Part shown: one piece after another, positions 1 through 64,000 of the stretch
Layout of the letters: every line of letters begins with the position of its first letter
Numbering within the stretch: position 1 is the stretch's first letter
Origin: Antedon mediterranea
Lineage: Eukaryota; Echinodermata; Crinoidea; Comatulida; Antedonidae
Direction: 5' to 3'
Length of the DNA: 64,000 bases
Assembly: GCF_964355755.1 (NCBI RefSeq)
Contig: NC_092676.1
Coordinates: 24,286,288-24,350,287 of the forward strand
Position numbers and translations under genes: made by a program
The notes under the pieces: generated by a model
What the model was told of the DNA's origin: nothing
The model's input: only the letters and a program-made list of their open reading frames with translations
Databases searched by the model: none

Positions 1-810
1 GCTGCCATAGACGACAATGATGTAGTCATATTGTGTTTACGGTTGCTTATGATTTAAAACAACAAAAATAACCAACGACCGTATTTTGAAACCTAACTTA
101 ACAACCGACGTCATTTTAATTCATATACCGAACTAAATCTGCGAGGAGTGAATCAAATCAATGTCAATTAAATTGAGGCGGAAGAAAGAAAATATATGTT
201 GGTTTTCATAATAAGTGCACATAAAATGTGTCTTCGTATTTTAACTCGCATATTTTTTTCTATACCTAACTTCAATTGTGCCAAAATGCTTATTATTTTA
301 CTTTTTATTATATTTTTTAACTTAAATCAAAAATGTTCGTAAGAAGAAGGACCAAGGAATCCGAATTCCATCCCTAAGCTTGTAGAAAAATATTTTGAAA
401 TATTAGTCTCGCTTGGTCCAGACAATACCCAAAGCTCATCGTCACATAATTAAATTTATCTCAAGCATTGTTCAACGTGATTGAAAATACCTTTTAATAC
501 TTCATGAACAATTATGTTATTATCTTGGAGGTTTAAATTTGGTAAAAACACGACATAATTTATGTTTTCCAAGAAATCTAACATGTCCAAGACCACGTTT
601 ATTGTCCCGAATAATGCCTCCGCGGTTCCGATTTTGACGACGCGCGGGTTGTTTATTAGAACTTTTGTTGTGTGTGTGTGTGTGTGTGTGTGGGTTTGCG
701 GAGCGGATGCAACATTTACATTTTCGCACCACTTGTTTTGTGTTGCTTTGGTGACAGTAAATTTATGTCACATTATTATCTGACAATTTTTTTGAATTTC
801 CCAATCCTAG
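1..810. other. Upstream flank of the CAP-Gly gene
   Basis: No convincing coding region is visible. A (GT)n microsatellite lies at about 668-692. A pyrimidine-rich run ending in CTAG directly abuts the ATG at 811, so the first coding exon is probably preceded by an untranslated exon somewhere in this stretch or beyond the window. I could not identify a core promoter. Confidence 0.4.
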
Positions 811-3800
811 ATGAAGTGTGAATTGTGTAAAGTAGAAGTCGGTAATGAATTGGGACTACAGGAGCATTATCTAGTTGAGTGCCCTCGTTTGACCTCGAAT
901 CCAGGCCTGACAGCAGAGCAAGACGAGCAACAGGAGGAAGGGCTGGAAGAGGATATGGCACGGCCCGTGCAAACTGCAAGCTCAAAAACAAAGGCCTCGG
1001 AGTTTGGGGGTAGGCCTAACTCCGAAGATTTCTATTACAGTAGAGGCGCTACAGGGGATGAAAATGGTAAGTATTTATGTGATGTTATCATATCTTAATT
1101 CTTTTAAAAATGATTATTTATTTTTAGCCCACGCACGTTTTTTATTGTGTTTGACACTCCATTCTACTATTCTATTCTATTCTAGTCTAGCCTAGTCTGC
1201 CCCCAACAAACAGGCAAGATTGCTAACTTTGTATAGTGTAGAATTAGAGGCCTACCTTGTGGACTACTACTACTAGCTAGGCCTAGGCTAGAACTACTGC
1301 TATGATTTGAAGGATTTTCCTTCCCTGTGTATAATGTTTATCAAATCTACCATACACTACAGCTGAACCCTATGATGGGACACAGTCTTCAAGTCCAAAG
1401 TTGTGTCCCCTGAATATGAGCTGGTGATAGTGAAAAAACATACAAAACAGTATTGCTTTTTGTTTCATAAGAAAGTGTGCCTTTAGGGTTCTACTATCTG
1501 TAGTCTATAATTGATTTTGTGTTTATTAAATAATCATTTTAAAGCCCCCTTCCCTACGTTTTTTAGATCTAATTTAAGATCACAAACTATATTTAATGTA
1601 AAAATAATACTATATGGTCCTATTGCGATAACTTTTTTCGTCTTTAAACGGTTAAAAATGTGAAAAATAAGTCGATTCTAATAATTATAGCGGCCCGCTA
1701 TAAATCCCAAAATGCATTGCGCGCGGATTGATATTTTTGTTTTTCACCTGTAATTCGCCCACTTTTCGATCGATCGTGAGGCCAAAACAAATGGAAGACT
1801 CCTAACTTTTCAGCGAAAATACCGGGTTTTCCCCAATTTGTATCAACGGAGTCTGGCAAAAATAGAAAGACAATTAATGCAGCAACTATACAACGTCAGG
1901 CTAGGTATATAGCTAGCGTACGATGTTCGTACGTTACCGATGTTTACCAGCTAGGCCTACAAAACTAAGCCTAGCTAGGCTAGGCCTAAGACCGTCCACG
2001 AGAGGTCGATCGCCGCGAGCTACTTAGGTAGTACATTGTTTCTCACTTTTTATCATAATTTACCATAAAACGTACATTTAAGACAAGGAATGACATGGTT
2101 TAATGTTTTTAAAGTGATATATAATATATGTATTATTTTCCAAAAAACGTCCAAAATTGCAGGGAAGGGGTCTTTAATTAATTCTTTTTACCTCCATAAT
2201 TGAATGGCTCAACAACTCATCATGAAATGTTATTTATAAATTGTGTGTTTGTTTTTTTAATGTTTATAGGAAAAAAAGGAATGGCAAATGTTGTATTCCG
2301 TTGGTACAAAACAATCCAAGTGAGCGGTGATGAGATTCATCTTCTAACATCCTATGGAAATGTAAGAATCATTTAGTGTACTATAAGCTCTGTCTACACT
2401 TATCAAACTAATAAAAAATAGTATGATGTGCCCGAATATGGTAGTGATATGCACAAATATGACATAATCATATCCATATAAATGAACACATCAGATTTTG
2501 TTGTCACATCAAATTTGATAGTGTAGACAGAGATTAATAAATATCTACTATACCGTCTTTCACACCTGATCCAGTCTGGCTCTGGTTTAATTCAATTCAA
2601 TCTCATTAAGATACATCATATCGAACGTAATAACAAAAGTGAGAGTTTAAATAAAAGAAGAATGCACTTATGCTGGAGAAACTTCCAGGTTCGCACCAGA
2701 CTTTGCATACAGCATTAAAAACATGAAGAAGCGGTTTTACTTGCCATGCCATACCCAGAGCTAGAACCAAAGCAGGCCCTTAATGTAGATTTACAAGGGC
2801 ATGCTAAAAGCTTTGGTAAGTCCAAGTGTATTGTCAAGTAATTTAAATGTTTTCAAAAGTAACTTTAAGGCATTACTGTAGTTTAACTTTTATTGTGTTA
2901 CTAACTGTTATTTTTATATTTTAGTTTAAAATGTACTATTGTACCCAGGGCCCCAAGGGAGACCAGTCTTTTTGACTGATTGGGCCACCCTGGTTAAATA
3001 TTGTTAATAAATAAATAAATAAATAAAATATTTAAAACCTATGAAACTATGAACAAATTTGGAGGGTTCTAGGTCAAACCCAGATAATTGTTTGCCATTG
3101 CTGCTTGCCACAATACTGTACTCAGTATAAATAAATTGGTCATGGAGATGTATGGTAATGGCTAAAATAAAATGGTGATCCATAGTGCAAATACTATTAC
3201 GGTACATGCTTCATGTTACAAATGTCAAAGTAGATTATTCACAATATTATAAAGAAAGTGTTTATAGCAGAAACAAGTCCCTAGTACCTTTATATATTTT
3301 ATATTTATTGATTTTGCAAAATACAGTATGGTTTTTTGTTGAATAAAAGTTTGTATGACCTTACTAATGTACTGTGGGTATTGAACAATTGGAGTTTGAG
3401 GAAGTTGGACAATTGCCAATGTATAATATTGGTGATGGGGAACTTTTAAACAATACCTACAGAGCATAAATCAAGTATATTATCGTCATGGGAATGACCA
3501 TTGTCATGGAGATATGGATAAACAATGAGAAGATCTTTGCTTTATGTTTATACAATAATTTAATTCTATTATTACCGGAGGTTAATTCGGATGCTAGTAT
3601 CATATTTACACTGATTTATGCAATAACCAGAAGGTCTACTTAATTAGTTTCAATCACAATAAAAGAAAATCCAAAACAGCCACCATGATTTAATTCAAAT
3701 CCTGTACATAATTATTCAAAAATTGTTTAAAATGAATAAAAAAGGTTTTTTTAGAAAACAAATTGGAAACAATTATTGTTTTCACTTATAAAATGACAAA

Positions 3801-6800
3801 ATAAATGGGAAAATTCAACCAAAAACCCATTGACTAGCTATTAACTATTTTTTGCTTAACATTTTTAGGTAAAAACTTTATTTTTTTATCCAATTTTTGG
3901 TCAAAGTGGATAACTATTTATGTAACATTAAAATGGCATATTATAAAAAAGAGATTTGGAGAATTATTTTTTTCAGGGGACAATACATCTTTAATGTAAA
4001 TAAATATGGAACGCCGTTTACGCAAAATTTCGATGATATGAATTTTATGACGCGATATGTGAATGAAATGCATCGATATGAATTAAATGGTGCGATATAT
4101 GAATGAAATGTTTTGAATTGAATGCTTTGAATTGAATATTTTGAATGAAATGTTTTGAATGAAATGTTTTGAATGAAATGTTTTGAATGAAATGTTTTAA
4201 ATGAAATGTTTTGAATGAAATGTTTTGAATGAAATGTTTGAATTGAATTGAAAAGTCAAACTATTGGTGGCGTATGTCATTCTCGCTCGCGATTATTTTC
4301 TCAACCTCTTAGGCCTAAGCCTTGGTACCCTCATCTCCTTTCTTCCACGCTGCCTTTACAGAGAATCCTAACAGACCTGGGTTCGGAAATATGTATTCCA
4401 ATGTTTCAGGTCTGTTAGGGAGTCTCTGTAAAGGATTCATATTGATGACAGCATTGAAAGGAGATGAGGGTACCCATGCTTAGGCCTATTAAGAGGTTGA
4501 AAAAAAATCGCGAGCGGGAATGACATACGCCGCCAATAGTTTGACTTTTCAATTCAATTCAAACATTTCATTCAAAACATTTAATTCAAAACATTTCATT
4601 CAAAACATTTCATTCAAAACATTTTATTCAAAACATTCAATTCAAAACATTTCATTCAAAACATTTCATTCAAAACATTCAATTCAAAGCATTCAATTCA
4701 AAACATTTCATTCATATATCGCGCCATTCAATTCATATCGATGCATTTCATTCACATATCGCGTCATAAAATTCATATCATCGAAATGTTGCATAAACGG
4801 CGTTCCATAAATAAACAACATACTGTATAATATAACAATATTTTTTTTATATTAAAATACAGTACCTACTGTAGTATTGAGAACAAATAAATGAAATGTC
4901 CGTATAAAACATGTGCAGATGTTCCATACTTTGGAGCCACTATGGTAGTACACATACAAACAATAAGTTCTTTCTTATCATTGTTGGTATCACAGATGCT
5001 TCTGTTATTAATATAGAGCCCTATTTTGTTGTGTGTGTTTGGCTGTTCAATAGTTTATTGTTTATCTAGTTTCAAGTTTAAATACAATCATGTACTATCA
5101 AATTTCTTTATTAAATATTATACACACATTTTTTATTATCTCTGTTAAATTATAGTACTGTTACATGTATACAAATTATTGATTGAATGAAAATTATAAA
5201 CAGAAGCGTTAGTCTAATAATTATTACACAAGTATTATGAATTAATAATATTGATTGGAATGGTAATATTTTATTTATATTTAATGTGTACTGTGTACAA
5301 ACTAGTATCTTGTGTGGGTTTGTATAAAATGATAAGAAGTTAATACGTGTTGATAATACTCGCATCTTATCAAATTATATATTGATTGGCAAACGAAACT
5401 TATTTAATATTTTTAAGGTTACTCAAAAGTGTTGCGTTGGTTTCAACTGCCTTTAATTAGTTTGATTTTGAAATCATTTTTTTTTAGGGAATATTTGGTC
5501 GGAAGGATGGCCGGTATTAAGCTCTCTCCTAACTAAGGAAAGAAATTAGTTGTCTGACTTATCTTTATAATTCATTACACTGTTTAATATTTATTAAATA
5601 AAATCAATTAATAGTCTGACTAATAAAATACCTGTAGATTAAAGTTAAGTTTGAAATTATTCATAAAAGAAAGCCAGCTATCAATTCAATTCAATTGGTT
5701 CTTTATTGCCACATACAGTATATATTTGAAGATCTGTGTGGAGCAATGTGTACCCTAAAGCTCTGTCTACACTATCATTTTATCAAACTTTATGTGACAA
5801 AAACAATTTGATGACATGATAATGTCATATCACTACCATATTTGGGCATATCACTACTATATTTGTGCACATCACACATTGTTAATAGTGTAGACAGAGC
5901 TTAAAATATATTGACAATAAAAAATCAAAAAAATCGTTGACAAAACCAATCTTATGCTGTATCACCACACACAGGTACATTGTTCCCAGAAACCTCCCAG
6001 GTAGAATAACAATAACAGCATTGTTTGTTTTTTTAATGTATCATTGTTCGTATGTTTACAGGGAGACCCAGTTGTCCTGAAATGGGATTCCAGAGAGGTG
6101 CACTTTGCATCTGAGCGTGTTGCAGTACCTGTTGGCAACCACTCGTGTCAACTAGTAATAGGAGATGACATACATGAACTGTCCTTGTTTAACGTCAAGC
6201 TCGTCACCCAAGATGTGACTCTTATTGTTAAATCAAGTGAGCTATTGTTATATTATTATTAATCTCTGTCTACACTATCAAACTTTATGTGATAAAACAA
6301 TGTGATGTGCCCATATATTGATGTCATATCACTCCCATATTTGGGCATATCACTACCATATTTGGGCACATCACACTTTTTTGTCAAACTAGTTTGATAG
6401 TGTAGACAGAGCTTTAGTTGTTATGTTATATTTGAGTTTTCAAAGCAAAAAAACACAAATTAATGCGTATTGTAAATTTCCATTATGTTTTTTTTTAAAT
6501 TTATTAAGTGCATTATTATTACTGTAGTTATTTCAATCCAAAACTGCCGTAGCACAATACAAAATTAACAATTTTGTAAAGCGCTGCGTATATTATTATT
6601 ATATCGTTTGGGAAAGGTTGAATAACTAACTAGATAGTTAGTTATTCTCTTATTTAATATTTGATACAATGATTTATCAGTCCATTTACATCTCAAGCTT
6701 GTTCTACGCATGTTTATCGATTTGTCTTGATCATTACAACGTCCATACAATTTCTTTGTGTTATTGTTTGCATCCATTGCAGCGTAAAATGTGAATTATA

Positions 6801-9800
6801 TTATAATACCTTTTTAACAGTGTAGTCATAATTTGGTGAGGTTGATTCTAATGATCAAAAAACTTGTTATAATGATAACATGGACTAATAATTTTACTCC
6901 GTGAATCAATGAATGTCTTAAGAAGAATTTTTTTTTAAACTGTTGATTTATCATGGAAGAGTTTACACACACCAGGGGTGGATTGCTATAAAACAGTCTT
7001 AACTGATGGTCTTAACTCCCCGATTAAAGCCGGCTTTATCAGATAGACGGTCTTATTAAAGCCACTCCTGATAGACCATTGCTATAAACCAGTCTTAGAT
7101 AAGACCGCGTAAAGTAACAAATTGAGGGCGTACTTTGCGCGTAGAATACCAAATAAGGTAATGTTCGTCACGCTTGTTCAATTCACAATCATAACAGTAC
7201 GTACATTTCTACGCGAGAAAATCCATTCTAGGCCTATATAACAATAAAATCACCGTTATTATTTGATTTAACACTTAAAACTCGTTCAATTGGTTGTCTT
7301 TGACGATAAATAATACGTAAAAGCAACAAAAAGAGAGGTTTAAGACTGTTTTAAGACTCCTTCGAGTAGGCTTTAATTTTAAAGACCGTTTACAGGTTAG
7401 ACCGCGGTATAGCAATGGTCTATAATATAAGACTACTTGCTACGTCACGAATTATAGCCGGCTAAGCGCTAAGACCGGTTATAGACCGCTTATAGCAATC
7501 CGCCCCAGGGCTTGAGTACTGTAGTGTAATAGAGTACTGTAATACAAATTAATGATTGACTTTGGTGTTCTACGTAGACATAAGTATACTGGTATTAAAT
7601 CGAGATATCCTATGCAATAACAGTATCTAGATTAACAGTAATGTAATTAATGTAGGACAATATTTGTTCAGTAGTTAACTGTTAACTGTTAAATGTACCC
7701 TTTCATCCCTGCAGTATTCTTAAGCTAACTGTCAGCTTTTATTCTTTTCAAAAACTAACAATGCACATCATTAAAACATCATTGACCAATCAATGTTTGA
7801 CTTTACACCGCCGTTAGAATTGACAATGAAAATTAATCAATAACAAAAGATTAGTAAAATGATAAGGGTGTTTATTATGTAGGCCTATTCAATATATGAA
7901 CTTCATCACTTGAACTGACATTACTAACATTAGAAGATAGCGAACAGTAGTATAGTGCCAGCTCTGTAGGCCTACATAGGATTATCAAAATCAGAATCGT
8001 GTTCAGGATTGGAAATTATATGTTTTCGATACACAGATGAATGACAGAACCAAAGTGGTATGGATGTCTCTTACTTATTGTTTTTTAATATGTGTATAAA
8101 AAAAATTCATGTTATAAATTGTTGTAATTAGTGTACAGTATATATGATTATAAATAATGTTATTTTTAGAGTTGGATAATATTTATTAGGGATACCAAAG
8201 GATCCACTGAATAATTTCAAATAATGAAACAAAGGGACACAATGAGAATTTTTATGTTTCAAATGTCAAAAGTGTACCTTGTATTAGTTTTGCTGTGCAG
8301 ATTTGGTAGAACACCATCTTTTCCACTCATTAACCTGTTATTTTAATGGCAATACAGTACATGCTTTAAAAAACACCTCCTAGACTACAGTACAGAGTTA
8401 CAGCAGGGAGTTGTAATTTTACAACTCTACTACAGGTTCTACTACTACTAGTTACAGTACTTTAATACTTTTATTATTACTACAGTATACAACACATTCT
8501 AACATGGAGGTGATTTTAGGTAAATACTTCTAAAAAGTAAAAGTTTTAAAAATGGCTGTTTCAATTGAAGGACTGGTTTTTTATTGAAGCCAAGAAATTT
8601 AATAAATGATTAATGCGTGGAAATTCCACAGGAAATTTAAAACATGCTCTAGTTAATGTTGAATTGAGAATGTGACTCATTCAATAAAGTTATCAAAATA
8701 ATAAACATTGTTATTAAAGCTCTGTCTACACTATCAAACTATTAACAAAAAAAGTTTGATGTGCCCAAATATGGTAGTGAAATGCCTAAATATGGTAGTG
8801 ATATGACATCATCATTTCTTTGGGCACATCACATTTTATTGTTGTCACATAAAGTTTGATAGTGTAGAAAGAGCTGTAGAGGAAATGTAACCTTTTTGAT
8901 GGTACTGTTAACATGGTAATAATTATGGTAATGTTGTAACATTATAAACCATAGTGTATTTCGGTGAAACAACGATTATTCCATTTATTATTTGAATATT
9001 ATTTTGATCATGATAAGAAAGAAAACATCCCTCCTGTTGTGAATCGAAATTTAGGTCGTCAGATGCCGAAGGTTACAAAAATGCCAATTTGAGTTTTTGC
9101 CAGAATAAGGTCTAAAGTAAACATGAATACAGGATTTATAAAATACAGGATTTTTAAAATATAGAAGTTAAAATTAATATAATTTCAGTAATATTGCTGT
9201 ATAAATATAACCTTGAGTCTATAATTATTCTTCAGGGAAAAATTTCATTTTTAAATTTTGTTTAGCAATATTGCTAATCAAACTGATTTTTGAGTCGAGA
9301 AACATAGTTTTGTATTGTATTTTTGGCTACACAATTTTAAAAATCTGTAGCAAAAAGGTTGTTTTGTATAGCTTTTTGCTATGCTACACTGGCGAAATTA
9401 TTCCCTGTTCTTTACAAAAAATACTCAACCACCAAATTAATAAATTAACCACCTTAATTAATTAGTACAGTATTTATATGAAGTACAGTACCGTATGGTG
9501 CAGAATAGTTTTTAGTATATTATTCAAGCACACGATCATTACACTTGTCTTGTTACATCTTTTGTGATTCAATTGCACTTAGTCTTTAAAATATACTTAA
9601 CCACTAAATTAACCGGAACATTAAATATGCCATAATATATTTTAATTAATTAATAAAGAATAATAATAAATAAAAAGTGTACTATAATTATTTTTTAAAA
9701 TATACTCAACCACCAAATTAACCGGAATATTAAGTGCCATAATTTTAATTAATTTATTCAATATTATGAAGTACAGTATGGTGCAGAATAGTTTTTAGTA

Positions 9801-12800
9801 CATTATTCAACCACACGATCGTTACACTCTATGTATGAATATCTTTTGTAATCCAATTGCACTATAAGTATAATTATTCTTTAAAATATACTCAACCACC
9901 AAATTAACCGGAACATAATTTGCCATAACATATTTTCACTAATGAATACAATATTATGAAGTACAGTACAGTATGGTGCAGAATAGTTTTTAGTATGTCA
10001 TTATTCAACCACACGATTGTTGCACACTTTAGGCAGATATCTATTGTGATTGTACTGTACAGGCGGTATCGGCATCTATAGATTGCAATTTATTAACAGG
10101 CTGTCGTTACCATAGTGATGGTCTCATTCAAGTGTAAACAATTATGAATTTCAAGGTTGCTGGTTGGTAGTAATATTTGTGAAATGTTATGTATTAAATC
10201 CTGGTTATTGCCATTTTTATTAAGCCTGTTTGTGATACTAATGTTATTGTCTATTTCTCTTGTAGCCTTATTCATTATTTTGTTACCATAATGTACAGCC
10301 TAAATTACTGTATGCTAATATCTAACAAATGTTATATTTTAAATGTAATTTATATTTTATAATATTTATTATTTATTTGTATGTATTTATCTATCCCCAG
10401 TCTCTAGATTATTGTGTTATCGGTGGGTGTTTTAATTTTCCTTCAGTCTAGATTCCAGACTAAAGGCCAAAGAGCCATCTACAATCTAGACTGGTTTATT
10501 TAAGAAATTGGTTAATTCAATTAATTTATTTCATTTTCTTTTTGTTCCAACAGAAGCTGATTCAATCAAAAGATTAACTAATACAATGAACGGAGACACA
10601 TTTACGAATGAATTTGCTGATCTGTCAGTTGAGGGCGGAGAATTGCCTTTGAATGGTGATCCGGTTAGGTCAAAGGTCACAAAAGATGCTGCAGACATAG
10701 GAGATGCAAAGAGAAATGGAGACATTCAAATGACCAGACCAAATCCATTAGTGAATGGTGAATTATCAGGCCTTAGAGACCAGGATGTTGCTTCGGAACA
10801 TGGGTCATATACTAGCCAACGTAGCAACGACTCACGTGGAAGTAAACGTAGTGTTCATAGTACCTCACGAAATGGGGGCGCTGTTCTTTCAACAGGCACG
10901 ACTGGAATTTATCCAAGTACTACTAGCGATCATGAACTGTCTGAAATTTTTAGAACTGCTGGTAGAGGGAGTTATAAAAACGATGGTAGTAGTCAAGGTA
11001 CGCTTACGCCACGGGATGGCGTGTCAGAAATGGGGTCAATGAACTCAATTACATCGAGCACGCACAGCGTAAATCAACATACTTCTTTAGATTTAGACTT
11101 TTCAGTAAAGCCACGAGAATATAATCGTTTTGGTGGCGGTGATAGTCACTCCGAGGTAATCCGTACACGTCGAGATGAGAAACTACAATATTCGAGAACG
11201 CGTCCAATTAGTTTGCCTGATCCAAGTGACTACAAAGACTATTTAGCTGAAAACTTTACTCGTGAAAAAACAAAACATTCAGGGCAGCCCTTAAAACCGC
11301 CATCGGTCCCAAACCATGTCTCATCAAGTCGTAATTCCTTGCGCAACGGCAGTCGTACATCATTAGTGGCGACAAACGGAGGATACGAAGCTGACGGTTT
11401 TAAAATCGATGAGAGTAAACTGAAAGAGTTGGAGGTCAAAGTTGAATCTTTGAATTCGTTGCTGAAAGAGAAAGAACGTCATATAAAGGTTCTTGAGGAT
11501 GATTTACAAGATGTTCAGAAAACGAATGAAACACTTTTAAGAGAAAGAGAAGAAGTTGTCAGAGCATCGAAACAAAATGTAAGTCAGATTCAAATGATAA
11601 GTAAGAAACTAAAGGTAGAGTTTTAAAAATAAATTGCAAGCTTTAAAGCTCTGTCTACACTATCAAACTAGTTTGACAAAAAAAATGTGATGTGCCCAAA
11701 TATGGTAGTGATATGACATCATCATGTCCATTATATTGGCACATCACATTTTTTTTACACATAAAGTTTGATAGTGTAGACAGAGCTTAATGAGGTGTTT
11801 TTAAATCAGCAGGTTTTTCAATTATAAAATAAATGTGTTTACACTGCTTTTGTTAATTTTTTAATTATTTTTATTATTAATTTTAGAATGAGAAAGAACT
11901 AGATAACCTTTTACGTGACAAAGAAACTTTAACTACAGAAGTGTTACGATTGCGCCAAGAACTATCCCAGAAATCAGTGCCTGAAGCGGGTTCACCGCAT
12001 TCACTTGAGTTTAATCCAGACCATCCTAAAGTTTTGCGGAAACGGATTGGTAGGTGTTTCTTCCGCTTGCGACATTTCCTTTCTCACTATGCGCTTCTCT
12101 TTAAAGCTACACTACCAAACTTTATGTGACAACAAAATGTGATGTGCTCATATATGGACTCGATAGACAGAGCTTGAGAAAGTGTCTATAACTTAATTAC
12201 TGTAGGATTCTCTATACTGGATCTGGTAAAGTATGCATATTTAAGTTTTTAATATCATTTTTCCAGCTGATTTAGAGAGTCAATTAAGCGATTTGCAAGA
12301 GGCTAATGAATGTGCCGAGACACAGCTCCAAGAGGCTGACAAAGATCTTGAAAAATACAAAGAAGAAAATGCCAGCCTAAAAATGGTGAACGCTCTGGGA
12401 GCAGAAGACCTTTCAGCTGAGAATGAGAAACTGAAACGGGCAGTAAGTGAAGATCTCTGGCCATATTTAGCAATCACACTTGGGCTAATGTAAACACTTT
12501 TAAAAGTCTCCTATCTCTGTAAATACCACTTAAGGGAAATCTTTAAATATATATTTACTTAAGTGAAATAATATTATTATATACTGTATTGTGATTGATG
12601 AATAAAGCCACTGTAGAATTCATCAACTCTAAAAACAAGATTCTCAGAATATAATAATCTGTTTACACTAACAAACTTTATGTCACAAAAAAAAAATGTA
12701 ATGTGCCCATATATGACCACGATGACATCATATCACTACCATATTTGGGCACATCACACTTTTTTGGTAAACTAGTTCGAAACTCTAAGAAAGTGTTTTA

Positions 12801-15800
12801 TTGATTTCTGTGCCTTAAACATTTGTTTATAACATTGTTAAAAATACATGTTTCAAAGGTTACAGAATTGAAAGAATACAAACGACATCGTGGACATAAC
12901 CGAGTGTTCGAGGATGAAGTTGGTAGATTACGCAGTGACACGCGAGTCCTCCGAGAAACAAACCACAAATTAGAAGAAGAAAACATAAGGTTACGGGAAG
13001 ACTATTTAGATTTAGAGCGAAATTATGAAAATTTAAAACTGCACACAAAACAAGACAGGAAAAAAAAGAAAGCATCCAGTAATCAGAAATCAAGTAAGTA
13101 TACTATGGATGAATTGCTTATACTAGTCTGATGTTTCTTGCAAACATGCTCAGATCCTTTCATGAAGCTGTCAAGTCAAAAAGTCGTTCTGTGCATACTC
13201 AAAAACATTTGAGAAACACAAAATTGACTGTTGACACAATAGCTGTGTGCATACATGAGCTCCTAAAAATTGTTAAAACTTTTTTAATTTTTAATTTTAT
13301 GGTGTTTTGTAAGACTTTTTTTGCTATAAAGTAATATCAAACATATGAAATTCTAGACCAGAGCAAGGTAGAAGAATATGAACGTCAAAAGCTATTGGAC
13401 GATTTAAAGGTCGCACAGGCAAAGGTCAACAACGTAGCAGCTGAACAAGGCATTCAACCCCTTATAAAAGATGCTGATTATAATGCTAATGGCTTTCGGA
13501 ATCAGTCTGGAGGAGAAGGGCGCGGCCTTGGTTCCCAACTACTGCCCTCAAAGTTTTCAACAGCAGAGTTAACTGGCAAATCGCCAAAGTCACCTCAATA
13601 TGCTTGGCTTGGTAAGTTGGTGGAGCTGTAGCTTGGTGGTTGAATTTCTTTCTTTCTGATCCGAAGGTCCAGGGTTCAATCCTGACCTAGTTCAAGGGTT
13701 GTAACTCGTGACTGTTTCTACTCCAATCTCTACTAAACCTTTAAATGAGACTTTATTTATAAGTATAGTACAGTTGATCCATCCTGTAATTGACAAGTTA
13801 CTTAGATGGGTATAACTATTTGTTTATTAAATAATAAAATATATATTTATTATCTTTGCAAATATTTATTTTTTAATTTAAAAATAACAAAAACTTTCAG
13901 ATGCATTTGATGAAAAACACTTATCGCCTGGCTCGGACATGAGCGACTCAACAGCCATCTTGACCGCAGGCTGGCAGACAAACACAGGCCTTGGTGATCA
14001 CTTCCTTACAGAAACATCACCACAGGAAAACACTCGCTCGTCCCGCAGCCGACACAGAGGTAAGCTACAGTAGGCTGGTTGTTGCATATTGCAATTGTTA
14101 ATGTGACTACTAACATACAGTACGGTACCATGTGTTGTAGGCACAAATAAATCATAATGTACCCATATTATGCATATGGCTATAAGTTCCTTAACAATTA
14201 AGGCTGTGTAAAAGAAATTTTAAGAATTTAGCGTTAAAAAACCAATTTAATAAATTTTAACGATGTCATGTTTCCGTATATGCATTATCTACATTTATTT
14301 GTTTCAAAAAGAACAATTTAATATAATTAAATAATATTTTTCATTCAAAGATTAAATTATGTATTGTATTTTATTAGTTGTAGATAGAAGCATACTGACT
14401 GATTGTATGCATTAAATCATACTAATGGTCTAACGTAATGTAGGAGTGGCCTTTACTGATTTTACCGCTCATTTTGCTGATTGCTTTTAGTTTTAATAAC
14501 ATTCTGTATCAACTCTGATATAATAGTCCAAAGTACAACCCCTAACTGAACGAATTGAATTGTTTTTATAATACATGATATCATTATACCTGGATCAATA
14601 ACAATAAATTGATGCCAGGCTACATATAAACTATTATCATAGATAATCTATTTGCATACTTATATGCTATAATCATGGAGAAATATTGATTTCCTCAATG
14701 CTATAGTTTAGTATTAATGTTTGTTTAATGTATGTTCCATAAATCCATATTTTTATACATGTAATGTATCTGTTAACAACATAGTCGAAAATTATATAGA
14801 GACAGTGCTTGTTTTTTTAATTAGATCTCATAGTTCCAACATGCAAATTGTTGATATAAAGTTTGCGGTGTACACCACAACTATTTAGTCATGAAAAGAA
14901 CTGTTGAGTTTCTCAACGTTTCCATCAATATGTTTTGATCGTCCTCAGGAGTGAGAATTCATATCTTAACTATTAAAGTGTTATTTGTTAATGTTGAAAT
15001 GTATCTAATGAATGCACTATATGTTCTGTCATAATTATGAGACTTTTGTAACTGTTCTTATATATTATATTGTCAAAAATTAAAAAATTACCAGGTAATA
15101 TACCAATATTCTGGCAAATTAAGGTCTGAAATTACAGTGTTCTTTCTCTGATTATAATTATTGTAGCTATATTAATAGACATTCCATAACAACCACGATA
15201 CGATTCTCGTTTCCACCTTTAGAAACGAGAAAAACTCATGATACAGATGATGTTAGCACGTCCGACTCGACTTCGGTGGCCGGTATGTTTGAGCCGAATA
15301 AGGGTCACATAACGGTAAAACATCACCGACGCAACCTCAGCAGTGATAGCTCAACGTCATCATTCTTGGGAGATGCTTATAGAGATTACAAAGCTTATAC
15401 TGATCCTAGAATTAGGTCAAGATCATATGATAGAACAGCACGAAATAAGCAAAGCAGAGGGGGTAAGACATCTTAATATACCATCAACTCTTGAAATTGT
15501 ATGAAGTGTTGTTTTATTGCCAAAATGCCTGGATATAAAATTGAAATATTTGAAATATATTTGTTTTCAGACATGGTAACTGTTCCACATCATACCCTTC
15601 AGCATAACGCATATAACACTACTGACCTAAGCGGTACACATCACACACGTAGTAACCACCTACGTAGTGTCTCTCCACCACGTAGCCCATCTCCACCCGG
15701 ATTTCGTAGCGTCAGTCCTCGTGCTGTAGCAACGCAACACAACAAAGGAACTATCAGGTAGGTGAATTTAAAAAAAAAAAGCAAATCAATTTTTCATATG

Positions 15801-16335
15801 AATCAGGAATCATTTATTTATGGTTATAGTTAATTACTGATAAATTTACTAATTGCTACAATGGAAGAATATATATAATGAAGATAATTTAAATCTTAAA
15901 ATCAATTTTATTTTACTTTCCAACTTTAAGTGACCAAATTACCAAAGGTTATGTGTTACCATTGAGACCGTTTGCTCCAAGAACATCGCGTGACATTGAA
16001 GTTGGTATGAAGGTCAAATTTTCACGTCCAAACGGCCGGGTTAGTCAAGGTATGGTCAAATACATTGGTCAGCTACCAGGACGCCATGACTCCTACTTGG
16101 GTGTTGAACTAGATACGGATGGTAAGATAATTTGAATTTGTACTATTGTGCTGAAATAGAAATTTATTCTAAATATTTGTTTTTGAGGACAATACATCTT
16201 TAAGTAAGACCCTTTTTTTCTTCAATTGCAGAAGGACGCCATGATGGCATCTACAATGGAGAAAGGTTCTTCAAGTGTAGGCCGAACCGAGGGGTATTTG
16301 TCAGCTTCAAGAAGGTCATACTTGTCTGGGCTTAA
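811..16335 (+). CDS. Zinc-finger, coiled-coil, CAP-Gly domain protein (13 coding exons)
   Basis: Coding exons: 811-1066, 2270-2361, 6062-6236, 10554-11578, 11887-12049, 12267-12442, 12859-13093, 13357-13611, 13901-14059, 15223-15462, 15571-15757, 15931-16121 and 16232-16335. All have GT-AG junctions with compatible phases, giving 1085 residues. Residues 3-24 form a C-x2-C-x12-H-x4-C zinc finger. Exons 2-3 (about 86-174) encode a compact domain I do not recognise. Exon 4 is Ser/Arg/Asn-rich low complexity, and a coiled coil runs from about 459 to 730. Serine-rich segments with SPPRSPSPP follow. The last two exons (about 1009-1083) form a CAP-Gly domain with GRHDG in place of the canonical GKNDG groove motif, followed by a CRPNRGVFV strand. 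CAP-Gly domains bind EEY/F tails of tubulin and EB proteins, so microtubule or centrosome binding is inferred. I recognise no CLIP, dynactin, CEP350 or KIF13B layout. The true start could be in an upstream exon. Confidence 0.85.
2386..2535. repeat. MITE family 1, copy 1
   Basis: About 150 bp with inverted ends related to AGCTCTGTCTACAC and its complement; it lies in intron 2. The family core carries variants of GTGCCCAAATATGGTAGTGA. There are full or partial copies at ten other places in the window. Confidence 0.8.
2943..3027 (+). repeat. LINE/SINE-like 3' tail with (TAAA)n
   Basis: A GGGCCC..GGGAGACC segment forms a small hairpin (CCAGGG..CCCTGG) and is followed by a run of AATA/TAAA units at about 3003-3027. 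This combination is typical of the 3' end of a CR1/L2-like retroelement. No coding part remains. Confidence 0.4.
4001..4814. repeat. Foldback element with arms of about 390 bp
   Basis: The sequence from 4001 (AAATATGGAACGCCG at 4003) runs inwards to about 4378. It reappears as its reverse complement from about 4409 out to 4812 (CGGCGTTCCATA). Each arm contains a minisatellite of TTTGAATGAAATG-type units (about 4090-4250 and 4553-4725), an outer block with GCGATAT motifs, and an inner block with TAGGCCTAAGC and GGTACCCTCATCTCC. The unpaired loop is only about 30 bases. Small reading frames over the minisatellite are low-complexity artefacts. Confidence 0.85.
5758..5902. repeat. MITE family 1, copy 2
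   Basis: About 145 bp with complete inverted ends (GCTCTGTCTACAC and GTGTAGACAGAGC), flanked by TAAA on the left and TTAA on the right. It lies in intron 2 of the CAP-Gly gene. Confidence 0.85.
6262..6414. repeat. MITE family 1, copy 3
   Basis: A full-length copy that starts 26 bases after the exon 3 donor. The left end has CTCTGTCTACACTATC and the right end GATAGTGTAGACAGAGC. Confidence 0.85.
6973..7509. repeat. MITE family 2 (GGATTGCTATAA inverted ends)
   Basis: About 540 bp bounded by GGGGTGGATTGCTATAA on the left and the complementary form with one mismatch (TTATAGCAATCCGCCCC) on the right. Internal GGTCTTA/TAAGACC motifs recur in both orientations. No transposase is present, so it is non-autonomous. 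Confidence 0.65.
8717..8876. repeat. MITE family 1, copy 4
   Basis: A full-length copy of about 158 bp in intron 3. The left end is AAAGCTCTGTCTACAC and the right end GTGTAGAAAGAGCT, with one substitution. Confidence 0.8.
9413..10030. repeat. Degenerate tandem repeat of about 190-290 bp units
   Basis: Two blocks alternate about three times. ATACTCAACCACCAAATTAA-type sequence occurs at about 9420, 9591, 9702 and 9889. A GGTGCAGAATAGTTTTTAGT block occurs at about 9497, 9779 and 9975. It occupies intron 3 of the CAP-Gly gene and has no coding capacity. Confidence 0.65.
11646..11790. repeat. MITE family 1, copy 5
   Basis: A full-length copy filling most of intron 4, with TTTAA on the left and TTAA on the right of the inverted ends. 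Confidence 0.85.
12102..12175. repeat. MITE family 1, copy 6 (internally deleted)
   Basis: About 74 bp that retains a damaged left end (AAAGCTACACTACCAAAC) and the right end AGACAGAGCTT. The middle is missing. It lies in intron 5. Confidence 0.6.
12659..12785. repeat. MITE family 1, copy 7 (degenerate)
   Basis: The left end is eroded to TCTGTTTACACTAAC and the right end to CTAGTTCGAAACTCT. The core, with CATATTTGGGCACATCACA, is preserved. It lies in intron 6. Confidence 0.65.
13624..13745 (+). repeat. tRNA-derived SINE-like repeat
   Basis: An A-box-like GTAGCTTGGTGGTTGA (13628-13643) is followed 29 bases later by a B-box-like GGGTTCAATCC (13672-13682). This order and spacing suit an internal RNA polymerase III promoter. 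It lies just after a coding exon donor. No cloverleaf can be drawn, so it is not a tRNA gene. Confidence 0.4.
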
Positions 16336-17264
16336 AACCTTAACTGATAGTAGCTATTATGGCCCTGTTAGCTGTGTTGGGTTCGAGACCTTTTGTAAGC
16401 TGGCAGGGACTTGCTGCTAGTGACGTTCTGATAGCTGCCGAAATAGGCTAACTTGAGGCGCTCTGCCATTATGTTTTCAATGGACTTCTGATTGATATTG
16501 GCTGCCTTGATGGTCATCAGAAGCTGCACCAGATAGTCATATAATGCATAATAGTTTCTAATTATGTTTTAGATCAATTGCTGGAATGAAACAAAGCACA
16601 TCATGATTACATTTTTCAACAATGTCTCAAATATCTAGTATATGGGGAAACACACATGAGAATTTTCAAAAAAATGCTGCTTGATAATTACCAAACTTTT
16701 GATAATCACAAAATTTAACAGTGTTTGAAAATAAATTGTAGTAATTTTAAGATGGGGATGTTAATTAATTGTTAATGTAATCTACCAAGAAAAGAAATTG
16801 AATCCAACAAGAAATTTAACAGGAATTTAATAAGTCATCAATTTTGTAAATACTGAATTAATTTTATATTGAATTAAATAGTTGTGTGTAGATAACTTTC
16901 ATTAACCGTTATTAATGGGAAGTGGGTATAATGGGAAGGGAGGGGGGGGGGGGTTAAATGGGAAGGGGGGGGGGGTATTAATGGGAGGGTGGGGTGGTCT
17001 TGGGTATTGTTGAATTTTAAATTACATTGTGTAAACTACTTTGTGTTAATTCTTATGGATTTGCATCAGCAAAATCAAGTATGGCAAATTGTTTCAAAAT
17101 ATACTTTATATAGCAAGTTTGACTTGTACTCTCTCATTCCATTGTAAGTATATTCTGTACAAATTTATTGTCAATGTTTGTTGTCTTTCGTTTGTAGTGT
17201 CACATTGTATGTTTCTTGTACATCAGAAATGTAAATGTATACTTCATTCATGTGAAATTGGTAC
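16336..17264 (+). other. 3' UTR and downstream flank of the CAP-Gly gene, with G-rich tract
   Basis: An AATAAA hexamer at 16730-16735 is a plausible polyadenylation signal. At 16919-17006 there is an almost uninterrupted run of G tracts separated by short A/T spacers. The rest is AT-rich and I see no gene in it. Confidence 0.45.
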
Positions 17265-17412
17265 AAAGCTCTGTCTACACTATCACACTTAATGTGGCAA
17301 AAACATGTGATGTGCCCATATATGGACATGATGATGTTCATATCACTACCATATTTGGGAATATCACTACCATATTTGGACAATTTTTTGTCAAGCTGGT
17401 TTGATAAGTGTG
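17265..17412. repeat. MITE family 1, copy 8
   Basis: A complete left end (AAAGCTCTGTCTACAC), the family core and a damaged right end (GGTTTGATAAGTGT). Confidence 0.75.
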
Positions 17413-17817
17413 CCAATGTTTGTTGCTGTTTGTCATTTTGTTCAATTTGTATTCTATAACTGTTCCTTTTATACTGAAATACATTTGTCACTTTGTAGAA
17501 AGTAGATTTTAAAAATCCTATTGAAGGAATTCTTTTGTAACAAAGAAGTAGATCATTTAAATTTGTTTAATAGAACTACTTTCAACCAATTGAGAATTGA
17601 ATGTGTGCTATACATTAATAATGTATCTTCTATGTTGTTTGCTGTTTTTCTTGTTGTATATTATAATTTCTTAATATCGCTAATTACGGTATTTAATATA
17701 TTTGTTTAAAAACATGAGTTCTGTCTTATAGATTGTGTGCATACATTGAACATTGGATGCATACCAAATAACCAATGTTATTTGTGTTGGCCAAATATTG
17801 ACATTTTATATCGACTA

Positions 17818-19725
17818 TAGTACAGGGATTTTTTCAAAAATGGCAAAAATATTGACTAAACAATCCCCTTACAAATTTCCAAAGGCAGCCGACAGCAGAT
17901 GTGTGTGCACTCTTAAACACATCAGTAGATCTAATATGTATAATTTCCTTGTACTTATAGTTTAGGGATTTTTTTTGAAAATGGCCAAAAGAGATTCATA
18001 GTAACTAGTTATTATTGCCATATATGCACATATATAGCGTTACCATCATCTTATAGAGTCATAGTAACCATTTATGGCAAGATTTAAAAGGGTCGAAAAT
18101 CTGCCATTTTTCGAAAATTTCCCTGTACTGTACTGTACTATAGTACAGGGATTTTTTTGGACTCTGCGCATGTTTATTATACTATAGTAACCATTTATGT
18201 CAAAAGTGGTTACTATAGCTCAATTGACATGCGCAGAACCCATTATTCGACTCTGCGCATCTTTGTTATGTTATAGTAACCATTTATGGCAAGATTTAAA
18301 AGGGTCGAAAATCTGCCATTTTTCGAAAATTTCCCTGTACTATATATAGTACAGGGATTTTTTCAAACAATGACAAATTTTCGACCTTATTATTTTTCGA
18401 TATAAACAGGTTACTATAGCACAGTTGACGTGCGCAGAACGCATTATTCGACTCTGCGCATGTTTATTATGCTATAGTAACCATTTATGTCAAAAGTGGT
18501 TACTATAGCACAATTGAAATGCGCAGAACCCATTATTCGACTCTGCGCAAGTTTATTATGCTATAGTAACCATTTATGGCAAAAATTAAAAGGGTCGAAA
18601 ATCTGCCATTTTTCGAAAATTTCCCTGTACTATAGTACAGGGATTTTTTTCAAAAAATGGCAAATTTTCGACCTTTTTATTTTTCGATAAAACTGGTTAC
18701 TATATCACAATTGACATGCGCAGAATCCATTCTTCGACTCTGCGCATATTTATTATGCTATAGTAATAATTTACGTCACAAAAAAAAGGGTCGAAAATCT
18801 GCCATTTTTCACAAATTTCCCTGTACTATAGTACAGGGATTTTTTCGAAAAATGGCAAGTTTTCGACCTTTTTATTTTTCGATAAAACTGGTTACTATAT
18901 CACAATTGACATGCGCAGAACCCATTATTTGGCTCTGCGCATGTTTATTATGCTATAGTAACCATTTAAGTCAAAAGTGGTTATTATAGCTCAATTTACA
19001 TGCGCAGAACCCATTATTCGACTCTGCGCATGTTTATTATGCTATAGTAACCATTTATGGCAAGATTTAAAAGGGGCGAAAATCTGCCATTTTTCGAAAA
19101 TTTCCCTGTACTATAGTACAGGGATTTTTTCAAACAATGACAAATTTTCGACCTTATTATTTTTCGATAAAACCGGTTACTATAGCACAGTTGACGTGCG
19201 CAGAACGCATTATTCGACTCTGCGCATGTTTATTTTGCTATAGTAACCATTTATGTCAAAAGTGGTTACTATAGAACAATTGACATGCGCAGAATCCATT
19301 CTTCGACTGCGCATATTTATTATGCTATAGTAATCATTTACGTCACAAAAAAAAGGGTCGAAAATCTGCCATTTTTCGAAAATTTCCCTATTGCCAAAAT
19401 ATCCACTTTTTAAAATTTAATTATTATGCAATAATATTGCCATATATGCACATATATAGCGTTACCATCATCATCTTATAAAGTCATAGTAACCAGTTAT
19501 TTAAAAAAAAAAAAGGGTCAAAATTTTGTCATTTTTCGAAAATTTCCCTGTGCTAAAGTACAGGAATTTTTTTCAAAAATGGCCAAAATATCCACTTTTT
19601 AAAATTTTATTATTATGCAATAATATTGCCATATATAGCGTTACCATCATCTTATAGAGTCATAGTAACCAGTTCTGTCGAAAAATAAAAAGGTCGAAAT
19701 TTGGTCATTTTTCTAAAATTTCCCT
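17818..19725. repeat. Tandem array of palindromic MITE-like units
   Basis: Seven or eight units of about 160-320 bp lie end to end. Units start TAGTACAGGGATTTTTTC and finish with the complement AAAATTTCCCTGTACTA. Adjacent units therefore fuse into CCCTGTACTATAGTACAGGG-type junctions at about 18140, 18340, 18632, 18830 and 19114, with a weaker one near 19553. Inside are paired TGCGCAGA/TCTGCGCA and GGTTACTATAG/CTATAGTAACC segments. Reading frames across the array are translations of the repeat. Confidence 0.8.
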
Positions 19726-19949
19726 GGTGTTCATTGCTCTCTTACCGTTAAACTGAAAAGTTTGTTATAATAGGGGAAAATTGTCAACATTTGTAATACG
19801 ATAGCAGTCAATATAACAAAATAGAACCCTGAATCGGGGGAAACAGAGACAAGATGTGTTGTTGCAGATTCCCCATCCATTAGTTTTATATTACTTTCAA
19901 TAAAAAGTGAACAAATATGTTCATAACAGAGATTTATATAGTAAACCAT

Positions 19950-19955
19950 TTATTG
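19950..19955 (-). other. Candidate poly(A) signal for DDX18
   Basis: AATAAA on the minus strand, about 175 bases past the DDX18 stop codon. It is the nearest exact hexamer that I found. Confidence 0.45.
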
Positions 19956-20127
19956 TTGTAATAAATGCATTAAAATATTTTAGTTACAGTATTATATTAC
20001 TGTATTACTTTCAATTTCAATGAAAACAAATGGTTGCCTAACCCCACATGAGACCTCTTCAAATGGTTCATCACATGAAATCGTAAGGGTAACCATAAGC
20101 CTCATAAGCAATACAATACAAGTATGT

Positions 20128-23100
20128 TTATCTGGAAAACTGTCGTTTGTCCTTCCTCTCCACATGTTTGTAAATTTTCATTCGTTTTGCTTGTTTTTGT
20201 CCGAGAGCTGCAAAATCAAACTTTGGTCGTCTAGCTGCCTTTTGGTTCCGCTTACTGGAATAGACACCTGGAAAATATCAAAGAAATATATACAAATTAA
20301 AGCTATAATATTAATACAAAATAGATAAATTTATAATACTTAAATCTATATTATTGTTCTTTTACTGTCAAATAGTGCTCATATTGAGAACATTATCTTA
20401 AAATAATAATATTGACTTCTCTACTTTTGTTCACTTTATCCATCGTAAATCATTGTCGAATGCTAGGCCGGGAAGTAAGGCCATTAAAAAAGAAAAAAGT
20501 TACAGACGGCAGGCACAAGTTGATTTCCAAACACGATCAGTCAACAACCTTGCATGGCAAGAATTCTCATGTCACAGGAAGCTTCACATGCATTAGAGCG
20601 TGTTAATTATCACCATTAGATATCACTTTTTTTGTTAGATAGGGCTACTTCTAAATAACACGTGATGCGTAATTGACCAATCAAATTGCAAGAATACAAT
20701 CAGGTGTGTTATAGTGTACCTAGATCAATGCTCGGAGGAATCTTTAACCCAAAAGACTTTGAAACCCTTTGTAGATCCAGCGTATTGATATTGAAAATCT
20801 GCTTCAGGCTGTGAGAATCATATGCGCGCACATAGCCTTTGTACGCCTCTACTGAAGATTTGTGTAAAAAGTAGTTCTTCTCCATCAGTTTTTCCAACTG
20901 TGAATATAAGAAAAGTTTTCATAAATTTTAATTACCATCCTGTAAATACTTTATTTCAAAAAGTATTGTATTGTGAAATTAGCAAATAAAATAACTAATT
21001 ATAAGTATGAAATGAAATGAATATTTAATTTACCTGTGCCTGAATGTCGGCAATTTTACTCCATGAGAATTCAAACTCACTAAGAGGCACTTTTGACTGT
21101 TTTAAGAATCGAAGGAAGCCAAGTTCTTCTGGTCGTAGTATCAACAAGGCATGACCGGTACCATCAATTCCACGAGCGGTACGACCAACACGATGGATGT
21201 ACTCCTAAAAAATAAAGCATCCGTTATGAATTCCTAAATAATATGTTCTGAATTTTTTATGATTATTATTTATATATCTAACATTGGCAAATGATGATAT
21301 GTCATGCAGTTTGTTTTTCTTTTTTCTGTTGGTATAAGACAAGTTCTTTTACTTCTATTTCCGATCCCAAAACAGCTCCTATTATTGTTACCATATAACT
21401 TATTGTAAATGTATGCTTGTTTTTTCCTTGAATGTGAATGAAAATGTGAAAAAAAAAGAATAGTTGATGATGGTACCTTGGGATCATCTGGAGGATCATA
21501 CTGAACGATCCAATCAACTTGCGGGATGTCAAGACCACGAGCGGCAACATCTGTACACAAGAGAATGCCTTCACTGGCATTGCAGAACTTGAAGAATGTC
21601 TGTGTTCTCTTCATCTGCTTTTGTTTTCCCTAAAACAAAATAACGTACATTTTTGGTTTAGCAATCCTCATTACCACAGTAATTACTAGAAAAGTTTATG
21701 AAACATTTTTGTTTTGAATTAAAAATGTAGATTGTAGGTAAAACCTCCAGGTCATTGTATCTATTTTCAGATAATATATAATGACTTCATTGTATTGAGT
21801 TTGACTATATCATGATCCCAGAATGCAACATAAAACATGCTGTACCCTGGGAGAAACAAGACAAAGTAAACTCACTCAGATCGTCATCTAATGTTATACA
21901 TCATTGAGATACTTGTACTCTAACCTCTAGTTATCAGCTCGGTGGTCTAAAGGTATAGTGATCTGGAGGTCGTGGGTTCGAGACCTACCTGGGAATTACT
22001 TGGGAAAGTACAAATTATGTCGGAGTAGGGCAAATATATGACCAATTACTCAAGACCCCGACGCAAAACTACTCCACAGTAGCTAAAAACAATTACAAAT
22101 TGGGAGATTGCTACACAATGAAATGAGCAACAATGAACATGCTATCATACTTACATGTATACCCATCACTGGTAAGTCAATATAATTCAACAACTCGTGA
22201 TGAAACTTGACAGACATACAAGAGGAGAAGAACACCATCACCTTCTTCTTGCGATTCTTCTTGAGAAAAGTGAAGAGCAAGAGCAAACGCTTTTCTGACG
22301 GACATATCACAAAGCCCTGGAAAAGGAATTTAAACAAGAACATGTTACATGATGTAGCAACACTGGACAGTGTTAGGACATATATTAAGCTAATAAATAA
22401 TACATCTCTTCTCAGATTATATAATGACTTCATTGTATTGAGTGTAACTATATCATGATCCCAGAATGCAACATAAAACATGCGGTACTCCGAGAGAAAC
22501 TAGACAAGTAAACTCACTCAGATCGTCATCTAATGTTATACATCATTGAGATATGTATTCATGTTATGTGATTACTAAATATGTGATATAGTCATTACAC
22601 AGTAGCGTTGTAACAGCAGTTAGTACATATTCGCGAAATACGAATAATATGACTTAAGCTCTGTCTACACTATCAAACTAATTTGACAAAAAAAGTTTGA
22701 TGTGCCCAAATATGGTAGCAACGACTGTAAATTAGGAGAACTGTTTTGGTTCTTACTTGTTCCAGCCCATCAACTGTAGCATTGTTCTTTGAGTCATCTA
22801 CGCCGACATAGATTGGCTCTTTCTTCAGGGATATCCTTGCCAAATCTTCCATCTTCCGAGTTTGGGTTGCTGAGAACAACATTGTCTGTCTTCTCTCTGT
22901 ATGTAAACAATTTCTTTTTATTAAATAATTACAAATTTTGGTTTATTGGTTTACAAACCGGTTTTCAAGTGGTTTGGAGGAACCAAGATCTTCCTAAAAT
23001 GTTATGTATATATTTTGCATTAAATTTGCATAAAATAACATAACAAAAAGAGCTTACTCGGTAGCAGTTTAATAATCTGTTTCATCTCCTCCTCAAAGCC

Positions 23101-26100
23101 AACTTCTAATATCCTATCTGCTTCATCAATTATTAGGCATTGCAGATTTTTGTACATGAACTGTGCTGTGTTCTGAAAAAGTATTAGAAATGAAATAAAT
23201 ACACAAAAAAAAGAGAGTAAAAGTTATCATAAAAAGCAAAATAAAAATAATTTTTGAATATTTATATTTTTTTAAATATTGGTAGCCTTTCTTCAGAGAG
23301 ATTGTGGGAATTTATTCCTGGGTATTGGTGTGGAGTCATGGACATGATGAAAGATAAATTTATATAATTTTTTTTTTGGATCATCCAAATGAAAAATTAT
23401 ATAAATACTATACAGAGATCTAGATGAACCTTTACACTAATGAAAGATAACTTGGCAAGCCCAGGGCATGTACTATAACAAGTCCTGACTCACTTGTAAA
23501 TGATCCAACAATCGACCAGGTGTTGCAACCAATATGTTAATTCCTTTGCCAAGTTTCTCGCTTTCCATCTTTCTGTTGGCTCCTCCCATCACAAGACCAA
23601 ATGTGTGATAGTGATGCTTCAAAAGCTCCTTTAATACACCGTACGTCTGCATCGACAACTCGCGTGTTGGCGATAGAATTATTATACCAGTGCCTATAGC
23701 AATCAAAACAGTTATTTATTTTATTTTATGTCTTTAGGCAATGTGGCCAAGGATTACCAATAGTGAATTAATCACTGTCCTATCAGATAGGTGGTAATCC
23801 CCCTGATACAGGGGCTATTGTGTGAACCAGTTCACCGGGGTAACCCCCTACTCTTTTTCGAATAATGAACTGGGTTTCTTTAAAGTACACACAGGTTATA
23901 ACTGTGTACACTGGACCTACGGTTTATAGTCCTTATGCTGACAATCATTTGTTTATTCAATTTCTGCCATAAACATAAGAAGACAAAACAATTATAAAAG
24001 GAGGCACGGAAAGACCAAACAGGTGCTAAACACCTACCGTATGCTAGTTGGTCAACCCTGAACAGAGAAAAATAAATAAATTACGTTCTACAATAAAAGC
24101 ATCGACAAGAAAGCGACCAACTACACACATTTTCAATATCAAAATTATTTAAAAAATAAATATTGAGATAATTAAGTAATTTGGTTTTAAAAGAACTAAC
24201 AGAAATATTTAAGTTGCGGATTTCACTGGGTAAGTTATATTAATATTATCCGACCATCATCTAAATAAATTGTTTAAGCTTAGCCGAACTGGTAGACACT
24301 CTAAATCAAAACGTTGCCGACAATCATTTGTTTATAATACAATTACAATTCATATATTTAATAGCAAGTTTGTACGATCACTTTAGAATCACTGGTAACG
24401 ACGCTTTATATATTGTATTTGTCTAATTGCATGTCAAATTCCACCAATCAAATTTTTACCTTGTTGTTTAAATGATAAATAAATACTATGATATCGTATT
24501 ATAAATAAATAATAAATCATATTAATATTCTAGTATTTGTTTATGAAGAAATTCAATCACATTGTACACAAGCAACTTACCATTTCTTGGCATGAATTTT
24601 AGTTTATAAATAAGTTCAATTGCAGGTATAAGAAACGCTAATGTTTTACCACTACCGGTCTTGGCAGATGCTAATAAATCCCTAGAAAAAAGAAATAAAA
24701 ATACTGTATACAGGATACTCATATTTCTCTAGCTATTAGATGAATTAGAGTTGATTTTAGTGTTAAAAACCATTCCTCATAGATTATACAAATTAAATCA
24801 TATTCATAACAGAGTTTTAATGCTAGTAACAAAATTCTAACATTGTATCCCTTCTCAGATAATATAATGACTTCATTGTATTGAGTTTGACTATATCATG
24901 ATCCCAGAATGCAACATAAAACATGCTGTACCCTGGGAGAAACTAGACAAAGTAAACTCACTCAGATCGTCATCTAATGTTATACATCATCAAGATACAT
25001 TTCTAGAAATATATTTAATATACTGAAAACATACCTTCCTTCCAGTAAGTGAGGTATAGATTTATGTTGTATTTCTGTCATGTGTGTGAATCCCATGTCA
25101 CTGATGCCTTTTAAGGTCAGTTCACACACTCTGTCTTGTAATGAACTAAATTTTGTATCTGTTAAAATTGTACTTGTTCCTGGTACTGTTGAAAATGAAT
25201 AAAATAGTATTAAGCTAATATATGACACCATCATGTCCATATATGGGCACATCATATTTTTTTTGTCACAAAGTTTGATAGTGCACACAGAGCTTAAGAG
25301 ACTGTGTGAAACGCCTTATAGAATTTCCCTGCAGAAAGAGGTTAGAGGTCAACTGTACTTAACATAATAGTATTACTTACATGTCATAACCTGTTTTTCG
25401 GCATGTGTTTCTGTTATACTATTTACTATTAATTTCTGTTTATCATTTACATCCTTTTCATCATCCAATTCATTTCTTTCATCTATATCATTTGATTCTT
25501 CCTCATTGTTTTCACGCTTAACATATGAATTGTAGTCTAGTGTCTCGTCCTCATCTTCATAATCATCATCATCTGTCTCTTGTTTCTGCTCATTATCTTT
25601 AAATTCAGGAATTTTAAAAGTTGTTTTCTGTTTCTTATCAACTGTTGATGTTTCTGGAGACACGGATTCATTAGAAACTTAAATATAAAATGTAACATTT
25701 AATAATATTAATAATAATCTTGAAATATACTGTGTTAATTATGTCTGAAATTGTCTTTAATCTATTCATAGAGTTATAGATTATTATAGTAAAATAAAGC
25801 ACAATAAAAAATGTTAGAATTGTATCTCTTTTCAGATCATATAATGACTTCATTGTATTGAGTGTAACTATATCATGATCCCAGAATGCAACATAAAACA
25901 TGTTGTACCCTGGGAGAAACAAGACAAAGTAAACTCACTCGGATCGTCATCTAATGTTATACATCATTGAGATACAAAGTAAAGAATAAATTTGCGTTGC
26001 ACTTACAATTTATTTAAATAAATATTTACCTCTTTTCTTTTTCTTTAATTTCTGTTTCCTTCTCATCAGTTGCTCCAATAATTCTATAAAAAAAAAAGAC

Positions 26101-27003
26101 TCACTATTATCATTTAATTCTGTATTTTTCCCCCAATTAGACAAGAGAAAATCAACAATGAAACTGTTTTGATTAAATTGAGCTGCTAGCAAAAATAAAA
26201 ACACAATTATTTTATTTGTAAAGCAAGCAGTATAGAATATATATATATATTTCTTACCCCTTTTTCTATTCTTCTTTACTTCATTATAGCGCTTCTTTTT
26301 ACTACTTACAGGCATCTCTGAACAACAAACTAAAAAATATAATTAACCAACAATAATGTAGCTACAGTAGCTAGTCTACTCTTTGATGAATGGTATACCA
26401 GCCTAGGCTAGAGTATACGAAGTATATAATTATAGCCTACAGAGTAGGCTATAGGCCTAGTCTTGTATAATAATGGATAGTAGTAGACTAGGGCATCCGC
26501 TCTTATTAGCTACTAGGCCTAGGCCTAGCCTAGTAGTACTATTACGCCTCCAACAATTATAGTCTAGAGAAACTTCATGAAGAAGAGGATGGATGTCGGC
26601 ATTTATAATATGTCTGATTGATGCGTCTGTATCTATCCGTAACGTACAAAAACACCATCTCTAAAACCTAAAAAGCAATGTGCAATTTCCGTTAAGACAG
26701 CGAACCGGCGGTGCTTGGCTGTATCTTTTTACCTCTAACTAGTACTACTAGGCCTAGGGGCCTAGCCTACTACACTATCTAGGCTGGCCCTCCCTCTATT
26801 AATTATGCCTACGCACCGTACTAGGCGGCTAGAGCCTCTACTAGCTAACTAGCTAGGCTGGCCTAGCTTTAATTAGGAATTAAAACACAGGTTCTACGAT
26901 TCTAAATTTGTATTTGTTTTGAATAGATTATAGATAAACATAACATGTACTTACCTTTTACGCATTTGCCTTTTAAAGGCAATTTTTTATCTTTATTTAC
27001 CAT
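20128..27003 (-). CDS. DDX18: DEAD-box RNA helicase DDX18 (Has1)
   Basis: Coding exons in order: 27003-26955, 26317-26258, 26083-26030, 25677-25381, 25185-25035, 24681-24581, 23693-23494, 23172-23058, 22896-22757, 22316-22155, 21629-21477, 21204-21034, 20897-20720 and 20267-20128. Phases all fit, giving 656 residues against about 670 in human DDX18. The N-terminus is Lys-rich, then acidic. Helicase motifs in order are Q motif TEIQHKSI, motif I AKTGSGKT, Ia [26 protein letters not shown], the [10 protein letters not shown] segment and [11 protein letters not shown]. The DDX18-type tail follows ([19 protein letters not shown]), ending in a basic region. DDX18/Has1 is nucleolar and acts in rRNA processing; yeast Has1 is needed to release snoRNAs from pre-rRNA. 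An in-frame alternative acceptor (26182 instead of 26083) would add 33 residues. Confidence 0.95.
21757..21912 (-). ncRNA. Intronic C/D snoRNA-like element A
   Basis: It lies in the DDX18 intron 22154-21630, same strand as the gene. The RNA would start GUAUCUC and end AGAUAC, which pair. The C-like box is AUGAUGU near the 5' end and the D-like box CUGA is near the 3' end, with an internal CUGA (D'-like) and AUGAUAU (C'-like). A central hairpin is closed by CCCAG/CTGGG and CAGCAT/ATGTTG. The four elements are almost identical. Function and target are inferred. Confidence 0.6.
21933..22080 (+). repeat. tRNA-derived SINE-like repeat
   Basis: A-box-like GGTGGTCTAAAGGTATAG (21941-21958) and B-box-like GGGTTCGAGACC (21974-21985), followed by a non-tRNA body. 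It lies in a DDX18 intron, antisense to the gene, just beyond ncRNA element A. Confidence 0.45.
22399..22559 (-). ncRNA. Intronic C/D snoRNA-like element C
   Basis: It lies in DDX18 intron 22756-22317. The terminal stem has a different sequence from the other copies (AATACATATCTC with GAGATGTATT) but is still complementary, apart from a two-base bulge. The central stem changed from CCCAG to CTCGG and still pairs with CTGGG through G-U pairs. The AUGAUGU and CUGA boxes are unchanged. Retained pairing despite base changes argues for a structured RNA rather than a simple repeat. Confidence 0.6.
22654..22719. repeat. MITE family 1, copy 9 (left half)
   Basis: TTAAGCTCTGTCTACAC and the first half of the core, ending abruptly at ATATGGTAGC about 38 bases from an exon boundary in DDX18. 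Confidence 0.7.
23735..24060. other. Unassigned GC-richer block in the DDX18 intron
   Basis: This stretch of intron 24580-23694 has several short inverted segments (for example CCCCCTGATACAGGGG and GAACCAGTTCACC) and looks like an old transposable element. I found no second copy in the window. The rest of the intron is AT-rich with nothing recognisable. Confidence 0.3.
24844..24999 (-). ncRNA. Intronic C/D snoRNA-like element B
   Basis: It lies in DDX18 intron 25034-24682, starting 35 bases after the 5' splice site on the sense strand. The terminal stem is TGTATC with GATACA. C-like GAUGAUGU, internal CUGA, C'-like AUGAUAU and D-like CUGA are all present. The central hairpin is identical to that of element A. 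Confidence 0.6.
25210..25296. repeat. MITE family 1, copy 10 (internally deleted)
   Basis: It starts TTAAGCT, jumps to the second half of the core (GTCCATATATGGGCACATCA) and ends GTGCACACAGAGCTTAA. The TTAA tetranucleotide is present at both ends. Confidence 0.65.
25820..25977 (-). ncRNA. Intronic C/D snoRNA-like element D
   Basis: It lies in DDX18 intron 26029-25678. It has the longest terminal stem, 9 of 9 paired bases (TTGTATCTC with GAGATACAA). C-like AUGAUGU and D-like CUGA are intact. The internal D'-like box is CCGA here instead of CUGA. In the central hairpin a G-to-A change turns a G-U pair into A-U (CAACAT/ATGTTG). Confidence 0.6.
26400..26880. repeat. TAGGCCTA-rich stretch in DDX18 intron 1
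   Basis: Dense overlapping GCCTAG, AGGCCTA and CTAGCTA words in both orientations, mostly at 26440-26540 and 26740-26870. Similar clusters occur at about 1170-1320 and 1900-2000. It is low-complexity palindromic sequence and not an element with clear ends. Confidence 0.4.
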
Positions 27004-27870
27004 GACTTACGTTCGAACTCGTGTAACAATTTTTTAAAGATCCAAAACGCATGTGTCGTATAATAGGTCAAAGTTCCTAGGCCGACAAGCAATACAAATT
27101 AACTATTTTTACTTTATTATATAAGCCCTAGAAATATATTATACTTTATATAATATATAAATTAATATTATTCCTCATTTTTCTTAATTAATATTCTATT
27201 CGATACTGCAGTCCATAATTATTAAAGTATTAAAAGTGTAACAGTCTCGAACGAGGGCCAAGAAAAAGAGGGCGCTAGATAAAGTGCGGCTACAAAAATC
27301 TAACATTTAGTTTCTCACAAAGATATGATACACATTGTGTGTAGGGTGAATTTTTTATTTCACGTCTATTGCTATACTAATTTATATTAAAGAAGTAGAC
27401 TTATTTTGCATAGAATGCCAGAGATAAATGAAATAATGGGAAAAAATAAAATTTGTGCTTTTCAATGGCTCTTCACGTCACAATCGCAGAAATGCCTTTC
27501 GTCACCCCATATGGGCCAACCGTTTTTAAATTAGTGTAAACACATCGAAATTTTAATAAAATATAAATTAGAAAAAATGCAGCGATGTAATAATACCGTA
27601 TATTTAAGGCGGCTTTTCTCATTCTTAATTATAAATACTAACGTTATTAATTATAATAATAATAATAATGAGGGAAAATTATTTTTCGGTTGTTGGATTT
27701 AAACTGAATAGGTTTCAATATTAAAAAGCCACAGTATTAAATCGTCGAATGACATTACAACTTTAGTTTATTATTAGGCATATATTTTTTCCGGTTCAGA
27801 CAAAACAAAAAGATTACTTTGTTATTACCACTAACAAAATAAATCTAACTACATTTTTAGTAGGTTGTAT
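27004..27870. other. Spacer between DDX18 and alpha-tubulin A
   Basis: About 870 bp containing the presumed DDX18 promoter side (near 27004) and the 3' flank of tubulin A. It is AT-rich with no credible ORF. I see no clear TATA box upstream of DDX18, which would suit a housekeeping promoter. Confidence 0.4.
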
Positions 27871-27876
27871 TTTATT
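27871..27876 (-). other. Candidate poly(A) signal for alpha-tubulin A
   Basis: AATAAA on the minus strand, 117 bases beyond the tubulin A stop codon. Confidence 0.5.
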
Positions 27877-27992
27877 CACAATACCATAAAACATTTTGGA
27901 CAAAAATGCCCAAAAGTTCATAACAAACGTTATTTGCTATATTTAGGCCTATTATGCCTCACTTTTGTGCAGATATCACGTATATTAAACAT

Positions 27993-30713
<2,721 letters not shown>

Positions 30714-30852
30714 TTTCCAGTTTTGTGCTTGTGTTTGTATTGAAATAAAATCGTCAAGTGATTAAGTTTAATGAGAGACTCAGCATCAATCCTCGACGTA
30801 ATGATCGGGAAACGATTTTACGAATGATTTGTAACCATTCGTTACTGCTAGA

Positions 30853-30881
30853 TGTATAAAGTCAAAGTGTTCTCTGATTGG
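30853..30881 (-). promoter_or_regulatory. Candidate CCAAT/TATA promoter of alpha-tubulin A
   Basis: On the minus strand, a CCAAT pentamer (30881-30877) is followed at TATA-like spacing by CTTTATACATC (TATA-like at about 30861-30853), roughly 140 bases before the ATG. The motif order and orientation fit a polymerase II promoter. The transcription start is not shown by sequence alone. Confidence 0.4.
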
Positions 30882-32359
30882 TCGATATCTTGTATGTCGA
30901 CAGACAATTATTCGAATATTGTGGTTGCTATGAATCCTCTCACCGAGTAGATAACAATGCGATACTGTTTTTCGTACTAAAGTATTTTGAACTTGTTCTC
31001 TTTATAAACGAATTTCGCCACACCCAACAATTTCGGTACTAACCAACATTTTGGTGAAGGGGCGCGGCGATTTATTATTATTATCGCGGGAAAAGAAAAC
31101 AAATTGGTTCACTCTTTTTATGACATACTTTTTAAATGTGCAACAGACATGCTTCATCGCAACAGCCTGCGTATGCGCATTGGAAACGTTAAAATAAAAT
31201 GTATGCGTAAGCACACGCCCTAAAATATACAGTGCCACAACAATACACACGTACGCCGTAATGTACCAAACAACGTTTATCGTTAACAAACATACGTCTC
31301 CATGGAAACATAAACACTTACGACGGTACATAGCCTGTTAATATTGTTCAATAAAATAAAACACTATTATATCGCTACTTGGAGTTTGATCCTTAAGTGG
31401 GTTCCAGTAAAGTACTATAGTATCAAAATAAAAGTATCGTTATTGATAAAATAGCAAATGTAATTAGTTACAAGCAACCCCACGATAACCTTCATTATCA
31501 ATTCGGCTAACTTCAATATCATAGCAGTTTGTTTATTGTTTGGGGATGTACCGCCATATATTGTTGGTCACGCAATATAAGATAATAGGTTTTGTATGAT
31601 CAACTTATTCATTATTTTCACAAGTAGAGTCAGTTTATTGCCGTGAACTACCTTACAATTGCTGATTAGTGACGAACAAATATCGATACAAATTCTTAAT
31701 GGTATTTTTCATTGATTGAGAACAAATCATTAAAAGAAAACTTTCATTATTTCGATATTTTGAACAAATTAATGTTAAAAACATTGCCATTGACTTTATT
31801 TTCAAATTCATTTTTATATTTTTTATTTACATTAGTATCTTTGTTATAACAGTGTTGACAATGTAAACGGTGTTTCTATTGTATGTTAGCTATTATACAT
31901 GCTATGGTCACCATAAAATCCATCCATCAAAACATCAGCTACTTAGAGTTGTTCAAATTTGTGTAAATTGTAAATAAAATATTGTTATGATTACACTAAG
32001 TCAACATTTACAACGGACTCCAAAGGTGACAGAAAGTCCGCGCCGAAAAGAAGAGCTACCAATGAATAACTTTTAAATTGATTACGTAATATCAAAGTGG
32101 ACGTCAAGCCACGCTACCATTTCGGCAGTCAGTACTGATTAAACGTATCCGTAAGAAACTAATTTATCCGAATGCATTTTCATTAATTAAAGTTGCATTG
32201 TAGCCTTAATCTTTGCTTCAGATTTAATGAGTATGTATGCTTAGTTTATATATTAACTTGCTTGACAGCGTATATACTCTTTATATTAAAAAATAGAGAC
32301 CACATGACGTTAGCAATATATATCACTAGAAAATAAGTGTTACAAAAATCAGAAATAGT
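30882..32359. other. Spacer between the two alpha-tubulin genes
   Basis: About 1.5 kb of AT-rich sequence between the promoter of gene A and the 3' end of gene B. The longest frame, about 109 codons on the minus strand, has no recognisable domain and I do not call it. No repeat family from elsewhere in the window is evident. Confidence 0.4.
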
Positions 32360-36911
<4,552 letters not shown>

Positions 36912-39133
36912 CTTTTTGCTTGTTTTGATTGCTGTGTTCTAAAAATTGGAATGTATTGATTTCGAAAAAGTACTGAAGTACGGACTTTTGTTGTTGGTGT
37001 TCACTGACTTATCTCACTACGTCCAACTACAATGGTTGGAGAGCAACAAGTGCAGGCTACGCTACAAGTCTTACTGTCACGGAAGTAAAACTACATATTG
37101 CCGGATGGCCGGATGGTATTTAAAAGATACGGGTGGCTCTCTCATTGCACAAACACAGCCTCATCTACTGGATTTGATAGTTATATGGATTGGATTTAGT
37201 TAGATATTATAAAGGTCAAGTTAAGGATACGTATCTATACACAAATTGACGGACAATTCTTTTAAAATCATGGCACTGATTACGGCAGATAATTTTGTTA
37301 AAGCGTGCAGCGTTAACTGGTGCATTTATAAAAAACGGCCTAATTTCGCGGATATATTCGCAATAAAGTTAAATATATTAATTTATTTATTTAGTTTTAC
37401 CGCAAATACATATACAATATCAACAATAATTATGTGTTTTGTTTAGAATCACCGGCGTTATGATCGAAATCGAGATTGTTAAAATCAATCTCAAAGCTTG
37501 TTTCGATGTTATCAAAACTAATAGAGTGCAGTTCGAATTAGAATTCCTAACATAACGAGAAGAAATTATAAACAATGTTGATTTGATTTCATTTATTTCT
37601 TGAAAATGAAAATCAATTTATGCTTTTATGTGTCAGTAATTTAACCAGGTATACGCCGTCAGTGTGGATATAATAGGCCTAAAGCATTGCGTGTTAAAGC
37701 AATGTGTTTTAATATTAATTGATCATTGTTTTAACGTATTTAACAGATCAGTGATACCAAACGTCGCATAATTCCGCACGGAAGAATAATATTGACTGTA
37801 TATAGCTGAGGTGAGGTAAAAAACACACACACACCTTATTACTTGACACGTACAAAAACAAAGTATAGGAAACGCGTTCCTTCCGATCTATCTTCAGATG
37901 TATGTATATAATAGAGGTCAGAGGGACTAACCGGTTGACATACTACCATAGACTTTAAAACGGAACTGTAAAACAGGGATTTGTGAGTAGATTTACAGTA
38001 AATATGAAACATAATTGTAATACTATTACACAAAAAAGCAATTACTTTAAACGAAGATTGAAACAAAGCTATAAAATGTCAGTTTGTATGATCGTAATGT
38101 TGTAGGATAATGTAACGACCAATAGTGCCGTAATGTGTAATGTTGTCGCGACAAAGGGTACGTTTACTTTCTTCCATTTAGGGCCTGTTTTGTAAATAAA
38201 ATGAATACTTAAAATAAGTTACACTTTATACCACCTAGACACGATGTAATATAGCACAATAAAACTGAAAACAAAGTTGGATGTGGCAGGAACTACGCAC
38301 AAACCTTCTTTTTAGGAAAAACATGTCAAAAATAATAATTAAATATTAAACGGTCGGTAATTGTGGCTTCATAGTATATCTCCCTTCTATATTTATTATG
38401 GTAATCATCCGTTCTATCTGTACATTTTCTTTATTAATTCATATTTTATATTCAATATAGGGCGTAATATAATATTAGTTCTAGTTGGTGATAGCCCGAG
38501 AAGGTGTACTGGTTAGGAAATCTGACTAGCATGTGATCCGAGGCACGAGTTTAGACCTTTCTGCGTCATCTTGTTTCTGTAGAGGGCTTCCGAATTTCCT
38601 GCTAAGCTGACGCCCTCCGAATACTGGTACAGTACATCTTTTTGTATGTCTATTTCACTGGAAAAAAATATAAACAAAATTAAATGCTTGACACTAAATG
38701 AGCTTATAAATAAATAACAAGCAAGTGTTGCAACATAATGAAGTGGAATAATTTGGGTAGCGTGGGTGTTTCGAAAACAGAGACCCCCCCCCCCAACAAA
38801 CTTTTCAATTAATGTTATATAGGGGGTATCTTTATCAGAGACCCCAACAAAAACGTCTCAATTATGTTATCTCTCTCGATAACTCTCTAGGTCTCGGGTC
38901 TCTGTTTTCGAGGTACTAATGGGGTTTAAAGAAACTGTGTTAACAAAATAACTATTAATGCAATAATACCATTCGAAGACAAATTCTGTTCAATTGAATT
39001 GTTATGAATTCCAGAAACCGAATGATTGTAGCCTACAGTATTCTATTGGAAATAGGTTAGTCCTTTGTTCATATGATGATGGTAGTCATCCCATCACAAT
39101 ACGGAAAGGTGTCGAAATTATATATCATATCTG
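36912..39133. other. Spacer between tubulin B and the TRIM-NHL-like cluster
   Basis: It holds the presumed promoter side of tubulin B (a minus-strand TTTTAAATA near 37120 is a weak TATA candidate). A SINE-like fragment lies near 38498-38560, with AGGTGTACTGGTTAGG and a degenerate B box. A short inverted repeat around 38770-38910 has CGAAAACAGAGACCC on the left and GGGTCTCTGTTTTCG on the right. I see no supportable gene. Confidence 0.4.
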
Positions 39134-39268
39134 TATCGTCACGGGTCAGGAATTGACAATGTTATGTTCAAACACTGAATATCCCGATATGATAAAATTG
39201 TCGGAAAATTAAAGGAAGTACGATAGGCATACTAGTTTTACTGCATTGTCTTTCTTGAAACAAATAAG
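39134..39268 (+). promoter_or_regulatory. Shared upstream block and leader exon end, TRIM copy 1
   Basis: TCGTCACGGGTCAGGAATTG (39137-39156) and the following TTATGTTCAAACACT match blocks before copies 3, 4 and 5. About 110 bases on, AATAAG/GTAAGT (donor at 39269) marks the end of a non-coding leader exon. A further possible leader exon donor, AATCAAG/GTAAGT, lies at about 39980. Confidence 0.55.
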
Positions 39269-39459
39269 GTAAGTAAAAAAAAACCTACCCTTTTTTAACT
39301 AGGCTATTTCAATGATGATTTTAATAGTAGCAGCTCAAAAATTTGATAGGGTTTCCATGTAAATATATTATAAAACATTAAGCCTAAAACCATTCACCTA
39401 TTTAAAGGTAAAACACTTGCAACATTTATCTATTGGCTTATTAAAGCTATAAAGGCAAT

Positions 39460-39715
39460 TATCACCGCCCTACAAGCGTAACTTAAACTGGAGAGAGAAC
39501 ACGGATTAGGCATTCAGCGCCTACCAAGATACGATCCCCATCTCGTTTCGATAGTGTGTCTTTAACGTGCACTCTGCACACGGGACTAACGGCTTTATTT
39601 CTCATCTGAAGGACGAAGCAATGAGAGTATCTTTCCCAAGAAGGATATATTCAATATGGCATAGATCGGCTCGAACTCATGCCCATCACATGGTGGTTTG
39701 GTATATCATATAATA
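39460..39715. repeat. Probable retroelement-like repeat in the copy 1 leader intron
   Basis: GC-richer than its surroundings, with ACACGGGACTAACGGC and CTCATCTGAAGGACGAAGC segments that look like a decayed repeat of retroelement type. No second copy is in the window and no coding capacity remains. Confidence 0.3.
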
Positions 39716-40105
39716 AATGTTTAGAACTTGTCAACAAAAGGGAAACATCATCAGCAGAACTTGGACCTCTCATGAAAAAATACTATCAATTAATTCAACC
39801 TCAGTGTACTTTTAAAAAACGGGGGAAAATATAAGGAAATAGAACTTGAAAAGATCACCCGACGATTTGCTTTGTATACTTAATAGAAATTGTGTTTTTA
39901 TGTAGATATACTGTACATGATCAGGTTTGTGTTGAGAATTGAAAAGGAAATACACTGACATCAAATCAATCCAATCAAGGTAAGTTTGCTATATATAATA
40001 ACTTATTTATAAACCAAGACAAAGTAATACAAAAGTCGAAGGAAAGGCTCTACCGTATTGTGAATCTAAAAAACTAAAACTAAAAATTATATTTTTTCTT
40101 TACAG

Positions 40106-41902
40106 ATGTCTACAGGTTGTTGTTCAACTCATTCTGAGAATAACCTTCAGTTTTTCTGTTCAGATTGTCAAACACCTGCGTGCAAAGACTGTGAACATAT
40201 TCATGAATGTTACCAAAACCAACATGATGTCGTTCCAATACAATTACAAACCGAGCAAAATGCTATGAAATTGATCAAGATAGCTGAAGAAGTAAAAAGA
40301 AAACTTGAAGAATCCTTGGACTCTATTGTTGCAAATCAAAACCAATTTGAAACCCATCTCAAATTATGCAGATGCGCTATTGATATGAGAGAAAAAGAAA
40401 TAATTCGGAAAGTGAAAGAAAAAAGCAGGGAATTGAAGTCTCACCTTGACGAATTGGATAAAAACAAAGATGAAGCTTTTAAAAAACAACTTGAAGATCT
40501 AGACTTCAAGAAAATCCAAATAGATAGTTTAAAAGCTTCAGTTAAATCGATTATGAACAAAGCAGAGGAAAAAGACAATCTTGAGAAGCTTAAGAAAAAA
40601 ATCATCGATATCAAAGACAAGCTCTTGGCAGCAGATATTGAAAAATGTTCGCCTCATAGCAAACATGTTATTCCAACTTTCATCACATCAGCACATCTTA
40701 ATAAACTGATGGATACTGAAGGAATTGGAAACATTGTAACGGTAGACGAGAGGTTTAATGTTGCTAAAAATGATCGATCAATCACAGTCACAAAGGGACA
40801 GCAGTTTGTAGTAGATGTCTCCTGCTTGATCAAGGATGAAGAATGTAAATTAGCTGCCACTCTAACAAGCTCATCAGGTGAAGAATCAAGACCTCATGTA
40901 AAATATCAAGGAAACGGAGACTACAGAATAACAAGTAGATGTACCATGGAAGGAGACTGGCAAATGAAGATAACTCTTGCAGATAAATACGTTAGGAGGT
41001 CTTCACTAAATGCCAAAGGTTCACCAGTAAACGTGAAAGGGTCACCAGTAAATGTGAAAGGGTCACCAGTAAATGTCAAAGTTGAAAAGCTAGGACTAGT
41101 TCGTACAATTGGAAAAATATCAGATTATATAAAAGATGTAGGCCTACATTGGGTATCAGATGTTATGTTGGAAACCAATGGATGTATGTTAGTGTCAACT
41201 ATGAGTGATCAGATGTTGAGATTCGACCAATCAGGAAGATTTGTTGATAAGCTACTGATGCCACAACGCACAGAGCCAATTAGAATGCACAAAATGAGTA
41301 ATGGCAACATAGTGTACAGTGATTTTAAAAAATGTGTTGTAATGTGTGATGAGAAACTAAACACCATCAGCACATTTGGAGAAGACACATTGCAAAACCC
41401 ATGTGGATTGGATGTAGATGAGGTCATGAGAGTCTTATATGTAGTAGATGAAAACAAACAATGTGTGTTCAAATTTAATATTGATGATGGGTCAATGCTT
41501 GGTAACATTGGGTCAGAAGGTAATAAATTGCGTGAATTGAAACACCCAAATGATGTCGCAATAACCAAAGAAGGAAACATTGTCGTGGCTGATACTAAAA
41601 ATAACAGAATACAAATTTTTAAAGCAGATGGACAAAAGGCAAAAGTCATCATAGGTCATGGAGAAGAAGATGGTAAAGTGGTTCATCCTACTTGTGTAAC
41701 TGTGGATGTTGATGAAAATTTGATAATATCTAGCCAACACAAACTTCAGTTGTTCGATAAAAATGGAGTTTTCATGAGACGAATTGATGAAAAAGAGGAA
41801 GGTTTGCAGCTTCCACTTGGCAGCTCTGTCATTTCCTATAGACCAAAGAGATTAGCAGTGGCAAACAATGGGACAAATAATATCAAATTTTTCAATTATT
41901 AA
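40106..41902 (+). CDS. RING-less TRIM-NHL-like protein, copy 1
   Basis: 598 residues in a single coding exon. There is a B-box zinc finger at about 6-40 (C6, H9, C18, C21, C26, C29 and H40 are visible), a charged coiled coil at about 50-185, a filamin-type immunoglobulin domain at about 215-330, and NHL beta-propeller blades to the end, the clearest being DVAITKEGNIVVADTKNNRI. No RING finger precedes the B-box, so ubiquitin ligase activity is not expected. The filamin/NHL hinge has three 21-bp units encoding KGSPVN(V). The acceptor TTTACAG directly abuts the ATG, supporting this start. NHL domains bind protein or RNA; the role here is unknown. Confidence 0.92.
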   Translation: MSTGCCSTHSENNLQFFCSDCQTPACKDCEHIHECYQNQHDVVPIQLQTEQNAMKLIKIAEEVKRKLEESLDSIVANQNQFETHLKLCRCAIDMREKEIIRKVKEKSRELKSHLDELDKNKDEAFKKQLEDLDFKKIQIDSLKASVKSIMNKAEEKDNLEKLKKKIIDIKDKLLAADIEKCSPHSKHVIPTFITSAHLNKLMDTEGIGNIVTVDERFNVAKNDRSITVTKGQQFVVDVSCLIKDEECKLAATLTSSSGEESRPHVKYQGNGDYRITSRCTMEGDWQMKITLADKYVRRSSLNAKGSPVNVKGSPVNVKGSPVNVKVEKLGLVRTIGKISDYIKDVGLHWVSDVMLETNGCMLVSTMSDQMLRFDQSGRFVDKLLMPQRTEPIRMHKMSNGNIVYSDFKKCVVMCDEKLNTISTFGEDTLQNPCGLDVDEVMRVLYVVDENKQCVFKFNIDDGSMLGNIGSEGNKLRELKHPNDVAITKEGNIVVADTKNNRIQIFKADGQKAKVIIGHGEEDGKVVHPTCVTVDVDENLIISSQHKLQLFDKNGVFMRRIDEKEEGLQLPLGSSVISYRPKRLAVANNGTNNIKFFNY

Positions 41903-42910
41903 GATGCAGTAAATACCAAGTAGCATAGAACATTGCCTTTAAGCAGATTAAATTTTTTTAAATTTTTAAATACCTACTTTTAATGAACTCAAAACTTTAT
42001 TTAAAAAAATGAATGAACTGTATAAAAAGTATGTTAACAACGAACATTTACAGAAATAAATAGTTTAACTTCAATATGTAAATATTATAGCAGAAAAGAA
42101 ACTTCATATTATATTTTGCAAAGGTTGTTTTTTTTTCATGATTATCATAACAGTATACTCAGTTTGAGTTTGCAAGGAGGTCAAATTATTCTAGTATATT
42201 ACCCATGGTTCTAGTTAGATTGGGTTGGATTAATATTATTTGTTTTCCATTCTTGACGATTTGAGCTGGACACCTAACTTTATCCAGTGACACCAGTTTA
42301 CCTGTCTGATTATTATTTTGTATATAAAAAAAGGATTTTAATTCAAATATATCAATAAACTATAATCGAAGTGGTGTTGGCCATTGGGTTATTGTAATGG
42401 GAAAAAACACTATTGTACCTAATTCCTTACATAGGTTTTAATATATGTATTCAATTATATGACAATAAATGTATAAAAAGTAGTTTTATTTGGCTTATTC
42501 TTGATTTGAATTTTAATTCATAGCAACAATATTTGTACCTGTTAAAATGATGAATCCAAAGAACATTTTATTGAGGAAACTCACATTACCCATCCTAGTT
42601 GTAGACTTTCAAAGAATCTTCACATTTATTAAATTGAATATTGCTTCATACTATTCTAGTTATGCAGAGAATATAAACAGTTAATAGCTGAGGTGCACTG
42701 CAATTCTGTATAATAGGAATACTTGCGTCAGGTAAAAAATATAATTTCAAAAGCAATTCTATTCATACGTAGATATACATTAATACTGTAGTTATATTTA
42801 AGATTTTAAAATGAAATAGACTGATAAAAAATAAATGTTAAGGTATGTTTAAAATATGTTATATAATTGATTTACAAACCGACCATCAAGACATAGCAAT
42901 AAAAAACTAA
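41903..42910. other. 3' flank of TRIM copy 1
   Basis: ACCAAGTAGCATAGAACATT at about 41915-41934 and much of the following 550 bases recur after copies 3 and 4, so the duplication unit extended past the stop codon. AATAAA hexamers occur near 42055 and 42465. No gene is seen. Confidence 0.5.
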
Positions 42911-43078
42911 ATGTCTACATAATATTTGAAACATTAAAATGTTCCACTGAAGGAAAGACTGTTAACATATTCTTCACCAATGAAAAGATCAAACCTGATG
43001 TGATACCAATGGATATTGCTCAACAAAATGCTATAAAAATCAAGATAACTGTAGGAATTAAAAGAAAACTTTTGAATA
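42911..43078 (+). pseudogene. Relic of a TRIM-NHL-like 5' coding end
   Basis: It starts ATGTCTACA like the intact copies but hits a stop at codon 4. Downstream blocks align to the family: AAAATGTTCCACTGA for the first B-box cysteine, ATATTCTTC for the FFC segment, GATGTGATACCAATGG for DVVP(I), and AAAATGCTAT..ATCAAGATA..AAAAGAAAACTTTTGAA for the start of the coiled coil. Much of the B-box is missing. It decays into the copy 2 upstream region. Confidence 0.75.
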
Positions 43079-43255
43079 GTTTCATTTTTCCTCTCATTAA
43101 CATTCATTTCTGTAATATTGTGGTTAGCAGCAGGTATTGTGTTATGGTAAAATCATAATGTACATTGATCAATGTTTCGGAAAGCAACAAAAGATTTATT
43201 TCCGTATAATCACCCAGAAAAGCTTTATTATCTTTGCTGATACTAATATTTTTAC

Positions 43256-43377
43256 ATTGTCAACCGAACCGCATAAACAAATTATCTGGTGTTGGCTGCA
43301 AAGTTAAAAGGAACTAACAGTACTCATCAAATTTGAACAATACCTTGTCTTTCTTCAAGCAAATAAGGTTAGTTATA
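43256..43377 (+). promoter_or_regulatory. Upstream block and leader exon end, TRIM copy 2
   Basis: TTGTCAACCGAACCGC resembles TGTCAACCGCACCC before copy 4. The leader exon ends TTCAAGCAAATAAG, followed by donor GTTAGT at 43378. The GTCACGGGTCA part of the block is not evident for this copy. Confidence 0.4.
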
Positions 43378-43829
43378 AGCTAAGTATATTTAGCAGACTC
43401 AAAGTTAAGACTGGACAACAGTAGTACAACTAACTAATTTCATGTGAAATGAAATTTGTTTAATTTTAACTTGCTAGCCGCTATGACTTGGTGTTTTAAT
43501 GTTGGTTGCTTGTGTATGCTTCGGAAAAAGTAGTGGTTCCTAATATGAAAAAAACACTGTTATACAAACATAAATTGCCACTATGAATTCACTTGCTTTA
43601 TTATATGAATTTACATTCAAGCTATCTACATTAGGGAACTTAAAACAACTCTAACATCGAATGTTTATAACAGTGCTGATTGACTTAACATCAATATAGA
43701 GTATTAGCGAATATATTTGGAAGTAAGGTTTACTTTAAAAATTCTGAAGCTTATATATTTTGTTTAAATTTAATCTTTTAAAAATCTTTATAATAGGAAT
43801 CAAATCAAATGATTTTTTTCTTTTAACAG

Positions 43830-45587
43830 ATGTCCACAAGCTTTCAAGAAAAACATTCAAAATGTTCATCTCATCCTAAAAATGATCTTCAATTCTTCTG
43901 TTCAAGTTGTAATAAATCTGCATGTAAAGACTGTCAACATATTCTTGAATGTTACAAGAATAAACATGACGTGATTCCAATAAATTTAAAAAAAGATGTA
44001 GGTGACCAAAATGCTTTAAAACTAATCAAGTTAGCTGAAGAAATAAAAAAAAAGCTTGAAGATTCTCTTGACTTTATTGTTGAAAATCAAACAAAATTTG
44101 AAACTCATCTAAAATTATGCCAATCTGCTATTGAAATGAGAAAAACAGAGATAATTCAGAAAGCAGAAGAAGAAAGCAGAAAACTAATGTCTAATCTTGA
44201 TAAATTATTTCAAAACAGACAACAAGCTATTCAAAAAGAACTTGCAGATCTAGACTCAAAGAAAACACAAATAGAAAGCCTAAAGGAATCAGTAAAATCA
44301 ACTATTAACAAAGAAGACAAAAATGAGAACCTCGTCAAGCTTAAGAAAAACATTGCTGATGTTAAAGACAAGGTCCTAAAAGCAGATAGCGATAAATTCT
44401 CACTGTACAATGAACATGTTATTCCAACTTTCATCACATCAGCGGATCTCAACACACTGATGGATGCTGAAGGAATTGGAAACATTTTAACTGTTGACGA
44501 GAGGTTTATTGTCGCTAACAATGACCGATCAGTTACAGTCGCAAAGGGAGAGCAGTTTTCAGTAAAAGTATCTTGTTTGATAAACGATGAAGAATGTCAA
44601 TTAGCAGCCACTCTAACAAGCTCATCAGGTGAAGAATCTAGTGCTCCCGAGGTAAAATATCAAGGAAATGGAGACTACAGAATAACAAGTACCTGTAACA
44701 TTGAAGGAGACTGGAAAATGAAGATCATTGTGGCAGATGAACATGTCAAGGGGTCACCAGTAAATGTCAAAGTTGAAAAACTAGGACTTGTTCGAACAAT
44801 TGGCAAAATATCAGATTATATAAAAGGTTCACATCAGGTATCAGATGTTATGGCAGAAACCAATGGGTGTGTGCTAGTGACAAGTGTTAGCAAAGAGATA
44901 TTAAGATTCAACCAATCAGGATCCTTTGTTAATAAGCTACTAACACCAGAAGGCACAAATGCTTACAGAATGCACAGAATGAGTAATGGAAATATAGTGT
45001 ATAGTAATTTGAAAAATTGTATTTTTATGTGTGACGACAAACTAAGCACTATTTGTTCATTTGGTAAAGACAAAATGATTCTCCAAGGTGGATTGGATGT
45101 AGATGAGAACAAGAGGATCTTATATGTAGCAGATGATAATAAACATTGTGTGTTTAAATTTAACATTGACGACCAGTCAATTCTTGGTAAAATTGGGTCA
45201 GAAGGTACGAATGCAGGTCAATTGAAATATCCATGTGATGTTGCAATAACTAAAGAAGGAAACATTGTTGTGGCTGATACTGAAAATAACAGAATACAAC
45301 TTTTTAATGCAGATGGGAAAAGGGCAAAGGTCATCATAGGTCATGGAGAAGAAGATGGTCAAGTTGTTCATCCTTCTTGTATAACTGTGGATGCGGATGA
45401 TAATTTAATAATATCTAGCCAACATAAAGTTCAGTTATTTGACAAAAATGGAGTTTTCATAAGGCGAATAGATCACAAAGACTATGAATTACTGTTGCCC
45501 CTTGGCAGTTCTGTCATTTCCTACAGGCCGAGAAGATTAGCTGTGGCATACCATGGGTCAAATGATATCAAATTATACAATTATTAA
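43830..45587 (+). CDS. RING-less TRIM-NHL-like protein, copy 2
   Basis: 585 residues, single coding exon, acceptor TTTTAACAG abutting the ATG. The B-box is at about 12-46 (C12, H15, C24, C27, C32, C35, H46), the coiled coil at about 55-190, the filamin-type domain at about 215-315 with a single KGSPVNV hinge unit, and the NHL propeller beyond. A 96-base stretch at 44778-44873 is identical to copy 3 (47899-47994), although flanking sequence differs, which suggests gene conversion. Its 3' flank resembles that of the relic at 49737, not those of copies 1, 3 and 4. Confidence 0.92.
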   Translation: MSTSFQEKHSKCSSHPKNDLQFFCSSCNKSACKDCQHILECYKNKHDVIPINLKKDVGDQNALKLIKLAEEIKKKLEDSLDFIVENQTKFETHLKLCQSAIEMRKTEIIQKAEEESRKLMSNLDKLFQNRQQAIQKELADLDSKKTQIESLKESVKSTINKEDKNENLVKLKKNIADVKDKVLKADSDKFSLYNEHVIPTFITSADLNTLMDAEGIGNILTVDERFIVANNDRSVTVAKGEQFSVKVSCLINDEECQLAATLTSSSGEESSAPEVKYQGNGDYRITSTCNIEGDWKMKIIVADEHVKGSPVNVKVEKLGLVRTIGKISDYIKGSHQVSDVMAETNGCVLVTSVSKEILRFNQSGSFVNKLLTPEGTNAYRMHRMSNGNIVYSNLKNCIFMCDDKLSTICSFGKDKMILQGGLDVDENKRILYVADDNKHCVFKFNIDDQSILGKIGSEGTNAGQLKYPCDVAITKEGNIVVADTENNRIQLFNADGKRAKVIIGHGEEDGQVVHPSCITVDADDNLIISSQHKVQLFDKNGVFIRRIDHKDYELLLPLGSSVISYRPRRLAVAYHGSNDIKLYNY

Positions 45588-46205
45588 AATGGAGCTCCTA
45601 AAAAGTTATTTCATTGTTAAAAAAATGATCTGTCTGGAATGTGTATTTTTTAAATACAAGCAACTAAAATTCTATTTTTTAGGAACAATAATAATTTGCG
45701 AGTTTTATTAGTTGAAATTAACTGACATTTTATATAGTAGGAAATACAAGATTTAATTTACATTTTAATTGTTGTCATTGTGGGATCATATTCATTGTTT
45801 TACTTTATATAAAATAGAATTAATATTTTATAATTAATGTTTTATTTGAACTAGTCTAATTTAGATTGCAATCATGTGAGTAATTCTATAAAGGCATTGC
45901 CAAATAAATACGTACATATAAATACAATTTCAGATTCAGACTCAGTGTCAATGATCTTCTTATGTAAATAAAATAAAAGTTAATAAATTCATATTATAAA
46001 TTTTCAAAAAGCAAGTTCAGTCAAGTGTATAAAAATACCGAATTAGAAACTTAAAAGAATGATAAGGCAAATATTAGTTCTTGAAACTTTCCTTTTAACT
46101 GCAAGGTTATATCGAGTCATTTGCTTTTGTTAAATTTTAATAGCAGTACCTTTATTATGTTTTTATTGTTCATGTTAAAAAAGTAACAGTTTGACACATT
46201 TCTGT
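45588..46205. other. 3' flank of TRIM copy 2
   Basis: AT-rich, no gene. Segments such as GGCATTGCCAAATAAATAC (about 45894) and CTCAGTGTCAATGATC (about 45940) recur at about 50068 and 50118, downstream of the 49737 relic. This shows a second type of duplication unit. Confidence 0.45.
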
Positions 46206-46355
46206 ATCGCCACGGGTCAGAAATTGACAATTCTTTATTCAAACAATAATATACAACGGCACCCACAATATATCAATTACTATTGGATACTAACAGTAAA
46301 GCTATAAGGAAGTACCTTATTTAACTACCTAGTCTTTATTCAACTAGAAAATAAG
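46206..46355 (+). promoter_or_regulatory. Shared upstream block and leader exon end, TRIM copy 3
   Basis: CGCCACGGGTCAGAAATTGA and TTCTTTATTCAAACA match copies 1 and 4. The leader exon ends CTAGAAAATAAG, with donor GTTAGT at 46356. The leader intron is 622 bases. Confidence 0.55.
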
Positions 46356-46977
46356 GTTAGTAAAATATGTTCTGTTAGTAATTATTATTATTACTATTAT
46401 ACTTTACAAATAACATCACCGGAAAACATTTTTTTTCACTTTGAACTTGACATGTTAATGTTGTGTGTTTGAAAAATTGTGGCTCAAAATATTGTCTGTG
46501 AAAAAATCGATTGAAATCTAATGACCTGACATTTTTTTTTTTATATACAAAATTTATTTGCGTTAATCACCATTATCATACACCTATTACATACAGTACT
46601 TAATTGCTGATAACCAAGAACACTATACTTTAAGTGTTTAAATAAAAGCTACTCAGTACTCAACTTGTCCTGTTCTGAACATTTAGTGAATAGAATAACT
46701 TATATAATTATTTTATCATCTAATGTGCACTAACATTAAAAACTTTGCATTGTGAGAAATATGTATGTCAGTTTAACCATGAACAAATGAATCCGTAGGA
46801 ATCTGAATAAAAGTAAAAATGTTTCTTGCCGCCATCGTCCGGACTGTCCACAACGTCACAAAATAAACAAACGTCTTCATAGCTGTGTATAGATAGATAC
46901 AAACATTATTTTATTTCTTTTTTCTATTTTTATAACATGTAGCTGATACTAAACTATACAATCAAATTAATTTACAG

Positions 46978-48705
46978 ATGTCTACTGGTATTGCAAAGAA
47001 GAAATTAAAATGTTCAACTCATTGTGAAAATGATCTTCAATTCTTCTGTTCAGATTGTAAAAAATCTGCATGCAAAGACTGTGAACATATTCATGAATGC
47101 TTCCAAAACCAACATGATGTGGTTCCAATACCTAATGACGAGGCTGAGGAGAAAGTGATACAATTAATTAAGAAAGCTGATGGTATGATGGTAAAACTTG
47201 AACAATCCTTGGACACCATTGTTTCAATTCAAAACAAATTTGAAAATAACATAAAATTATGCAGATCTGCTATTGAAATGAGAGAAAATAAGTTAATAGA
47301 GAAACTAAAACAAGAAAGCAGAAACCTGATATCTGATCTTAACAGATTGTGTAAAGAAAGACAAAAAACAAATACAAAAGAACTAGAGGATCTAGATTTA
47401 AAGAAAACACAATTATCTAGCCTAAAAGATTCACTAAAATTAACTATGGACAAATCAGCTGAACAGGATAACTTTGTTGCACTTGAAACAGAAACCAAGG
47501 AATTAGAAGCAGATGTTGACGCATTCTCACTTCAGAAACATGTTATTCCAATTTTTATCACATCTCCACATTTAAACAAAGTGATGGATACTGAAGGAAT
47601 TGGAAAAATTGCAATGGTTGATAGCAGGTTTAATGTTGCTAAAACTGATCGATCAGTTACAGTCACAAAGGGAGAGTCATTTGCAGTAAAAGTATCAAGT
47701 TTGACAAAAGATGAGGAATGTAAATTAGTTGCCACTCTAACAAGCTCATCAGGTGAAGAATCAACCACTGATGTAAAATATTATGGAAACGGAGAATACA
47801 GAATAAGAAGTTCCTGTACTATTGAAGGAAACTGGAAAATGAAGATCACAGTCGCAGATGAAAACATTAAGGGGTCACCAGTATTTGTCAAAGTTGAGAA
47901 ACTAGGACTTGTTCGAACAATTGGCAAAATATCAGATTATATAAAAGGTTCACATCAGGTATCAGATGTTATGGCAGAAACCAATGGGTGTGTGTTAGTT
48001 GCAAGTGCTAGCAAAGAGATATTGAGATTCAACCAAACAGGATCATTTGTTAATAAGCAACTGACACCACTAGGCACATATGTAAATAAAATGCACAAAA
48101 TGAACAATGGAAACATAGTGTATGATTATGTTCACTGTGTGGTAATGTGTGACGAGAAACTAAACACAATCCGCTCATTTGGAGAAGACACACTGAAAGC
48201 CCCAAAGGGATTGGATGTAGACGAGAATAGGAGGGTCTTATATGTTGCCGATGGTGACAAACATTGCATCTTCAAGTTCAACATTGACAACAAGTCAATG
48301 CTTGGTAAAATTGGGTCAAAAGGCAGTAATACAGGAAAATTTAAACAACCAAGAGATGTTGCAATAACTAAAGAAGGGAATATAGTCGTGGCTGATACTG
48401 AAAATGACAGGATACAGATTTTTAATGCAGATGGACAAAAGGCAAAGGTCATCATAGGTCACGGAAAAGAAGATGGTAAAGTGATTCATCCTTCTTGTGT
48501 AACTGTGGATGCTGATGATAATTTGATAATATCAAGCGAATATAAAGTTCAGTTATTTGATAAAAATGGAGTTTTCAAGAGACGAATAGATCACAAACAT
48601 GACGGATTACAGCTTCCACTTGGCAGTTCTGTCATTTCCTATAGACCAAGGAGACTAGCTGTGGCAAACTATGGGGCAAATGATATTAAATTCTTTAATT
48701 ATTAA
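46978..48705 (+). CDS. RING-less TRIM-NHL-like protein, copy 3
   Basis: 575 residues, single coding exon, acceptor AATTTACAG abutting the ATG. The B-box is at 12-46 with all zinc ligands visible, the coiled coil at about 55-185, and the filamin-type domain at about 210-305 ending in one KGSPVFV unit. The NHL blades include DVAITKEGNIVVADTENDRI and a final blade ending DIKFFNY. Intact and close to copies 2 and 4. Confidence 0.92.
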   Translation: MSTGIAKKKLKCSTHCENDLQFFCSDCKKSACKDCEHIHECFQNQHDVVPIPNDEAEEKVIQLIKKADGMMVKLEQSLDTIVSIQNKFENNIKLCRSAIEMRENKLIEKLKQESRNLISDLNRLCKERQKTNTKELEDLDLKKTQLSSLKDSLKLTMDKSAEQDNFVALETETKELEADVDAFSLQKHVIPIFITSPHLNKVMDTEGIGKIAMVDSRFNVAKTDRSVTVTKGESFAVKVSSLTKDEECKLVATLTSSSGEESTTDVKYYGNGEYRIRSSCTIEGNWKMKITVADENIKGSPVFVKVEKLGLVRTIGKISDYIKGSHQVSDVMAETNGCVLVASASKEILRFNQTGSFVNKQLTPLGTYVNKMHKMNNGNIVYDYVHCVVMCDEKLNTIRSFGEDTLKAPKGLDVDENRRVLYVADGDKHCIFKFNIDNKSMLGKIGSKGSNTGKFKQPRDVAITKEGNIVVADTENDRIQIFNADGQKAKVIIGHGKEDGKVIHPSCVTVDADDNLIISSEYKVQLFDKNGVFKRRIDHKHDGLQLPLGSSVISYRPRRLAVANYGANDIKFFNY

Positions 48706-49408
48706 GATGCAGTACTTTCAATCATTCTGAAATATCGTTAACTGTAACAGAATTGGTTTAGTGAAATACCAAGTAGCATAGAACATTGCCATTTAGCAGA
48801 TTAAAGTATGTTTTAAAATGTATTGGTTAAAGTTTGAAAAAGTTAACTCAACACTTTTTATTTTAAACATTTTTTTCGACAACTGTATAAAACTATGCTA
48901 ACAAACATTTATTTTTACCTATGTACAGAAATAAATAGTCTTACTTTAATATGTAACTATTACTTTATATTCATTCAAATTATATTTGGTTTGTTTTTTT
49001 AAAAACATTTTTACAATGATTTATCATAACAGTATACCCAGTTACCATTGAGTCCACATGAAAGACAAATTATTCTAGCATAGTACCCATGGTTTTAGTT
49101 ATATTGGGTTGGATTAATATTTTGTTATCCATTCTTGATGATCTGAGAAGATTAACTTGTCTCAGTGACCAGTTTATGCCTGATCATTATTTTCTAAGGA
49201 CTTTTCATAATATTTTTCTTAAAAGTATTGGGTTATTAATAAGAAAATATACCTTTCTCAAATAGGTATAATAACATTCTAATCTGTATTATCTTGATTA
49301 TATGACAATATTGAATAAAAGTGGAATGATCCCACAAAAAAAGGAGAAAAAAATGTAGTTTTATTTAAATTATAGTCTTCATTTGAATTGAAATGTATGA
49401 AAAAAAAA
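48706..49408. other. 3' flank of TRIM copy 3
   Basis: It shares ACCAAGTAGCATAGAACATT and later GGATTAATATTTTGTTATCC segments with the flanks of copies 1 and 4. AATAAA motifs are present. No gene is seen. Confidence 0.45.
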
Positions 49409-49735
49409 AGCAGCTATAGCCAGTGGAGCAGTACCCTTCCAATTATGAAGTTTGCTCCTAAATGGAAGAAGAAGAAGAAATGCAATGTAACCTGTCAAAT
49501 TGAAGAACCCGGATAACATGCAAAAAATAAAAAAAAACCAGCTATAGCCAGTGGAGAAGTACCCTTCACCAATGGAGTTTGCTCCTAAATGGAAGAAAAA
49601 GAAAAAATGCAATGTAACCTGTCAAATTGAAGAATCCAGATAACATGCCAAAAAAAAAGCAATAGCCAGTGGAGAAGTACCCTTTTCAACTATGGAGTTT
49701 GCTCCTAAATGGAAGAAGAAGAAGAAATGTAATGT
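49409..49735. repeat. Three tandem units of about 125 bp
   Basis: Each unit contains AGCCAGTGGAG(C/A)AGTACCCTT, GTTTGCTCCTAAATGGAAGA and an (AAG)n run. A single unit occurs at the matching position after copy 4 (about 53628-53705). The array was therefore expanded locally after that flank was duplicated. Confidence 0.75.
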
Positions 49736-49736
49736 T

Positions 49737-49817
49737 AGTTCTGTCATTTACTACAGGACGAGAAGATTAGCAGTGGCATACCATGGATCAAAAGATATCA
49801 AATTATTCAATTATTAA
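49737..49817 (+). pseudogene. Relic of a TRIM-NHL-like 3' coding end
   Basis: The last 26 codons of the family (SSVIYYRTRRLAVAYHGSKD and IKLFNY) with a normal stop codon. They directly follow the minisatellite, with no upstream coding sequence. Similarity continues into a copy 2-type 3' flank. Confidence 0.85.
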
Positions 49818-50635
49818 GTTTCCAGTATTTGTTGCTGAATTGTCTAAAATGTATTTTTTTTAAAACTAAATATAACTAAAATTATATTTTATGAGACATA
49901 AGAATTATTGAATTTTATTTTAAAATACATATATATAAATTAACTGACGTTCTATAGAGAGAATATATGTACATATGCACAGAAAATAATAATCTATAGA
50001 TTACCAAATATGTATAAAAAATATAGTTTTATTTGAACTAGTTAATTTTAATTGTAATTCTATACAGGCATTGCCAAATAAATACATACATATAAATACA
50101 ATTTCAGATTCAGACTCAGTGTCAATGATCTTCTTATGTAAATAAAATGAAAGTTAATACATTTATATATATATATCAGGTGAATGTTAATAAATTTTGA
50201 ATCTATCAGTCAAGTGTATAAACATATGGAAATAGAAATGTTTTGAAAGAAAACAATTGATGAGAAATGGCAGCAAACGAACATACATCAGTTGAAACAT
50301 TTCCTTACCAGGCACTATTTTAAGAGGTACCGTAACCCATGATTATACTTCCCAACTGGAACCCTTAAACCAGAAAGATTTAATGCCGAGTCATTTGCTT
50401 TTGTTAAATTTTAATAGCAGTACCTAATTATGTTTGGTCGTGTTGAATGTTTAAATGCATTTAAGGGTAAAATTGTTAAATCTCTATAATGTTCCAATCT
50501 TTGTGTATGTTATTGTTGCTTATTTGAATGTATTGTTATAGTTTATTATGTTTAGATTCAACCTGTTAGTGGTGGTTTCATTGCTGTTGGTTGTCAACTG
50601 AATAAAATAAAATAAATAACTAATAAATAGTTTGA
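49818..50635. other. Flank between the 3' relic and TRIM copy 4
   Basis: A copy 2-type 3' flank followed by AT-rich sequence, with a TATATATATATAT run near 50163. No gene is seen. Confidence 0.4.
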
Positions 50636-50826
50636 CATCGTCACAGGTCAGTAATTGACAATGCTTTATTCAAACACTAAAACATCTAATATTCCGTCAT
50701 ACTTTACCTGTATAATGTCAACCGCACCCACTACATATCAACTACTATTGCATTCCAACAGTGAAGTTAAAGGAAATACAGTAAATTTATTTAACTACAT
50801 AGTCTTTTTCACCTAGCAAAAAAAAG
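50636..50826 (+). promoter_or_regulatory. Shared upstream block and leader exon end, TRIM copy 4
   Basis: CATCGTCACAGGTCAGTAAT and ATGCTTTATTCAAACACTAA match copies 1 and 3. TGTCAACCGCACCC (50716-50729) matches copy 2. The leader exon ends in a poly-A run plus G before GTTAGT at 50827. Confidence 0.55.
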
Positions 50827-51167
50827 GTTAGTACTATATTATAATATGTTCTGTTAGTAATACTTCACAAAAAAAAAAAAACTTTAGTTCAAAACATTAA
50901 TGTCGGTAAAAAAAAACTGTAATCTGACATTGCGTTGATTTGATGTTTGAAACTTGAAATGGGAAACCACCGAGATTGCTACCTACAAATTGGGAAATTT
51001 TTAGTGACTTAAGTTAAAATTTAATCCTAATTAATGAATTTTCATCAATTTAGAACAAAACCAAATAACATTGTTTGAACTATTACAGAAAACAAAAGAA
51101 AAACTAATTATAACATTATTAACATGAATTTGCAACAAACTAAAATACAAATCAAATTCTTTTACAG

Positions 51168-52950
51168 ATGTCTACAGGAATTAAAGATAACAAATTAAAA
51201 TGTTCAACTCATCCTAAAAATGACCTTCAATTCTTTTGTTCACATTGTGAAAAATCAGCATGCAAAGACTGTGAACACATCATTAAATGTTACGAAAAGC
51301 AACATGATGTGGTTCCAATACCTATTATAATTGATGAGGATGACCAAAAAGCAACATGATGTGGTTCCAATACCTATTATAATTGATGAGGATGACCAAA
51401 AAGCAATAAGATTAAACAAGAAAGCTGATGGTATTAAAAGTAAATTTGAAAAATTCTTGGACACCATTGTTACACATCAAAACACATTTGAAACAAATAC
51501 AAAATTATGCAGATCTGCTATTGAAATGAGAGAAAAAAAAGTAATTGAGAAAGTAAAAGAAGAAAGCAGAAACTTGATGTCTGATCTTAACAAATCATAT
51601 AAAAACAGACAAGAAGCTAATAAAAAAGAACTTGCAGAAATGGATTCAAAGAAAACACAAATAGATAGTCTTACAGCTGCAATAAAATCAACTATGGGCA
51701 AATCAAAAAAAGATAAAATTGCAACACTTGAACAAAAAATTGAGGAATTGGAAACAGATATTGACGCATTCTCGCACAAATTTGTTATTCCAACTTTTAA
51801 CACATCAGCACATCTAAATGACCTGATTGATACTGAAGGAATTGGAAACATTTTAATGGTTGACGACAGATTTATTGTTGCTCAAACTGATCGATCAATC
51901 ACAGTCACAACAGGGCAGTCATTTGCAGTAGAAGTATCAAGTTTGATAAAAGATGAAGAATGTAAATTAGTTGCCACTCTAACAAGCTCATCAGGTGAAA
52001 AAGCAAGTCCTCTGGTAAAGTATTATGAAAACGGAGACTACAGAATAACAAGTACCTGTAACTGTGAAGGAGATTGGAAAATGAAGATTGCAGTCGCAGA
52101 TGAACATGTCAAGGGATCACCAGTAAATGTCAAAGTTGAAAAACTAGGACTTGTTCGTACAAGTGGTAAATTAACAGATTATATACAAGGTGCGCACCAG
52201 GTATCAGATGTTATGGCAGAAAACAATGGGTGTGTGTTAGTGGCAAGTGTTAGCAAAGAGATATTGAGATTCAACCAATCAGGATCATTTGTTGGTACGT
52301 TATGGGCACCGCATGACATAAAGGCGTATCGAATGCACAAAATGAGTAATGGCAACATAGTGTATAGTAATTTGAGAAACTGTGTTGTAATGTGTGATGA
52401 CAAACTCAGCAGTATTTGCTCATTTGGTAAAGACAAATCAAAACTCCAAGGTGGATTGGATGTAGATGAGAACAAGAGGATCTTATATGTAGCAGATGGT
52501 GATGAACATTGTGTATTTAAATTTAATATTGACAAAAAGTCAATGCTTGGTAAAATTGGGTCAAAGGGCAGTAAAGCCGGTAAATTTAAACACCCAAGCG
52601 ATGTTGCAATAACTACAAAAGGAAACATAGTAGTGGCTGATACTGAAAATGACAGAATACAAATTTTTAATGAAGATGGGAAAAAGGCAAAAGTCATCAT
52701 AGAACACGGAGAAGAAGATGGTAAAGTGATTCATCCTTCTTGTGTAACAGTGGATGCTGATGATAACTTAATAATATCAAGCCAACATAAGGTTCAGTTA
52801 TTTGACAAAAATGGAAATTTCATAAGACGAATAGATCGCAAAGACGATGGATTACTGTTGCCACTTGGCAGTGCTGTCATTTCCTATAGACCAAGAAGAT
52901 TAGCAGTGGCATACTTTGGGTCAAATAATATCAAATTTTTCAATTATTAA
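51168..52950 (+). pseudogene. TRIM-NHL-like copy 4, broken by a 52-bp tandem duplication
   Basis: The first frame (51168-51359) encodes a complete B-box, then ends at TGA. A second frame (to 52950) encodes the coiled coil, filamin-type domain and NHL propeller without any defect. The cause is an exact 52-bp tandem repeat, 51299-51350 and 51351-51402. Since 52 is not a multiple of three, the frame shifts. One unit alone would give a family-typical length of 576 residues. The rest of the gene is intact, so the lesion is recent, polymorphic or an assembly artefact. Upstream signals and the acceptor TTTTACAG before the ATG remain. Confidence 0.85.
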
Positions 52951-54302
52951 TAATGCTGTCCTTACAATCATTCTAAAAAATTGTTAAAATACTGGTTTAG
53001 TTAAATACCAAGTAGCATAGAACAATGCCTTTAAGCAGATTAAATTAAATTTTAAAACATATTGGTTGCATTGTCAAACACTTTTATTTTAAAAAGTTTT
53101 TTGGTTAATAAATATGCAAACAAACATTTATTTTACCTATGTACATAAATAGTTTTACTTTAATATGTAAATAATATATTAATATTATATTTGTAAAAGT
53201 TTGCTTTTTAAAAATATTTTACAAAGATTATCATAACAGTATACCTAGTTACCATTGAGTATACAAGGACGACAAATTATTCTAGCATAGTACTAATGGT
53301 TTTAGTTATATTGAGTTGGATTAATATTTTGTTATCCATTCTTGATGATCTGAGCAGATTAACTTGTCTCAGTGACCAGTTTATGCCTGATCATTATTTT
53401 CTAAGTATTAAAAAAAAAAGGACTTTACATAATATTTTTCTTAAAAGTATTGGGTTATTAATAAGAAAATATACCTTTCTCAAATAGGTATAATAACATT
53501 CTAATCTGTATATCTTGATTATATGACAATATTGAATAAAAGTGGAATGATCCCACAAAAAAAAGGAGAAAAAATGTAGTTTTATTTAAATTAGTCTTCA
53601 TTTGAATTTAAATGTATGCAAAAAAAAAGCAGCTATAGCCAGTGGAGCAGTACCCTTCCAATTATGAAGTTTGCTCCTAAATGGAAGAAGAAGAAGAAAT
53701 GAAATGTACAGTAACCTGTCAAATTAAAGAACTTGGATAACCTGTCATTGAGAAAACCTACATACACGTATTCAAACCTGTTTTCACATGTTTACATGCC
53801 AATAGAATAGAATATCACTTTGTACTTGCATCAACAATTTTGTATAATACTAATAGAGATATTTTTGTTTTTTAGATTTAAGTTGAACTAGAACAGCTAA
53901 AACCTTAAAGAATATGTATATTATGCGCGGTCTACCATCATTTGTTTGGTTTGATTTTACTATCAGACTCATGAATACCAATCTATCTATTTCATACAGT
54001 CCTCATTCAGTACTTTTACTGTACAAAACTTTTCGACTTCGAAAGCACAGGCATGTTTTAAGTTTTGAGATGCAGTTCTTACAATTCATAAAAATAATTG
54101 ATTTAAAAAAAACTGCATTGTAAAGAGTAAAGTGCATGTACCCTGCATGGGTTTCAACTAAAAAAGAATCACTGTATGTATGTTAAGTTGTATCATCAGA
54201 TTTTATTGTATTTAACCACAAGTTAAGCGTATTATATTTTACAGGCATTCATGCTTTGTTTATTGTTAAGCATACAAGTTTGTTTCAAACATTTCCATAT
54301 TT
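52951..54302. other. 3' flank of TRIM copy 4
   Basis: A copy 1/3-type flank (ACCAAGTAGCATAGAACA, then GTTGGATTAATATTTTGTTA) plus one unit of the 125-bp repeat at about 53628-53705. After about 53760 it is unrelated AT-rich sequence. No gene is supported. Confidence 0.45.
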
Positions 54303-54468
54303 TCGTCACGGGTCAAAAATTTACCTCCGATGACTTTTATAATTTTATAGAATACATGTCAGAATTTGATTGTCAACTTCACCTGCCATTATTATAAACT
54401 ACTACTAGCCAATTAAAGTTAAAGGAACTAAATTACTCGCTGAAACTTTCTACATCAAGTAAAAAAAG
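54303..54468 (+). promoter_or_regulatory. Shared upstream block and leader exon end, TRIM copy 5
   Basis: CGTCACGGGTCAAAAATTTA matches the first half of the block; the TTTATTCAAACA half is not evident. The leader exon ends CATCAAGTAAAAAAAG before GTTAGT at 54469. The leader intron is 1394 bases, enlarged by the LINE and SINE-like insertions. Confidence 0.5.
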
Positions 54469-54599
54469 GTTAGTGGCAAACTTCGCCTATTTTAAAAATA
54501 CTAATCAGCACACCATTGTTGGCTATCAATTTTAACTCTGTATTTGTTAACACAGCTGTATTATATTTTGACTTTGTTTAATGCTTTGGAAAGATAGTG

Positions 54600-54900
54600 G
54601 TTCCAATGATGTCAGTAGAAACATATCGGGGGAAGCTATATATTAATAAAGAACTGAGGTCTTCTTCTGGGTCTCTCCTCTTACACACTGTCTGCCCTTC
54701 TACGCAGTTTTATGGAAGTCGCTCATTCCTTTGTGCCTCAGTTGCTCTTTGGAACGACTTACCACCTGCAATTCAACAAGCACTCACCATCGTTACATTC
54801 AAACAATTATTAAAAACTCATCTTTTTAAGTTATCTTTTGACTACTCTGTATATTTTTGTTATAATGTAAAGCACATTGGGCTTTTAGCACCATGCACTC
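54600..54900 (+). mobile_element. Non-LTR retrotransposon 3' coding remnant
   Basis: A frame from 54597 contains SRSFLCASVALWNDLPPAIQ followed by TFKQLLKTHLF. This is the characteristic C-terminal end of many LINE ORF2 proteins (the pattern R.SF..A..LWN.LP....FK..LKTHLF). No reverse transcriptase core remains. It sits in the leader intron of TRIM copy 5. Confidence 0.7.
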
Positions 54901-54924
54901 TATCAAGCCTGATTTATCATTATT

Positions 54925-55473
54925 ACCTCCGCCAAGGAGGTTATATTTTCACCCCTGTATGTTTGTGTGTTTGTGTGTGTGTGTGTGTGTGTGTCTGTGA
55001 ACAGCCTGGAGGCCACAGTTTTTATCCGATTCTCACCAAATTTGGCAACAATGATCTATGCCCCAAAAGCTCGGACGAGTTCGAATTTGAGGGGAAAAGG
55101 TCACAACTAACAAAAAATATTTTACTGCCTAGAGACCACAGTTTTTATCCGATTCTCACCAAACTTAGCCACAATGATCAATGACACATCATATAATTGT
55201 GGTTAAATTTTGAAGGGTCAGGGTCAAATATCAAGGTCCACAAAAAACTTTAAAAAAAGAAATATAAAATAATAAAAAAAAAAAAAACCTCAGTGGGACT
55301 TGAACCAGCGATCTCAACTGTGAGAGGCTGGATACATAACCATTACACCACACTGTCATCCACAACTTTGTAGTGTGCAGTTAACATATTTACACTTAGA
55401 ACTAATACAAAAAATGTTTAAAAAAATATTCAGGGGGAATTTTATGTAGGGGAATTTTACAGTAGGCGGAGGT
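54925..55473. repeat. Element with ACCTCCGCC ends and tRNA-like core
   Basis: It is bounded by ACCTCCGCC (54925-54933) and GGCGGAGGT (55465-55473). It contains a (GT)n run at about 54963-54992 and a duplicated CACAGTTTTTATCCGATTCT segment (about 55015 and 55138). On the minus strand, 55361-55288 resembles a tRNA gene: A box TGTGGTGTAATGGTTA, loop CTCTCAC, B box GGTTCAAGTCCC. It is most like tRNA-Glu(CUC), but the acceptor and T stems do not pair. It is best seen as a SINE or composite non-autonomous element. Confidence 0.55.
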
Positions 55474-55862
55474 TTGTACTCTCGGAGTACCCTCTAGTTA
55501 ATTTTATTATTTAATTATTATTATTTATCGGTTATCTCCAGTGTTCTTCTGGGTAGTTGGTCATGTCCCAACTGCTTCCCGCAGCCTAGAGACATAACAC
55601 CTTATTTACTTAATATTGTCTTTTGACTTTAAAAAAGGTTTAAGGAAATGGAATTGAATATCCTTTTTACAATTCTAGTTCTAGTTTTACTGTTTTTATG
55701 CACCGACAATTTTGTATAGCAAGAATAGTTTTGTCATTGAATAGAAATACAATTCCAAATCAATGTCTACTCATATGTGGTGCATGGTTTACACAATACT
55801 AGGTGAATAAATAAAGATTTGAAAAGAAAATACATTCTGATACCAAACGATTTTTCTTACAG

Positions 55863-57662
55863 ATGTCTACAGGTATTCCAGAGAAACATTCAAAATGTTC
55901 AACTCATTGTGAAAATAACCTTCAATTCTTCTGTTCAAATTGTAAAAAATCTGCATGCAAAGACTGTGAACATATTCTTGAGTGTTACCACAACAACCAT
56001 GACGTGGTTCCAGTACATTCACAAACTGATGAGGTTGACCAAACAGCTATGAAATTAATCAAGATAGCTGAAGAAATTAAAAGACAACTTGAAAAATCCT
56101 TTGATTCCATTGTTGAAAATCAAAGAAAATTTGAAAACAATATAAAATTGTGCAGATCTGCAATTGAGATGAAAGAAAGGAAAATAATTGAGAAAGTAAA
56201 AGTAGAAAGTAGGAACTTGGTGTCTGACCTTGACAAACTGTACAAAAAGAGACAAGAGGCTACTACAAAGGAACTTGCAGATTTAGATTCAAAGCAAACA
56301 CAAATAGAAAGTCTAAAAGCTTCAATAAAATCAATTATGAAGGAACCAGAAGGAAAGGAAAATGATCTTGATGAACTGGACAAAAAAATCATTATAGTTA
56401 AAGCTAATGTCTTAAAATCAGATAATGATATATTTTCACTCTATAACAAACATGTTATCCCAACTTTCATCACATCACCACATCTAAATAAACTGATGGA
56501 TACTGAAGGAATTGGAAACATTGTAACGGTAGACGAGAGGTTTAATGTTGCTAACAATGATCGATCTATTATTGTCACTAAAGGAGAGAAGTTTGCAGTA
56601 AAAGTATCCTGCTTGATCAAGGATGAAGAATGTCAATTAGCTGCCACTCTAACAAGCTCATCAGGTGAAGAATCAAGACCTCATGTAAAATATCAAGGAA
56701 ATGGAGACTACAGAATAACAAGTAGTTGTAACATTGAAGGAGACTGGAAACTGAAGATCACTGTAGCAGATGAACATGTCAAAGGATCACAAGTAAATGA
56801 CAAAGGACCACCAGTAAATGTTAAAGGGTCACCAGTAAATGTCAAAGTTGAAAAACTTGGACTGGTACGTACAATTCGTAAAATATCAGATTGTTTAAAA
56901 GATAATCATCGGGTATCAGATGTTATGTTAGAAACAAATGGGTGTTTGTTGGTATCAAGCATGAGCAAACAGATGTTGAGATTAAACCAATCAGGATCAG
57001 TTGTTGATAAACTATTAATGCCCCAAGATACAAGACCATATAGAATGCACAAAATGAGTAATGGGAACATAGTGTACAGCGATTTGAATAAATGTGTTGT
57101 AATGTGTGACAAAAAACTAAACACACTATGTTTATTTGGTGAAGACACACTAATTTCTCCAGGTGGATTGGATGTAGATGAGAACCGGCGGATCTTATAT
57201 GTAATAGATGAGAATGAACAATGTGTATTTAGATTTAATATTGATGATGGGTCAATGCTTGGTAAAATAGGGTCAAAAGGTAGTAAAGTGGGTCAAATGA
57301 AAATTCCATTTGATGTGGCAATAACCAAAGAAGGAAACATAGTTGTGGCAGATACTGGAAATAACAGAATACAGCTATTTAATGTAAATGGAAAGATTGC
57401 AAGAGTCATCATAGATCACGGAGAACAAGATGGTAAAGTTGTTTTTCCTTATTGTGTAACAGTGGATGTTGATAATAATTTAATAATATCAAGCAAAGAT
57501 AAACTTCAATTATTTAATAAAATCGGAATTTTCAAGAGACGAATAGATCATGAAGACGATGGATTACGGTTTCCATTTGCAAACTCTGCTATTTCCTATA
57601 GGCCAAGAAGAATAGCTGGAGCTAACAGTAACTCAAATAGTATTATAATTTTCAACTGTTAA
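55863..57662 (+). CDS. RING-less TRIM-NHL-like protein, copy 5
   Basis: 599 residues, single coding exon, acceptor TTCTTACAG abutting the ATG. The B-box (12-46) is complete. The coiled coil lies at about 55-195 and the filamin-type domain at about 220-320. The hinge has three 21-bp units at 56778-56840, with the first two diverged (KGSQVND, KGPPVNV). The NHL propeller is intact but has drifted most at its end (AGANSNSNSIIIFNC), where other copies end IKFFNY or similar. Confidence 0.92.
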   Translation: MSTGIPEKHSKCSTHCENNLQFFCSNCKKSACKDCEHILECYHNNHDVVPVHSQTDEVDQTAMKLIKIAEEIKRQLEKSFDSIVENQRKFENNIKLCRSAIEMKERKIIEKVKVESRNLVSDLDKLYKKRQEATTKELADLDSKQTQIESLKASIKSIMKEPEGKENDLDELDKKIIIVKANVLKSDNDIFSLYNKHVIPTFITSPHLNKLMDTEGIGNIVTVDERFNVANNDRSIIVTKGEKFAVKVSCLIKDEECQLAATLTSSSGEESRPHVKYQGNGDYRITSSCNIEGDWKLKITVADEHVKGSQVNDKGPPVNVKGSPVNVKVEKLGLVRTIRKISDCLKDNHRVSDVMLETNGCLLVSSMSKQMLRLNQSGSVVDKLLMPQDTRPYRMHKMSNGNIVYSDLNKCVVMCDKKLNTLCLFGEDTLISPGGLDVDENRRILYVIDENEQCVFRFNIDDGSMLGKIGSKGSKVGQMKIPFDVAITKEGNIVVADTGNNRIQLFNVNGKIARVIIDHGEQDGKVVFPYCVTVDVDNNLIISSKDKLQLFNKIGIFKRRIDHEDDGLRFPFANSAISYRPRRIAGANSNSNSIIIFNC

Positions 57663-58839
57663 ATTAGAAATTAGTGGTTTGATTTATATTTGTTTAATAA
57701 TGCTTTAACTAAATACTAGTAAAGTAGACCAATGCGTTTTGGTCAATCCTTTTAGTCGTCTTTGACATGCATTATTACTGTAAGTTACATTTTATTAGTT
57801 GCACAATCAAGCTTAAAATAATATTGGAACTCTTATATTAATTAACACATATTATACTATGATTATTTTATATTATAAAACAATTAGTGCTCTAAAGGTT
57901 ATTTATAATATAAATAGATTATTTCTCTGAATAAATTTGGAATGACCACACAAAAAAGAAATGTATAAAAGTTTTATTGAAAGTAGTCTTGTCAGTTATA
58001 TTATTAGTAGTCAAATTATAATATTCATAGAAAAAACAAATTCTACACAGAAAAGAGAATTTTCAAATAATTAACTTAGCACAGATTAGTGGCAGATCTA
58101 CCATTTATCCATCCATCCTTCTATCGATAATCTTATCCCCTTTCGCTGTACCAAACTTAAAAGTTTGCGCACAATGTTACTTAATCACTTACAGACTGCG
58201 CCATCTATAACAGTTAGTTTGGCTATGTATTTTGGTATAAAGTCTTTTGATGACCAAGTATTATCATCAACTATTCAAATACATATAAAATATTAATAAA
58301 CACGTATTTATTGCCTGGGCAATCATCTACTTTTGCAAAATTCATAATATGTAGTGTTTTAATGAAAGTTCTTCCTTCCAGACAATTAACTTTAATTTTC
58401 ATTTTGTTTGACATGTTGCTTGTAATTGTAGAAATTCATTTATGAATATTTTACTGAAAAAAAAACCAAAACAAAATAAATGAAGAGTATAAAACACAGT
58501 GGTAGTATAATAAAAAGATAATATACCATACCATTAATGATGATAAAAACTGAACTTTTGAACTGAAATCTCCTAAACCAAACTTGTTGTTTGTAGTATG
58601 TTTAAACAAGAATCAGAATCTATTGTATTTTATAGCAGTTTATTATTATATTACAGGCCATCATGTCTGTAATGTACATCATAAACTGTTCTTTACAATT
58701 TTTGTTATCATTGAATTTTAAAAAAACATGTATGCTTTAAGGATAATATATCAATCTTTGGCTGATATAAGTCAGATTACACACCGTAAATACATACTGT
58801 ACTACCAAGCATAATCCTATCCTAAGTCCTATTAACTTC
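57663..58839. other. Spacer between TRIM copies 5 and 6
   Basis: AT-rich, no gene. AATAAA at about 57930 could serve copy 5. Unlike the other flanks, I see no block shared with copies 1-4. Confidence 0.4.
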
Positions 58840-58905
58840 TAACACTGTTGAAAGGAACTACCATACTTCTCTTACTGTACTGAACTACTTTTTCAAGAAA
58901 ATAAG
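58840..58905 (+). promoter_or_regulatory. Leader exon end, TRIM copy 6
   Basis: TTTTTCAAGAAAATAAG followed by donor GTTAGT (58906) matches the leader exon end of the other copies. The GTCACGGGTCA block is not evident upstream. Confidence 0.35.
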
Positions 58906-59144
58906 GTTAGTTGCAAACTAATTCTATTTCAAGAAAAAAAATCAAATTAATATTCTAGTTAAAGTAGGTAAATACAATAATCATCTGTCAAAAACATTTG
59001 ATTATTAGAAAATCTTACAAGCTACTGGACCTCATTGATAAGAGTCCCTTGTATAGGAAACAAAATTACAGAAAATGAAAGTTTAATGCAGCCAATCAAC
59101 AATTATGTAAGCAAGCATATTTTACATAATATACATTTTTTCAG

Positions 59145-60906
59145 ATGGCTACAGGTATTCAAAGGAAAAAATGTTCAACTCATTATGAAAATGACCTTCA
59201 ATTCTTTTGTTCAACTTGTAAAAAATCTGCATGCAAACAGTTAAACTGTCAAGAAATTCTTGAATGTTACAAGAAACAACATTTTGTGACTTCGATAGAT
59301 TTGCAAAGTGATGAAGATGAACAATACACTACAGACTTAATAAAAAGAGCTGAAGAAATCCACAGAAAACTTGAAGAATCCTTGGACTCGTGTGTTAGAA
59401 ATCAAAGAAGGTTTGAATCAAATTTGACTTTAAGCAGGTCTGCTATTGAAATGAGAGAAACGGAAATAATTGAGAAAGTAAAGGAAGAAACCAGAAAATT
59501 AATGTTGGATCTTGAACTAATGAATGAAAAAAGAAAAGAAGCTAATAAAGAAGAACTTGAAGATCTAGAATCAAAGAGAACACAAATAGAAGGTCTAAAA
59601 GCTTCAATAAAGGAGAGATCAGAGGAAAATGAGAATCTTGTTGAAATTAAGGACGAAATCAATAATGTTCAATGTCAAGTATTTGAAGAAAGTACTGCTA
59701 ACTTCTCACTCTACAACAGACATGTTATTCCAAATTTCATCACATCTGCAAATCTTAACAAACTAATTGATACTGAAGGAATTGGAAACATTGTAACAAT
59801 TGACGACAGGTTTAATGTTTCTGAAAATGATCGATTATTACAGTTACAAGTGGCCAGTTCTTTACAATAAATGTAGTAAGTTTGATCAAGGATAAAGAAT
59901 GTAAATTAGATGTCACTCTAACAAGCTCAACAGGACAAGAATCAAGACCTTGGATGAAATATGAAGGAAATGGAAAATACACAGTAACAAGTAGATGCAC
60001 CATGGAAGGAGACTGGAAAATGAAGATTATAGTTGCAGATGAACATGTCGAGGGGTCTCCAATAAATGTCCAAGGATCACCAGTACATTTAAAAGTTGAA
60101 AACGTAGGACTTGTTCATACAATTGATGAACTGTCACATCACACAGAAGGAATATGTCAGCCATCAGACGTTTTGTTAGAAACCAATGGAACTGTGGTAG
60201 TATCAAGTTCAACGAAAGAGATATTGAGATTCAATGCAGATTCTGGATTATTTGTTGATAAGGTAATAATGCCACAAGACACAAGTGTATATAGAATGCA
60301 CAAAATGAGTGATGGGAACATGCTGTATAGTAATGTGAAAAAATGTGTTGTATTGTGTGACAACAACCTTAATACAACCCTCTCATTTGGAAAAGGCACA
60401 ATTATAGGTGGATTGGATGTAGATGAGGAAAAGAAGATCTTATATGTGGCAGATGAGAATACACATTGTATTTTAAAATTTAAAATGAATGATGGGTCAA
60501 TGCTTGGTAAAATTGGGTCAAAGGGTAAAAAGAAAGTGAAATGAAACACCCAAAGGATATTGCAATAACCAAAAACGGAAACATAGTCGTTGCTGATACT
60601 GACAATGATAGAATACAGCTTTTTAATGCAGATAGCAAAAAGGCAAAGGTCATCATAGGTCATGGAGAAGAAGATGGAAAAGTTGTTTTTCCTACTTCTG
60701 TAACTGTGGATGCTGATGATAATCTAATAATATCAAGCAACCATAAAGTTCAGTTATTTGACACATCTGGAGTTTTCAAAAAACGAATAGATCACAAAGA
60801 TGATGGATTAAATATACCAACTGGCAGTTGTGTAATTTCATATAGGCCAAGGAGGTTAGCAGTGGCAAACACTGGGTGGAATAATATAAAAATATTCAAC
60901 TATTAG
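59145..60906 (+). pseudogene. TRIM-NHL-like copy 6, frameshifted
   Basis: The acceptor TTTTTTCAG abuts the ATG. The first frame (59145-59870) covers B-box and coiled coil. Near 59834, CGATTATTACAG lacks one base relative to the CGATCAATCACAG type of the paralogues, shifting the frame. The second frame (to 60544) covers the filamin-type domain and early NHL blades. A second shift near 60538 moves to a third frame that finishes the propeller at 60906. The B-box also carries a two-residue insertion (CKQLNC instead of CKDC), upsetting ligand spacing. Most codons are otherwise preserved, so inactivation appears recent. Confidence 0.85.
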
Positions 60907-61068
60907 GAACAAATAACTGATAGATAACATAACCAATGTAAAATAGTGTTTTATAAATGATTTTGTTTTGATTAGTTGGAATTTTTAAAATAACTAACTC
61001 ATTTTCGTTAAATCACAGTAACGTACCTTATTACATGTAAATAAAATGAAACCCGGACACTATAGTTG
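60907..61068. other. Convergent spacer
   Basis: A short AT-rich gap between copy 6 (plus) and the URB1-like gene (minus). No clear minus-strand AATAAA is seen in it. Confidence 0.3.
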
Positions 61069-61097
61069 TCAACAATCAATGTTGATTGCTTGCTTAC

Positions 61098-63291
61098 CTT
61101 GAAATTTCTTCATCATTGAGTGCACAGCATAACATTGGTTAAGGATCTGACCAGCCTCTTCATCTGCCAATGACTTCATAGATAAGGAGGCAGACTTTAC
61201 CAACAGTTCTGTTAGATTACCAAGTCTTGCAAGCAACTCTTCATTCAATGAACTACAAGATAAATTACTTATAAATGTAATAAATCAAAAAAATGTGAAC
61301 AAAAAAGTATTTCATTGTATGTTGATTTTTACATTTTGTTAGAAAGAGATTTTTTGTTATTTCTAAAAGCATTGCATATATTACAAGTCTATGAATAATT
61401 TATTTTTAAATTGTTAATACTATTTATTTTAATTTAATTTTTAATTGTAGTATGTTTTTGTTAATTTTTCTTTTGTGAGGGTGACGGGGTCCCTAATGAT
61501 CGTTTTTTCTTTATAAGATCGCAAAAAAAACTTTACCTTGTCATTACTTGTCCTTCTATCCATGAAAGTAGTGAATGAGTCTGAATCAACTTCAGTGTTG
61601 CCTCTGGTAACATGGTCACCTTTTCAAGCAGCTGTATAATCATGCCCTGGTAAATAAAAAAAACAATAACACAGGTACAAGCAGCCTTTTGCAGCAAACT
61701 TCTAATTTATTGTAAATTTGGCTTTATTTTAACACTAGAATTGTAACAGTATTGGTGTATTTGCATGTAAAAATAAAGATGAACATTTAATTAGGAATTT
61801 CGTTTACCTTTTTGTTACAACTAATGACAAAGTTGTATGTAATATGTGACATTTTGTATACTTAATTCTTATATTGAAACTACATTAAAGGTCTATCAAA
61901 CAATGGACATGATGTCATATCACTACAATATTTGGGCACATCAAACTTTTTTTGTCAAACTAGTTTGATAGTGTAGACAGAGCTTAAAATTAAACAGTAT
62001 TTCTTTTACCTGAATTTTCCTATCACACACATATGTATTAAAGAAGCTTAGTAAGGTCTTGAAAACATGACTCTGCTGATTGTAAATATAGAAATCATGC
62101 TTGTCTCGCAGTCCGTCTATCATGAGCTGCAATAGCCAAGCACGCTCACTTTTATTCTGTTTGGTTTCAAGAAAAAAAAATAAGTTTGTAAATGAGTAAG
62201 CAAGAAAGTAAATAAATAAATATAAACAAGAGTGGTACAATAGCTTATAATTAATTAATCAATAGCCTATTATCTTTTTATTATTAGATGTTTATAATCT
62301 ATAAAATTGTTAATACTATTTTTGACAAAAATAAATGTAATTTTTATATTTTATCAAATAAATCTTACGTAACACAATTTGTGGAATTAGAGTGTGGACT
62401 CATTATTTTGAATGTTACAACTGTATGAAAATAAATAAATATTTGTTTATTCATGTAAAATGTGACTTTAGTTTAACCAATCCATACACTAGGGTGCAAA
62501 AGTCATAAAATACTTACTTGCAAATTTGAACTATAAAACAAACGTTGCGTCATGGGAACAGTTTCTAAATTTAGCTCAGGCTTTACAAACAGCATTTTGA
62601 ATACTACTTTATACATTGGGTCATCTGGGGTCAAAATCAAATGCAACACACGACCCAACATCATACACATCACATTCGGGATTCTTTGGTTTGGTTTCTT
62701 GATCGAGTTGCGAAGGCAATCTAGGACATAGGCAACCTAAAATACAAAAATATACAAAACTTAAAGAGAAAATAATTTTTAACTAATCTTCGACAGAACT
62801 ATTAAGAATTCATTGAGATGATTGGTTTATTATTAGTATTTCGAGGTAATTTCCTGAATGTTCGTAAAATCAAAATGGCACTGTGTATGTTCTGCTAGAG
62901 TACCTGCTCCGCAGTACATTCATTCATAGAAGCACTGATGAAGAAAGTCTATCTAGCGGTAATTGTATGATTTTAGTTGAAAGAAGATTAAAATGGTTTT
63001 TTTTAACGATCATTTGAGATATTACCCCACGAAGCTACTGTACATAACTAGTTGTACAAGTTTGCTATCTACCAGTTTTAATATACATCATATGAGAAAA
63101 AATATCTACCTAACTAGGATCAATGTTTACCTCTCTTCTACCCCAGAATCTGGCCGTTTCTAAGTGTGTGTAGAATTCTGACAAGCAATGGTAAGCTGCT
63201 GCTCTCATTGCTGAATCTTGGCTTCCAAGGGCAGCAAAGATGTAGTCTATGCATCCAGACTCTATCAACTTTGAGCAGTCTACTAAGGAGG
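61098..63291 (-). CDS. URB1: URB1/NPA1-like nucleolar protein, 3' part
   Basis: Five consecutive exons: 63291-63131, 62736-62518, 62156-62010, 61646-61537 and 61252-61098, all GT-AG with matching phases. They encode about 264 residues of helical-repeat protein, including ARFWGRREVAYVLDCLRNSI, NKSERAWLLQLMIDGLRDKH and LARLGNLTELLVKSASLS. The arrangement (a first-contact helix ending in a stretch like SERAWLL..L..GLRD, then an FFN/CD segment) matches the C-terminal part of URB1, a scaffold of early 60S pre-ribosomes, as I recall that family. The 5' exons lie beyond the window. The 3' end is unclear: reading through the last donor gives a stop at 61071-61069, or a further exon exists. Confidence 0.75.
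61885..61987. repeat. MITE family 1, copy 11 (right part)
   Basis: The core and intact right end (GATAGTGTAGACAGAGCTTAA) remain, and the left end is lost. It lies in an intron of the URB1-like gene, the only copy far from the CAP-Gly and DDX18 genes. Confidence 0.75.
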
Positions 63292-64000
63292 CTTTAAGGA
63301 AGTTTTAAATAAAAAAACTGGGTTAAGATATAGAACATTAAAACAAAACATAATACTGTAATACATTTATGATTTTGTTACATATTATTGAATAGAATAG
63401 AAATTAGCATACAGTAGGTGAACCGATATCTATATATAAATTTACGTAAGGGCAAAAATCGGTAAATCGTGCGTTATTTCTAGAATGTTTACTCGATGGT
63501 ATATAAAGTTGGTTCGTACTTTCGGTACTAATTTTAACCACCTGATGTAACCATGTTTACTAATTAAATTGAGTTCGATAATTAGTTATTGACGATTAAA
63601 ACGAATTTAGGTTCAACGATTTGCCCCAAATAGGGGTGTTTTCCGATCGTGGTATACACTGTCTAATGGATGTCAATTTGAAAAATACCCGCACACAATA
63701 ATACGAGGACGCTTCGCATTTTCCTATCTCCTCCTACGATAATTGTTTTTAATAGCTGAAAACCGGTTGAACAGTTCGAGTACAGTATCATAATGTTGAA
63801 GACAGGCCGATTTTCTTTAAAAAATGCTATTTTGATACATGTAATATACGTTTTTACAAATGTATTGATTTGTGATGAATGGAACATTCCAAATTATTTG
63901 GTTTAACCATAGAGGTATAGATTTAGATTTATGGGCCCCCTTGGAGAATAAACATAAATAGTATTGCAATGCTGTACAATACTGTTAAGGTATTAACCAC
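63292..64000. other. Intron or upstream region of the URB1-like gene
   Basis: No exon of the gene could be recognised here. The exon at 63291 starts in mid-codon, so coding sequence must continue upstream. The stretch around 63420-63780 is slightly GC-richer and may be a transposable element, but I found no ends. Confidence 0.35.

Follow-up and report, generated by a model that had tools for sequence, protein, structure and literature searches.

The 64,000-nucleotide stretch of Antedon mediterranea DNA analysed here (the window) carries on its minus strand the gene DDX18, for which a model of 13 exons and a last one with consensus splice sites was built (exon 10, for example, spans 22155-22316). 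The first 610 residues of the model match human DDX18 with an E value of 2e-253 and yeast Has1 with 6e-202. An initial annotation, made from the letters of the window, had reported four snoRNA-like elements about 95% alike, each in a different DDX18 intron. Coordinates, strand and exon model agree with this report, and the computed identity between copies is 92-95%. Comparison of the four copies places the ends of the element at the limit of similarity, the flanks being unrelated, and the elements lie 82-162 bases from the 3' splice sites of their introns. A tRNA-derived SINE-like repeat (21925-22110) adjoins copy 1. The features are collected in Table 1.

Table 1. Positions of DDX18, the four intronic elements with their boxes and guide, and the companion RNA. 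Positions refer to the window unless another sequence is named; multiple positions are given in the order of copies 1 to 4.
Feature	Position	Strand	Remark
DDX18 host gene	20131..27003	(-)	from the start codon to roughly where the last coding exon ends
Copy 1, C/D snoRNA candidate	21757..21912	(-)	inside DDX18 intron 22154-21630
Copy 2, C/D snoRNA candidate	22399..22559	(-)	inside DDX18 intron 22756-22317
Copy 3, C/D snoRNA candidate	24844..24999	(-)	inside DDX18 intron 25034-24682
Copy 4, C/D snoRNA candidate	25820..25977	(-)	inside DDX18 intron 26029-25678
C box AUGAUGU	21898..21904; 22540-22546; 24984-24990; 25961-25967	(-)	copies 1-4
D' guide AUUAGAUGACGA	21881..21892; 22523-22534; 24967-24978; 25944-25955	(-)	copies 1-4, identical; pairs with 28S UCGUCAUCUAAU
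D' box	21876..21879; 22518-22521; 24962-24965; 25939-25942	(-)	CUGA in copies 1-3, CCGA in copy 4
C' box AUGAUAU	21807..21813; 22450-22456; 24893-24899; 25870-25876	(-)	copies 1-4
D box CUGA	21767..21770; 22412-22415; 24855-24858; 25832-25835	(-)	copies 1-4
Companion C/D snoRNA candidate	L012 1425-1535; contig C3 ~10927229-10927339		Am2281/Am3785-type D guide

From 5' to 3' each element consists of a terminal stem, the C box, a guide spacer, the D' box, a long hairpin, the C' box, a second spacer, the D box and the other strand of the terminal stem. The boxes named in the initial annotation were recovered, with the C, C' and D motifs present in all four copies and the D' motif CUGA in three, although the last base of the C box departs from the class consensus RUGAUGA in every copy. 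The C and D boxes lie near the ends of the element, and a terminal stem of 6-7 pairs closes all four copies. The annotation had further argued that the stems keep their pairing through base changes. The evidence is weaker than this suggests. A G-C to A-U replacement in the terminal stem of copy 2 is the single true double-sided change. All changes in the hairpin are one-sided (C-G to U-G, A-U to G-U and G-U to A-U), and copy 2 has lost one of the hairpin pairs. Because the copies are so alike, covariation cannot carry the argument for a snoRNA. The length of about 156 nt, which had appeared odd because ordinary guide C/D RNAs are shorter, is normal for U15, for which the Rfam model SNORD15 has 146 positions. 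The stretch from the C box through the D' box shows a single substitution across the four copies, whereas the bases just upstream of the D box vary in both length and sequence, and a scan of the interrupted rDNA copies gave no D-side rRNA target consistent across the copies. Signs of constraint are therefore seen on the D' side but not on the D side.

A MITE or another transposable element that sits in DDX18 introns by chance might also leave four closely similar copies whose flanks are unrelated. The initial annotation had reasoned against a MITE, and dispersed copies outside DDX18 were looked for in the whole 354 Mb genome. Only four matches were found, each within a DDX18 intron and with a common orientation, although some stretches were withheld from the search and may hide a few more copies; the same method applied to the SINE beside copy 1 returned 54 matches at 71-100% identity on many contigs. 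A genome-wide pattern of C box, guide and D' box likewise occurs in DDX18 introns only, copy 4 being unlisted solely for its CCGA. These numbers, together with the conservation of an rRNA guide among the copies, make a MITE or another mobile family very unlikely; the many dispersed copies of a transposable element are not seen. The four copies in one host gene illustrate snoRNA multiplication within a gene.

The search of rRNA with the sequence upstream of the CUGA boxes, which the initial annotation had suggested, gave a perfect match on the D' side. The 12-nt sequence AUUAGAUGACGA, located one base upstream of the D' box and the same in all four copies, is complementary over its whole length, by 12 Watson-Crick pairs without mismatch or wobble, to UCGUCAUCUAAU in the 28S sequence of the same genome. 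An antisense element is thus placed directly upstream of D', with pairing from position 2. When 300 shuffled guides were compared with 7.6 kb of rDNA-bearing sequence, the best shuffle reached 10 pairs. Pairing of the rest of the RNA with neighbouring 28S sequence was not above that of shuffles, and a search of the guide region in IMG/VR gave no match.

UCGUCAUCUAAU is the site of U15 and snR75 in 28S helix 71, a very conserved part of the large ribosomal RNA, and a family and target, which the initial annotation could not name, can thus be proposed. The two conserved methylation marks in this stretch are listed as Am2281/Gm2288 in yeast, Am3785/Gm3792 in human and Am2282/Gm2289 in plants (PMC11542601); sources differ, as another table has no human Gm there (PMC8817022). 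In yeast the two sites are served by snR13 and snR75, whereas the D and D' guides of plant U15 serve both, these guides being too close together for simultaneous binding (PMC8053127; PMC8307265). The boxes, the terminal stem, the four copies in DDX18 introns and the perfect 12-bp match to a known methylation site make it well supported that the elements are intron-borne box C/D snoRNAs.

In the rDNA copies L005, L006, L007 and L009 the 28S sequence is interrupted just before the snoRNA target, between ...AGC and CAAATGCC, which is where R2 retrotransposons insert; judged by position only, the inserts are presumably R2. The last 10 bases of the insert in L005-L007, GTCATCTAAT, recur within the snoRNA target. 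Pieces resembling 28S and 18S also lie within a few kb of a U6 snRNA gene (L011 1087-1193, minus strand, 116.9 bits).

At curated cut-offs, Rfam gave no match anywhere in the window. Below them, the best matches of the copies are SNORD15 (RF00067) and snR75 (RF01185), both of clan CL00045, at 16.5-18.5 bits (E 0.14-0.81) against gathering cut-offs of 75 and 40 bits, respectively. The highest SNORD15 score, that of copy 3, is 18.5 bits (E 0.14 in 875 bases), and the snR75 scores are 16.5-18.1 bits. Both models contain the same guide between C and D'. With the guide removed, the score of the interior against the SNORD15 consensus was reached by 5 of 1000 dinucleotide shuffles for copy 3 and 19 of 1000 for copy 1, a modest but colinear likeness. 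The copies thus resemble U15 in C/D class, in a length of about 150 nt, in the D' guide GAUGACGA against 28S helix 71 and in the sequence after D' and the hairpin region. Unlike U15, they have no D guide GAGGCAUUUGU directed at the Am2281/Am3785 site, and their guide lies one base closer to D'. With snR75, which has one known target (Gm2288), they share the guide UUAGAUGACGA next to D', but the snR75 model has 88 positions as opposed to about 155 nt, lacks a base-paired internal hairpin and has a register that differs by one base.

The host gene differs as well, as vertebrate U15 is carried by RPS3 and the present copies by DDX18. No U15-like guide was found in 9.9 kb around the Antedon mediterranea RPS3 gene, the boundaries of which are not fully mapped, and a genome search for a C box followed by the U15 D' pattern in its canonical form, GATGACGAGTCTGA, gave no match. 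A genome search with RF00067 gave no match among the 48 of 26,675 candidates that were scored, and as the control genomes were likewise silent, absence cannot be concluded from it.

Guides to one fixed target may evolve more than once, and the elements might be C/D snoRNAs of other descent whose complementarity to this 28S site is convergent. Rfam scores far under the cut-offs, the missing guide on the box D side and a register one base off would all fit such an origin. On the other hand, the interior is colinear with SNORD15 at a similar length, and the same guide occupies the same place between C and D', so that convergence is rather unlikely. Descent of the copies from U15 is likely, and the preferred reading is a diverged methylation guide of U15 type in which the D' guide was retained and the D guide lost. 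An RNA that is missed by the Rfam curated cut-offs thereby receives a target and a likely family.

A genome search for GAGGCATTTGTCTGA found a single place, on contig C3, where a short candidate C/D snoRNA with the C box AUGAUGA and the D box CUGA carries the guide ACGAGGCAUUUGU-CUGA. Its D guide forms 12 pairs with 28S CAAAUGCCUCGU. This companion RNA shares the D guide GAGGCAUUUGU-CUGA with snoMe28S-Am2589 (RF00529) and matches that model over its full length, but at 29.1 bits it remains under the 37-bit cut-off; it forms a separate gene outside the DDX18 set. It sits between exons of a gene encoding acidic repeats, an RRM and a glycine-rich tail, which was read by eye as nucleolin-like. The equivalent of the Am2281 mark is thus probably guided by a snoRNA in the nucleolin-like gene, and what plant U15 does alone seems to be divided between two RNAs in Antedon mediterranea, as in yeast. 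This would be a case in an animal of the division of a guide whose two sites are both served by plant U15.

The spacing between guide and D' sets the expected position of methylation. The snR75 and SNORD15 models read GACGAGUCUGA, whereas the DDX18 copies read GACGAUCUGA (copy 4: GACGAUCCGA), so that all four copies have one base fewer than snR75 and U15. In the 28S sequence UGCCUCGUCAUC, the U of CGU is the equivalent of yeast U2289 and the preceding G that of G2288. In the snR75 register G2288 stands at D'+5; in the copies, where D' follows one base sooner, the conserved G is passed over and the next base, a U (U2289 in yeast numbering), is the one that the D'+5 rule selects. Either the U2289 equivalent is marked in Antedon mediterranea, or the D'+5 rule is relaxed and the mark is Gm2288. 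Yeast snR13 is listed for two adjacent bases at the same spot (PMC8307265), which shows some latitude. It is a tentative and somewhat doubtful proposal that the shifted U15 guide leads to methylation of the U beside Gm2288, instead of or in addition to it, with the U15 jobs split over the DDX18- and nucleolin-hosted RNAs. The register shift yields a sharp prediction for an inter-subunit position that is conserved in the ribosome.

Taken as a whole, it is quite probable that the four elements represent a single intron-encoded C/D snoRNA in four copies, which is divergently related to U15 and snR75 and would guide 28S helix 71 methylation via D'. We infer that the spliced DDX18 introns would be trimmed to the snoRNA, which would then bind the C/D core proteins. 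Its D' guide would pair over 12 bases with UCGUCAUCUAAU in helix 71, and fibrillarin would 2'-O-methylate the 28S there, at the yeast U2289 equivalent by the D'+5 rule or, with a relaxed register, at Gm2288. The D side, apparently having lost its guide, would leave the partner mark Am2281 to the companion snoRNA.

In all four copies the guide bases GAUGAC (columns 36-41 of the alignment of the copies) can also pair with GUCAUU (columns 139-144) in the spacer between C' and D of the same RNA, and this GUCAUU is possibly an internal mimic of the rRNA target. A guide partly paired internally, the length of the RNA with its large internal hairpin and the register off by one might speak for a processing or chaperone role on the same 28S region rather than methylation. 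Yet U15, of similar length, is an established methylation guide, and the guide adjoins the D' box as methylation guides do, which leaves a role other than methylation improbable by a wide measure.

No earlier report of a snoRNA within DDX18 introns was found in the open literature, which is not proof that none exists. Intronic snoRNAs are often hosted by genes for ribosome-making proteins, a common arrangement that needs no special coupling. DDX18 and the nucleolin-like gene both belong to the ribosome-making machinery, and their serving as hosts does not require the functional coupling of host and cargo that the initial annotation had thought possible. DDX18/pitchoune has been placed among the factors of snoRNP assembly or localization under Myc (PMC4430873).
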